Below, in pieces: positions 1 through 64,000 of a DNA stretch of 64,000 bases. The stretch is taken from NCBI RefSeq assembly GCF_040954645.1, contig NC_092807.1, forward strand, positions 78,514,017 to 78,578,016, in the 5' to 3' direction. The first letter of the stretch is position 1; every line of letters begins with the position of its first letter. The notes under the pieces are model-generated. The model ran no database searches, was not told the DNA's origin, and worked only from the letters and a program-made list of their open reading frames with translations. The DNA is from Diabrotica undecimpunctata. Its lineage: Eukaryota; Arthropoda; Insecta; Coleoptera; Chrysomelidae. Position numbers and translations under genes: made by a program.

Positions 1-1365
1 TGAATTATTTGATATTATTCTAAGTTGGTCACCATTGGGTATGTCATTTAAAGAAGAACCATAGCTTTGCACGAAAAGGTATTTATTAATAAGGGAGGAT
101 GGATAGGAATTCTCAATCAGAATTTTCTTAAGTAATTGAAGGGATTCCCTTCGATTAACCGGATGTGTCAGTCTATTTAGCCTGTAGCTTAAAGCTTTAA
201 TTAGGTTTAATTTATATTTAAAAGGATGACAAGAGTGGTAGTTGAGAAACCTGTTAGAGGCCATTGGTTTCCTGTACCAACTTGTAGTTAGGGTGTTATC
301 TTTCATTCTAATGACACGCATGTCTAAGAAGGGAATACTATTTGTGTTAGAGTCCTCAAGTTCAACAGTGAACTGTAAATGAGGATCAAACTCATTGAAC
401 AAAGACAAGGTGGCCTGAATCTTGTCTGGAGGTAAGGCTAGTAATAAGTAATCAACATACCGTTTAATGAAAGGGATTTGGAAATCTAAAAGACCCAAAC
501 GGTCAGATACTAAATCATCCAGTACATAATTAACTAGGATGGGAGAGATTGAGGAACCCATAGGTGTCCCAAAAATTTGAAGGTAATATTTGTCGTTAAA
601 GACCAAAAAATTAGTGTCAAATATTAATTGCAAAAGTTCTGCAAATACATCCCAGGATACAGGACAGTTAGGCTGGATGGAGTTCCAGTGATTTCTTAAG
701 GAGGTAATAACGCTGGAGAGGGGTAAATTAGTGAAAACAGATAACATCAAAACTCACTAAAATGTAGCCTTGTGGAAGTTCAAAATTATTAATAAATTGA
801 CTAAAATGAAAAGAATCAACAATATTAAAGTTGTTATTATAATTTTAAGATTTAGATAAGATGTCAGTTAAAAATTTAGAAATATTAGTGTTTGGTGAAT
901 TGATGGAGGAAACAATTGGCCTCATGCTCAATGTGGGCTTATGTATTTTAGGTAGACAATAAAATCTGGGAGCATATCCATCATAATTATGTAAAAATTT
1001 TGCAAGTTGTTGATCTATGATCTTTATATTTTTTAAATGTGTAATGAATTTATTTATTTTATTGGTAAATTTAGAGCAAGGGTTGGTAAAGAGAGGTTGA
1101 TAGTATCTATCATCATCTAACAACGATTGACTGAGGTTAAGATATTGATCTCTATCCATGAGGACAGTGGCATTCCCTTTATCACTTGTAAGAACGAGAA
1201 GATTGGGGTGAGTTTTTAAAAACATTACCGTCTCCCTGTAAATCATATCTAACTCCGATATGGGTTGTCTAGGGCGATTAGAATAATTCAACAGAATATT
1301 ATTGGAAGAAGACCTAAGAGATAAAAGATCAGAATTGTCAGCATGTGACAAAATATTTTCCACAT
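1..1365 (-). mobile_element. Penelope-like element (PLE) reverse transcriptase, broken
   Basis: Minus-strand RT of a Penelope-like retroelement, running off the left edge of the window. The 1363-845 part carries the N-terminal landmarks of the family: TSDKGNATVLMDRDQY, DDDRYYQPL, FYCLPKIHKP and LRPIVS-like MRPIVSSINSP. After a stop at 845 the reading continues in another frame through GTPMGSSISP (about 570-540), a degenerate catalytic box VDYLLL instead of YADD (about 465-445), FLDMRV, and W-RKP followed by the RFLNYHS-like thumb motif. The GIY-YIG endonuclease expected at the C terminus lies outside the window. Stops, a frame change and the altered catalytic box make it inactive. Family assignment is firm; exact ends are not. 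Confidence 0.88.
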
Positions 1366-1720
1366 CTGCTAAGATTCTACTAACCGAGTAATCTCTGAAA
1401 TTTAAAATTAAAATCTAATTGATTATAAATAAATTGTTGGAAGTGCATTCTCAAGATCTTTCTAGTTCTTTACACTATAAAATAAACCTTAATGTTTTTT
1501 ACTTAAGTTTTTATAATAACTTTTTTATATACATGTAGGTATGTTTATCACATGTTCTTTTGCTGTGCTAATTTTGTTAAATTGCAAACTATACCTAGTT
1601 TCAATTAATTGTTTTATACAACTTTAACTCTAAATGTCCAGTTTCGTAAGCTTTTCATATTTTCAACACACTTTTTTTTTCACTTCTCTATGGATGTTTG
1701 GTTTCATATTGTTCTTTTTA

Positions 1721-1790
1721 GATGAACTGATGATGCTTTCTGAGCAGAAAGCGAAACGTCTTCAATAAATAGATGAAGTAGCCACCTTCT
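1721..1790 (+). ncRNA. Hammerhead ribozyme motif of PLE end region
   Basis: CTGATGA at 1727-1733, a 6-bp stem II (GCTTTC/GAAAGC) and GAAA at 1753-1756 followed by C, with a candidate GTA cleavage triplet at 1778-1780. As in the other PLE copies here, one extra U separates the CUGAUGA box from stem II. The motif is on plus while the neighbouring RT is on minus, so this end repeat is inverted relative to the RT, as in the PLE at 42.2-43.6 kb. Stem I is not obvious from the flanks, so cleavage activity is uncertain. Confidence 0.65.
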
Positions 1791-1848
1791 TTGTCTTTTA
1801 TTTCTCCACTTTGACCGAAAAACCCACCACTCTTCGAGTGTACCTTAG

Positions 1849-1853
<5 letters not shown>

Positions 1854-1899
<46 letters not shown>
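1854..1899. repeat. (TA)n microsatellite
   Basis: About 45 bp of TA dinucleotides immediately outside the PLE end repeat. The other two PLE ends in the window also abut (TA)n. Confidence 0.97.
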
Positions 1900-1902
<3 letters not shown>

Positions 1903-2040
1903 TAGCGGTTAATGTAAGCTCCGTTCTAAAACGGTATTATACTAACTCCAGGCGAATATACACCGTGTATATTATTATCTGGGTAGCGCTTTATGTGGAC
2001 TCCGACCAACACGTCGGATTAAGTGGACTCCGTAATAGGT
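1900..2040. repeat. Left cluster of GGACTCC/AGCTCCG motifs (possible diverged TIR)
   Basis: Several copies of a roughly 12-bp word (AAGTGGACTCCG, ATGTGGACTCCG, TGTAAGCTCCG) with a small CCGAC/GTCGG hairpin. The outermost 24 bp resemble, at perhaps 70 percent, the inverted complement of 14466-14443, which also abuts (TA)n. This could be the left terminus of a very old TIR element about 12.5 kb long. From 2041 to 2930 I see only AT-rich sequence with no recognisable feature; the 62-codon ORF at 1975-2163 has no family resemblance. Confidence 0.4.
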
Positions 2041-2934
2041 TAAAACACTTTTGGGATCCGTGTACATTTCTTTGCGTACACAACTAAACTCCTCCGATGT
2101 TGCCAATAATTTGATTAGTCGTAGATTTTTAAATTTTACAGCAGGTACGTTTTGGATCTTCAAATTTATTTAAATATCAATTAATTTAGTCATCGAGAAA
2201 TTTCACAAATACGTACTTGGTTATTGTAGTTAAATATTTTATGGTGGTAATTTATATTACTTGCTTTAATTATAGATAAACTTAAATTAGTGTCTATTAT
2301 AAACTTTGAAAAGGCAAGGGTCCATTTTTATGTACTAGTATGTTTTTTAATGCATTGGCACTGAAACATTTATTATATTATAAATGTACGTTCCGATGTT
2401 TCGATTGCTACAGTTTATGACGAATAAAATATTTGTTTCATGAAGTAGTAAAATTTGAATTATAACAATTTATAAATCATTCTTAAAATTCCAATTTTTT
2501 ACTGTCTAATTTCAGTATTTCGATTTTTAAATGTAGGGAATTCAATATCCTATATACTATATTTTAGATACACATAAACACATAGATACATACTTATGGC
2601 AGATACTAAAAGAAGAAATATTTCGGTACCTTAGTGTAACTTGATTCTCGGCAACATATCTATTACAATTACATATAATATGTTCGGTCTTATTGTTTTA
2701 AATGCTTTGTGATTGTACAAGCTATCATTATTTTAACTTTAAATAATTGTGTTTTTGTATCTTTCATTGTCAGGCATATCAAAATTTAATATTTAATTTA
2801 GAAGTAAATGTATATATAATATTCTTTTTTTTGTCATTTGGTTTAAATATAGGTCACTTATATTCTTCTTGCTTATTTATTTTTATTCGTAATACTTATT
2901 AACGTACTTAATAACGTACCCGTTTTTGCAAAAA

Positions 2935-3395
2935 GCAACAACGGGTACAAAAGATATCGGGTATCAGGGGTGGTATTTGTCAATCTAAATGCCACTTACG
3001 ACATATTAAATTAGAGGACATTTCTCCAAAACTGTATGACATGTTTTATCCGCGTATATCTACAGAACAGAAAATTTTTCGTATCATTCAATGGTAAGAT
3101 GAAGAACGCAGATGAATGGTCTCGCTTGGGGTAGCGTAATGGCACCTACACTGTATTACATTTACACAAATGATTAACCGATACCAGTAGATACTAGGAC
3201 TTTCATGTAGACGATACATTGCACAACCAAAACTTTTGTTGCTGAAGTGAAAAAAAATCTAAATGATGCCTTAAATATAATAAAAATAAACTACGAATTA
3301 ATTTTAAGCCAAACCCCGAAAAATCTTAGGAGCGCTCCTTTAATTTGTCTAAGACAGGCGCTTTCACAAAACTGAATATCTAATCTAATATAAAT
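2935..3395 (+). pseudogene. Jockey-like LINE reverse transcriptase fragment (copy 1)
   Basis: Nucleotide-level copy of the middle of the LINE at 12.16-13.53 kb; the two share long runs such as ggtatttgtcaatctaaat and ggcacctacactgtat. Across several frames it preserves VVFVNLN-AYDTL, a GVPQGS-like stretch (TCGCTTGGGGTAGCG), MAPTLY-IYT and the region of the YADD box (GTAGACGATACA). Frameshifts every 50-100 bp make it a deep fossil. Confidence 0.7.
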
Positions 3396-3499
3396 CTAAT
3401 ATAATCTATAATCAAATAAAAATTCCTTTTTTAAACGCATCTACCACGCAGAGGCATTAGCGTATTTAGATTAATGTTACACTTGATACAAATAGTGTA

Positions 3500-4900
3500 T
3501 ATATATTAGTTTACAATTAATAATAATAATATGTATGTGTATTACAATGTATGTTTTAAATCTTATGAAGAAGTTGACAGTCTTTAAGATAAGAAATTAT
3601 TCTTTGGGTATCTGTATTTTCTTCTAGGGCAGTTGGGTATGCTATATTTGAGTCGTTCACTGTTATATTTAGGACACTGTATTAAAAAATGTTTTACCGT
3701 TAGAACATGGTTGCACACTTCACAAACTGGTTTATTTTTGCGCTGTAGTAAATAGTCATGAGTAAGTCATGTCTGGCCGATACGGAGACGGGTGTCATCA
3801 GGTGCCACCAATCACGCACCTCGATGTGCATCGCCCTTCCTTCTGGAACTTATAATTAAATTTAATTGGTTGAGAAATGAAAAAGTTTCATATAAAAGTT
3901 AATTTATCTTTAAATATGGGACATTTTCGGATCTCAAGTCAGTATGGTTTTACCCGTCTAGGGTAGCTCCCTAGAGCACTTTGCTCGAAGGGCTCTGCGA
4001 ATTTTCTAAGACTCTGAAGCTGAGTTTTTTTCTTCTTAGAAAGCCTGTGTTTTATTTCTACAAAAGTAAATAAACCATAAAGGCATTGTCTTTTTCAAGA
4101 CAATGCCACAATAAGGGCGTACCGGCTAACTACGCAATATTGCAACATATTGCGCAATAGTTTGAGACATTAATAAACATGGAAACTTGCACCAAGATGC
4201 TATCGACTTTACATACGTTTATTAATTACACCGGAGACGACACGGGTAAGCATCACATGCTCTCTTCTGTCTTTTACTTTTGGTTTCCAAAGATATGGAT
4301 GTTTGTTAACTTCGTATAGCCTTAATGGAGTGTTGTTCCAAGTTTGTTGCCATTTTTGAATTATTTTTTGTTTTAAGTATGGTTTTAAATCGTTTTGTAC
4401 CATTATGTTACTTTCTTCGGACATCAGGTTAGTTGGTGCGTTTTTATCTAGTTTATCTACAACTTCGTTACCTTCAATTCTGACATGAGAAGGCACCCAT
4501 AAAAAATGAACTTGGATGTTTTTATTTAAAATGTTTTTAAGTTCTTTTTTTAATAAGAAGTAGAAGGGGGTTGTCTTTTTAGAATTGCGAATAATTCAGC
4601 CGAAAAGATGGTTGTAATTGACGACAATTTGAAACTAACTGAGATAGGTTTGTTAGACTGATGTCGATAGCCGGAATAGATATTGTCCGTGGCGCAGGGT
4701 TGCGGATTGAGGAGGTATCATAAGTTTTTGGAAATTGAAAATTTAATTTGGATAAGTATGAGCGTATACGAAAGTAAAAAGGATGATCAATTTGATGTGT
4801 TTGAAAATTTATTTGTAAATTGATCAGCAAAAACGTTATGCAGAACTGGATTATTTCGGTTTCATGACACCGCTGCTGCATATGTTAGGCTTATCGGAAA
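3500..4900 (-). pseudogene. LINE ORF2 C-terminal remnant with RNase H (I/R1/Jockey type)
   Basis: Three minus-strand blocks in the right order for a LINE that encodes RNase H. About 4881-4580 matches the RT-to-RNase H linker (RIRSYLSKLNFQFPK, PAIDISLTNLSQL). About 4496-4209 is the RNase H C-terminal end (MPSHVRIEGNEVVDKLDKNA, then RREHVMLTR). About 3830-3560 is the end of the protein (TRLRIGQT-LTHDYLLQR, KPVCEVCNHVLTVKHFLIQCPKY). Some 380 bp at 3835-4215 separate the last two blocks where related proteins are contiguous, so this stretch looks like an insertion. It includes the hairpin at 4082-4107. Confidence 0.75.
4082..4107. repeat. Perfect short hairpin
   Basis: GGCATTGTCTT and AAGACAATGCC are perfectly complementary 11-bp arms around a TTTC loop. 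It lies within the ~380 bp that interrupts the LINE RNase H remnant. Confidence 0.8.
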
Positions 4901-5149
4901 ATATGAATTTTACTATAACGAAATATAAACAATTTATGAAAATTTGATGATTTGAAGGAAAAAAATGTCAAATTAGGCTAGAAAAATAACTGAAACAAAA
5001 GAATCAAGTGGAAATAATGTCGAATTAATTTGAAAAATTATAATACCAACATAAAAACAAAAATAAAAGAGGCTCTTTGAGAAAGAAAAATAGACACACT
5101 TTATTAAAAGAGGTAAAAGTAAAATGCTAAGAAAAAAAATGCTTATATA

Positions 5150-6850
5150 AAATGAAGACCTAAAAGTCCGCCGGAGGGTTTGAAACAGATGTGAAAGAGG
5201 TCAAAAACCAAATCAAAGAATTGATTGAGATTAAGTACATCCCTAGAGAAGAATGAATAACATATCTCAGATAAATAAACGGAACAACAGAAACTGAGTA
5301 TACACTTGTAACTCCAGAAATATCATTAAATTAATTAACGCAAATCGTACGAACTGAAATACAAGAATTCATCACACAGTTAAAAAATAGAACCCCCACG
5401 AAAAAAATACAGTAGAGTATAACTACTTTTGTACTCTAGCATTATGGTAAGAAGTTAAAAATATAAATACCTACATAAGTATATTACCGAAAAGTTAATA
5501 AAAACTTCTGTTCGTTAGCGGCAAGAGAAAGCGTATATCAGAATGTATTATGAAAAATTTTGTTAATAATACATTATGCAATATAATATAATGACAAGAA
5601 TACTTTTATATCTTTCCTTATGGCATATTTTTAAAACAAAGCTTCTATACTGGCATTGTATAACTTTTTCTCTCTACAGTAAAATGCTGAGGTGAGCGTC
5701 ACGGAACTAGCGCCACAAGATGGCGTCGTGAAGGGTAGCTTCATAGAATAGCGGCTCTTGGCATCGATTCACTACTCTTGATCAATTCGTTTTTAGTCAT
5801 CATATATTTACTCTAAAAATAACTAACAAAATATAGACATTAAATGAGAAGTAAAAATTAAAAGAATAATATGTCACTAAAAGACTTGATTTGTAACGAT
5901 TATCAAAATTTAATAAAAGTCATAAATGTCATCCGGTTAATAACAACATTAAATCGTCTGTCAATAAAAAATGTGAAGAACAATTGGACAACACATAGTT
6001 TGGATTTAGAGGTGGATTGGGAACAAAAGAGGAATTGTGCGCAATGGTGGTACTATTACAAAAATGAAGAGATTATAATGAAAGCGTATTCTTATCTAAT
6101 ATAGATTTTCAAAAGTATTTGACACAGTTCAACCTGGTAAGCCCATACATGCATTAAAACACATAAACTTAGATACCAAGATATTAATTTAATAAAAAAT
6201 CTACTAAAATCAAACAGCGGTCATGAGGGTGAAAGATGAGACAAATCAAGCAGAAATTCAAAAAGGAGTCAGCCAGAGATGTTTGTTGTGATGTGAAATG
6301 TCACCACAATTATTTAATGTGTACTACCAACTACTATTTTAGGAGACACTATGAGAAAGAAGTAAGGAATGGAGTGAGCATCATTAATAACAAAAAATTT
6401 GCATACTAAACCCCAATTATGACAGAAAATATAGATGATTTACAAATTCTTATATAAATCATTAGCAGATAAAGCAAAAAGATAGGACTAAACTAAACAG
6501 ATAAAAGTCAATGTTTACAAATAAGAAATTGAGTATGGTTATTAGATTGAGATCGTCGAATGTTATGTATGGTTGCAACTGCTCTATGGGGTAGAAGCTT
6601 GGACCCTGAAAGCCAAATCTGTAAACAAATTAAAGGCATTCGAAATGTGGCTATATAGGCGTATTCTTAAAATTCCTTGGACTGTAAAAGTCTCAAACGA
6701 ATTGTCTATCTGGACATCGTATCTGGGCCACATAGTTCCAAACGATAAATACTCTCTTCTACGCGTCATCATGCAAGGAAGAGTAGAGGGAAGAAAAGTC
6801 TTGGGAAGAAAGACAAAATCTTTAAATCTCAAAAAGAATATCTAAAGTCA
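5150..6850 (+). pseudogene. RTE-like LINE reverse transcriptase, decayed
   Basis: A plus-strand non-LTR RT fossil. In shifting frames: EIQEFITQLKNRTP (about 5355-5400), FRGGLGTKEELCAMVVLLQK (about 6005-6070), IDFQK-FDTVQ (about 6103-6135), EIQKGVSQ-C (about 6255-6285) and AENIDDLQILI after a degraded YADD box. The best-kept ORF, 6573-6845, gives LLYGVEAWTLKAKSVNKLK, WLYRRILKIPW, YLGHIVPNDKYSLL and RKVLGRK, the C-terminal thumb of this very common insect LINE type. It is not functional. A poorly matching stretch at about 5460-5860 may be an insertion. Confidence 0.78.
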
Positions 6851-7660
6851 AATTTAACACGATTTCAAGCCTTGTAGTGAAATTTTGTTTCTTATTACAA
6901 TACCGGATCCTGGAAAATTTTAAATACATATTACCAAAAATACATAAACACAAATTAAATCTCTCGTAAATTATAAAGCCTATTCTTAGATTAAAATAAC
7001 AGACTTCTTAGTATTATGATATGTAGTATTGTGATAATGTATAGGTGTCAGTATTCTTTTAAAAGAGATTTATATATTGGTATATAAATTTCACGGTCAT
7101 GTTTCATACGGTTTTATCTTTCATACAAACATTAAAAACCTTAAAAAGTTTCATTTTACATACAATTAGCACGTTGGCTCTGAAAATGACCTATAAATAT
7201 GCATTGTTAAAAATCGTATAGATTTATCAATTTAAAATGTTCTTTGTCGTCTTGATTATTTATCTCAATTCGTTCCTAATTAAGCACATGTTGTCCACAA
7301 GGTACCTCTCTCATTTTTTAATTACTACTTTTTTTTACCTTTTTGCCATAGTTTTCCTCATTTTCTTTATTCATATCGATTTCACTCATAACGAATATTG
7401 GGTAGTTTATTGTTTCATGAAACTTTCTCCTTATATGTCCGTATCATACAAGTTGTCTAGTTATTATAGCGTATATAATGTCGTATGTTAATTCCATTTT
7501 ATTTAACAACAAAATACTAAAAACTTTGTTTTCAAAACTTTCACCAAATTAATTGTATCTTATCACTACAGCTGTTTCGGCAGAGTGCCTTTCTCAAGTC
7601 TCAAGTTTCTCGAATCCATCAATCATCTATTGTATTTCTTATCAAGATTTTGAAGCAGCT
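6851..7660. other. AT-rich stretch, nothing recognised
   Basis: No coding family, RNA or terminal repeat is visible. The ORF at 7237-7491 is low-complexity, hydrophobic and unsupported. Confidence 0.5.
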
Positions 7661-8183
7661 GTACTCCATTAGTCCATTTTTGTTGCTTTTTGTCACTGTT
7701 TCTTTTTTTTTTCTTTATTGTCATCATTACGTAGCGCTACAACACTGAGTGGGTCTTCGCTAACTACAACTTTTTTCCAAGTTGATCGATTTTCCACGAA
7801 TCTTCAATGAAATGTTAATTTTCTAAGATATGATTTAATGTTTTCTCTCCATTGTATACTGAGACACCCAAGTGGCATTCTTCTGTGCTAAGTTTCTTCC
7901 ATACCAGTTTTACAAGTTTGACATCTTGGCGTCTATGCATGTGTCCGATCTACCTTAAGCGATTTATTTTCCTGAACAATATCGGTATAAGAGCTTTCTT
8001 TATTCAGTATATGTTCTTATTCTATACGGATTGGTAAGCGATATGATAATGAGGTTAAAACATTTTATTTATTATTTTTCTTTCATATATTCGTAGTTCT
8101 TTCCTATTTTGTCCATAATTCGCATCCATGTATTAAAATAGGTCTAAAGTTTGAATTATGCTCTGTGATTTAGTGGCATTATT

Positions 8184-9176
8184 GAAGTTATATTTCTATA
8201 GGCACGGTCGGCGTTGGAAATTTGCACGGGAGTGAATCTGTGAAACCATTACATATGTAAGATAATGAGTAAGAGAGAGACATAAGATATATTTTCTCTC
8301 TCTTCCTACCTCGGGAATAAAAATGTTCCTTTTGTATATGTATTTAATATTATAAATATATTATATTATATTATATAATGTTATATACTTATATAATATA
8401 ATATATATTAATATTATTATTTATGTGATATGTTTTGTATTATTTATTAAATGTTCATAATTATTTTAGGCTTTTGCATTTCAAAATAATCACTGTATGA
8501 CAGACAACTGTCAATTTTGAAATCCGTTAGTATTATGTCTAATTGGCAAATCTTTTACGTGTTTGGTTCATACGCTGGTGTACGTGAGTTCGAATCCCAA
8601 TATGAATTTCCTTTTTTATTTTTGAAATATTTAAAAACCTCACGTTAATGTTATTAAATATATGTAATATACGCAAAAATGCTAAATTTTAAAATTAAAT
8701 GAAAATTTACAACATAATCCGAGTTGTTGGTTTTTTATTTTTATCTTCGTAAAGTAAGTTTTGTATATTGGCAGTTTTAAATACTTATGAATATTGCATT
8801 TTAATTTGTATTGTATTATTATATTGAATTATGTTGCAGTGTATTGTATTGTAATTTTTATATTAATAACAAAATAAACAATGCATTTTACTGCAGAGTA
8901 TGCGTAAAAAAATTTTTTTGCATTCAACTCCTTTTATACATATATGAAAATAAAAATATATATTTTCATTAAAATATTGATACAATCCTTCATTTACTAT
9001 ACTCCTATTACAGGTCAAATGTTTATATACAGCAAACGATGCACCATATACCTATATACCTAATTATTTTTCTCTTTCTGCTCTCTCTTACCTATAGCAT
9101 TAAATATGTAATGATTGTGCAGATTGACTCCCATATAAATTTGTAACGGCGAACGCGTGTATAGAAGTATAACTTC
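8184..9176. mobile_element. TIR element with tRNA-like core, copy 1
   Basis: Begins GAAGTTATATTTCTATA and ends, inverted, with TATAGAAGTATAACTTC. Subterminal sequence also matches in inverted order (GGGAGTGAAT and ATTACATATGTAA at the left; ATTGACTCCC and its neighbours at the right), giving imperfect TIRs of about 80 bp. It has no ORF and carries a tRNA-like segment at 8538-8606. The same element recurs at 41904-44700. Both copies are also followed by a shared ACCGG-to-CCCGTTTTTTTT tail, so the true right end may lie about 30 bp further out. I could not define a target duplication. Confidence 0.75.
8538..8606 (+). pseudogene. tRNA-like segment inside TIR element copy 1
   Basis: Contains a B-box-like GAGTTCGAATCCC (T arm) and a partly complementary acceptor pair (TCTAATT with AATATGA, 5 of 7). 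It occupies exactly the place where copy 2 holds a tRNA-Asp-like sequence, after the shared TATGTC and before a T-rich run. The anticodon arm is too degraded to assign an isotype with confidence. Confidence 0.45.
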
Positions 9177-10150
9177 TACCGGCAGTCCCACTGGACTGCC
9201 ACACCCGTTTTTTTTATTAACCACGATTATTTATCTGATATTTAAAGTGTTCCATATTTTCAAAATTGTAGTTATTAACTTTAATATTTTATCGAGATTT
9301 ATTGAATTGGTCTCTTTTGTTGATTCGCTTGTATTTGGTTTTCATTTCGTTGATTTTAAGTGAAACATTTTTCGTGCTGTCTTCACTTTATTGAAGTTTT
9401 TGGACGGGAGAGTTTCTTATTAGAGTTATGAGATATATATCATTAGCATATGCTAGGAGTGCTTTGTCCCTTGGGCCGTTAATGGAGTACTTCTTAAATA
9501 GGCGTTATTTCTATTTTAGTAAGCTGTTCATTAATTTTTTGACTATTTGAATTGAGAATCTGTATTTTATTCGACTGTTTTATAACACAGAGTTTCTTGG
9601 AGCATATTTTCATCTTTGGTTTCCCGTATCATTATTACAGGGATTTTGCTGGATATCGACATAGTGAACCCGGTGGTATGTACATGATGTTTTCATAACC
9701 AACGTTCAAAAATTTTTCTTACTGTAAATTCATGATTATTTTACTAGGGAATATATTGTTGTTCAATAATAATAAAGTTCAGGCAATAATTCCTATATTC
9801 TCGGTATATAACTCGGTAATGATAATTCTGCTCCCCGATACCAGGTAGCAGTCCCGAAAACATTAAAACTGCTACACTCATGCTTCTCATTATCCAACAA
9901 TTAGCCAGTCCAGAACTATACGCATTATTATGGTACTGATATTGCTGCTGCTCCTCATAAGTGAATAGAATATGCAAGGAAGGTTTTGACAATTTAATAG
10001 GATTTTGTATGTTAGAATATCTGAGAAAGTAAAGAATATCTGAATCAGAATGACGGTATTAGATTTTTGTTTTGATAAAGTGCAGCAACAGTTTGTTTCG
10101 CAAATTTTAGGAAACACAGTGGTTAAGATTTGAATTCGGTTTCGCTAAGT

Positions 10151-12159
10151 AGAAATCGTTTGATTTCTCTTTTTGTTTAAAGAATATCTATTTGCTATCT
10201 GGATTTAATCCATAAATTAAATAATAAAATGCTATAAAATAATGCTAGTAGCAGCAAAAAAAGCGGTCTAATAGTCACTAATGAGAAAATCAAATAAATG
10301 TTCTTTAACATACAAAAGAGAGGATCTAGATTAGGGCATAACGGAACAATAAAGCCATATAATTTTGAAAGATTGCAGCGTCTTAGATATCGTAGGTAAC
10401 GTTGTTACATAAGAAATAAAAGGAAATATTCAGGTAGCTAACTGATGTATATGTATATATAACCCTCTTTTAAATCCAGAAGTCTAATTCGAATCCATAA
10501 AATTAGGGTATATAAAATAGTGAGCAAACCAGTGCTAATATGTGGAGACGTGACGAGAACGTATTAATTAGACCAGGATTGCTAGAAAAGCCATCAGAGG
10601 TATTTTCCGACTTACAGAGGTCCGAGTACTAATCAATACCGAACAGAACTAATTCCAAGATCAAACATATATATAAAGATAGCAACGTCGTACAAGAAAC
10701 TAAATCTCAATGCTAAAGTTGCGCTGGCTTTATCCAAAGACTATAATAACTGCATTTCCAAGTTAAATTGGGAGGATGCCCCAAGAGAAAAAATGTCCTT
10801 AGGACTTCCACAAATGAAGGGGGAGGTAACATATGGTCAGATTTAGGAATAATGAGACTATCTACCGACCCATCATATTTATCAACACCTGCTATCCTAC
10901 CTACAATCAATACTTATCTGTTGTGGACTATCAAATCAATTACATATAATCAAACGAACTAGGCTTAAAAAAATTATCCTAGAAAAGGCACTTCAGAAAT
11001 ATTGACATAAATTTTAAAAACGCCATTTACGTGGCTGTATTTTCAAAAAGGCGATAGAATCTTGTTGCGTTCTGACTATACGATGACGATGATCTTTATA
11101 TAGAAAATATAGAAAATAAAAGCAAGAGAACTATAATTATGAAACGACAAGATTACGAAATGAAAAGATTATATAAATCCCTTATATTTACACAGACTGG
11201 TTTACAAAAGGTAACCGAATGAGCATAAAAACACAGCTGTTTTAAAAACTTAATATTATTAGACGAATTTAGGATCAATTTCACTCAAAATATGATATGC
11301 TAAAATATGATATGACAGAAAAAAAGGCAATGACTTTTACAGCTGATTACCACATAAATATCAATGTAAATATGATAATTGAAATATGAAATCCAAATAT
11401 GATGATTTTGCCACAGCATATGAATATTGTCTCGTACTGTTATATAGCAATTTGTTGTCACATTTTAACCTGTTTATTTCCTTATTATCTATATATGAGT
11501 TGTAAACCGATATTACAAGCTCATTTACTTTTCACAAAGAGACTATATAAGTACAGTTATTAATAAACAAATCTGACTCGAAATATCGTCTATAAGTAAC
11601 AGTATGCAAAATTTAAATTTTTATGGAGTTCAAAGTAAAAGCCTTCACGAAATTTGAAGTTACAATAAGACCACCGCAATCGAGCGTACTCTTACTCTGG
11701 ATAATGAATAATTATTTAATCGGTTAATTCTTCAATCACCCGTTCAATATGATGTTTGTCAAATCGGTCCTTTTTAGGACCAACTATTCTACTTATGTCT
11801 ATAAATAGTAAGGACATATCTACAGATACACACACTCTACTTTACTTAAGCTTATCAGACATATACGCTTAACACAAATGTGACGTATTTCTACTGCAAG
11901 AAGCAAATAGAGGGCCAAACCTAGGGTATTTGGTATTAAGCTAATCGCTGAAAATAACGAAATAAACATAATAAATGCCGGCAAAGAAGCAAAGAAAAAC
12001 TTAAAATAAGAGAGGACAAAATCAGTCAGCTGAGGAAACCTTTCAACAATGCTGAGTTTGGATCCACTATCCACGTATATTATGAACAATATTACGGCTC
12101 CTGACTGAGGATCTAAACACAAAACTAATTATAAAATTTGGACAAAAAAATACAACAGT
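10151..12159. other. No assignable feature
   Basis: AT-rich sequence with several short ORFs on both strands (for example 10768-10962 plus and 11820-12122 minus) that show no recognisable domain. Given the neighbours, it is most likely worn LINE or other repeat sequence. Confidence 0.45.
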
Positions 12160-13530
12160 GGCTAATATCCAAAGTCTGTAGACAAGCAAAGTAAAGACAA
12201 AGTTGTTGCCTTGCTTAAACCTGACAAAAACCCCAACGACCACAAAAGCTATCGGCCAATATATTCATTTATTTTTTCACCTATACACAATACTTCTGCA
12301 TATGATCCTTAATATAAACCGATAATAGAAGGAAAACTTAAATTTAAAGATAAAAGTGGCTATATATGACAGGGTAGATCATGTTCGTCACACATACTAA
12401 ATCTTGCCCAACACAACGAAGACGGATATAAAAAATATCAGACATGAGGAGTGGTATTTGTCAATCTAAATTCTGCTTACGACACCTTAAATTAAAGGAC
12501 ATTTCTCCAAAATCTATGTGATATCCCCTTAGGTAATAGAACAACAGAATATTTTCCGTATCACTCAATGGTAAGAAAAGATGAAGATTGAAAACGTAGA
12601 AGAACGGTCTCCTTTGGGGTACCGTAATGGCACCTACACTGTATAACATTTACACAACCCATTCCAGTAAATACTAGGACTTTTATTATGTAGACGATAC
12701 ATCTATTGTTGCAGAACCACAAACTTTTGTTGCTGAAGTGGAGAAAGATCTAAATTATATCTTAAACACAATAAAAATAGATTATAAATTAATTTTAAGC
12801 CAAACCCTGGAAAAAGTCAGGTGTGCTCCTTCAATGTCCCTAACAGAGACGCTTTCACAAATTTGAACATATACCTGAACCAATAGTGTCATGAAATCAT
12901 TAAACACACTTTGTAATTTACAGAACTTTGTTTAAAACTAAATGGCAAACTAGAACCAGAAAAATAGTATTCTCCGCGAACTTGTCAGCTAAAAACGGGA
13001 AGCACATCCTTTCACTCTTAAAACGTAGACGCTTAAACTCTATGCTTCTGCTGCCAAATAGGTATACCTAGCTTGTATGGGTGACATCAATACATACTTG
13101 ACACGTAGATTTAGCTATAAATTAGTCAGCCAAATTAAGCGGATATTAAGACTCTCATCCATACATAAGCTCTACAATATGGTAGTTATCAATCCACCTA
13201 ATATCCGAAGATAAGTAGCTAGAGAACAAAAGAAACAAAGTCTAGATTCGTAACATTCACTCCACGAATAACAACCCATTTTATGACTAGAATCGAGGAA
13301 AAACTGGCTAGATCAACACATCTGCAAGATATACAAAAAAAATAAGCTGCTTCTCGCCATCTGAACCCTCGAAAGGAACTTCCTTATGGTAGTTATCTTC
13401 CTTAAATCTGCCAGGAAGACTCTTGCCTGCAAACAGCGGTTAACCTGTGTGAATCTGGGGTGATAAAAGATTCATTACACTTTCTTCGTTGACTTTGCCA
13501 TTCAAATCGCTCTTTTCTGAAGGGACAAGA
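12160..13530 (+). pseudogene. Jockey-like LINE reverse transcriptase, decayed (copy 2)
   Basis: Plus-strand RT fossil read across frames: VVALLKPDKNPNDHKSYRPI (about 12205-12265), a degraded GFR-RS box, LNLAQH, VVFVNLNSAYDTL (about 12450-12490), GVPQGSVMAPTLYNIYT-like (about 12610-12655), the YADD region (TATGTAGACGATACATC), PQTFVAEVEKDLN and a C-terminal end resembling LYKLAN-PP-IRR-VA-EREK and HPLHGHQP. Heavily frameshifted. The middle matches the fragment at 2935-3395, so two fossils of one family lie about 9 kb apart. Confidence 0.75.
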
Positions 13531-14369
13531 TTTATTTATTTAAACTCAACATGTAAAGTACAGTCAGTAAGCTATTACTTATAAAGATCATTGCAAATTT
13601 AACACTAGCTTCACTTATATTGACTACATATTACCCCTAAATAGGAGATAAAATATTCAGAAGTATCTAATATGGGTGAAGTGGTATAATTCTTGTTAGA
13701 TAAATTAAGCATTCTTCCCTTTTTTGTGCACTACTATCCATTTTTACACAAAAATATCTATTTAAGCAAATAAATATTTATTTTGAGATAACCTTCTATC
13801 CAGAATTATATGTAGTACACAGATAAAACCAGAAATAAAATAATAAAAATCTGTATACAAGATATCATAAAACATTGGATGAAATAAAAAAAGTTCTTAC
13901 TTATCGAATTCTTAAATAAAACGTATGAAGACATACTCACGTTAACAAAATACATTAGGAAATTTCCGCATATGAAAAAAATCCAATTTGGTAACGAAAT
14001 CCTTTTGTATCTATAAAGCTATTTTTAGAAAAGCACGTACCTACCAAAAACAGGTAGTTAATAGTATACATATCTGTTACACACTGTAATGCGTATGAAC
14101 GATAACAAAAATAAGGAGTCCATATCAACCGTTCAGACTATACGCGAGAAGTATACAGCTTAATGGCAGAGTTGCCAAACTATCAGAGCTTACTTAAACC
14201 GATATACCTATGGTTCCAATATACAGTGAAAAAGATCTGAACGACCCCTATAAGATATACACGTGAACTATGCAATATACATTCATGATACAGGGGTACT
14301 TAAGGGCTCCACAAAATTTTTAAAAATTATGAAACTATACATGTTGACGAATCGACAGAGCCAATATTA
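13531..14369. other. AT-rich stretch, nothing recognised
   Basis: No ORF, RNA or repeat unit that I can support. Confidence 0.5.
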
Positions 14370-14466
14370 TGGAATGGTCAAGTGAGCTCCGTATATCGGT
14401 GTCCAGTTGACCACGGAGCTCACTTGAACCTGAATTTTAACACGGGCGGAGTCCACTTTATGCCGT
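14370..14466. repeat. Right cluster of AGCTCCG/GGACTCC motifs with hairpin
   Basis: TCAAGTGAGCTCCGT and ACGGAGCTCACTTGA form a perfect 15-bp inverted repeat around a 20-nt loop. A further CGGAGTCCACTTTATGCCG follows, then (AT)n. The outer edge resembles the inverted complement of 1903-1926. See the left cluster for the possible shared origin. Confidence 0.5.

Positions 14467-14546
<80 letters not shown>
14467..14546. repeat. (TA)n microsatellite
   Basis: Uninterrupted AT dinucleotides with one TATTAT break, adjoining the right motif cluster. Confidence 0.97.
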
Positions 14547-14654
14547 AATTGTTTATGTATATAAACGTAGCATATTATGATATGCTAATGTAAATCAGAA
14601 TATAATTAAAATGTATTAGTTTTTAGTAAGTAACTGTTTATTTGTTTATTTTAG

Positions 14655-14953
14655 GAAAGTATAAGGGACAAAAATGGTTGCATAGATAATATCTGTTACA
14701 AAGATGAGACCTATCCTCATGAGGAAATAGAACGCAGATGGAAAAGCAGCTCTAATAAATTAACCAAAACCTTTGGGGAATTACAAAATGCTTCAGAAAA
14801 AAGTGACTTGGAATCAAAAACATCTTGCGAACTTTGTTCGACAAGTATACGGTCCAAGATGCAGATTTTAAGTATTATTGAGGACAACAATAAAAGACTC
14901 TATATTACGCGTACTCTAAAGTACAATCCAGAAATAAGAGTAGAAGTGTGCAT
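14655..14953 (+). CDS. Internal exon of a host gene, Spatzle-like cystine-knot protein
   Basis: A 299-bp stretch is open through 99 codons plus 2 nt. It is bounded by a textbook acceptor (TTTGTTTATTTTAG, ending 14654) and donor (GTAAGT at 14954). It has none of the stops or frameshifts of its neighbours. The peptide begins ESIRDKNGC, has NICYKDETYPHEEI, and ends SCELCSTSIRSK to YNPEIRVEVC. Spatzle-family proteins have a comparable YP motif before the knot, then a cysteine segment, a basic strand and R/Q-x-E-x-C. By that pattern this exon would end in the middle of the cystine knot. I did not find the next exon in the window, so the intron may contain the TE block to the right. The exon call is good; the family is a pattern-based inference. 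Confidence 0.6.
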
Positions 14954-15059
14954 GTAAGTTTAAATTTGTTTATCTATTTTGACAAATATTAAATACTTTA
15001 TTGTTTTTTTTTATTTTTATTAAATCTATTTAAGATTTGACTATACTGGATGCCTTTAT

Positions 15060-15120
15060 ATATATCTACAGTGTATATATATATATACATATATATAAAG
15101 TGTATATATATATATACAGA

Positions 15121-15195
<75 letters not shown>

Positions 15196-15212
15196 GTATA
15201 TATATATACAGA

Positions 15213-15252
<40 letters not shown>
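15060..15252. repeat. Compound (TA)n repeat
   Basis: Tracts of TA dinucleotides separated by short GTGTATA / AAAGTG / CAGAGTG interruptions. The IYIYIY ORFs over it on both strands are artefacts of the repeat. Confidence 0.97.
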
Positions 15253-15254
<2 letters not shown>

Positions 15255-15559
15255 GGATAAAAATATCGAATATTTTGGAATTTTCCAATTTTTTTTGTAG
15301 TCAATATTATTTTAAAATAATTTTAGATTACTGATAATACTCATATAGCAGGCTGATGTACTCAACTGGGTTGAAATATTTTGATGTTTATTTTGACGTT
15401 TATGTGGTTAGTGTCATTCGTACATTTTATCATAAAAACTTTCTTCACGTAAAGCAAAAGTCATACTAATTCGCATATTTTTAGTTTAATTTATTAAGTT
15501 TAATTAAATATTGTTTTTATTTAACTAAGTTTAAAATAAGTATCCCACCAATTTGACAC

Positions 15560-16096
15560 TGCGATGAAGCCCAAGCAGCACATACTGTTATTTTGTACGA
15601 GGAAGGATATGCACAGAAAGATATCGCACGACGTCTCAGCAGAACTGAATCTATAGTTTCGAATACTCTTAAAAAGGTACCGCGAAACAGGAAATTTTGT
15701 ACGAAGGCCTGGTTAAGGACGCCCAAGGTGCACGACCGCAATTGATGACCGTTTTTTGGTTCTTAATTTTACACGAAATCGTTCATTGATATCCATGCAC
15801 CTCAGAAATGAGCTATTAAATGTTAGACAAGTTAATGTGAGTTCACAAACAGTTAGACGAAGATCAAAAGGAGCAAAATTAAAGCCCAGACGCCCCGCCA
15901 ACGTTCCATGTCTTCTACAAAATCATAAAGCTCGTCGTTTGGAATTTGCAAGAACACATATTTAGTGGAATATTGACAGCTGGAAAAACGTTCTTTTCAC
16001 TGATGAGACCAGAATCTTATTATGGAAGCCGGATGGTCAAAACTACGTCTACAGTAGAGTTGGAGAACGATTCGCCAGCTGCAGTCTCGTCCAGAC
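15560..16096 (+). pseudogene. Tc1-like transposase fragment
   Basis: Plus-strand transposase read across two or three frames. First comes an HTH segment, ILYEEGYAQKDIARRLS and ESIVSNTLKK. Then come LRNELLNVRQVNVSSQTVRRR, PRRPANVPCLLQNHKARRLEFA and the first catalytic aspartate region, WKNVLFTDETRI-like (about 15985-16010), then YVYSRVGERFAS. It stops abruptly at 16096, where the Gypsy-1 long terminal repeat begins, so the second half with the remaining D and E is missing. A 12-bp perfect AAATAGGTAAAA/TTTTACCTATTT inverted pair lies further right, within the adjacent LTR. Confidence 0.85.
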
Positions 16097-16748
16097 TGCC
16101 CTATTCTCCTCCCCTACTACTTTCTAGCCAATCAACATTCATTCATACAAATTCATCGTACTATCAAACTTCAAATTTTTCTTATAAATTTTAAGAAATC
16201 CAGCGTGGTCACTGTAATTGGTTTTTAGCCTAGTTAACAGGATATGATATATACTAAGCTTTCTTTTCTTTTGCTACAGGCAAATGCCTCTTTGTAAAAG
16301 ATAACATCTGTTCATAGCATTACCTTTGAAGAAAATAATATACAACCCACTATTTATTTAACATTAATTTTGAATTCTTATCGGCTACAAAACCATGTAT
16401 AATTATTTGTAAAATTTTAAACAATACTTTCTTACTTTCTAAATAATCCCGAATTGTTTTTCTATACAAATGTTCTTAGAAACTATTGACTTTTTTAAAT
16501 CCACTGTTCTCCAAAAATACTTAATACAAATAAAACATTATACAAATCATGAATGTGTTGCATGTGTGACTCCATTTCAAATAGGTAAAAAGAAATAAAA
16601 TAAGACTTACTGACAATCAAAGTTTTACCTATTTAAAACATTATATTTATAAATGCTTAACCTATACAAGGTCTTGAATATTTATCATCTCATGGTATTT
16701 TAAAAATAAACAATTATTTTATTTTCGATCTGATTTAGAATTGTAACA
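16097..16748 (-). mobile_element. Gypsy-1 3' LTR, truncated
   Basis: Shares sequence end to end with 26858-27392; on minus both start TGTTA(C/T)AATTCTAAA. A purine-rich GGGGATT sits just inside at 16749-16756, as a polypurine tract should. Compared with its partner it has about 105 extra bp at 16534-16640 bounded by AAAACATTATA repeats. It covers only the first ~650 bp of the presumed 2.4-kb LTR; the rest is replaced by the Tc1 fragment. Confidence 0.75.
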
Positions 16749-16877
16749 AATCCCCGTATTTGCAAACGATAAAAATTTTTCGCATATTGCAACTGATTTT
16801 TATTGGGGCAAACAAAATTCTCTGTATAGTTCCTTTTCTTTAGTAATTTCATTTTACTCCTTTTCCTTCCATTACTC

Positions 16878-17950
16878 CTAATATTTGTATACATCGTGAA
16901 TGTTGTACACTCCTCTGATCTGTTCTGAATCAACATATTTCAGAACATAGCTATTTATTTTATTTTTGTTATTTACTATGTAAGGACCCTCGAAAACGGG
17001 CAATAACTTTGCACAATTATCATTTGTGAGATTCGACACTCGTAATGCCCTTATAAGCACCTTCTCGCCCCTCTGAAAATTCACTGGTCTTCTATTTCGA
17101 TCCTGCCTTCGGATATATTTCTCATTGCTTCTTCGCAACCTCCTCTGTACCGTTTCCAACACCTGTTGGTATTCTCTCAGCTCTGGATCTTCCCATGCTC
17201 TTATCGGCATTACCCATTTTATGATGTATTCCGGGGTCTCTTTTGTTACGGTACTCGGAATGGTGTTTAAATAATTCTCTATTTCCTGTACTTTCCTATC
17301 CCATCGTCGATGTTGCCCATTTGTCGCAATCCGAAGAAATTTTGTCACTTACTGAATAAATCGTTTAGAAGGATTGCTCTGAGGATGTCGGATGCTGACA
17401 AATTTTGTCTCTATTCCCCCTTTTCTCAGCTGTCCCTAGAAACGGTCATTGCGGAAATACGTTGCAGTGTCTAACAAAATTCTTCTTGGTGTTCCCACGG
17501 TGGCTATAAAATTGTCGATCTTTGTTATTATCTCTCCTCCTTTTGTGGTACGGCAACTATCTAATTTTACATACTTTAAAAAAACATCAACCATCACCAA
17601 AATATGGTTATTTCTTTGGGTCGTCATAATTAGATCACTCAATATATCTATTGCTACAATGTCCAATTTGTTATTGGATACAACATTTTTTGCGATATTT
17701 TCTTTTTTGCAAAGTTCCTTCTTTTATATCTTTGACAAGTTTCAAACTTTTGGGTGATTTACTTAGCAATGCGGTAGTCTTGTCGGCAGATATAGTTTTC
17801 TCGGAAAACTAACCAAACTTTCCTGCTGCCGATATGTCCATTGTCCTCATGTAATTTCTTTATAATTTTCTCTGCTAATATTTGTGTCACCAAATATAGT
17901 TCTTTTCCGTCTATTCTCTTGAAAAATATGTCACTTTCCTACTCTGATCT
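16878..17950 (-). pseudogene. Gypsy-1 integrase
   Basis: Minus-strand integrase. The degraded zinc-binding region has HEDNGHIG and FETCQRYK (about 17880-17730). The core reads VAIDILSDL, HILVMVDVFLKYVKL and DTATYFRNDRF (17666-17436), supplying the first two D positions of the DDE triad. The C-terminal part, 17348-16878, has GQHRRWDRKVQEIENYLNT, EKVLIRAL and PVFEGPYIV, close to the chromo-less C-terminus of Ty3/Gypsy integrases. A frame break at about 17350-17430 removes the expected third acidic residue from a continuous frame. Confidence 0.85.
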
Positions 17951-17989
17951 TCTTCTTTCTCTTTCCTCCAGGTCTTCTTGATTTGTTCG

Positions 17990-19313
17990 GATCTCATTTA
18001 AAGAAAATATACCTTCCTCTTGAGTCAAGATGTTTAGTCCCACATGTAGCGTAACTGCTTCCTTTTTCCTGTATCTTCATCTCTTGTGAGAGCGTCGGCT
18101 ATGATATTCTCTTTTCCTTTGGTCCTTTTGGTTTTGAATTTATCGGAACTCAAAATCGTATTCCTGTAATAACAGGATGCCTCTATGTATCCGATTATTC
18201 ACTAATCGATTCTTCATGATATGGACCAAAGCTGCATGATCCGTCTCGATTGTCAATTTAGCGCCCAACAGATAAAACCTCAATTTATTCACATAAAATA
18301 GTACGCTGGCAAATTCGAGTTCTGTCACACTATAGTTTCTCTTATGTGTTTTTGTCACCCGAGAGATAAAACATATTGGTACTTCTCCGTTTTGTATTTG
18401 CGATAATACTCCTGCGAATTTTTGGATGGAAGCATCTGTTCGAAGGATGAATGGTAAATCATACACGGGGTGATATATTTTGGTTTCTTTTGAATTTAAA
18501 AACTTCTTCTGTTCTTCTTTCCAAGTCCATTTAATCCCTTTCTTTAATAGTTTTATTAGAGGTATTTCCTTTTGACTTAAATCAGGAATCAATTTTCTGA
18601 AATAATCGATCATGCCAAGAAAACTTCTCAATGTTTTCAAGTTTGTTGGTCTTGGGTATTCGTCGATGAGCTTAAATCGATCTTCGACTAAACTAATTCC
18701 TTTCGTATCCAATTTAAAGTCTAAATAAATCACTTCCTTTTGTAAAAATTTACATTTTTCGATGTTGAATTTTAATCCGGCTCTATCTAATTCTTCCATA
18801 ATTATTTTAATGTGTTTCAAATGATTCTGTTCATCTTGTGAAAAAATTAATAGATCATCGATGTAATAGACTATGAAATAGTCTGAAATTGTGTAGCTCC
18901 TACAAGTGCTACACAAGCACTTTGAAGTCCAAATGGCACTACTTTAAAACGGTATAAAATACCATCGATTGAGAATGCGGTATAGTTTCTACATTTTTCG
19001 GCTAAAGGTATTGATCAAAAACTATGCTTTACATCAATTTTGGAAAATATATGTAATCCCGTAATTCTTCCAAAAATGGCCTCAATGTTTAAAGGTGACT
19101 CATATTATAATACAGTGTGTTGGTTGATATTTCTAGCTTCCAAATATAGCCTCAATTCTCCACTGCTTTTCTTTACTATCACGATTGGATTGATATAAGG
19201 TGAATCACATCTCTCTATGATTTGATCTTCCGACATTTTATTAATTTCTCCCTTTACCTCATGCCGATACTTGGAATTTTTACCTCAAATGAATGTTCAT
19301 ACTTTTTCGCAAC
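17990..19313 (-). pseudogene. Gypsy-1 reverse transcriptase and RNase H
   Basis: The long ORF 18916-18140 has YYIDDLLIFSQDEQNHLKHI (RT active site YIDD), EKCKFLQKEV, LKTLRSFLGMIDYFRKLIPD, then RNase H with LRTDASIQKFAGVLSQ, RNYSVTELEFASV and ETDHAALVHIM. The RT fingers continue toward 19313 in broken frames. The N-terminal end is cut by the retrozyme-like array inserted at 19326; the protein resumes beyond 22152. The order RT, RNase H, integrase on minus is Ty3/Gypsy. Confidence 0.88.
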
Positions 19314-19325
19314 TCTATTTTCTTC
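19314..19325. repeat. Left 12-bp target site duplication
   Basis: TCTATTTTCTTC directly left of the 398-bp array; the same 12 bp recur at 22141-22152 directly right of it. They show that the array arrived as one insertion into Gypsy-1. Confidence 0.85.
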
Positions 19326-19574
19326 TAAAATCGTAGACTAATTTTCGAAACCAAATTCAAGAATTCCGCTTTAATCTGTGCCTTCTAAGAATTGCAAGGC
19401 AAAAACAGACGTTGATAAAGGTGTTAAGAGAGACATGGGGAATCTAAAAATTGCATTCCACAACATATCTCCTCAACTAAGCAAAATTCTTAGCGAATTG
19501 GTTTCTAGTACTCGTACAGAGTATATCGAAATAACAAGGAAAAGACAGTTAAGATTTTATTTCACGTATAGGGA

Positions 19575-19637
19575 GCTTGCGCATCCGTTTATACGTATTT
19601 CAGCCCAATAGGCATCATCAGAACGGCTTTCGCAAGC
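19575..19637 (-). ncRNA. Type I hammerhead ribozyme, unit 1
   Basis: Core on minus: CTGATGA (19621-19615), stem II GCC/GGC, GAAA, then ATACGTAT, a palindrome able to form stem III alone or as a dimer, with cleavage expected after AUA. Stem I is CCGTT/AACGG, an internal loop, then GCTTGCG/CGCAAGC; a further 9-bp pair lies outside. Confidence 0.8.
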
Positions 19638-19972
19638 GCTCTGAACGTGAAATAAATCTTCTCTGCCTTAGGAAGCAACTATAACATGGCTTCGTATAGA
19701 CGCAATGTAGCGACATCTAATAATAAAATCGTAGACTAATTTTCGAAACCAAATTCAAGAATTACGCTTTAATCTGTGCCTTCTAAGAATTGCAAGGCAA
19801 AAATAGACGTTGATAAAGGTGTTAAGAGAGACATGGGGAATCTAAAAATTGCATTCCACAACATATCTCCTCAACTAAGCAAAATTCTTAGCGAATTGGT
19901 TTCTAGTACTCGTACAGAGTATATCGAAATAACAAGGAAAAGACAGTTAAGATTTTATTTCACGTATAGGGA

Positions 19973-20035
19973 GCTTGCGCATCCGTTTATACGTATTTCA
20001 GCCCAATAGGCATCATCAGAACGGCTTTCGCAAGC
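19973..20035 (-). ncRNA. Type I hammerhead ribozyme, unit 2
   Basis: Same core and stems as unit 1, 398 bp further right. The 5' outer arm has one change (ACGTAAAAT for ACGTGAAAT on plus). Confidence 0.8.
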
Positions 20036-20370
20036 GCTCTGAACGTAAAATAAATCTTCTCTGTCTTAGGAAGCAACTATAACATGGCTTCGTATAGACG
20101 CAATGTAGCGACATCTAATAATAAAATCGTAGACTAATTTTCGAAACCAAATTCAAGAATTCCGCTTTAATCTGTGCCTTCTAACAATTGCAAGGCAAAA
20201 ACAGACGTTGATAAAGGTGTTAAGAGAGACATGGGGAATCTAAAAATTGCATTCCACAACATATCTCCTCAACTAAGCAAAATTCTTAGCGAATTGGTTT
20301 CTAGTACTCGTACAGAGTATATCGAAATAACAAGGAAAAGACAGTTAAGATTTTATTTCACGTATAGGGA

Positions 20371-20433
20371 GCTTGCGCATCCGTTTATACGTATTTCAGC
20401 CCAATAGGCATCATCAGAACGGCTTTCACAAGC
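20371..20433 (-). ncRNA. Type I hammerhead ribozyme, unit 3
   Basis: Core intact. The stem I region has two changes on plus (TTTCACAAGCGCTT instead of TTTCGCAAGCGCTC), one of which breaks a pair in the 7-bp outer stem. Confidence 0.75.
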
Positions 20434-20844
20434 GCTTTGAACGTGAAATAAATCTTCTCTGCCTTAGGAAGCAACTATAACATGGCTTCGTATAGACGCA
20501 ATGTAGCGACATCTAATATTAAAATCGTAGACTAATTTTCGAAACCAAATTCAAGAATTCCGCTTTAATCTGTGCCTTCTAAGAATTGCAAGGCAAAAAC
20601 AGACGTTGATAAAGGTGTTAAGAGAGACATGGGGAATCTAAAAATTGCATTCCACAACATATCTCCCCAACTAAGCAAAATTCTTAGCGAATTGGTTTCT
20701 AGTACTCGTACAGAGTATATCGAAATGACAAGAAAAAGACAGTTAAGATTTTATTTCACGTATAGGGAGCTTGCGCATCCGTTTATACGCAGCCATGTTA
20801 TAGTTGCTTCCTAAGGCAGAGAAGATTTATTTCACGTTCAGAGC

Positions 20845-20907
20845 GCTTGCGAAAGCCGTTCTGATGATGCCTATTGGGCTGAAATACGTATAAACGGATG
20901 AGCAAGC
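20845..20907 (+). ncRNA. Type I hammerhead ribozyme, first unit of inverted block
   Basis: CTGATGA at 20861-20867 with GAAA intact. The 3' arm reads GATGAGCAAGC rather than GATGCGCAAGC, losing one stem I pair. Confidence 0.78.
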
Positions 20908-21242
20908 TCCCTGTACGTGAAATAAAATCTTAACTGTCTTTTCCTTGTTATTTCGATATACTCTGTACGAGTACTAGAAACCAATTCGCTAAGAATTTTG
21001 CTTAGTTGAGGAGATATGTTGTGGAATGCAATTTTTAGATTCCCCATGTCTCTCTTAACACCTTTATCAACGTCTGTTTTTGCCTTGCAATTCTTAGAAG
21101 GCACAGATTAAAGCGGAATTCTTGAATTTGGTTTCGAAAATTAGTCTACGATTTTATTAATAGATGTCGCTACATTGCGTCTATACGAAGCCATGTTATA
21201 GTTGTTTCCTAAGGCGGAGACGATTTATTTCACGTTCAGAGC

Positions 21243-21305
21243 GCTTGCGAAAGCCGTTCTGATGATGCCTATTGGGCTGCAATACGTATAAACGGATGCG
21301 CAAGC
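21243..21305 (+). ncRNA. Hammerhead motif with broken core (GAAA to GCAA)
   Basis: CTGATGA at 21259-21265, but the second conserved box reads GCAA; the other six units keep GAAA. This should abolish or strongly reduce self-cleavage of this unit. All stems are otherwise intact. Confidence 0.78.
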
Positions 21306-21640
21306 TCCCTATACGTGAAATAAAATCTTAACTGTCTTTTCCTTGTTAGTTCGATATACTCTGTACGAGTACTAGAAACTAATTCGCTAAGAATTTTGCT
21401 TAGTTGAGGAGATATGTTGTGGAATGCAATTTTTAGATTCCCCATATCTCTCTTAACACCTTTATCAACGTCTGTTTTTGCCTTGCAATTCTTAGAAGGC
21501 ACAGATTAAAGCGGAATTCTTGAATTTGGTTTCGAAAATTAGTCTACGATTTTATTATTAGATGTCGCTACATTGCGTCTATACGAAGCCATGTTATAGT
21601 TGCTTCCTAAGGCAGAGAAGATTTATTTCACGTTCAGAGC

Positions 21641-21703
21641 GCTTGCGAAAGCCGTTCTGATGATGCCTATTGGGCTGAAATACGTATAAACGGATGCGCA
21701 AGC
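21641..21703 (+). ncRNA. Type I hammerhead ribozyme, third unit of inverted block
   Basis: CTGATGA at 21657-21663, GAAA, palindromic ATACGTAT, and both stem I helices are complete. Confidence 0.82.
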
Positions 21704-22038
21704 TCCCTATACCTGAAATAAAATCTTAACTGTCTTTTCCTTGTTATTTCGATATACTCTGTACGAGTACTAGAAACCAATTCGCTAAGAATTTTGCTTA
21801 GTTGAGGAGATATGTTGTGGAATGCAATTTTTAGATTCCCCATGTCTCTCTTAACACCTTTATCAACGTCTGTTTTTGCCTTGCAATTCTTAGAAGGCAC
21901 AGATTAAAGCGGAATTCTTGAATTTGGTTTCGAAAATTAGTCTACGATTTTATTATTAGATGTCGCTACATTGCGTCTATACGAAGCCATGTTATAGTTG
22001 CTTCCTAAGGCAGAGAAGATTTATTTCACGTTCAGAGC

Positions 22039-22101
22039 GCTTGCGAAAGCCGTTCTGATGATGCCTATTGGGCTGAAATACGTATAAACGGATGCGCAAG
22101 C
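22039..22101 (+). ncRNA. Type I hammerhead ribozyme, fourth unit of inverted block
   Basis: CTGATGA at 22055-22061 with all core and stem elements intact. The unit is cut 39 bp later at the array edge (22140). Confidence 0.82.
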
Positions 22102-22140
22102 TCCCTATACGTGAAATAAAATCTTAACTGTCTTTTCCTT

Positions 22141-22152
22141 TCTATTTTCTTC
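22141..22152. repeat. Right 12-bp target site duplication
   Basis: TCTATTTTCTTC, identical to 19314-19325. Confidence 0.85.
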
Positions 22153-22389
22153 ATTTTTTAAATTTTTATAGTCTCTTAAAAGCAAACGCATCTCCTTTTC
22201 TTTCCCTTCTCCACATATTAATTCTCTTTTTTTTATCAAATTCCTGACACATGTTTATCATATATTCTGCATCCCCGTTTTCACATACCTCTTCTTTAAA
22301 AACCACTGTTTCTAATTTATGTTGTCTATTTCTGTTTATGCTCATCTCGTTCCATATATTCCATGTGTTCTTTCATTTAAGGAATCCCA

Positions 22390-22800
22390 TGTTTCATTTT
22401 AGTCTTCCTTTCTTTCTTCTTCTGGGCTCGTTCCATATAAGGAATGCCAAGTTTTAATTTCTCCTATCCCTTTTCCTTCTTCTTCTTCTGGGCTCATTTT
22501 TAAGAATCCCATCTTTTGAGGAATCCTATGTTTCTTCTTCCTTTCTTTCTTCTTCTGGGCTCGTCTCATATGAGGAATGTCAAGTTTTAGTTCTATCCTT
22601 TTTTCTTCTTCTTCTCCTGGGCTCATGTCAACTTTTGAGGAATCCCATGTTTTATTTTCTTTTACCTTTTTCTGCGGCTTTCTCGTCTTTCTTCTTTGTC
22701 CTTGTTTCGTTGCTAAATTCATCTCCACCGTTTGTTCTTCATCTGAATCGTCAGTTTTCTGTTTCTCACGTTCCTTGCCCTTTTCCAATTTGTCCTGTTC
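22390..22800 (-). repeat. Charged repeat linker between Gypsy-1 protease and RT
   Basis: Four imperfect ~70-bp repeats, each containing a variant of TCTTCTTCTGGGCTCG then a GGAATCCCATGTTT or GGAATGCCAAGTTTT segment. On minus they encode a Glu/Lys-rich peptide with repeated SPEEE and RIPQK/HSLYG elements (22788-22399). It lies between the protease and RT parts of one polyprotein, so it is probably a lineage-specific spacer rather than an enzyme. Confidence 0.6.
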
Positions 22801-22879
22801 CTCCTTTTTTCCTCCGTGAGTTTTATCTTGTTATTTTTGAAATCAATTACTACATGTTTCCCTGTCAATTCGTCCACTC

Positions 22880-23160
22880 CTACATCATGTCATGCGACAT
22901 GTTTGGCATAATCACACATTGTAGTGCATTAATTTTCTTGTCCAATCGTACCTTTATTCGTATGCCTTCATTTATTGTTGACAATGTCCGTTCGTTTGCG
23001 CCCACTAAATTTACCCTAGGTATTTTGTACATCAAATTTGTTAAATTATCTTCTTTTATTAACTTTCTGTTGACTAGCGTTATTTTCGATCCAGTATCTA
23101 TCTTAATTTTAATTGGTTTCTCGTTGACAAATCCATCTACAAATTTTAAAGTCATTTCAT
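22880..23160 (-). pseudogene. Gypsy-1 aspartic protease
   Basis: A 91-residue minus ORF with the retropepsin active site KIKIDTGSKITLVN near its start, followed by strands with VNLVGAN. It lies between Gag and RT as expected for Ty3/Gypsy pol. No obvious lesion is seen inside this piece. Confidence 0.85.
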
Positions 23161-24900
23161 TTCTTTGATCATTATTTCCTGCGAGTTTTATAAATTCCTT
23201 TGAGTGACAAAAAATTCCCGTTTGGTTTTTTGTTTCTAGTGAGCGCCTTCGTGAAAAAACGCCTGTTGCTCTTCGATGTTTCTCCTTCCGTCGCTTTGTC
23301 TTTCTTCCTTATACTCTTCGATCTGGGTATTATTTACCTCTCTTCTATTTTCTCTTGGTCTATCGGATTTGTATCGATTTTCTCGATATTCCTGTTCATT
23401 TCGTCTATTATTATTTCTGTTGTCTTGATATGTGCGGGTGGTATTTCGATTCTGGTTTTCTCGATATCTGTCCTCATTCCATTGCCAATTCCTTGGTTCA
23501 TAATTTCCTCTTCCGTTTTCTCTATTTTTATTTTCCCTCCTGGGAATGAATTCTCTTTTTATATAGTTCCTCCTATAATTTTGTCCTCTATCTCTGTACT
23601 CATATGTTTCTCTGGGTCTCTAATTTTCGTGCGATCTTCTCGCCTTTTTTTTCTCTTGCGGGATTCTCTTATTTGTAGGAATTGGCACAAACTATCTATA
23701 CCTTTGTAATTTTGCAACGTGATATGGCCTTCTTGCATTTCTTGAAAATGTCTTGCAATCAGTTCGACTAATTATTGTTCTGACGGGTAATTATATTGTA
23801 AATGTTTTGCATTATTATATACTTGTATTGCGTATGTTTTTTCTGAGATACCCATCCTATCAATGTATCCCATTTTGAAATTATTTGTTGATTTCTAATT
23901 GTTAAATTTTTCCCCAGAAATAATTCAAAAATTTCTGTTCAAACTTATGCCAACTGTCAAACTATTCTTCTTTGCTGTCAAACCATAGACTAGCCTCATC
24001 ATTGAGATGGTTTCTGATCGTTTCTTTAGCTGCTTCAAATTTTCCAATATACTGTACTTTCTTTTTTAAGTTATTTATGAATGAAACTGGGTGTAATTTT
24101 CCCTCATCCCCGCCAAACTGTATTTTCACATCCCCTGAGCTTTGAATGAGTATTTCTCTCCTGTCTCCCGTCTCTCGTTGTTGCGTCTTGATTTCCGCAA
24201 TTGTTCTTCGTTTTGCTTAAATTTTTGCTCCGTTTCTCGCCTGTCTTCTTGTATCGCGTTTTTAAATTTGATTTCTAATTCTTCTTATTCATTTTTCTGG
24301 ACATTCTTGATTTCCTTCATTTGAATTTTGATTTCTTTAATCTCTATCTCTTTTTTCTCGCTTTTTTCTACAATCTACTCGATTTTCTGTATTATTTCCT
24401 TCTTGATACTCTCTATATTTCTATGTTTTTCTTCTAAGGCTTGTTTTGTCTCCTGTTGATTTTTTTTCCATGGTTTGTTTTGTTTCATGTTTATTTTCTT
24501 CCATTTTTTGTGACTGTAATTGCATAAGTTATAATATTTTTTCTATTCCCGATTACTCCTTTCTGTCTCTATAATTGTTGTTTCTAACATGTCTTCCTGT
24601 TCTAATTTTTTTTCTTTTCTTTGCTTTTATTTCTTGTCACAGACATTTCTTTTCTCGAAGTAATATCCCCTCCAAATATGAAATTTTAAAACACCCTAAT
24701 GTTGCAAATACGACAAATTTTTTCTCACCCAATGTAATAAATTGTCAAATATTTTCAAATAAAAAGAATGTTAAAGAAAATAAATTATGAGAAATTGGAC
24801 CTACAGAAAAATAATATGTCATAAAATTCAAATATATCAACTTTGACCATTCGATAAATAAATTTTCAATCACCTGTTTTTCCTTTGTCTTTCCTTTCAA
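23161..24900 (-). pseudogene. Gypsy-1 Gag, Arg/Asn-rich C-terminus
   Basis: Reading minus in broken frames gives a Gag-like sequence: coiled-coil-like Lys/Glu-rich segments nearest the 5' end (about 24500-24150), a block with LQNYKGIDSLCQFLQIRESRKRK (about 23750-23640), and a basic tail rich in Arg, Asn and Tyr (YRENQNRNTTRTYQDNRNNN, about 23490-23420) in place of a CCHC knuckle. Arg/Asn-rich nucleocapsids without zinc knuckles occur in some Gypsy lineages. Assigned mainly by position between the primer-binding site and protease. Confidence 0.6.
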
Positions 24901-24927
24901 AATTGCAACCAGAAATACTTTAAAATG

Positions 24928-24945
24928 TCTTGACGTTGGGGGCCA
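24928..24945 (-). promoter_or_regulatory. Gypsy-1 primer-binding site (tRNA-Lys-like)
   Basis: On minus TGGCCCCCAACGTCA, close to the tRNA-Lys primer site TGGCGCCCAACGT, follows ATCATAATATC. It fixes the inner edge of the 5' LTR near 24946-24951. Confidence 0.6.
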
Positions 24946-27392
24946 GATATTATGATCTGTTTTGTTTTAATTTTTGTTAATTCTAATTGAAATAAGCTAG
25001 ATCAAATAATATTTAATTTTTCAGGGTTCTTTACTGTACAATAAAATTAATTTTACTTTCAATTCTTGGCTTCTAGTAATTCCTGGATGCTGGCTTTCTT
25101 TAGGATAGACAAAAGGAATAAATATTATAACACAATTTATAACATAGAACTTAGAACTTATAGAATTATCTATTCCTCAGAGCAAAATTCTGAACTTAAT
25201 TCTGTTATTTCTCTTTTAAAACCAATTTATTTGATTTACTGCAAAATTGTTCTCATTAACTTTCTTAAAAACAAACAAATTTTATTATATGCAAATTTTC
25301 TGACTTATGAATTCATTTCTTTTTTATCAATTGCTTTATGATATGAGTTTAAATAAAATATATGGTGTATGTACATATAACGCTTATTTTTCACAACAAA
25401 TTGACTGACCTTTTTTTATCTTCTTTCTGCGATGTCTAACAACGGATATTGACTTAGTCTCCGGATTGTATTCTTGAAATACTGTCCAATTTTCCAAAAC
25501 ATGCTCTGCTGCCTCCCTCCAAAAACTGTTACACAAAAAACAGCACTGGTTCAGTTTCTCTTCAGATTAAAAAAAGACACCTCCGACTCGTTTCACAATA
25601 ATAATAATGGGACCGCAAATTGCGTCTCCCGACTCTAATGGTTATCTTGTACAAACTTTATATAACTTTTTTCCAATTCTTACAGACTTAGGAGTCTCTT
25701 CGGACACAAAGAGTTTAAAATTCTCGACCTGGGTCTCGATTCGTCTACTGTAACGATAAGACTACCAAAGAGAATTGAAATACTATTGTAAAAATAATAC
25801 CTCAATCAACCATGGGAGCTTATCGTCTATACCTTGCCTAGCTCAGTATCTCAAGGGTGAGTTCGTCTTGTCTTAAACTAGGGATTGAACCTGAGTTCTC
25901 AGTTGATAGCAAATAAGACAAATTTTAACCAAACATATTTATTTAAATGAATAAAAAAACAATAATTAACCCTGACAAAGCTTAACAGTTAATAAGTGTT
26001 ACTTATTGCTTCGATGGGCTGCTTGTGTTTTCTCTCTGTTGGGTCCTCCAATTAGAATTTGTGGCTTCTGGAGAGCTGCAGTCACACGTGGCTGTATGTC
26101 CTGACCAATTATTGAACTCCAAATAAGGTGGTTGATATAAAGCCAATAAATCCAATAAACCAATGAAATGTCCAATAAAAATAAACTGTCCAGTAAACCA
26201 ATAAAGTTTTGATACGTCTAATAAATCCAATAAACCCAAGAGAATTTGTAGACCATAAAAATGAGTCTTATAATAATTTTTGCCTTCTTTTATAAATTTC
26301 AAAACGAGGCAAAAAATTATCCCACTACAGAAAAGTTGTTTTGACAGAAAGTGGGAGACTGAATGAAGTTAGCACAGATGTCATAGGATGTTGCTATAGA
26401 TATCATGAAACTAGCTTGTCAGTCAACACGGAACAGAATAGTCTGCCGAACAAAAAGAGAGAGGGCGAATATTTATTCTACGGGACAGAAAGAGAGAGAA
26501 AATAAAGACAGAGGAAGAAAAGAAAAAACATAGGGCGCCAACTATTTTGTGAAAAATAGTAAAAATTAAACTGAAGATAAATAAATTAATAAAGAAATTA
26601 AAATGAAATAATTATTAAAATATAAAAAAATAAAGATATGACGTTTATAACGTTACACTACAACTATTCTGCTCACCAACTTAAACTCGCACACAAAAAC
26701 TTATACTTCTTTTTCACACACTGTTCTTAAACTGGACTTCTTGTTCTGGCTGTTAGAAACAGAATAGTGATTCCGCAAACTGTTTTAAAGTGGACTTCCC
26801 GTTCTTGATCTTAAAAACACAATAATTCAAATCTTCTGGTTCAATTTACAAGTCGACTGTCCTATTCTCCTCCTCTAGTACTTTCTAGTCAATCAACATT
26901 TATTCATACAAATTCATCCCACTATCAAACTTCAAATTTTCCTAATTTTAAATTTCAAGAAATCAAGCGTGTTTACTGTAATTGATTTTCCCCCAATTAA
27001 CAGGATATGATATCGACTAAGCTTTCTTTTGTTTTGCTACAGACAAATGCCTCTTTTTAAAAGAAAACATCTGTTCCTAGCATTACCTTCAAAGAAAATA
27101 ATATACAACCCACTATTTATCTAACATTACTTTAGAATTCTTATCTGCTACAAAACCATGTATAATTATTTGTAAAATTTAAAACAATACTTTCTTACTT
27201 TCTAAATAATCCCGAATTGTTTTTCTATACAAATGTTCTTAGAAACTCTTCACTTTTTTAAATCCATTGTTCTCCGAAAACACTTATTATAAATAAAACA
27301 TTATATTTATAAATTTTTAACCTATACAGGATCTCAAGGTATTTTAAAAATAAAAATTTATTTTATTTTCGATCTGTTTTAGAATTATAACA
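24946..27392 (-). mobile_element. Gypsy-1 5' LTR, about 2.4 kb
   Basis: Inner edge set by the primer-binding site. The outer edge at 27392 is set by the match to the 3' LTR (26858-27392 with 16097-16748). The part not shared with the truncated 3' LTR (24946-26857) has no recognisable coding sequence; 25066-25341 and 26003-26302 are unsupported ORFs. An unusually long LTR is the simplest reading, but an insertion within a shorter LTR is possible. Confidence 0.5.
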
Positions 27393-27419
27393 ATATTTTA
27401 TCAAACCACAATTATTTAA

Positions 27420-29333
27420 CGCGAAGTCTTCTTCTTCTTCTTCTTCTTCTTCTTCTTTTTATATAGACATGACTCTGTTTGCTTTTCAATGTGCCTCCAG
27501 TAAGATGTCGTTCCATCGTTTTCGTGGTCTTCCTACTGATCGTCTTCCTGTTGGGGAACCTTCTCTTGCCGTCTTTACTACTCTATTTATTGTCATTCGG
27601 CTTACATGATCGTTCCACTCTACTCTTCTTTTTTTTAACCCAGCTCGTGATGTTCTCCACCTTGCATCTACGTCGTATATCTGTACTTCTAGCTCTGTCA
27701 CATAAAGTCTTACCATCAATTTTTCTAAGTGTTTTCATCTCTGCTATTTTTAACATCCTTTTTGTCCCCTCTGTATCAGGTCTTATTTCTGCTGCGTATG
27801 TCATTATTGGTCTGACGACTGTTTTGTAAATTCTACCTTTCGTTTCTTTTCCGATATTTTTATTTCTCCATATTGTTTCATGTAGGCAGCCTGCGGCTAT
27901 GTTTGCTCTATTCAATTGATGTTTCACTTCGGTTTTGAGCTTTCCGTAGCTAGATAATGTGATGCCTAGATATTTAAACTCCATTACTTGTTCTATTGTC
28001 TGACGTTCCAGCTCCAATTTACATCTTAGTAAATTTGCTGTTTGAACCATGCATTTTGTCTTTTTCGGGGAAATTAACCTGTTAAATTTTTTGGCGGTTA
28101 TTAAATTGGTGCAGCATACGTTGTAAATCATCTTCACTTTGAGAGAGTAGTATTGCGTCGTTTGCGTAGCAGATTATTTTAAGTTGTTTTTCTACCATTT
28201 GGTATCCTTTTTGTTCTTACTTTTTTATTATTTCGTCCATAATCAGGTTGAACAATAGAGGACTCAGGGAATCTCCTTGTCTTATCCCATTGCCAGCTTC
28301 AATAGGGTCGGTTAGTTCTTCATCTACTTTTACTTTTATTGTGTTGTTTTGGTAGATATTTTCGATCGTTTTGATTATTACTAGAGATATCTCTCTTGCA
28401 TACAGTAAGTGGATAACGTCTTTTAATTTGACCCGGTCAAATGCCTTTGTAAGGTCCACGAAACATAGATATGCCGGTTTGTTACATTCTAACGATTCCT
28501 CTTACACTTGCCTCATTATAAATATAGCGTCAGTCAGTGTATGATCTTCCCGACCTAAAACCTTGTTGTTCTTCTTCTAGTGTTATAATTTTATTCAATT
28601 TATTAGTTATCACTTTGGTTGTTAATTTTAGTGTTGTGTTTAATAAATTAATTGCTCTGTAATTTTCCGGATCCGATTTGTCTCCCTTTTTGAAGAGAGG
28701 TATTAGGATGCTTGATCTCCATTCTTGAGGAATTCTGTTTTGTTCTTTTATTTTTTGGATTATTTTTAATAGTTGTTTGGTCAGATCTGGTCCTCGCACT
28801 TTAGGAGTTCGTTTGGTATTCTATCCTCTACTGGTGATTTTTTATTTTTTAATTTTCTTAATGCTTCCTTTACCTCTTCCTACTTAATATTTATTTCTTT
28901 GTTTCTCGTCACATCTGGTGTTGGTGGTTCATTATCGTCACCTTTAGCAAATAGGGATCGAAAGTAGTCTACCCATGCTTCCTTCTGAATGTGTTTCGTT
29001 TTTATTATTTCGGTTATCTCTTTTCTTTGTCCCCTGATCATTCTCCATATTTCTGTTTATGTTTCGTAGAAATCGTGTTCCATCTGTTTTGAGAAACTCG
29101 GCCAGTGTTCCTTTTTTATTGTGTAACTAAAGTATTCGTTTCATTTCTGATTCGTTTATAGTGGTTGTATGCCTTTTGTGTTTGTTTTGTTCTATATTGT
29201 AAAAAGGCTTTCTTCTTTTCTTCACATTTTGTCTTCACTTCCTCTCTAAACCATGGTGTTTTCTTTTTTGATAATATGTTAGTATTCGTTACCGTTACTT
29301 TCTTGGCGGAGTCAAACCGGGAAAACCACAGAA

Positions 29334-29337
<4 letters not shown>
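27420..29337 (-). pseudogene. RTE-like LINE ORF2, 5'-truncated
   Basis: Minus-strand LINE ending 3' in (GAA)n (TTC on plus, 27427-27457). Pieces in order: KTPWFREEVKTKCEEKKKAF downstream of the endonuclease (about 29290-29120); NRIPQEWRSSILIPLFKKGD and ENYRAINLLNT with QQGFRSGRS (28799-28530); MDLTKAFDRVKLKDVIHLLY and GNGIRQGDSLSPLLFN (28459-28217); a catalytic box reading CYANDA (about 28175), YAND for YADD; then the thumb with FKYLGITLS, RPIMTYAAEIRPDT, RMLKIAEMKTLRKIDGKTL and the WNDHVSRM-GRPRKRW tail (to 27486). Multiple frameshifts. It is truncated 5' at 29337 against a (TA)n tract. Confidence 0.85.

Positions 29338-29424
<87 letters not shown>
29338..29424. repeat. (TA)n microsatellite
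   Basis: About 87 bp of TA dinucleotides at the 5' truncation point of the LINE. Confidence 0.97.
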
Positions 29425-29429
<5 letters not shown>

Positions 29430-29559
29430 CACAATACATACATACACAAAAAGTGGTACAAATACATTTAAAAACACTCACAGAAATTAAAAGATTTCAC
29501 AAATATAAACTGACATTAAAGTATTTGAAATATTGAATGTCAAGATTAAATTGTCTTAA

Positions 29560-31927
29560 CCCATTTAGTGCTGAAACTTTTTTTTATTTAAATCTGAATG
29601 TATTCATTGAGTAGTGATTAAAAAGGCTTCAAAAGTCAGGGAAAAATAAACAAAAAAATATTCGACCTCCAGATTGGCCACAATTTGGTGTTCTTTTAAA
29701 AGGACAGTAGGACTATAAGTTACTTTAAATGAAAAAATGTTTTTTCAAAGAATATTTATTTATTAGCAAGTACAATTTATATTCATTGAGTGTGATAATT
29801 ATAAAAGCATTCCTTAGGATGAAGGACAACATTACACTTATGACAAATAAAATTTGCCTTTTTATGGCAGTGTAGGCATCTTCGTTGCTGTTCTTGATAG
29901 GTTACTAAATGACCCAACCTATCATAACGTGAGTGTTCCCGTTGATTACTTGGCGCTTTTGAAGGTCCCCTTTTGGTGGTTCGCTTGCGCGTTTCTAACA
30001 GCTCAACTGCAATAGCCCTTCGGAATCTAACTGGTCAAGTTTTCTGCCATCCTGTTTTTGCTAGTGGTATGCATTTTGAATTGCCATATCGATACAATGG
30101 GATATCAAAGGAAAATACCACTTTTTTACGTACTGAGCAATATTCTGGTCGCTTCTGTCAACTTCATCCATGTTTTCGTTGTACAGCTGTATGGGCTTAG
30201 GTTGATTTATATATATATATGCTTCTTCTCGGATTGTGAAAATCGTTTTACTTTATTTAGAAGGAAAACTGAAGACACGTGCGATGTAAAAGTAACGACG
30301 CTATTATTATTCCAATTACATATTATACTATCATTATCTACCATGGAATAATCAAAAGCACCTTTTTCCAGTTTTTTCATTTCTTTTATTGTTTTTAGGG
30401 GACATTTTGGAATTCTATTAACTCTTATGATACCTGTACCTTTTATGTTTCTGAACTTCAATTCTTTCAGGAGAGACAAAGATGTGAAGTAGTCATCAAA
30501 AAACAAATGAAATAGCGCAAATGACATCTTTTGTAAAACATCGGCGTATTTGAGAACAACACTTGACCCTAAACCTAAATGACTATATTTTGGTGGTAGA
30601 GTTGAAGGTGCTCCCTGATATGGATCAAAATAAATGATATATCCAAGTCTTGTTGCTCCAACCCAAAACTTGTAGCCCCAGCGAATGAGCTTTCCACGGA
30701 TAAATTGTTTTCAACTATGGCGTCCAAAATAGGGCACTATAGCTTCATCCATATTGTGGTTTTCTTCTATTGGAGCATATTCGAAGAATTTTTTGTTTAG
30801 ACATTCGAAGATTGGCCTCATTTTAGAGAACTTATCTTGCTTATCCAGTTGGGTGTTATCATTGAAGTAAATGTTTGTTATTATATATTGAAATCGATCT
30901 CTGGATATAGCTGAACAAACTACTTTATTATTTGTATCATCAGAATTTTGCCAATACATTTTTCTTCTAGCAACAGAGTAATAACCACTAAGCAGTAATA
31001 TACCAATGAAGCAGAACATTTCATCCGTAGATATATCACCTACAGAATTTTTTTGTTGGGCATATGTATTACTATATTCCGTAATTTGCTTAACCATATC
31101 AGCTATAAACAATTTAAATATCGTTGCTGGTGAACGCTGATTGTTTACGGATTGAATGTAGAGAAATTCGATTGTAAATCTCGTTTTGAGTACTTTTTGA
31201 GTATTTTTCAAATTTCCTAGGTTTGTGTTCAACAAAGTCTGCTAATGACTTATCATCATCTGAATCAGATTGATTTGGTAGATTAACTTGATACTCTGCC
31301 CTAAGTTGACATCCAGGTAAATTCTCAATATCAACATTATCTTCTTCACCCGAATCCTCATCGGTAACGTCATCGTTAGCATTTTCAGGAGGCAAAATTG
31401 CAATGCTATCTGGAACGTCAATATCTTATTTTTCTATTTCTTTAAATAGCTCCGCTAGCGTAAGGGGCTTTTTCCAGTACGAACGACTGAGAAAAATAAA
31501 AAACATTTATTAGTAATACAGAACACTATAGACGCTGATTGTCCTACTGGCCTTTTAAAAGAACATGATACTTTGAGCACGTGTTATGATATTATTACCG
31601 ACAAAAATTCTTTTGTATATGCGTTAAATAATTATTTCATCTCTAAACTTTATATTTTATCTATCACGATAAGACATCACTAATTATAAACAAAACAGAA
31701 ATAGCTTACCTAGCTTTATCTATTTCAAGTAGCTGAAATCACTCCTACACAAAAACTTCCTGACACACTGGAAATTATTTACTAAATGATTCATAATAAG
31801 ATTCGATGGGTAATATGATAATTTAGGATTGTAAAACTAATACGGCATCTATATTTGAAAAGTTTAAATTTGTAATGTACTAGAAGAAACCTTCTGGCAT
31901 TTATAAACGACGGTAGGTGTAAATGGG
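29560..31927 (-). mobile_element. piggyBac-like DNA transposon
   Basis: 2368 bp flanked by TTAA on both sides (29556-29559 and 31928-31931). Termini are CCCATTTAGTG at left and GTAAATGGG at right, short inverted repeats starting CCC as in the superfamily. It contains one minus-strand transposase gene. The right TTAA overlaps by one base the AGCA duplication of the errantivirus next door. Confidence 0.9.
29790..31500 (-). pseudogene. piggyBac-like transposase (DDE), lightly damaged
   Basis: Starts around 31480 with LTLAELFKEIEK, then an acidic N-terminal segment (ENANDDVTDEDSGEEDN). The DDE_Tnp_1_7 region follows with ISRDRFQYIITNIYFNDN, NMDEAIVPYFGRHS (first catalytic D), FIRGKLIRWGYKFWVG, FDPYQG and FFDDYFTSLSLL. 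It ends with a cysteine-rich tail, CLHCHKKANFICHKC (about 29890-29830), like the C-terminal zinc-binding domain of active piggyBac. Lesions visible: a stop near 31427, a frame change near 31115-31235, a stop after GRHS near 30711 and at least one more frame change before the tail. So it is a recent but dead copy. Confidence 0.88.
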
Positions 31928-31934
31928 TTAAGCA

Positions 31935-31942
31935 AATTAACC
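31935..31942. repeat. Left 8-bp target duplication of outer hAT-like MITE
   Basis: AATTAACC; the partner at 32705-32712 is CATTAACC, one mismatch. The right copy is also the first 8 bp of the errantivirus 5' LTR. Confidence 0.65.
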
Positions 31943-32704
31943 CAGTGGCGGCTGGTGTGGTAAAATTTTGAGTAGGCCAAGCCAGCAAATTACATATAGC
32001 TACGTGTAATCAGTGGCGGATCCAAAGGTAGAGGTCATGGGGTCATGACCATCCCCCTCCCGTTAAACATATTTGAAAACCCACTTATCCTATTGGTGGT
32101 AAGATTAAAAGTGATCTTGCATCAGAGAAAAGTAATCACCCTCAAGATCCATGACCTCCCCAAAAAAATTTCTGTAGCCGCCAGTGTGTGTAATACATAT
32201 TTTTTTTTGTGTGATAGTTGTAATTGTGTTGTTTGTTTCTAAGGTTTGTTTAAAAATATGTTACAATTATATATTATGTTACATATTTTTTCATTATAAT
32301 TTAAAAGGAAATTTATATTACAATTCGATAATTACGTTACAAGTGACAACGATGATCGTCTGGTGCCTAAAGAGCAAGCATAAACACGACAATATAAATC
32401 GTTGTCCGGCAAGCTGCTTAACTTCAAACGCTTTTTGTACGGGGATCTTATGTGAGCTGGGTCGGCCACTTCCGATCGGGCCTATTAATGATATTTAAAA
32501 CGCCTGAATGCGATTCGATGCTTTCTGTGGTAATATAATAACATAGTTGTTTTAACGGACGCTAATATATTGAGTGATTTAGTACATTTAAAAGTTATTT
32601 ACATGCATTAACATAATTTTTGAATATATGTTTTTCAATTTTAAAGCTCTTAAAATTATTGGGTAGGCCCGGCCTATCCTGCCTACCCCCAAAAGCCGCC
32701 ACTG
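31943..32704. mobile_element. hAT-like MITE (outer)
   Basis: 762 bp with termini CAGTGGCGGCT and AGCCGCCACTG, flanked by an 8-bp duplication with one mismatch, all hAT hallmarks. No transposase. The ORF at 32184-32498 has no recognisable domain. A second, smaller hAT-like MITE lies inside it. Confidence 0.8.
32011..32186. mobile_element. hAT-like MITE (inner, nested)
   Basis: 176 bp starting CAGTGGCGGATCC and ending GTAGCCGCCAGTG. Flanks are CGTGTAAT (32003-32010) and TGTGTAAT (32187-32194), an 8-bp duplication with one mismatch. Its TIR start resembles that of the outer MITE, so both probably used related transposases. Confidence 0.8.
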
Positions 32705-32928
32705 CATTAACCCCGATTGTCAGCAGTATTGCAGTTCAATAGTCCAGCCGATCAGCAGTTTGGACACATATTGCAGACAGGTCGTCATCAATTAATTTCA
32801 TATAAATACTGTAAATTTTTATTTTAAAATCAGTTGTAATTATATTAAATAAATTGCTGTTACTCTGTTAGTTGTACCTTTAAAAGGACCTTTTTAAAAA
32901 GTACCTTCGGGAGTGACAACCCTTAAGT
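32705..32928 (+). mobile_element. Errantivirus 5' LTR
   Basis: From CATTAACCCCGATTG to GACAACCCTTAAGT, matching 39902-40125 nearly base for base. The next bases (CGCGCATTCAGTGGAT) weakly resemble the tRNA-Ser primer site used by several errantiviruses. Confidence 0.88.
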
Positions 32929-33070
32929 CGCGCATTCAGTGGATTAGTGGGAAAGTCTCCAGAAGGTCCTCGTCGTTTTCAAACGTTTACCCGCTACCGA
33001 ACCCAAATCCAGGGAAAACTGCAGCTATTTAACCCACGGATTCCAGGCAAATTGGCACAGAAACATATTT

Positions 33071-34505
33071 ATGAAGAAAGCTAAAAAGAAACTTAAAGAA
33101 GAAAAGAAACTTGTACCTAAAAGGAATGCATCCAAGCATCATCCTATTACTGTAAGCAAATTTCATCTTATTTCTAATTCTAATATCAATTCACAAGTAT
33201 CATCCTTTAGAATAAGCGATTCTCTTTCAACAATTTTCGAATCTAATATAGAATCTAGTGAAAATATTAAACCAGATTTACATTTAGTTGACAATAATCA
33301 TATTTTTAAGTCCACAAATTTGTTTGAAATACCTTCTATAATTATTACACCAGCATCCATTTCAAATAATTCTAATATGGCACCCATTTTTGATGTTAAT
33401 AAAGACCTTTCTATCGTACCAGAGTACGAAGGCAATCCAAATGAACTCCACAATTTTATTGATGTTATTTCCATGCTTCTAAACCATTTCTGGGATCATA
33501 CAAATCCTGAAAATTTTCAAAATCACATGCTTACCCGAGGAATTATGAACAAAATTAAAGGAAGAGCCAGATAAATTATTTATGTATACGGCTGTAAAGA
33601 CTGGCCGTCAATAAAATCAATTCTGGTCCAAAATTTTGCAGACCAACGTAACGAAAACTCATTAACTAGAGATTTAGTTGATCTTCGTCAAGCTCCAAAC
33701 GAAAACCCTCATCAATTTCACGAAAAAGTCTTTTAAATACTATTTCAAATCATATTGAATTACACACAGAAAACGAGGAAGTTAAAAGAAGTAAAAAGAA
33801 TTTTTCCAACAACAAGCTCTAACCACATTTTTGGCAGGCCTAAGAGAACCCCTAGGATCAACAATTCGATCCATGAGACCACCCAATCTCGCTCTTGCTA
33901 TCCAATATATTCAGGAAGAAAATAACATTAGATATCTCCAAAAAACTCATAGTTATTCCTTGCCATCTTCTAATAAACCATCTGCGACTTCACAAACACA
34001 GAGATCCAATTTAACTCATACACCTGCTCCTACACGATGGCAGCCTGAGGTGCCCAAGCCCCAATGGCCACAGCCATTCTTTAGACCAAATCAAATTCCT
34101 GTGCAACAACAATCATTCAATAATAGTCCAAGAGGGACATTTCAACCTCCTAGATTCCAACAAAATCATCAAATCACTCCATATGCACAAAATTCTAGGG
34201 CTAATCAACCCAATTTTCATAAACCAGTTCCATCTCAATCATATAAGCCAACACCTATGAGCGTATCTACACGCCAAACCGGCTTTAATAGACCCCAATC
34301 TCAAAGGAACTTCCGCTTTCAACAAACAGCCAGCCTCCGATTCACCGTAGAAGAACTCTTTAATATCGAACAAGAGGAAAATAATTACGATGAAGGTATA
34401 GACAATGACACATACCCAGATTACACTTATTATGAGCAAGAAAGCCAAAAATATGAGGAAGATGTAAATTTTCAAATGTTTCAAGACGAAAAAGAAGAAA
34501 TGTAG
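33071..34505 (+). pseudogene. Errantivirus Gag
   Basis: Two open pieces, 33071-33574 and 33831-34505, with a damaged bridge holding stops and a frame change. The N-terminal part is Lys-rich, then Ser/Asn-rich, then has VPEYEGNPNELHNFIDVI, the start of the capsid-like region. The C-terminal part is Gln/Pro/Asn-rich with no CCHC knuckle, followed by an acidic end (about 34370-34500). Both features are usual for insect errantiviral Gag. The ATG at 33071 is about 140 bp after the LTR and is the first plausible start. Confidence 0.8.
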
Positions 34506-34510
34506 TAGAA

Positions 34511-35813
34511 TTGCATTCCTATGCCGACAAAAGAGAGCTTCCTTACATTAAGATTCAAAATCCCCATCTTAAACTTCTTATTGATACAGGAGCCACTAAA
34601 TCTTTCCTTAATCCTGATATAGCCAATAAATTCTACAAGAATAATATTAAATACGAACCCTTTATCGTTACATCAATTTTTCAGAATCATTCACAAGATT
34701 ATTGTGTAGAAATTCCAAGTTTTGCCGAATTTAACTCCGATATTAACCTAAAATTTTATCTTTTCAAATTTCACAAGACATTTGACGGTCTTATCGGCCT
34801 CGATAATCTTAAACTTCTAAAAGCAAATCTCGATTTTACCCAAGCTAGCAATTACCCAAGTCCGCTTGCCAGTAAAGGAAACATCAAGTACAATCGTCAT
34901 CCCAAGACAAGAAGTCGAAGGTACCACCCTAAGAGAAACTCTCACCGTTACCTGTAATCAACTCGCCTGGACCAAGCTAGTCAATGACACCGATGAATAC
35001 ATCCAAGTAGCATTAACTGATCCCATCAAAAGTCAACCCATAAATCTCGAGGAATATCATATATATACGTCAGATATCCTACCTACCGAAGACAGTAATC
35101 TAAAAGATGTCGATCCTCTCCTTAGAACTGATCGTCTTAATACCGAAGAAGAATCTCACCTAAGACGACTGTGCAGGAAGTTTGCAGAGATATTTCATCA
35201 TCCAGACGATCCTTTAACATTTACTAACCAAATAAAGCACCATATACGAACCAAAGACGAAGTTCCAGTTTATACCAAGTCATATCGGTATCTACACATC
35301 CATAAAGAAGAAGTACGTAAGCAGATCACTTCGATGCTTGATCAAGGAATTATCAGACCGAGTCAATCACCCTGGTCATCTCCAATCTGGGTCGTTCCAA
35401 AGAAACCAGATGCCTCAGGAAAAATTAAATGGAGAATAGTTGTCGACTACCAGAAGGTGAACGAGAAAACCATCGATGACCGATATCCAATTCCAAATAT
35501 AACAGACATTCTGGACAAACTAGGACGCTGCCAATACTTCTCAACCCCAGATCTAGCCAGCGGATTCCATCAAATTGAAATGGCCGAAGAAGTTATCCAG
35601 AAGACTGCATTTAACATTGAAAATGGCCACTATGAATACATGAGAATGCCGTTCGGACTCAAAAATGCACCCTCAACATACCAGAGAGTAATGGAGAACG
35701 TACTAAAAGGACTAATAGGAGAAATATGTCTAGTCTACATGGATGACATTATTGTATTTTCAACCTCTCTTCAAGAACACATGGTAAATCTTAGAAAATT
35801 TTTGAAAGATTAA
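34511..35813 (+). pseudogene. Errantivirus protease and RT (5' part of pol)
   Basis: The protease active site LLIDTGATKSF lies near 34570-34600 in the ORF 34511-34957. RT follows in another frame (34866-35813): [80 protein letters not shown] and the active site [10 protein letters not shown] (YMDD). The Gag-to-pol passage needs a frame shift, as expected for translational frameshifting, but the protease/RT frame change inside pol is a lesion. Confidence 0.9.
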
Positions 35814-36782
35814 GAAAAACAAGATTTAAGATACAAGTTGACAAATGTGAATTCCTTAAGACAGAAGTCGATTTTCTAGGCCACGTCGTAACCTGCGAGG
35901 GGAATTAAACCAAACCCGACTAATATTAAAGCCATCATAGACGATCCTGTACCAAAAACAACAAAAGAAATTCGAGGATTTTTAGGATTACTTGGTTACT
36001 ATAGAAAATTCATAAAGGACTTTGCCAAAATTACAAAACCACTTACTATATGTCTTAAAAAGGATGCAAAAATTGAACACACCGAAGAATTCTTAAACTG
36101 TATGCAACGACTTAAACTTAACTTAAACTTGACTTAACTTAAACGACTGATGCAAGCAACTTCGCTATAGGAGCCATCCTATCACAAGGTCCAATAGGAA
36201 ACGATAAACCTATCGCCTATGCATCCAGAACTTTAAATGAAACTGAACTGAAATATTCGACTATCGAAAAGGAGATGTTAGCAATTGTGTGGGCTACTAA
36301 ATACTTCCGCCCATACCAAAATTTTATCTGACCATCGACCACTACAATGGCTATTTTCACTTAAAGACCCAAACTCAAAGCTTGTCAGATGGAGATTAAA
36401 GCTGGAGGAATTTGATTACGAAGTAATATATAAAAAAGGCAAATCCAACACCAATGCAGATGCTTTATCCCGCGTCGAAATTCACACGAAAGAATTAAAC
36501 AGTGTAGACGAGAATATGGAAGAAATAATGAAACTCCTCTCAAAAGATAACGATGATATCTCTATGATTAACCACCCCAGTTCCTTATCCGATCTGGAAG
36601 AATTTCTAACCGACCCAGCCGAAGAGTCTCAACAAACTTTGAATCCGTCAACCCCTTTAGGCGACTTAGATAAAATCATCCAAAAAAATCAAACTGCAAC
36701 GTTAACTCCCGAAGAAATAAAGATAATAGACGAAATCCTACATGAAGACAGCAAACAGCAAAAATCTAAAGCTCGGCCATGA
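35814..36782 (+). pseudogene. Errantivirus RT thumb and RNase H
   Basis: After a frame change at about 35813: [36 protein letters not shown], then RNase H with [16 protein letters not shown] (about 36148-36190), [17 protein letters not shown] and [15 protein letters not shown], ending KGKSNTNADALSRV. A short tandem insertion (variants of CTTAAACTTAA at 36107-36146) lies immediately before the first RNase H aspartate. Several shifts; not functional. Confidence 0.85.
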
Positions 36783-37860
36783 AACTCCCAATACTTACAA
36801 GAAGATAACGATACAGATGTAACCAAACATTCCACGGCAGAAAATCCAATAATGGGAATTCCAATTAGCGAGAATCCACTAAATTGTTACAATAATCAAA
36901 TAATTTTCAAGATAGTAAATTACAACCCGGCGAAACCAACCATAGAGCAGTGTTTTGTAACAAAGAAGAGAATGTATGTCCAATTGGAAAAAAATGATCT
37001 TCACAACGACATTTTCTAGTTTTTCAAGAACTATATAGATCCGAAAAAGAAGTACGCCATTCTGTTCGAGAATGATGAACTCTACAAATCCCTATGCAAT
37101 ATTCTACGAGAAACTTTTAAAAATTCAGCATTCGATCTTGTCAAAAGCAGCCTCCTAGAAGATATAAACAGCACAGAGAGACGGAAAGAAATTATAGAGA
37201 ACTACCATCAAGGGAAGACTAACCACAGAGGAATTAACGAAACCGAAGCTCAAATAAGAAAACGCTACTACTGGCCTACGCTAAAGAAAGACATCGAAGA
37301 AGTTATCAACCTTTGTGATACATGCCAAGCTAACAAGTATGACAGAAATCTAATTAAGCCGAAATTTATGATAACACCAACTCCAACGAAACCATTAGAA
37401 ATCATTCATATGGACACATTCTAAGCTAACGGACAAAAATTTCTTACAATAATTGATGCATTCTCGAAATATGGCCAAGCATATCCCATAGAAGGATCCA
37501 ACGCAATAAATGTCCTTAATGCCTTCATGCTCTTTATAACCCACCATGGACTCCCACACGATAATCGCAGATAGTGGAACCGAATTTAAGAACGGCCTTG
37601 TTCAGGAATTTGTCGATACACACAAAATTTCGATTCACTACACAACACCAGATAATCCACAATCGAACGGAATGATAGAACGTTTTCACTCTACAATTTT
37701 GGAACACCTACGAATACTTAGAGAAAAAAGGAAGACTCTGGGTATTAAAGAACATAGGTTGTATGCCATTTTAGGATACAACAATTCCATTCATTCATCA
37801 ACTAAACAAAAGCCAATCGAAATTCTAAATGGCCATATCGATCCTTAGGATCCATTTGAC
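36783..37860 (+). pseudogene. Errantivirus integrase
   Basis: The zinc-binding HHCC region has YHQGKTNHRGINETEAQIR and VINLCDTCQANKYD (about 37200-37340). The catalytic core reads HMDTF with a stop right after, FLTIIDAFSKYGQAYPIEG, IIADSGTEFKNG and NPQSNGMIERFHSTI, giving D, D and E. The best ORF is 37546-37848, with stops on both sides. It continues weakly into a basic tail to about 38200 that overlaps the env start region. Confidence 0.88.
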
Positions 37861-38199
37861 ATCAATATTAACAGAACCCTAATAAATAACTATACACAGA
37901 GCCACAGATTAAAGACAAAAGAAATCTACAGTGAAATAAACAAAAAGCTACAAGAAACCAAACAGAAAAAAATTGAAAAAATAAATCAAAAAAGACAAAC
38001 GCCAATAACTTATAAACCCAGCACAAAAGTTTACACTAGAAAAACAGTAAAAAGAAACAAACTTCTTCAGAGATTTTCTTCCCGCATTGTGAAAAATAAT
38101 AATCCCGTAACAATAGACACTCAAGATATGTCAATACACAAAAAGAACATCAAACACCAGCCAAAGACTAACGCTAAAACTGCTTTACAGATGTACCTT

Positions 38200-39907
38200 A
38201 GTAGCAGCCCAACAAGTTCAAATTCAAAACCTAAAGGACAATCCAGGAATCCTCCCAGTTAAACTTGGACAAGCGAGGATACAGACCAGCACTCATGACT
38301 TCATCCACTATTTCCATCTAGAACCCATCGCAGGAGAGATTGAATCCATAGAATCTCAGTATATCACCACCAACAGAGCAATAGAAAATGGACTTAGCCA
38401 ACTATATTTTGACAGCCTACAAAACTTTGATAAAACTGTACAGTACCTCCTCCAAACAGCAAAAGAGAAACTCGACACAATATATCCAAAATCCAGAAGC
38501 AAAAGAGGACTAATAAACGGATTGGGAAGTGTAATAAAATCTATTTCTGGTAATCTAGATCAAGAAGATGGTGAAAGATACAACGCTGCCATTAAATCGC
38601 TTGAAAATAACCAACAGAACATTATTACCAACATCAATAGCCAACTCAGTCTCAATAAAAGAATAATGACAAATTTTAACCAAACAATTTCATTACTTAC
38701 ACACAACCAAGAAATCATAGCTGAAGAGACAAACAAAATTAGCTTAGAGATGAACCAATTCGTTTTCGATTTTAATGATTATATGCAAGTTCGAAATATC
38801 CTTGACCAGATAAATCTAAATTTATAAACAATTATACAAATACTGGATGATCTACAAACAGCAATTACATTTGCAAGAATCAAAACTTTACACAACGGTC
38901 TCATTAAACCTGAAGAAATAAAATGTACCGTGCAAAAGATGCTTGAACACCACCCTGCATCACAGATTCCCTATATTCAAGAAGAAGTCTTATCCGAATA
39001 CTATGAAATCATAGACATTGATGGTTACTACACGAATCACACCCTTGTTTTCATTTTACATTTTCCTATTCTTCATTCCAAGTCGTTCACATACTTCCAT
39101 TTATACTTCCTTCCAACTAATAATCACACAATAATCATTCCACCTGGTCCATACCTAGTCCACAACTCAGACCGTTTTCAATATATGGATGTACCATGCA
39201 AAAGAAGCGAATCCAAATCATTCATCTGTCCTGAGAAATTTCCACAAGAGAATGACCAGACTAATGACTGCATCATCCAAATTCTCCAGTTAATCAATGA
39301 TGCTGCCCAATGCCAAAGTGTTCCCGTCACTGTCACTACAACGATCATTCAAAAAGTATCCGATGCACACTACATTGCCGTTTTTCCAAAGGCTACGAAA
39401 GTATCTACCCATTGCACCACCACTGAAATAGAAGTACTCGAAGGGACCTATCTAATTGAGTTACCGCCAGGATGTGAACTACGAACCAATAATGAAGTTT
39501 ACATGAATTCCAAAACAACAATTAAAGAAGAACCACTAACATTACCAAAAGTCAAGACCATCACTATTCTGAAGAACCACCCAATAGTCAAACCCCTAAA
39601 ATTGGACAGAATACCTTTAGACAAACTACACAAGTTATCACAGGAAGAAGAAAGGTTCCAATCCATCCTCCCAACACAAATGGACCACAGCTACATATGG
39701 ACACCACCAATATATATCCTGGTAGCAATCCTTTTAATTTTTGGTTTTCTCAAGCTACGCAAACTGAAAAAAGAAAAAGATGAGCAGAATCCAACCACAG
39801 CAGAAGACATCCCTGACCAAAGTCAAGAGTCCTCAGAAACAGTTCACAGAGTTTTGTTCATCCCTCACAAAACTTCCCCAGGGGATGGAGAAATTACGAT
39901 ACATTAA
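38200..39907 (+). pseudogene. Errantivirus Env (F-like fusion glycoprotein), one in-frame stop
   Basis: One reading frame from about 38200 to the TAA at 39905-39907, broken by a single stop at 38825-38827. The features fit baculovirus-F-like errantiviral envelopes. A basic furin-type site SRSKR at about 38493-38507 is followed directly by a hydrophobic glycine-containing fusion-peptide-like stretch. Then come heptad-like helices rich in N/Q, a cysteine-containing ectodomain, and a C-terminal membrane span (YILVAILLIFGF, about 39714-39750) with a short basic then acidic cytoplasmic tail. Such proteins sit in the virion or cell membrane and mediate fusion. No splice acceptor was assigned with confidence. 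Confidence 0.85.
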
Positions 39908-40125
39908 CCCCGATTGTCAGCAGTATTGCAGTTCAATAGTCCAGCCGATCAGCAGTTTCGACACATATTGCAGACAGGTCGTCATCAATTAATTTCATAT
40001 AAATACTGTAAAATTTTATTTTAAAATCAGTTGTAATTATATTAAATAAATTGCTGTTACTCTGTTAGTTGTACCTTTAAAAGGGACTTTTTAAAAAGTA
40101 CCTTCGGGAGTGACAACCCTTAAGT
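39902..40125 (+). mobile_element. Errantivirus 3' LTR
   Basis: Matches the 5' LTR nearly throughout. Purine-rich AGGGGATGGAGAA at about 39880-39893 is the likely polypurine tract. AGCA follows at 40126-40129. Confidence 0.88.
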
Positions 40126-40129
40126 AGCA

Positions 40130-40862
40130 CGTTCGTTGCAGCAATACGATAAAAAATTAAAATTACTTCAAATGTAAAAATAAAAATAACAATAAAAGAA
40201 AAGTTAGAAGAATAATATGTCTTTGATGAATTATTAAGGTTAGTCGTTATTCAGGTGAATGTTGGCTATTTTGAATATTGATAAATTTTGTTCAATATAT
40301 TGAAATATATGTTAGTTAACTGTCCAATGTCCGTTTTATAATATAAAGTGTTTTTATTTTTGTTAATGTAATACATCTCAAGAAATAATCTACTTTTGTA
40401 GTTATCAGTCTGTGCCAAAATGTGAGCTTTGTTATAGTCTAGAATATGACCAGTGTTTTCAGAATGTACAGAAAATAAAAGTACGATGAATTCGCTCTTT
40501 TTTAAAAGCTTCCTTAAATTTAATCAGTTACCAACATCTGTAAAAATATGTACTAGTCTCAATAATTTCAAAATGTTACTTAAACAATATATCAAAAATT
40601 TATAGTATACTTTCTTTATATTGTATGTATATTAGGTTTTTTCTATTTAAATAAAGATCTATCTATCTATCTATTTAAATACCCAACTACTACGCAATTA
40701 TTTTTTCCCAAGCGTCAATCATTTTTCTGTTGTGTGATGCGTTGGCCAATGTAGCTATTTTGACATCCTATACACGGTATTTCATAAACAATATTACTTT
40801 TATACAAGATTGAAACTGGGTCTTTGATTTATGAAAATAGTTATTTGCTGTTCATGTTATTA
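40130..40862. other. AT-rich stretch, nothing recognised
   Basis: Only a short (TCTA)n run near 40658-40675 stands out. No ORF or RNA is supported. Confidence 0.5.
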
Positions 40863-41464
40863 TACAGCGTGTTTCAAAAAGGTATGTCATAAATTAAATC
40901 ACGCATTGCGGGAACAAAAGTAAATTGATTGAATCCAACTTACCTTAGTACAAAAGTGTACACAAAAAAAGTTACAGCCCTTTGAAGATGCATAATATTG
41001 TTTTTTGCATTATCTCCCAAACTACTTGACATTTTGTAATTAAAATGAACACGTTACTTTCTTGTTCTGAAAGCATTTTTCAAACAAAAGAAACAACAAA
41101 ATCTATAAGCATAGAAAAATTTTAAGGGGGGCGTGCAGCAAAAAATCTCCCCAAACTTTTGGGTACGTTCAAATCAAATGAAATTTGTGGCATCGTTAGT
41201 TTCACACATTATTTTTAAAACTTTTTTGTCCCCTATCACTTTTTCGAAAAACTAGTTTTTTTCTGGTTGGCCATAAAATTACAATTAGTTTCTATGGATA
41301 CAATAATTACAAACAGTTCCAAACATCAATAATAGTCAATAAATTGAAGCTATCATTTATTGTGTGAATAATATTAATATTAAAATTTTGATATTGCCTA
41401 TACATTTCAGGAAATGGCAGATATGCATTTATCTTTGGGTTAGTTGGATCAGATTAAATTATGA

Positions 41465-41903
41465 TTTCAATAAACTATAGGGAATATCCTAGGTAAATGT
41501 CAAGGAAATAGTGCAGCAGTCGCAAGGCGTTATGCAGTAAAATACCCCAATCGAAATACACCCGATAGACGATTATTTCTGACCATTGATCGTCGTTTAC
41601 GGTAAACGGGTACATTCCAACCGCAAGTTTTTGGCAATAGTGGTCGCCCAATAATGGATGCAACTGATGAACACATTTTAGAAATAAATGAAGAAGTCCT
41701 TGGAACAATTACAAGGGTTATAGCTGCTCAACTAAATATTCCTCGCGTAACGGTTTGGAGGCGTTTGAAGAATCAGCTGCCTAAATCCTATCACTTAACA
41801 ATGGTTCAAGAGTTATTGGTTGAAGATTATCCTAAAAGGATTGGATTTTGCGATTGGTTGTTAATGGAAAACACTCGAAATGTTAATTTTCTTAGAAATT
41901 ATT
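41465..41903 (+). pseudogene. mariner-type transposase, N-terminal HTH half
   Basis: NSAAVARRYAVKYPNRNTP, then RRLFLTIDRRLR with a stop after it, TGTFQPQVFGNSGRP, ITRVIAAQLNIPRVTVWRRL, KSYHLTMVQELLVEDYPKR and FCDWLL. This is the DUF4817/HTH N-terminus of a common insect mariner-like family. It breaks off at 41903 where the TIR element begins. Confidence 0.85.
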
Positions 41904-42084
41904 GAAGTTATATTTCTATACGCGCGCTCCACGTTGGAAATTTGTATGGGAGTGAATTTATGAAATCATTACATATGTAAGATAATGAGTAAGAGAGAGA
42001 CAGAAAATATATTTTCTCTCTCTTCCTCTCTCGAAAATAAAAATATTCCTGTATATATAATTTAATATTATATATATTATATAA

Positions 42085-42130
<46 letters not shown>

Positions 42131-42161
42131 TGTATATATATATATATGCTATATATATATG

Positions 42162-42211
<50 letters not shown>

Positions 42212-42222
42212 ATATACAGCTG
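42085..42222. repeat. (TA)n tracts
   Basis: TA dinucleotide tracts interrupted by TATGCTATA, directly left of the PLE inverted repeat. Confidence 0.95.
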
Positions 42223-42309
42223 AACTGGTAGATGAAAAAGGGGGGTTGAGGTTAATTGGGTATACAGCTGATTAAAAGCCAAGTGTACTCTGTTTAACAA
42301 TTCATTATA

Positions 42310-42350
42310 TTTCGCCAATTTTCATTGGCATCATCAGATGAGAGCTACAA
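42310..42350 (-). ncRNA. Hammerhead ribozyme motif, left PLE repeat
   Basis: On minus: CTGATGA (42337-42331), stem II GCCAAT/ATTGGC with loop GAAA, then GAAAT. Shows the same extra U after CUGAUGA as the other PLE copies. Stem I is not resolved. Confidence 0.65.
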
Positions 42351-42856
42351 TTATTTAAAACATGGTAAAATACAATTTAATAATAGTTTGTTGTTTATAT
42401 ACTTACTTAATTGAGGTTAATGGCAGTGCGATTTATTTTAATACCATCAAGTAAAAATTTTTTTGTTGGAATAATGTTGATTGTAGTTGATGTTGATTAC
42501 AAATTAAAATATAGGAAACAAATACAATTTAAATTAAAAATAAAACAGACATAACGTTTAGTTCGGTAAATGTCATTAAGGTTAAGTACTAGAACTATCA
42601 AATATCGAATGTTATTAATTGACTTTTGTGAAGATGATTAGTTCCATGGTTTTGACGTAGTAGTTGTTTATTTGATTAATATTTACTGTAAGGTGTGTTA
42701 TAGTTGAAAAATTTTTGAAATTACATTATGTGTTGTATTAATTATTTAATAGTTATATGTGTCTATTTATAATGTTTGTTTTTCGATGTGTAATAAATAA
42801 GCATAAATCTCACTCAGATGTTCAACATCTGATTTCTTATTTATTAAATTATCCAT

Positions 42857-43093
42857 TTAAGTGATAAATGCCATCTCGAGGAAGAGTCTTTTATTAAGAT
42901 TATTTTCCATTGCAAGAATCTTTGTTTCACTGTAGTTCATTATGTGGTGTTCATCATGTACGTGTTTTGCAAGGGAACATCTATCAGGATATAATCTGCT
43001 GTCACTCTTGTGGGAAGTGATGCGACTTTTTAGGTGTCTGTTGGTTTGGCCAATATATTGTTTGTTACAATTTGTTTGTAAAAAATTTTTCAA
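42857..43093 (-). pseudogene. PLE GIY-YIG endonuclease, C-terminal fragment
   Basis: 78 codons with KQYIGQTNRHLKSRITSHKS, SLAKHVHDEHH, MNYSETKILAME and NKRLFLEMAFI, the nuclease domain that follows RT in most PLEs. The first half of the GIY-YIG motif is missing; the tyrosine-containing QYIGQT and the arginine of LKSRI are kept. A stop follows MAFIT, though the usual downstream residues (HLSEIYAYLL) remain recognisable after it. Confidence 0.85.
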
Positions 43094-43454
43094 CTATAAC
43101 ACACCTTACAGTAAATATTAATCAAATAAACAACTACTTCGTCAACACCATGGAACTAATCATCTTCACAAAAGTCAATTAATAACATTCGATATTTGAT
43201 AGTTCTAGTACTTAACCTTAATGACATTTACCGAACTAAACGTTATGTCTGTTTTATTTTTAATTTAAATTGTATTTGTTTCCTATATTTTAATTTGTAA
43301 TCAACATCAACTACAATCAACATTATTCCAACAAAAAAATTTTTACTTGATGGTATTAAAATAAATCACACTGCCATTAACCTCAATTAAGTAAGTATAT
43401 AAACAACAAACTATTATTAAATTGTATTTTACCATGTTTTAAATAATTATTGTA

Positions 43455-43495
43455 GCTCTCATCTGATGATGCCAATGAAAATTGGCGAAATATAA
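43455..43495 (+). ncRNA. Hammerhead ribozyme motif, right PLE repeat
   Basis: CTGATGA at 43463-43469, stem II GCCAAT/ATTGGC, GAAA at 43487-43490. Mirror image of the motif at 42310-42350. Confidence 0.65.
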
Positions 43496-43559
43496 TGAAT
43501 TGTTAAACATAGTACACTTGGCTTTTAATCAGCTGTATACCCAATTAACCTCAACCCCC

Positions 43560-43561
<2 letters not shown>

Positions 43562-43611
<50 letters not shown>
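43562..43611. repeat. (TA)n microsatellite
   Basis: TA dinucleotides directly right of the PLE inverted repeat. Confidence 0.95.
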
Positions 43612-43616
<5 letters not shown>

Positions 43617-43756
43617 TATTATATGTATAATAAAATATTTATTAATATTATTATTTATGTGATATGTTTTGTATTATTTATTGAATGTTCATAATTATAT
43701 TAGTCTTTTGTATTTCAAAATAATAATCTCAATAACTCACTGTATGATCCAGAACT

Positions 43757-44120
<364 letters not shown>

Positions 44121-44156
44121 CCAGAACTGTCAATTTTGAAATACGTTTGTGTTATG

Positions 44157-44228
44157 TCCTCGGTAGTATAGTAGTCAGTATCCCCGCCTGTCACGCGTGA
44201 GACCGGGGTTCGATTCCCAGTCGGGGAG
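44157..44228 (+). tRNA. tRNA-Asp(GTC)-like, degenerate
   Basis: Clear cloverleaf order: acceptor TCCTCGG with TCGGGGA, D-arm GTATAGTAGTCAGTA, anticodon loop CTGTCAC (GTC, Asp) and T arm GGGTTCGATTCCC, with discriminator G. Compared with insect tRNA-Asp there is one mismatch in the anticodon stem (GCGTG for GCGGG) and one in the T stem (CCCAG for CCCCG). TTTTTT follows at 44232-44237 as a Pol III terminator. It lies in the core of the TIR element, so it is probably a captured, drifting copy. Confidence 0.8.
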
Positions 44229-44421
44229 GACTTTTTTATTAATATTATTACATGGTAAATTAAACATATATGCGTAAGTAGAAAAGGTATGTATATTATT
44301 GTCATTTTTAAATACTTATGAATATTGCATTTTAATTTGTATTGTATTATTATATTAATAACAAAATAAAAAATAAATTTTACTGCAGAGTATGTGTAAA
44401 AAAATTTTTGCATTCAACTCC

Positions 44422-44426
<5 letters not shown>

Positions 44427-44480
<54 letters not shown>
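44427..44480. repeat. (TA)n microsatellite
   Basis: TA dinucleotides inside the right half of TIR element copy 2; copy 1 has only CATATATG at the same place, so this tract expanded after the copies separated. Confidence 0.95.
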
Positions 44481-44483
<3 letters not shown>

Positions 44484-44719
44484 ATAAAAATATATATTTT
44501 CATCAAAATATTGATTCAATCCTTCATTTACTATACTCCTATCACAGGTCAAAAGTTGTTTATTAATTGTTAGTAAATTGTTATTAATTCTGTTTCTCTT
44601 TCTGCTATGTCTTACCTATAGCATTACATATGTAATGATTGTGCAGATTGACTCCCAAATAAATTTGTAACGGCGAATGCGTGTATAGAAGTGTAACTTC
44701 CACCGGTAGAAACCCGTTT

Positions 44720-45240
44720 TTTTTTTGCTTACTAACGAGGTTACCTTCAGTAGAAATGAAACAACAAACCATCATAACGAGCACATTGGGCCGACGAAAA
44801 TCCTCACGCCAAAAAAACGACTCATTACCAAAGGACTTTCAAATGTTTGGACAGGAATTGTGGATAACAATCTAATAGGCCCAGTATTTTTCCCAACAAT
44901 TTAAATGGTGATAATTATTTGCAGTTCTTGGCAAACGATTTACAAGAGTATTTGGAAGAAGTGAATATTGCAATAAGGCAATATATGTGGTTTCTACAAG
45001 ATGGCGCTCCACCGCATTACAGTAATGAAATCCGGGAATACCTTTGCATGCAGTATCCTAGTCGGTGGATTGGAAGTAGTCGTGACGCACCTATTTCTTA
45101 GCCACCCAGAAGTCCAGGTCTTAACCCCATGGACTTTTGCTTTTGGGGGTTTATGAAAGAGAAAGTGAATTCTGTAACAATAGAGGACGAACAACAATTG
45201 AGGGTTAGAATAATCGAAGCTGCATATTAATTTCGTTAGA
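44720..45240 (+). pseudogene. mariner-type transposase, catalytic half
   Basis: Continues after the insertion with TNEVTFSRNETTNHHN (first catalytic region, N replacing D before E), then NLNGDNYLQFLANDLQEYLEEV, MWFLQDGAPPHYSNEIREYL (second D) and RSPGLNPMDFCFWGFMKEKV (third D in relatives, DD34D type). Frame shifts are needed between the pieces. Confidence 0.83.
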
Positions 45241-45846
45241 AAAATATGATTTTTCAGCGCATTCGGTTTTTCTTATTAAAACCATACCGAATGTGTATTG
45301 AAGAAAATGGGGGTCATTTTGAACATTTATTGTAATATCATATTTATAGGGGTTATAGACATTTTTTGTACTTGTTAATTTATTTAAGCCATTTATTTAG
45401 CTGCACGTAATTTTTTAAAGGTCAATGAAAAGAGCCGTAACTCAATAAAAGGTGTTTTTTGAAAAAAGTGATGAGGCAAATTTTTTTTAAAAATAATGTG
45501 TTTAACTAATGATGCCACAAAATTCATTTGATCTGAACGTACTCGAAAGTTTGCAGGGATTTAGGGCTGCACACCCCCTTAAAATTTTTCTGTGCGCTTA
45601 GATTTTGTTGTTCCTTTCGTATGAAAAATGATTTCAGAACAAGAAAGTATCGTGTCAATTTTTATTACAAAATGTTAAGTAGTTTAGGAGATAATGCAAA
45701 AAATCAATTTTTATTTTGTAACTTCAAAGGTCTGTAACTTTTTTTGTGTACACTTTTGTACTAAGGTAAGTTGGATTCAATCAATTTATTTTTGTCCCCG
45801 GAATGCGTGATTTAATTTATGACATACCTTTTTGAAACACCCTGTA

Positions 45847-46150
45847 TTTAGCTATACTAGTATAAGGAACATTAATTTTGAATATGAATATGACTGAATA
45901 AGTTAGACCATTAATAAAGGGTAGTTTTTTTATATTTGATTGATTTGTTATTAGAAAAATGGACGGGTCCGTCATAGAAATTACTGCTGTAAATCAGTTT
46001 TTTTTAATTTGTTTAGGATATCCGTTGTTAGAAAAAATTTATATATTATGTCCAGATTTTTTTTGTAAAATGTTGTCATCAATAATGAACATTATCCTGT
46101 TTTTCATACCTATTACGGTATTATATTTTTGACGGGTGGTACTGAGGCAA
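45847..46150. other. AT-rich spacer
   Basis: Between the mariner end and Gypsy-2 copy A. Contains two partial ACGGG(T/G) words and nothing assignable. Confidence 0.45.
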
Positions 46151-46175
46151 GAAATGGCAAGTGGCAAGACATGTA

Positions 46176-46500
46176 CTTGCCCCAATTTTCACTTTCTGGA
46201 AATGACCCAGCAATGTCCAAAGCTATTCTTTCAAACATGCTTCCAACATTATATTGTCTCATAGGAACTCCTCTTTTTCGGTAAGGCCCGTTACTCGTAG
46301 CACAAATAGTACATTTCTGACACTAGTCTTTTAAGTCGTCAGAACTGTTCATCCAATAGAACCGTTTCGAAGGGTTTTCTTTACACCGAAATGCCCTCCT
46401 GATGGACTTTCGTGTAACTGACGAAGTACTTCGGCTATTCTGCTCTTTGGGATCACCAACTGTCTTCTTTTCTCTGAACCGTCATGATTTTTCAGTACTC
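46176..46500 (-). pseudogene. Gypsy-2 copy A integrase N-terminal fragment
   Basis: Same sequence as 58074-58436 in copy B: zinc-binding cysteines, CTICATSNGPYRK and the start of the core up to FPESENWGK. Truncated at about 46165. Confidence 0.75.
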
Positions 46501-46699
46501 GTTTAAGCAAATTATCTTCCGTGATAAATGAGTCCTACTGGGCCCGATACATCTTAACTAATGAGCATAGGTTTGATATTTCTTGCCAAGGTGGTCGACG
46601 GTTTTCCTCTTTCCATTTTCGAATTTTTTGTATAACTGGATGTCTCTCTTGTTCTTCCCTTATCTTAGTAGGCGTCCAATCGTCGTTGACCATCGTTGT

Positions 46700-47176
46700 T
46701 CATAGCACTGCTGCTTCCTTGGATTCCGTTTTTTTGCAGTGGGAACACTCTGCTCCGCATGGCCTTCTGGAAAGAGAATCGGCGTTTCTGTGGCTAACTC
46801 CGGCCCGGTGCTCAATATTGAAATCGTGTTCTTGGAGTTGTTCGATCCATCTGTCTATCTGACCCTCTGGATTCTTAAACTGCATCAACCACTTAAGGGC
46901 GGCATGGTCGATTAGGATTAAAAACTTTTCTTCATGGAGGTATTGATAGAAGTGCTCTACTGCTTTCACTACTACTAGAAGTTCTCTTCTCGTGACGCAA
47001 TAATTCCGCTCAGGTTTTAAAAGAACTTTACTAACATATCCAAGGACTCGTTCCTGTCCTCCTTGGTGTCCTCCTCTAAAATTGGTGCTGTCATTAAATG
47101 CTTTTTTTAAGGTCTCAAAGGCATTTTGGCAATCTGAATCCCAGCAGTAATCTCTCGCTTCCTCTGTGAGTCGCAT
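46700..47176 (-). pseudogene. Gypsy-2 copy A RNase H
   Basis: LTEEARDYCWDSDCQNAFETL, then QERVLGYVSKVLLKPERNYC, RRELLVVVKAVEHFYQYL, DHAALKWLMQFKNPEGQ, HRAGVSHRNADSLSRRPC and CSHCKKTES. About 70 bp containing the first catalytic segment (DTDASN in copy B) are deleted, joining NDSTNF to RGGHQGG; inactive. Confidence 0.85.
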
Positions 47177-47239
47177 TAATGGCTTAGCGATATCTACAAA
47201 CTTCTTAATAAAACTCCGGTATTAAGTACAGAGTCCAAG

Positions 47240-47900
47240 AAAACTTCTTACTTGATGTTTGTCCGTTGGTTCTGGCCATTCCTTAATGGAATCGATTTTT
47301 CCCTTATCCACGGCTATCCTTCTTTACTGACTATATGACCCAGATAATTGCCTTGGGCAGCTTTAAGTCAATTAAAAACGTTTTCTAAATTCTTTCATTC
47401 TAGTCATCTAGTTAAACCAGGCATGTTTTACAAGATAACCCTCTCAACACATTTTCCATAAGCCTCTTAAATGTCGCAGGAGCATTACAGAGTTCAAATG
47501 GTATAACGTTGAATTGCCACAATCCAGATTCTGTGGTGAAGGCTGTCTTCTCTTTATCTACTGGGTCCATTTCTACCTGCCAGTATCCAGACTTTAAATC
47601 CAAAGTAGAAAACAATTTACTTCCAGCCGATGTGTCCAATGTAACGTAGATCCGAGACAGAGTATAACTGTCTTTCTTGGTAACGTTGTTCATCAAACGG
47701 TAATCCACACAGAACCTCGTCGTTCCGTCTTTCTTCTTAACCAGGACCACCGGAGAACCCATGGGCTCGTAGAAGGTTCTATCACCTCGTCTATCTTTAT
47801 TTTCTAAACAATCGTTTCAGCTTCCTCTCTTTTCGCCTGTGGTAATCTTCGAGCTGTTTGACGAATTGGCTTAGCATTACCAGTATCAATTTTATGCTTA
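47240..47900 (-). pseudogene. Gypsy-2 copy A reverse transcriptase
   Basis: IRQTARRLPQAKREEAE (about 47870-47820), MGSPVVLVKKKDGTTRFCVD, STLDLKSGYWQVEMD, TAFTTESGLWQFNVIPFELC (normally MPFGLC) and NAPATFKRLMENVL-GL. Broken before the YVDD box (CLV is followed by a stop at about 47412). Downstream thumb pieces with SFLGLC are visible near 47240. Confidence 0.85.
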
Positions 47901-48129
47901 ACAACGGTAGTTCTTCCCGTCTTTCCTCCTTGACTCCGTAAACTCCGTGACTAAGAGCCATTTCGTCAACAACATATTTATGATATTTATGTTTATGTTG
48001 TTATGCAATATTTAACAACTCAGGTTTAATCATTGATCTGTCATAAGCGATTAGTTTCATATCCAGCCAATCCCGAATCCCGAACCCGGTTCTATTGTCG
48101 GTAATATGGACGAAAACCAAGTTTCAAAT

Positions 48130-48650
48130 CTCTGAGCGTCCATGTCCTCGTGATAGTCACCAGATTTTTTTGACTCAAAACATAAAAGTCCACCAGGAAG
48201 AAAACCAGACTCACTACCAATGTGTGTGATATAAATAAATTGTTAATAACCACTCAAACACCAAAGAAACACTTTACAGACAATTTATAAAAATAAATAT
48301 AACAAGTTAAGAAGCAATATTTACGGCAGTTACGCTACTGATAAACTGATCGTAGTGAAATAAATTAATTTATTGATAAACCGGCCACTTCGTTTCGACA
48401 CTACAGCTCTTCGGGAGCTAATCGTTGGCATTCGTTACTCAAAAACGTGATTTAATGTTGTTATCGTATACTGTTTCCCCGGTGTTTAGTTCAAATCACA
48501 GTTTTATTAAAGCGGACTGTCCGTCTGTCTAGTTACACTGAATAATTTACATAAAATTAATTTAATTAAATTTTGCCGTATGTTCACATTGTGGTCCTAT
48601 ACTAAGTATTTTTTACTCCGTTGTATTTTCCGATCAGGGTATAGGGTGCT
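48130..48650. other. Unidentified insertion in Gypsy-2 copy A
   Basis: Non-coding AT-rich sequence between the RT upstream region and the gag C-part. Contains, on minus, GCTCCCGAAGAGC followed by GTCGAAACG, which faintly recalls a PLE end, but there is no CUGAUGA box. Confidence 0.35.
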
Positions 48651-48659
48651 TACATGAAA

Positions 48660-49040
48660 TTCGTACATGTCCTATTTCGCCACAATTACAGTATCTATGG
48701 TCTTCGTTTTCTTGTGTGTAATACTTTTCATCATATTAACGAGCTGGTCAAGTTTATCTTCATCTCCTTCCTCTTTTACAGTCCTAACTTTACTGTACCC
48801 GTCAGAGGTCTGCGTAGCTGACTTGTATTCGAGGGCGGCGGATAAGACATCAACCAGTGTCTTGTGACGAGCTAATCGCAGTGTTCTCTGCATTTCATGA
48901 TCACGAAGACCATCAATAAACGTTTGAACGGCCAACTTTTCCATCATGTCTTCGGGAGCTGTTGGATAAGCATATCATAATGGTCTGGCAATATCTACCT
49001 CATATTCTTGAAGAGCCTGATCTCATATCGCATATTTAAC
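48660..49040 (-). pseudogene. Gypsy-2 copy A Gag C-terminal part
   Basis: KLAVQTFIDGLRDHEMQRTL, RLARHKTLVDVLSAALEYKS and a zinc-knuckle-like NCGEIGHVRISCKHP at about 48690-48655 in a shifted frame. Collinear with 59236-59420 in copy B. Confidence 0.78.
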
Positions 49041-49044
49041 CTCT

Positions 49045-50455
49045 TCTTAACGTCGCTGAGGTGGCTCTACGTTAGGCTGTGGATCACCGTCAGTCGCTCT
49101 ATCCGCTAAGGTAAATGATCTAAGTATGCTTTGTGATTCCATAATGTACTACAACAAACAGAAACAAAGGGAACAGAAAGAAATAAGAAACACGAAGAAA
49201 GTTTCTTTATTTATTAAAAAGTCGACGCGTCGGGGTCAGTTCGCCAGGGTGTATCCTTCTCTGAAAGTATATCGAGGGTCTTCACTAGATGACGTGTGTG
49301 ACCAGGCGGGTGTATTTGGACACACGCCTCTTGCTTGTTCCGAGTTGTCCACTCACAGTACGTGTTACGAAAGTTTGAATCTCGGAGATAAGGTTATCTC
49401 GGAAACCGTCTTTAGTAAACGTATAGAATGGTAAAACAACTCACTGGACAAGCTTTAGAGAGCGTGCTTGTTGCTGGGCCGGTAAGGCGAAGCAGAAGCG
49501 CGAACTAACCTCAAAACACGCCATGTGGGAGGACCTGAGAGGTACCTAAAACAGAGGGGAAAGAATATGGAAAATAATACATAAAAATATAAGTAGATGA
49601 AAAATAGTAAATAATGGAAATCGAAAAATGTATATGTATAAATAACCTGTAAGAGAAAGTAGAAGGTAGTTTTCATAAAATATACACACAAATATATTTA
49701 TACGCAAATATGAGGTAAAGTTATGATAATAGATTAAAGTAAAATTAGCTGAAATAAAAATTAGGTTAGAAATAGTACACGCTGGAAATCAATAGGTAAA
49801 ATAAATGTTCTGGAGCAACGAGGTTGTGACAGAGAAATTTAAGCACATAAAATAACTAAAGTAAATATTGTCAAACGACAACGTTAAATAAAGCCAAAAT
49901 ATCAATATCAATTAGCCTCAACAAAAATATCAAAGTAAAGACAGCAAATGGTAAAATGGTAAAATAAAAATAGTCAGAAATAAAATCACTATAAAATGGA
50001 GATATTCCTGTAAAAGAGAAATAAATACAATACCAAAAATAATATTCTAAAAAGAATATTTAGAATACCAACGCTGGAACAATGATGCAGAAGGGAAGTC
50101 TTCCCTTCTGCGTTATTCCCTTCCAGTGGTAGGAGTATAAGAAAACTAGTAATTTGACGTGATGGGTATTCCCCAACCAGAGGTCTTGTCTAGAGATCAA
50201 ACTCAAACCGAATAGGCCTTCCGAAAAGGTGCACCATCATTTCCATTTCTTTTATTCCAGTGTGAAAAAGGGGCGTGACCCGTAGCTCACCAATTAGAAA
50301 ATAGGATAAACTCAGGGACCAATCAGAACGCTAAGAGGTGAGAATGCACAGATCTAAATGCGTAGTCGTCAGTTTCGGGCTGGTGACGTGTCAGATCTGT
50401 CGACATTAACTTGTTCGAATTCATCCGTCTCCTCTACGGCTATGGTCTGAAGCAC
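49045..50455. other. 1.4-kb unidentified insertion in Gypsy-2 copy A gag
   Basis: Copy B is continuous here, so this is inserted sequence. No ORF is supported. The left 350 bp are GC-richer (49210-49560); the middle is AT-rich; the right 340 bp again GC-richer. Could be a solo LTR of another family, but I cannot define ends. Confidence 0.5.
50087..50111. repeat. 25-nt near-perfect palindrome
   Basis: GCAGAAGGGAAG, one T, CTTCCCTTCTGC. Lies within the insertion at 49045-50455. Confidence 0.85.
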
Positions 50456-50870
50456 ATCTAAGGCATCTTGCAGCTGATTCGAACTGTTTCATGTATTTGT
50501 TCCATGACGATTTTCCGTCGAAAGTTGGGACTTTAACGTGAACAGAACCTATATTTCCTTCAAATTTCGGCCGTGTTTCCAACTTACGTTTCGTCTCGTC
50601 TTCTTTTGTCTCTACTGTAATTGGATTGTTTCCTCTCTCTGCTGTCCCTGTTTCCTCCATCTTCCTTTTTATCTCTTTCATCTTTTCTTTGAAGTCCAAC
50701 ATATCGGCAGCAACTTGGTTTTTTAACGAAGATATTCTATCGCCCAGGGGCCGATATCTCAGAAGTGACTTTAGAGATTTCCAAAGAGATGTTAGCAGAA
50801 ACTTTGCTTTCCAGAGAAGAAATCTCGTTAGAAACCTTAGCAGGAGTCGCGGTGGTTGGGCCTGGGAAAA
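50456..50870 (-). pseudogene. Gypsy-2 copy A Gag N-terminal part
   Basis: DRISSLKNQVAADMLDFKEK coiled-coil end, Lys/Glu-rich spacer, then KVPTFDGKSSWNKYMKQFES, the conserved start of the Gag core. The N-terminal SAP domain seen in copy B is cut off at about 50860. Confidence 0.78.
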
Positions 50871-50935
50871 TTTTGACACCGTGGGAAAATTTTGACGTGT
50901 GACGTCACAAGATGGCGGTTGACAGATGTCAACTC
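50870..50935. promoter_or_regulatory. Promoter-like motif cluster (CRE and AAGATGGCGG)
   Basis: GGGAAAATTTTGAC occurs twice 19 bp apart, followed by TGACGTCA (CRE) and AAGATGGCGG (YY1/Pho-like). The order resembles a core promoter. I cannot see what it would drive. Confidence 0.35.
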
Positions 50936-50958
50936 TCATGTCAATTGTCATGTCACCT

Positions 50959-51205
50959 GTCATCCCTTAAACGTGAACATGGCGTCAATTCTTCTTCTGT
51001 TCGTTTGTCATCCCTCAAAGGTGAACATAGCGTCAATTTTTCTTCTTTTCGTCTGTCATCCCTGAAACTTGAAGATGGCGTCAATTCTTCTTTTTTTCGT
51101 ATGTCATCGTTCAAACGTGAAGATAGCGTCAATTCTTTTTCTTTTCGTATGACATCGTTCAAACGTGAAGATAGCGTCAGTTCTTCTTCTTCTTCTTTCG
51201 TCTAT
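50959..51205. repeat. 48-bp minisatellite, about 5 units
   Basis: Units begin TGTCATCCCT or TGTCATCGTT, then AAACGTGAA(C/G)AT(G/A)(G/A)CGTCAATTC and a TTCTTCTTTTCGT tail. Because 48 is a multiple of 3, open frames run through it on both strands (50912-51286 plus, 51162-50953 minus) and give a 16-residue repeat; I do not regard these as genes. Confidence 0.85.
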
Positions 51206-51214
51206 CAAGCTTAC

Positions 51215-51530
51215 GTATCCTCATATTCCCACGCCTCGTCCAATACGTATCCTCATACCCACACCCTGACGTGTAGCGACCAATGATGGCATAGAAACGC
51301 CCCCTCCCAAGTAAACACCTGAATGGTGACATGTAAACGCCCCTCAACACAATCAGAACGAAGCTTTGACCAATACTCATTCTCATATGCCCACGCCCTG
51401 ATGTGTAACGACCAATACGTATCCTTATGCCCCAGGCCCCTCGACCAATGATGGCATAGGAACGCTCCCAAGTAAACACCTGACAAATGGTAACGTAGGA
51501 ATGCCCCAAACGAGGACCGTGGTGTTACGT
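51215..51530. repeat. Duplicated ~170-bp segment
   Basis: Two copies of CCAATACGTATCCT, CGACCAATGATGGCATAG, AACGC and CCCAAGTAAACACCTGA in the same order, at about 51239-51330 and 51400-51490. Non-coding. Confidence 0.7.
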
Positions 51531-51930
51531 ATAGAATACAAAGACAATAGAACTACGTATGGATTAAGTAATATACAGGGTAATAGTTAGAAAGTCAAAC
51601 CAATTCATGTATCTTTGGAAAGAATATAACGTAAAGAATTCAATGGGTAGCCTAATGAGCTACATTATTAAACCAGATAACTACGTGTAACACGTTAACA
51701 CAAAAAACAAACGCAAAGACATCACCAAAACGGTATTACATCGTATCTCCGTTGTTATTGTACCGATTGCAACGTATGATCAAAGTCAAACGAAAGGTGA
51801 GAGGATACTGAATACCTCAAGATAAAAACAAACACAACGACATTGCCGAAACGACAACCACACTATATTAATATGCTTAAAACGTAGTTTAACCGCTTAA
51901 ACATCAACTAGCGCAATCTAATATATAGCA
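51531..51930. other. No assignable feature
   Basis: AT-rich, without ORFs; scattered ACGTAT words as in the neighbouring repeats. Confidence 0.45.
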
Positions 51931-51934
51931 GACG

Positions 51935-52125
51935 TATACCTGACACAATCTAACGCATATCAGACGTGTAGCAGACGCGTTTTAACTCATATCAGACGTA
52001 TAGTAGATGCATATTAGACGTATAGCATACGTATATCAGACGTACATCAAACGTATAGCAGACGTACATCAGACGTATAGCAGACGTCCAGTAGAAGCAA
52101 TCTAACTCATATCAGACATATAACA
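51935..52125. repeat. 11-bp tandem repeat (CAGACGTATAG)
   Basis: Runs of 11-bp words CAGACGTACAT, CAAACGTATAG, CAGACGTATAG, CAGACGTCCAG, most regular at 52035-52095 where two variants alternate. Confidence 0.8.
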
Positions 52126-53240
52126 ACTGGAGGCCATCAACTACTATACATAAAAATATAAATCTCATCTGAGCAGTCATTACAAGTATCCTCCGAACGG
52201 TAACTAATATACACAACTCACAAATATGATTATTGATATACGATAACGTTTTATTGCATACTATATTTTACTGAAACTGATAAGGACCTAAACGTTCTCT
52301 ACAAGCCACATTTGAATGACCACTATTATACACAAATCTCCACTGAACGTACAATTCGACAAGAGTCTCCGCTAAACGCTCACTAATACACATAGATCTC
52401 ATCTGAACATACAATTAGTCAAGAGTCTTATCTAAGCATCCACCACTATACATAAATTTCCAATATGACTATTTTTTTATTTGTTGCATACTATATTTTA
52501 TCTACAACAATTTCCATTTTACAATGATATTCAGATATAATCCAATTATGACGAAGACTAACCAACGAATGGTCACCATCCATGAATTATGTTCAAACCA
52601 ACTAACGTACCAAAAGACCATTACATTATATCTTGGTTGTTATTTATCCGATATTGACGTAAGAGACGTTAAATGAAAGGAGAAAGGAAAACGTAAATAT
52701 TTGCATACTATGGTTTATCTACGACGAGCAAGTAATTTATTGTTTTAAAGTGGATAATGAACATTGGTCTCTGTAAGAATATATGTTGGTCATAGACGGT
52801 TCTTCAATAGCCATCAGGCAACAATTTCCCCTGATCATGTTTATAAAACATACGGAATACACTGTAGGTACCTAATCCTAGTTGACAGCGCCCTTTGCAG
52901 GTCCCGTCTCACAATCAACTAATAGGTTTAAGTACAACTCCCTTCGTGAAGGTACACATGCGTTAATCCTTGCAGGAAAAAGTCGACCATCCTTTTTATA
53001 CTCAGTAAAGAACCATCAAATATTCAACGTTAAGATATTTCAGGTATATTAACAAAGAAAAATCAAACTAAATACATTTTTATAGTATATATAGTTATAG
53101 TGTATATATAGTTATAGAGTATATATAGTTTAGAGTATATACTTTGGATGTGAAAATTGAAAGTAAATATATTATGTTATATGAAAGAAAAATCTCAGCC
53201 ATTGAGTAAAGACAAGACTACCACAATACGCTACGGTAAC
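52126..53240. other. AT-rich, weak repeats only
   Basis: 52140-52460 contains three loose repeats of a segment with CACTA-TA-ACA-AAATCTC-(T)CTGAAC and CAAGAGTC. The rest shows no feature. Confidence 0.45.
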
Positions 53241-53244
53241 TCTA

Positions 53245-54075
53245 AGACAAAAATGCTGTACATTAAATGATAGAAAAAATGTTTGATATAGAAACACGTA
53301 AGACAGAAAGCATGGACAATAATGATGGAGATTGTATAAAATATCTTACATAGAAACACGTAAGGCAGAAAGCATGGATAATAATGATAGAAAATATATA
53401 AAACATCTAACATAGAAACACGTAAAACAGAACTGCTGTACATAAAATGATAGAAAATGTGTAAAATATCTATCATAGAAACACATAAGGCAGAAAGCAT
53501 GGACAATAATAATTGAGAATTTATAAAATATCTGACATAAAAACACGAAAGACCGAAATTCTGTACATAAAATGATAGAAAATGTGTAAAATATCTGACA
53601 CAGAAACACGTAAGGCAGAATACATAAATAAGAATGATAGAAAATGTATAAAATATATAACATAGAAACACGTAAGACAAAAATGCTGTACATAAAATGA
53701 TAGAAAATGTAAATGTAAAATATCTGACACAGAAACACGTAAGGCAGAATACATGAATAAAAATGATAGAAAATGTATAAAATATATAACATAGAAACAC
53801 GTAAGACAGAAATGCTGTACATAAAATGATAGAAAATGTGTAAAATATCTATCATAGAAACACGTAAGGCAGAAGGCATGGGTAATAATAATAGAAAATG
53901 TATAAAATATCTAACATAGAAACACGTAAGACAGAAATGCTGTACATAAAATGATAGAAAATGTGTAAAATATCTAACATAGAAACACGTAAGACAGAAA
54001 GCATGGACAATGATGATGAAAAATGTCTAAAATATCTGTCATAGAAACACGTAAGGCAGACAGCATGTTTAATAA
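53245..54075. repeat. 63-bp minisatellite, about 13 units
   Basis: Unit: AGAAACACGTAAG(A/G)CAGAA, then either TGCTGTACATAAAATGATAG or AGCATGGACAATAATGATAG, then AAAATGTGTAAAATATCT and AACAT or ATCAT. The two middle variants tend to alternate, giving a 126-bp higher order. 63 is a multiple of 3, so long minus ORFs (53800-53231, 53879-53346) with a 21-residue repeat are artefacts. Confidence 0.9.
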
Positions 54076-54392
54076 TGAACGATTTACATGTAAAATTTGC
54101 TGAATGGAGAATAATTAAATATCGAAACCGGCAGAGTATAACGTATTAATCAATTGACACTAATGAGAATAGATGTAAACAACAAAAAAATCTTAATTAT
54201 TCCCACCACAAACATCGCTAACACGGAATATTACCAACAGGCAAAGGTCTACTCGAATGGTGTTAGGATGAAAAAAGGAATGTTTATGTGTAAAAACAAA
54301 TCGACGTCGGCATATTGTTAAGGTACTCCAGAGTTTAAATACCAAAAAAAAAGATGTTTATTGCTGTAATACAGATACTAGGAAATAAATAA

Positions 54393-55790
54393 AAGTTCTT
54401 TCCGGGTTTTGGTAATAATACGAGTCTCGCCAATTTCAGTTTATCTGGGAACTCTTGCGTATTCAACAGTTCATTGAATATTCTGCGCATCAGGTCGGGT
54501 TTCTCTTTTACTACCAGTTTTATTGCTTCTGGCGTTACTTTATCCGGGCCTGGTGCTTTTCCTGCCTTTATACTCTCTGCTACTTGTATAATCTCTTCAG
54601 TAGTGAACTCTGCAGGTCTAATATTGTTGTCTATCCGTAGGAATGTATTTTCGGGCTTGCTTGGAAATAGGGTGTTCGCTATTTCCATCTTTCTTTTTTT
54701 ATTAAGGTTATATGGGGTCTCGAACCTTAGGCTTTTCATGGCAATCTTATATGCTTCACCCCATATGTCTTCTTCCAGCGCAGCATACAAATCCTGCCAA
54801 CATGTGCGTTTGGCCCTTTTAATTTCAATACTTAATTCTTTTTTGGCGCTCTTATATGCCTCCTTATGTTCTTCTTGGTTCTTGTGTCTTTGTGCTATAC
54901 GCCTGTGTCTTAAGCATTCCTCTCGCTTATTTTGGATCTGGTCATTCCACCAGTAAGGTACTGTATATGTGGTGTGCCTATTTATGGTACTTCTTCTATG
55001 TGCATTTATGATATTTTCTCGTAACTCATTAAAGTTGGTAGTTTCTTCTTGTAGGTTATTTATTTCTGTTTTAAATTTTTCTTTATCGAATATTGTTCTC
55101 TTCCTGCCATATTTCCTGACCTTGGTACCAATGTCGTACGTGATGTACCGATGGAAGGTGAAAAGGTTCTCATCCAGTACATCCCAATCCCTGATCTTAT
55201 TGGCAACACCATTGCTAGCTATGGTGACATATATGTGACTTTTTGATGTACCTCTCACAAAGGTTGGTTTTCCATTGTTTAACACTATAAGGTCCGCTGC
55301 GGAGATCCACTCATTCCAAATTTCACCCCTCTCGTCATTTCGGGAGGAGTTCATTTATCCATAGAATGGATTTTGCGTTTATGTCTCCGGCTACTAGAAA
55401 ATGTTTCTCCCTCTGCGACGTGTCGATTATATTTTCCGTGTGTTGTCTGTAACGCTCTCTAGTAATATTTGGAGAAATATAGCATGCTATTAAGGTTATT
55501 TTGTCGATTTTTATTGTTATATACCCCTCTTTTTTACTATTTTATTAATGCACACATTTTTGTTTAGTATTTTTATCGCTACATCGGTGTTATTATCATA
55601 TATCCAGCCTTTATTCGTAGCTATCCTCTTATTAGGTTCTGGGACAATCAAGAGATCTGCTTCTATGTCCAGGGCTTTCGCGTAAATTAAGTCGTGTATT
55701 CGTGTATTACCTTTGCTCTCCCGGCGTTGACTTGTAATATTTTTAGTCTCTTTGTCCGTATCGCAGCCATTTTTAGATACCTACCACTAG
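54393..55790 (-). pseudogene. R1-clade LINE ORF2: endonuclease and RT start
   Basis: Begins near 55790 with TKRLKILQVN. The apurinic-type endonuclease follows with LIVPEPNK, TLIACYISPN and VAGDINAKS (broken frames, 55770-55360). The long ORF 55354-54335 continues with NEWISAADLIVLNNGKPTF, VRGTSKSHIYVTIAS (end of the endonuclease), YWWNDQIQNKREEC, FTTEEI, ESIKAGKAPGPDKVTPEAIK and LKLARLVLLPKPGK, where homology stops. The RT catalytic domain is absent. Confidence 0.87.
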
Positions 55791-55846
55791 CGTATTAGGT
55801 CATGTAGGTCACGTAGATGGATTGATGGCGTTTATTATTGTGACTA

Positions 55847-57555
55847 TCAAAGGATAATTCGTTGGACACTATCCGGCGACAATTCGTCCACCTTCTGGCT
55901 TGTGCCTTCAGGTGTCTGAGCCTCGCTGAGCGTCATGCTTACTTCGTCGCAGGCTTTTGAAAACTCCATCATAAGAGGGTCTTCGAAGACCTCGGCTACT
56001 TCGGTAGGTACCTGCACGTTTGTTTTTACGGGTATACTAGGGGGGAGGGGAGGTAGATGTAACTTGGTCCCCTGCCTTTCGGAATCGCTAGCCTTTTTCA
56101 GGGCTACCCAAAATTCTGGACAATCCATTCTTCCTGTTCTGTTTTCTGCTTTACACAGGACACACCAAAGTTTTCCCTCACATTCTTTTATGCCATGATT
56201 TTTCCCTCCACAGCGATAGCACATGTCGCTGCGATCTGGTCCTCTGCAGCTCGCTGTTTCATGGCTATAGGCCCAACACTTACTGCATCTGATAACTCTC
56301 AAACGTGTTTCTAACTGGCATCTGACTTCCCGAGGATAACTTCCGTCACCCTCACAGGAACTACCAGTGTGGTTGCCTGGGTGTCTCCTCTTAGCGGTCT
56401 TAGTTCGCCTATTTTGTATGTGTCCTCCCATTTGCCTGACTTGTTCATTGAAGGCCTCTATTATTTTCTCTTTAGTGGCATCTACTGACATACACCTAAT
56501 GTGTAGGGTTAAGTTCTTTCCTTCATCCCCTAACTGGAAGGCCCTTAAACCGTCCTCCTTTTTATTTAATGCTGTCTTAATTTTGTTTAGGGCCGCCTGG
56601 TCCTTTTCTAGGGTGATGAGAAGCCTACCATCTTTGGTACTCCTCATCGATCTGACTGCTTTCGTGGCTCCAGTCGTCTTAACGGCCGTTTTTACCGTTT
56701 GCAGGATCTGATTATAATCTCCATCTTTTTTGGAGACTATCATACCATACGTGGGACGTTCCTTACGTTGTGTTGTTGTGTAGACTAGCACCTTCGTTTC
56801 AGTCTTCTGAAAGATGACCTCACACATCTTCCTGAGGTCACGGACGGTGAGGTAGCTGACGTGGTGTAACGCCACTTTACCTCCCAGACACATCTCTTCT
56901 TTTACCTTGATGAGGTTTTCCCAAAGATTTTTTCGGTCCCCTGTTGGCTTGATTTTTATAATCTTTTTAGTCTGTGTCTCCTTATTTCTTATTATGGTTG
57001 ACTGTACTAGAACCTCGTATGGGTCCTCTAGACCAGACAGTTCCGGGTATCTATCCCTGTACATTCTTTGGATGCTGTTGTTCGTGGACACATCCTTTGG
57101 CTCAACTAGGACCACTTTCGTAACATTGTTGCCTATTTCGATCGGATTTCCGATTACTACTTTGGTGTTATTAAAAACTTTTTCCTCCCACTCGTGACCC
57201 ACTATGGCCCCATTCTTCAAAGGTCTTGATTTTTTCTATGTTTGTTATTTTTCTACCTACATGTCGGACCTACATGCCATGGGTCGGTCTGGATGTCAGC
57301 TTCCATCATCCTCTTTTCAACTGGCTCGTATCTGTGCTTCTTCAACCACTCTATTACAAAGTCTTTTTCAAATGTTTTAGAGGTTTTTTCCAATTTTGCC
57401 GCTACTTTTTTTATGCCTTTATGGGTATTGGGAACCTCCGCCATTAATCTGGTGAGTTTATGTACTAGTGTTTGATAAGTCTCCTGCCCTCCCATAATAG
57501 TGAAGTATTCACAGCATTCTTTTTTCATATATTTCATTTGCCTCTGTTGGATCAT
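55847..57555 (-). pseudogene. R1-clade LINE ORF1 (Gag-like, three zinc knuckles)
   Basis: The main ORF, 57220-55847 (457 codons), is preceded in another frame by 57555-57253 (LTRLMAEVPNTHKGIKKVAA), so one frameshift near 57240 breaks it. The C-terminal third holds CSKCWAYSHETASC and CYRCGGKNHGIKEC (CX2CX4HX4C) and a third CVLCKAENRTGRMDC, the usual trio of R1-clade ORF1 proteins. They bind the element RNA in its ribonucleoprotein. The middle (about residues 175-260) looks like an RRM-type fold with LHIRCMSVDATKEKII. Confidence 0.87.
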
Positions 57556-57559
57556 TTTT

Positions 57560-58045
57560 CCTTTTTGTCCCCGTAATTTTTAGAGGTAGGTCCGGGAGGG
57601 AGTTTACCCTCTTCCTTACACCTCTGCAACTCTTGTCTTCGTTTCTTTTTGTATTTGTTTGTGTTATTCGATTCATCTAAATCCCACGAGTAGCTAGGGA
57701 AGTACGGTCCATTCCCACAGAGCCCCGCGTGTGGGAATAAGGCTTATTTCAATGGGGTTTCGCCCGTTTACCCAAGGGAACCGTTCGTGAGTGTGGCCAT
57801 CCGGCCCTCAGCACGGTTTCTCACGCCTTAGCTTACGTTTGTTTGGGTGGGAAAGGATAAGGAGTGGGAGGAAGGATCAGCACTTGGGAACGGTTGCTGC
57901 GCCTTTCAGCGTCCGGCGGACTCCCCGGTGCTCCGACGCCGCACTCTATCTGGGCTGTCTTAGTTTCACTGGTCGTGCTCCCCTCACATTTGTAAGGACC
58001 AAGACCAGTTACTTGGCCTTCCACCACGTTGAGGTCATTTCACAG
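57560..58045 (-). other. R1-clade LINE 5' UTR
   Basis: GC-richer than its surroundings, with no supported ORF. Bounded by ORF1 and the junction with Gypsy-2 copy B at about 58045/58046. Confidence 0.5.
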
Positions 58046-58440
58046 CCCTAGAAGGTAATCAATTACTACCAGCATGTACTTGCCTCCATTTTCACTTTCT
58101 GGAAATGGCCCAGTGATGTCCAAAGCTATTCTTTCAAACGGGCTTCCAACATTATATTGTCTCATAGGAGCTCTCTTTTTTCGGTATGGCCCGTTACTCG
58201 TAGCACAAATAGTACATTTCTTACACCAGTCTTTTACGTCGTCGGAACTGTTCATCCAATAAAACCGTTCTAGAATTCGCTGAAGGGTTTTCTTTGCACC
58301 AAAATGCCCTCCTGATGGACTGTCGTGTAACTGGCGAAGTACTTCGGCTATTCTGCTTTTTGGGGTTCACCAACTGTGTTCTTTTCTCTGAACCGTCATC
58401 ATTTTCCAGTACTCGTTTGAGCAAGCAATTTTCCATGATA
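58046..58440 (-). pseudogene. Gypsy-2 copy B integrase N-terminal part
   Basis: VKDWCKKCTICATSNGPYRK gives the CC of the HHCC zinc-binding domain; PFERIALDITGPFPESENGG and KYMLVVIDY give the first catalytic aspartate. Upstream frames hold the histidine part (LHDSPSGGH-like, about 58320). Interrupted by the R1 LINE at 58045. Confidence 0.87.
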
Positions 58441-58699
58441 AATGAGTCCCACTGGGCCCAATACGTCTTAACTACTGAGCATAGGTTTGATATTTCTTGC
58501 CAAGGTGGTCAACGGTTTTCCTCTTTCCATTTTTGAATTTTCTGTATAACTGGATCCCTTTCTTGCTCTTCCCTGATCTTAGTAGGCGTCCAGTTGTCGT
58601 TGACTATCGTTGTTCTTAGCACTGCTGCTTCCTTGGATTCCGTTTTGTTGCAGTGGGAACACTCTGCTGGGCATGTATTCTTGGAGTCGTTCGATCCAT

Positions 58700-59220
58700 C
58701 TGGCTATCTAACCCTCTGGATTCTTAAACTGCATTAACCATTTAAGGGCGGCATGGTCGGTTCGGATTAGAAACTTCCTTCCATAGAGGTATTGATAGAA
58801 GTGCTCTACTGATTTCACTACTGCCAGAAGTTCTCTCCTCGTGACGCAATAATTCCGCTCAGGTTTTGAAAGAACTTTACTAAAATATCCAAGGACTCGT
58901 TCCTGTCCTCCTTGAATCTGAGACAGCACTCCTCCAATACCCACATTACTTGCATCTGTATCTAAGATGAACTCTCCTTCTGGCAGTGGATACACTAAAA
59001 TTGGTGCTGTGATTAAAGCTTTTTTAAGGTCTCAAAGGCATTTTGGCAGTCTGTATCCCAGCGGTAGTCTCTTGCTTCCTCTGTAAGTCGCGTTAATGGC
59101 TTAGCGATATCTGCAAACTTCTTAATAAACCTCCGGTAGTACGTACATAGTCCAAGAAAACTTCTCACTTGATGTTTGATTCTCACTCCTTCTCTACTGG
59201 CTATATGACCCAGATAATTG
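58700..59220 (-). pseudogene. Gypsy-2 copy B RNase H and RT thumb
   Basis: EGEFILDTDASNVGIGGVLS has the first RNase H aspartate; then QERVLGYFSKVLSKPERNYC, RRELLAVVKSVEHFYQYL and DHAALKWLMQFKNPEG (58995-58708). RT thumb pieces to 59220. More complete than the copy A RNase H. Confidence 0.85.
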
Positions 59221-59235
59221 ACTTTACCTTGAAAT

Positions 59236-60285
59236 AGCTGACTCGTAATCTAGGGCGGCGGATAAGACATTAATCAGCGTCTTGTGACGAGCTAGTCACA
59301 GTGTTCTCTGCATTTCATGATCACGAAGACCATCAATAAACGTTTGAACCGCCAATTTTTCCATGTCTTCGGGAGCTGTTGGATAAGCATATCGTACTAA
59401 TCTGGCAATATCTACCTCATATTATTGAAGAGCCTCATCTTTCTTCTGTCTTCGGTTCTTAAGCTGCGACTGATATACATGCTCCAAATGTTCGTGGCCA
59501 TATCGCATATTTAACCTCCTCGAAGAGCGATAGTCAGGTTTACAGCCTTTTCTTTTTCAGACCATCCATTCGGTCTTGCAGCTGATTCGAACTGTTTCAT
59601 GTAGTTGTTCCATGACGATTTTCTGTCAAAAGTTGGGACTTTAACATGAACAGAACCTCCACTTCCTTCAAATTTCGGCCGTGTTTCCAGCTTACATTTC
59701 GTCTCGTCTTCTTTTGTCTCTACTGTAATTGGATTGTATCCTCTCTCTGCTGTCCCTGTTTTCTACATCTTCCTTTCCATCTCTTTCATCTTTTCTTCAA
59801 AGACCAACTTATCGACAGCAATTTGGTTTTTTAACGAAGATATTCTATCGTCCAGGGCAGACATCTCAGAAGTGACTTTAGAGATTTCCGAAGAGATGTT
59901 AGCAGAAACTTTGCTTTCCAGAGAAGAAATCTCGTTAGAAACTTTGTCTTTTAAAGAAGCGATGTCGCCAGAGACTTTGTTCTCTAATGATGCGATGTCA
60001 CCAGAAACTTTGGCCACATCAGAAGAAACTTTCGGAATATCGCCAGAAACTTTGTTCTCTAATGATGCGATGTCGCCGGAGATTTTCGAAATATCACCAG
60101 AAACTTTGTTCTCTAATTTCGAAATCGACGAGATGAGAGCATCTTCAACTGGGTCCAACCCTTCTTCCTGCAAAGCGTTCTTTAGTCGTTGGACTAACTC
60201 AGCCTCCTTTCCGGTAGAAGCTAATTCTCTGTCCTCGATATGTCTTCTTAAATTTGTAACTTTGAGCTCATAAATCGTCGTCATT
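59236..60285 (-). pseudogene. Gypsy-2 copy B Gag: SAP domain, hendecad coil, Gag core
   Basis: The ORF starts at 60284-60290 (MTTIYELKVTNLRRHIEDRE). Residues 5-45 fit a SAP DNA/chromatin-binding motif (LKVTNLRRHI, GKEAELVQRL). About 110 residues of coiled coil follow, built of 11-residue repeats of the type SLENKVSGDIA. After a stop at 59763 the frame continues with PTFDRKSSWNNYMKQFES and NGWSEKEKAVNLTIALRG, the conserved Gag core, and the C-part near 59420-59236. Chosen start: the ATG 32-38 bp downstream of the primer-binding site. A SAP domain on Gag suggests nuclear or chromatin association, which is an inference. Confidence 0.82.
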
Positions 60286-60302
60286 TTCACAATTTAAAAA
60301 TA

Positions 60303-60321
60303 TTCACTTCTGAACACCATT
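60303..60321 (-). promoter_or_regulatory. Gypsy-2 primer-binding site candidate
   Basis: On minus AATGGTGTTCAGAAGTG directly follows the LTR end ACATAACA. The TGGTGT...GAAGTG form is usual for primer sites of some insect Gypsy lineages; the tRNA is not determined. Confidence 0.5.
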
Positions 60322-60819
60322 TGTTATGTTTTTATTATTCTAATTTATTGTTTTTATTTATGAAGGTTCTACACTTATAACACTTAAAAGTTTATTTTAA
60401 GTCTTTATTTGCACAATCTATCTAATTTATATTACACCAATAATTATATATAATTTATGTACATTTATTTTAATACGTGCGTTACGTTTTAAAACACGGC
60501 GCGATCTTCAAAAACTAACTGTATCGTTTACAACAAAATTCCTCTTTAAATATAAAACTCCTTTAGTTTCGGAATCGCCTAGAAGCAGACATGACTTGGC
60601 TCGAACATTGGGGAAGACCGGTCGCGGCGGTGTTGACAAGAATTGCCTCGAATGAACGGGAACTCAGGCTGATTTTTTTATCGGAGGGGGACCCATCGGT
60701 TATTACCTGCGTCTCCGCCGGCCGGTGTGTGATCTAGAAAATACTTGAATAGAAAAGATATTAGTAATAAATATGTTTACAGTTCTGAGCCATACGATGC
60801 GTCATCATCTATCGTAACA
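60322..60819 (-). mobile_element. Gypsy-2 copy B 5' LTR
   Basis: 498 bp from TGTTATG to CGTAACA on plus, terminal TGTTA/TAACA inverted repeats, adjoining the primer-binding site candidate. The partner LTR is not in the window. Confidence 0.6.
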
Positions 60820-61140
60820 ATACAAAACAAATAATAAAAAACCATTACAAGATAGTAACTTCATTCCCATTCTTCTTTCCATTTTTATTTGGTTGTTTGT
60901 TTTTGAAAGAAAAAGAAAAAAAGGAATCCTTTTTTAAAAAGGTCTGTCCCCGTTCCGCTCGCTAATTCCCTCAATAATGGTACCTCGTCCCTGCATTCCA
61001 AAGAAACACATGTACGACAATAAGCCACATGTGAAAATTATGACATCCAAGAGCTGATAGAAAACAATCGAAAAGATTAGTGTGGTTTGACCCTCGAAAG
61101 AGCTTAAACCTACATTGAAATGAAGCCATCGGTTAAAATT
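60820..61140. other. Unassigned spacer
   Basis: Between the Gypsy-2 LTR and the PLE end. No feature recognised. Confidence 0.4.
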
Positions 61141-61149
61141 AAATTCTTA

Positions 61150-61539
<390 letters not shown>

Positions 61540-64000
61540 ATGAAATTAAAGCTCCGAAACAGTTTTTTTTATATGAATAGTATGAACATAAAACAAAATG
61601 ACAATATTGAATATACCACATATATATTTAACTCAAACAATTGTATTATTGTTGTTAATTTAATAGTTGAAACTAGATTCAACAATAAGAAAGAAACTAA
61701 AAGCAAAAATAAGCAGAATTCACAGACATGTAACAAACCAATAACGACTATATTGTATCACCAGATTTAATTAATGTTTTCAAAATAATTTTATTATTAT
61801 TATAATTAAAACCAGTTGGTTTATTATAAACAAATTTAGCATAATAGAAATAAGATTCTTTTAATACGTGAGTTATTATAGCCACTGAGTTATAGTTGGT
61901 TGATAAACACTTTTCAATTAAAAAAAAATATATATATATATAAAAAATTAAACCAAAAACAATTGTTGATCATGAAATTGATTATGATTTAAACTTAAGT
62001 TATTGTTCGTTATATATATATTATATTATTTATGTAAGAGATACTTACAGAATAAGCCAATATAGCCACAATATAAAGATACAAAAAGCAAATATCAAAC
62101 CACTTCGGATCGAGTGGAAATAAAAACCATAAATTTGTATGTATTAATTAATTTCATTTTTTATTATAATCCAAATTCTAATATATACAAGTCAATAGAA
62201 TCTTCAACAGTCCTAAAACAGATAAAATATTTAAGTCATTTATTTACAAAGTAAGAAGTTTCAATTTGTTAGTAAACATACAGTTAACATGGATAGAGCT
62301 CGGAAAATAAAACGTGTTAGGAGGTGAAATAGGATATAGCTCATAAATAAGAGTTCAGAATGATATAATCTTTAATGGACAGGTAATCTGAAGACAATTC
62401 TCAGTGATTCAATATCAAAAGTGCTTTCAGATAGCTTTAAAATTAAATAAAAGCAACTAATTCATGTTAAAATTGGTGTATGTCAAATTTGTTAGTAAAA
62501 ATTTTAATATTTAAATTATTATTTGTTGTAGAAATTATATGTCAAAAGAAAGCTTAAATTCTCTAGTATTTGTTTCAATTCATTTCAAAAGTCAATATAG
62601 TTCTCAAGATTTAACAATTTATTAAAATTTAAAATATTTTTATTTTAATCATAAATGTCAAAAATATACAAAAATCCTGTCAGATCTTTAAAAACATTGT
62701 CAAAATGCTTGGAGATCTGGTAAGCAATGAAAAATAAGAAGATAGAAAATCAATAGTTACGAAGAGGTCCAGAAAATTTTTGATTTTTCAGCAGTCACAA
62801 TTTTTCAAAAGTATTTTAAAAACCATGAAAAAGTCCTGAATTATAACAAAGTATATTCAAATTACCTTGCCGATAAGAAAACCATCGTTTCTGATCAAAT
62901 TTCAGCAGAGCCTGCAGATTAACAGTACATTTTCCGATAAGGGAATTGTTAGCAGCCATCATAAAGAGGTCAACAGTTACCAGAAAGGTGAGTTTTTTCC
63001 ACTCATTTGAATTCTCGCTGAATAAAGAGACCGTTTGGTGTTTATTTTTGACTGAAGATCAAAATTCATTTTGGGTACTTATAAATATTTCTCAACCATT
63101 GGAGAGATAATTATGATAGTTTGCACAGAGAACATTATTTTATATCACAATTTTGCGGCCCTAATCCATTAGAAGACGTCACTGAAAGATGCAATCTTTG
63201 TTATTGAAGATTTCCATAAAATTTTCAGAGAAGGGATTATCTAAAAGACGAAAGTGAACTTTAATAAAGTTAAACGCAAGTTTTGAAATTTCTTTAGAAA
63301 TAATCTTACCTTTTTAAACAGCCTATATCATTCTAAATCATCTTTGTGTTAAAAAAAAAAAAATATTAATTTGAAGTCAAGTTCACAAAAATTTTATTAT
63401 CGCTTTTGTAATATTAACCAAATATAATTCGCCGTTTCTTTTGCTTCCTAAAATCATTAAACAAAACAGTTAATCGATATTAAACTAAAAATTGAGGGAT
63501 TATAAACCTTTGTTTTCGCTCTAAAAAGATAGTGAGTGAGGTTATAAATACTTTGACAAACAAACACGTATTAGAACAAGTATTTCTAGTTGCAACTTCA
63601 CAAAGCACTAATTTGATATACTTACTTCAATATTGTATTACGTCATAAATCTAAATCCATTCATATTAGTATTAAACGGTTAAGTATTGGCTTATTTATT
63701 GGAAGAATCTTAAATAATTTTTTTATATATTATACAAGATATCGTTGTGTAATATTTAATTGATCACTTGTGAATAATTGCACAGTACATTAAAAATAAA
63801 ACTTCTTGTGTGGTGATTTTTGCTTTATATAATTTTATATTTCTTTATCAAGCACTACAGGTCACAGAACTCGCTTGAGTTAAGAGTCTGCATGTTCTAA
63901 GACAAATAAGTAAAAAAAATTCAAATTCAAAATACAGCACGTTTCTTTCTATACTTTAGATAAACAAACGAAATTTTCTTTTATCAATAATAGAAAAGAT
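61540..64000. other. AT-rich, no feature recognised
   Basis: Could be intron or intergenic DNA. The ORF at 61540-61770 is low complexity (Asn-rich) without support. No tRNA, TIR or tandem repeat seen. Confidence 0.5.

What the first reader, a model, noticed from the sequence alone, without database searches (positions are those of the whole stretch)
19326..22140. Tandem 398-bp hammerhead-ribozyme units: a retrozyme-like array
Every full unit contains a complete-looking type I hammerhead: CUGAUGA, short stem II, GAAA, palindromic AUACGUAU for stem III, AUA cleavage triplet, then AACGG...CGCAAGC pairing back to GCUUGCG...CCGUU. The tandem arrangement, small unit size, absence of protein genes and flanking target duplication match animal retrozymes. 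If transcribed, the units should self-cleave to 398-nt monomers that could circularise. The unit sequence is not one I recognise.
Basis: partly seen in the sequence, partly recalled or inferred. Interest (0 to 1): 0.92.

Follow-up and report, generated by a model that had tools for sequence, protein, structure and literature searches.

The report
Circle-forming jumping RNA, inserted two ways
A small non-coding jumping element of an insect, probably a beetle, carries a self-cutting RNA motif and seems to copy itself into the genome by running reverse transcriptase round and round an RNA circle from both strands of a cut DNA site.

Summary
The array is real, but it is two head-to-head 398-bp tandem arrays (3.7 and 3.4 units) inside one perfect 12-bp target duplication. 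Six of seven hammerheads are intact. Rfam models miss them, but a diverged subfamily of the same genome keeps the fold through compensatory changes. The host genome (1.74 Gb; insect, probably beetle) holds 552 exact copies of the 37-nt core.

In 39 loci (window included), 35 of 57 RNA-sense 3' ends fall at unit positions 52-61 (S1) and 16 at 245-265 (S2). 5' ends look uniform and do not cluster at the cleavage site. Eighteen loci are head-to-head, none tail-to-tail; 13 of the 18 pair one S1 arm with one S2 arm, none pairs two alike. TSDs are mostly 12 bp, with a mirrored NTT motif at both nicks. Locus-specific alleles are fixed across units and arms.

Best reading: a non-LTR animal retrozyme whose monomeric circRNA was copied by rolling-circle reverse transcription primed from both target strands, in the manner of Penelope-like elements, which show the same topology in this genome. 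Self-cleavage, the circle and the enzyme are inferred, not shown.

The parts
19314..19325 (.). left copy of the 12-bp target site duplication TCTATTTTCTTC
22141..22152 (.). right copy of the 12-bp target site duplication
19326..20789 (-). left arm, 3.68 units of 398 bp; RNA-sense 3' end at 19326 = unit position 264 (S2)
20780..22140 (+). right arm, about 3.4 units; RNA-sense 3' end at 22140 = unit position 54 (S1). Shares 20780-20789 with the left arm
20780..20789 (.). inversion joint: about 10 bp that fit both arms (TATACG exact in both); joint also abuts the predicted cleavage site of the left arm
19585..19621 (-). type I hammerhead core to inner stem I, intact; predicted cleavage after 19590 on this strand
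19983..20019 (-). type I hammerhead core, intact
20381..20417 (-). type I hammerhead core, intact
20861..20897 (+). type I hammerhead core, intact; predicted cleavage after 20892
21259..21295 (+). type I hammerhead with GAA changed to GCA (A>C at 21280), expected inactive
21657..21693 (+). type I hammerhead core, intact; predicted cleavage after 21688
22055..22091 (+). type I hammerhead core, intact; predicted cleavage after 22086

Best explanation
A young non-LTR retrozyme family of an insect (probably beetle) genome. Tandem transcripts are cut by their type I hammerheads into 398-nt monomers, which are closed into circles (inferred). An endonuclease and reverse transcriptase of Penelope type (inferred) nicks the two target strands about 12 nt apart at N^NTT. 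Each free 3' end primes the circle at a preferred internal site: S1 (unit positions 52-61) for one strand and, when the other strand is extended too, S2 (245-265). Each cDNA runs round the circle for up to about fifteen laps and stops anywhere. The two cDNA ends meet head to head, often over a few bases of homology, and filling in gives the duplication. Shown by sequence: ends, target motif, TSDs, topology, one monomer haplotype per insertion. Inferred: cleavage, the circle and the enzyme.
For: Ends: 35 of 57 3' ends at 52-61 and 16 at 245-265; 59 scored 5' ends fit a uniform spread (KS p 0.46) with 4 within 10 nt of the cut against 3.0 expected. Topology: 18 of 39 loci head-to-head, 0 tail-to-tail; 13 of 18 are S1 plus S2, none two alike; in the second subfamily 10 head-to-head and 0 tail-to-tail neighbours. 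Target: TSD in 29 of 39 loci, 14 of them 12 bp, against 9 of 390 control placements; mirrored NTT motif at both nicks in 28 oriented sites. Single monomer: 230 of 232 locus-by-column cells fixed, 89 of 89 two-arm cells agree; private 269T in 6 of 6 window units over both arms. Fold: compensatory changes in stems I and II between subfamilies. Uninterrupted relatives of the insertion site: 10 of 40 matches. Same genome: Penelope-like copies, 20 head-to-head and 0 tail-to-tail neighbours among 150 matches, with two 3' ends 30 nt apart in one pair. Purified anole Penelope-like protein cuts and extends both strands and starts internally (PMC11167929, parts 1-2 of 4).
Against: No hammerhead in Rfam. 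The hammerhead-competent fold is not the predicted minimum: 4.7 kcal/mol above it in the circle, and a hand-drawn form of the 106-nt motif is 10.7 above. Six of 57 3' ends are at neither site and 10 of 39 loci lack a perfect TSD of 8 bp. In three of six second-subfamily loci the ends do not fit S1 plus S2. Six loci carry a minority base in two or more units. The Penelope-like family examined sits in TA repeats, unlike the retrozyme, and its relative in the anole does not need its hammerhead for insertion in vitro (PMC11167929). No RNA data.
Confidence: 0.75

Rival explanations
1. Linear multimer template: uncut or partly cut tandem transcripts, not circles, are reverse transcribed by the same two-strand mechanism.
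For: Long arrays exist that could give long transcripts (at least 56 exact cores at C1:59680084-59705638). Penelope-like insertion in vitro does not need hammerhead cleavage (PMC11167929, part 2). Six loci have a base shared by two or more but not all units.
Against: Alleles that differ between loci are fixed within them: 230 of 232 cells. The window's private 269T is in 6 of 6 units of both arms; copying a multimer would put a new mutation in one unit only.
Confidence: 0.15
2. Twin priming by a LINE with an APE-type endonuclease: ordinary target-primed transcription with a second, internal priming on the same linear RNA.
For: Gives the same head-to-head order with TSDs (recalled for L1). LINE remnants lie in the window (ORFs 54335-57220).
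Against: Both nicks bear the same mirrored NTT motif; an APE-type nick motif (recalled) would mark one strand. The 3' ends show no poly(A) or simple tail. The second start is a fixed site, S2.
Confidence: 0.07
3. Self-priming: a hairpin at the end of an antisense RNA or cDNA makes the inverted arms, as proposed in 2013 for rotifer Penelope elements (PMC3846280, passages).
For: Explains head-to-head rather than tail-to-tail order; the unit holds the palindrome AUACGUAU.
Against: Inner 5' ends lie all over the unit, not at a palindrome; the two outer ends use two different preferred sites; both nicks carry the motif, as expected if both target strands prime.
Confidence: 0.03
4. Ordinary satellite or tandem DNA amplified at the DNA level (unequal exchange, eccDNA), the hammerhead being a relic.
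For: Tandem homogeneous arrays, one long array on C1.
Against: Dispersed short insertions with TSDs at most loci, preferred ends and a target motif; compensatory conservation of the fold.
Confidence: 0.02

Closest known systems
Animal non-LTR retrozymes (Cervera and de la Pena 2020, PMC7229834; parts 1-4 of 6 read)
   Same: Type I hammerhead, tandem non-coding units of 150-450 bp, low G+C, TSD longer than 4 bp, co-existence with Penelope-like elements. The axolotl HHR_Amex2 has the same two-pair stem III with a tetraloop and the same U.U at the base of stem II.
   Different: The unit sequence is not matched in the collections searched. Head-to-head arms, two fixed start sites and an NTT target motif are not described in the parts of that paper that I read.
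Penelope-like elements (PMC11167929, parts 1-2 of 4; PMC3846280, passages)
   Same: Head-to-head copies with TSDs, two internal start sites, cutting of both strands at an ATT-type motif, a hammerhead nearby.
   Different: No reverse transcriptase or endonuclease ORF in the unit; the two start sites are about 200 nt apart rather than adjacent or 30 nt apart; many laps of a small unit.
pDo500 hammerhead satellite of Dolichopoda cave crickets (PMC2837043, passages)
   Same: Insect tandem repeat with a type I hammerhead conserved by compensatory changes.
   Different: Described there as a satellite; 68-bp double or 49-bp single hammerhead region in a repeat of another sequence; insertion ends not examined in the passages seen.
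Plant LTR retrozymes (as described in PMC7229834; PMC4918200 seen in a search listing only)
   Same: Hammerhead-processed circular RNA thought to be mobilised in trans.
   Different: Type III hammerhead, LTRs with PBS and PPT, 4-bp TSD, circles of 600-800 nt.

Membership tests
Animal non-LTR retrozyme | type I hammerhead in each unit | tested here: met
   6 of 7 window units intact; fold covaries between subfamilies
Animal non-LTR retrozyme | tandem units of 150-450 bp with G+C under 50% | tested here: met
   398 bp, 37.7% G+C
Animal non-LTR retrozyme | no protein-coding frame | tested here: met
   no ORF of 150 aa or more in the array; smaller frames not examined
Animal non-LTR retrozyme | TSD longer than 4 bp, dispersed insertions | tested here: met
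   29 of 39 loci, modal length 12
Animal non-LTR retrozyme | highly self-paired monomer circle | tested here: met
   window unit -115 kcal/mol as a circle, below all 200 shuffles, z -6.8; 1 of 151 other pieces of the window as low
Animal non-LTR retrozyme | helix I / helix II loop contacts | tested here: inconclusive
   internal loop AAAG/AUG in stem I and a short loop II are present; contacts cannot be judged from sequence
Animal non-LTR retrozyme | self-cleavage and linear plus circular RNA in tissue | not testable with these tools
   no RNA data or bench
Hammerhead ribozyme, type I | match to Rfam hammerhead models | tested here: not met
   none at E up to 10 or at gathering score
Hammerhead ribozyme, type I | conserved core CUGANGA, GAA, NUH and three stems | tested here: met
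   9 of 9 sequences compared keep the core; three single pairs are broken in three of them
Penelope-like element | RT and GIY-YIG reading frame | tested here: not met
   no ORF of 150 aa or more in the unit
Penelope-like insertion mechanism (works like) | head-to-head copies, internal start sites, both strands cut | tested here: met
   same topology in Penelope-like copies of this genome
Penelope-like insertion mechanism (works like) | enzyme acts on this RNA | not testable with these tools
   partner family not identified; at least 73 GIY-YIG matches in the genome
Plant LTR retrozyme | type III hammerhead and 4-bp TSD | tested here: not met
   type I, 12-bp TSD

The most novel reading that the evidence does not exclude
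Retrozyme circles are integrated by two-strand target-primed rolling-circle reverse transcription: one circular RNA serves as template for both target strands, each strand primed at its own fixed RNA site (S1 and S2), by a Penelope-type enzyme, and the insertions record the laps.
Probability: 0.6. Interest if true: 0.82.

Novelty: new variant of a known kind. Interest (0 to 1): 0.74.

Why it matters
How animal retrozymes get into DNA has been a proposal; PMC7229834 names Penelope-like elements as a strong candidate. How Penelope-like elements make head-to-head copies is also open: self-priming was proposed in 2013 (PMC3846280) and two-strand extension was seen in vitro in 2024 (PMC11167929). 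A 398-nt non-coding element with hundreds of copies makes both questions directly testable. Start sites, laps, joints and target motif can be read from the genome, and the monomer haplotypes are genomic evidence that one RNA monomer templated whole double arrays.

Tried and rejected
Junction at the cleavage site: the window's inversion joint abuts the predicted cut (TATACG microhomology), which first suggested a cut linear template. Over the 59 5' ends scored there is no such clustering (4 seen, 3.0 expected), so it was dropped. Four of the 59 are breaks between same-strand arms of L037 and L045, not true 5' ends.

Rfam: four searches of retrozyme sequence found no hammerhead, and one of the Penelope-like candidate at 1690-1800 found none either. 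The mir-1597, MIR6143, mir-499 and rox2 hits lie far below their gathering scores and were taken as chance fits to hairpins.

Collections: two patterns in viral contigs and one in genome contigs gave 0 matches.

S1-S2 closeness in the predicted fold is not special. The shared word TGTCTTTT near S1 and in the Penelope-like 3' part (seen by eye) could be chance and is not used.

Which Penelope-like family is the partner was not found: the one examined targets TA repeats, and the 73 GIY-YIG matches were listed without flanks.

Full report
Observation. The window holds 398-bp units in two arms, 19326-20789 with the ribozyme on the minus strand and about 20785-22140 on the plus strand, 98% complementary. 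A perfect 12-bp duplication flanks the whole. Six of seven hammerheads are intact; one has GAA changed to GCA at 21280. A descriptor scan found 5 matches in 100 simulated windows. Rfam finds no hammerhead.

Ribozyme. Stem I inner CCGUU/AACGG, an internal loop, outer GCUUGCG/CGCAAGC; stem II GCC/GGC over a U.U mismatch; stem III AU/AU closed by ACGU; triplet AUA. The axolotl HHR_Amex2 has the same weak points and still cleaves, better as a dimer (PMC7229834, parts 1-4 of 6 read). A second subfamily, about 80-89% identical by pieces, was read at six of the loci listed. All 8 keep the core (CUGAAGA in one). Outer stem I has become GCGUCUGUG/UACAGACGC or a shorter form of it, and the first pair of stem II has flipped from G-C to C-G. 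L063b changes an inner stem I pair from G-C to A-U. Three single pairs are broken: A/C in stem I of L064b, C/A in stem II of L066, U/U in stem III of L062. In the circular fold the hammerhead-competent state lies 4.7 kcal/mol above the minimum, and a hand-drawn form of the isolated 106-nt motif 10.7 above; such energies ignore the core contacts. The window unit as a circle is more stable than 200 of 200 shuffles (z -6.8).

Genome. The window lies in a genome of 1.743 Gb. The four named relatives of a LINE ORF are Diabrotica, Ceutorhynchus, Zophobas and Euwallacea, of 7 hits; that these are beetles is recalled, and the host as a beetle is inference. The exact 37-nt core occurs 552 times, its reversed control 0 times. 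A 501-bp query gave 211 matches with 39 of 2128 candidates scored, and the printed list was cut. Its rows form 39 loci, the window plus 38 that I fetched; all 39 were mapped. One old copy in L010 was left out of the counts. These are the closest copies, not a random sample.

Ends. With position 1 just after the predicted cut, 57 RNA-sense 3' ends were placed: 35 at 52-61, 16 at 245-265, six elsewhere (4, 14, 84, 179, 223, 307). The 59 5' ends scored fit a uniform spread (KS p 0.46); four of them are breaks between same-strand arms in L037 and L045, and those of L017 were not scored. Twenty-one loci have one orientation only: 19 end at S1, one at S2, one at neither. Eighteen have two orientations, each head-to-head. 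Thirteen are S1 plus S2, three S1 plus another site, two S2 plus another site, none two alike. If arms chose independently at the observed frequencies, 13 mixed pairs of 13 would have a chance of about 2 in 100,000 (worked by hand). Of 17 joints scored, 9 overlap by 1-10 bp, 3 abut and 5 have extra bases (4, 8, 9, 25, 364). The second subfamily shows ten neighbouring opposite-strand pairs, each head-to-head, among 64 of the 120 matches, the short ones left out. Of its six loci read, three end at 62/264, 264/62 and 67/262; the other three at 59/161, 297/374 and 8.

Target. Perfect TSDs of at least 8 bp occur in 29 of 39 loci, 14 of exactly 12 bp, against 9 of 390 control placements. In the 28 sites that could be oriented by S1, A stands 3 and 2 bases before the TSD in 25 and 24, and T stands two bases after its end in 25; the flanks average 33% A and 33% T. 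Read on the strand that is cut, both nicks are N^NTT. The anole Penelope-like protein prefers ATT on each strand (PMC11167929, parts 1-2 of 4 read). Ten of 40 listed matches to the joined flanks of the window insertion span the site without a 2.8-kb insert (not read base by base).

One monomer per insertion. Six columns differ among at least four loci. Within loci, 230 of 232 cells are fixed, the two exceptions being single units, and in 89 of 89 two-arm cells the arms agree. Many loci share the common haplotype and say little. Two-arm loci with another haplotype are the window, L009, L013, L014, L020 and L021, some covered in part. The window carries 118G, 119G, 140T, 332T and 269T in each unit read, and 322G in 6 of 7; 269T is found in no other of the 39 loci and is in 6 of 6 units of both arms. 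L014 has 217A in 10 of 10 and L010 has 52T in 7 of 7. The 26 variable columns of the window are singletons, four of them at the joint or the end. Six loci have a minority base in two or more units (L010, L014, L024, L027, L042, L045): L027 position 356 switches once along its arm, and L042 position 41 has the change once in each arm. These are not explained by a single circle.

Mechanism. The simplest account is two-strand target-primed reverse transcription of a circle, up to 14.7 laps in one arm. The circle, its cleavage and the enzyme are inferred. Among 150 scored Penelope-like matches of the same genome, many with open frames of up to 862 aa or more, 20 neighbouring pairs are head-to-head, none tail-to-tail and 4 on the same strand. 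[quoted passage not shown] The three 3' ends of that family which I read run into TA repeats, so it is probably not the partner itself.

Novelty. Eight paper searches with combinations of the terms retrozyme, hammerhead, Penelope, twin priming, target-primed, head-to-head, both strands, satellite DNA, insect and beetle listed no paper whose title or abstract start tells of head-to-head retrozymes or fixed start sites. Five papers were opened in part: PMC7229834, PMC11167929, PMC7761336, PMC2837043, PMC3846280. The library is open-access only, and two key papers on Penelope hammerheads were not held.

Unexplained. Single-unit substitutions lie nearer the 5' ends than expected (permutation P 0.001 for 143; 0.014 without the window; about 0.06 in single-arm loci alone and in two-arm loci without the window).

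Noticed in passing
window 1-1898: Penelope-like fragment: RT part on the minus strand (1-1403) and a head-to-head arm on the plus strand (1398-1855) with a minimal hammerhead at 1727-1760, running into a TA repeat.
   Followed up: partly
the 39 mapped loci: Single-unit substitutions are denser towards the 5' (last copied) ends of arms; in the window 6,3,2,0 and 7,3,1 per unit from the joint outward. Cause unknown.
   Followed up: partly
G000:C1:59680084-59705638: Much longer array on the same strand: at least 56 exact hammerhead cores, 48 of 55 steps exactly 398 bp. Possibly a source locus.
   Followed up: no
L027 position 356; L042 position 41; L045 positions 7 and 337 (unit positions): Bases shared by some but not all units of one insertion: template switching between circles, gene conversion or later change.
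   Followed up: no
window 33071-39907: Ty3/gypsy-like element with an RT frame and an envelope-like frame matching Baculo_F. Only described.
   Followed up: no
window 18140-19325 and 22153 onward: The retrozyme sits in a Ty3/gypsy-like remnant whose relatives elsewhere lack the insert.
   Followed up: partly
window 53288-54068: Tandem array with a 62/125-bp period beside LINE-like ORFs.
   Followed up: no
window 44157-44228: tRNA match, the only Rfam gathering hit of the window, next to AT repeats.
   Followed up: no
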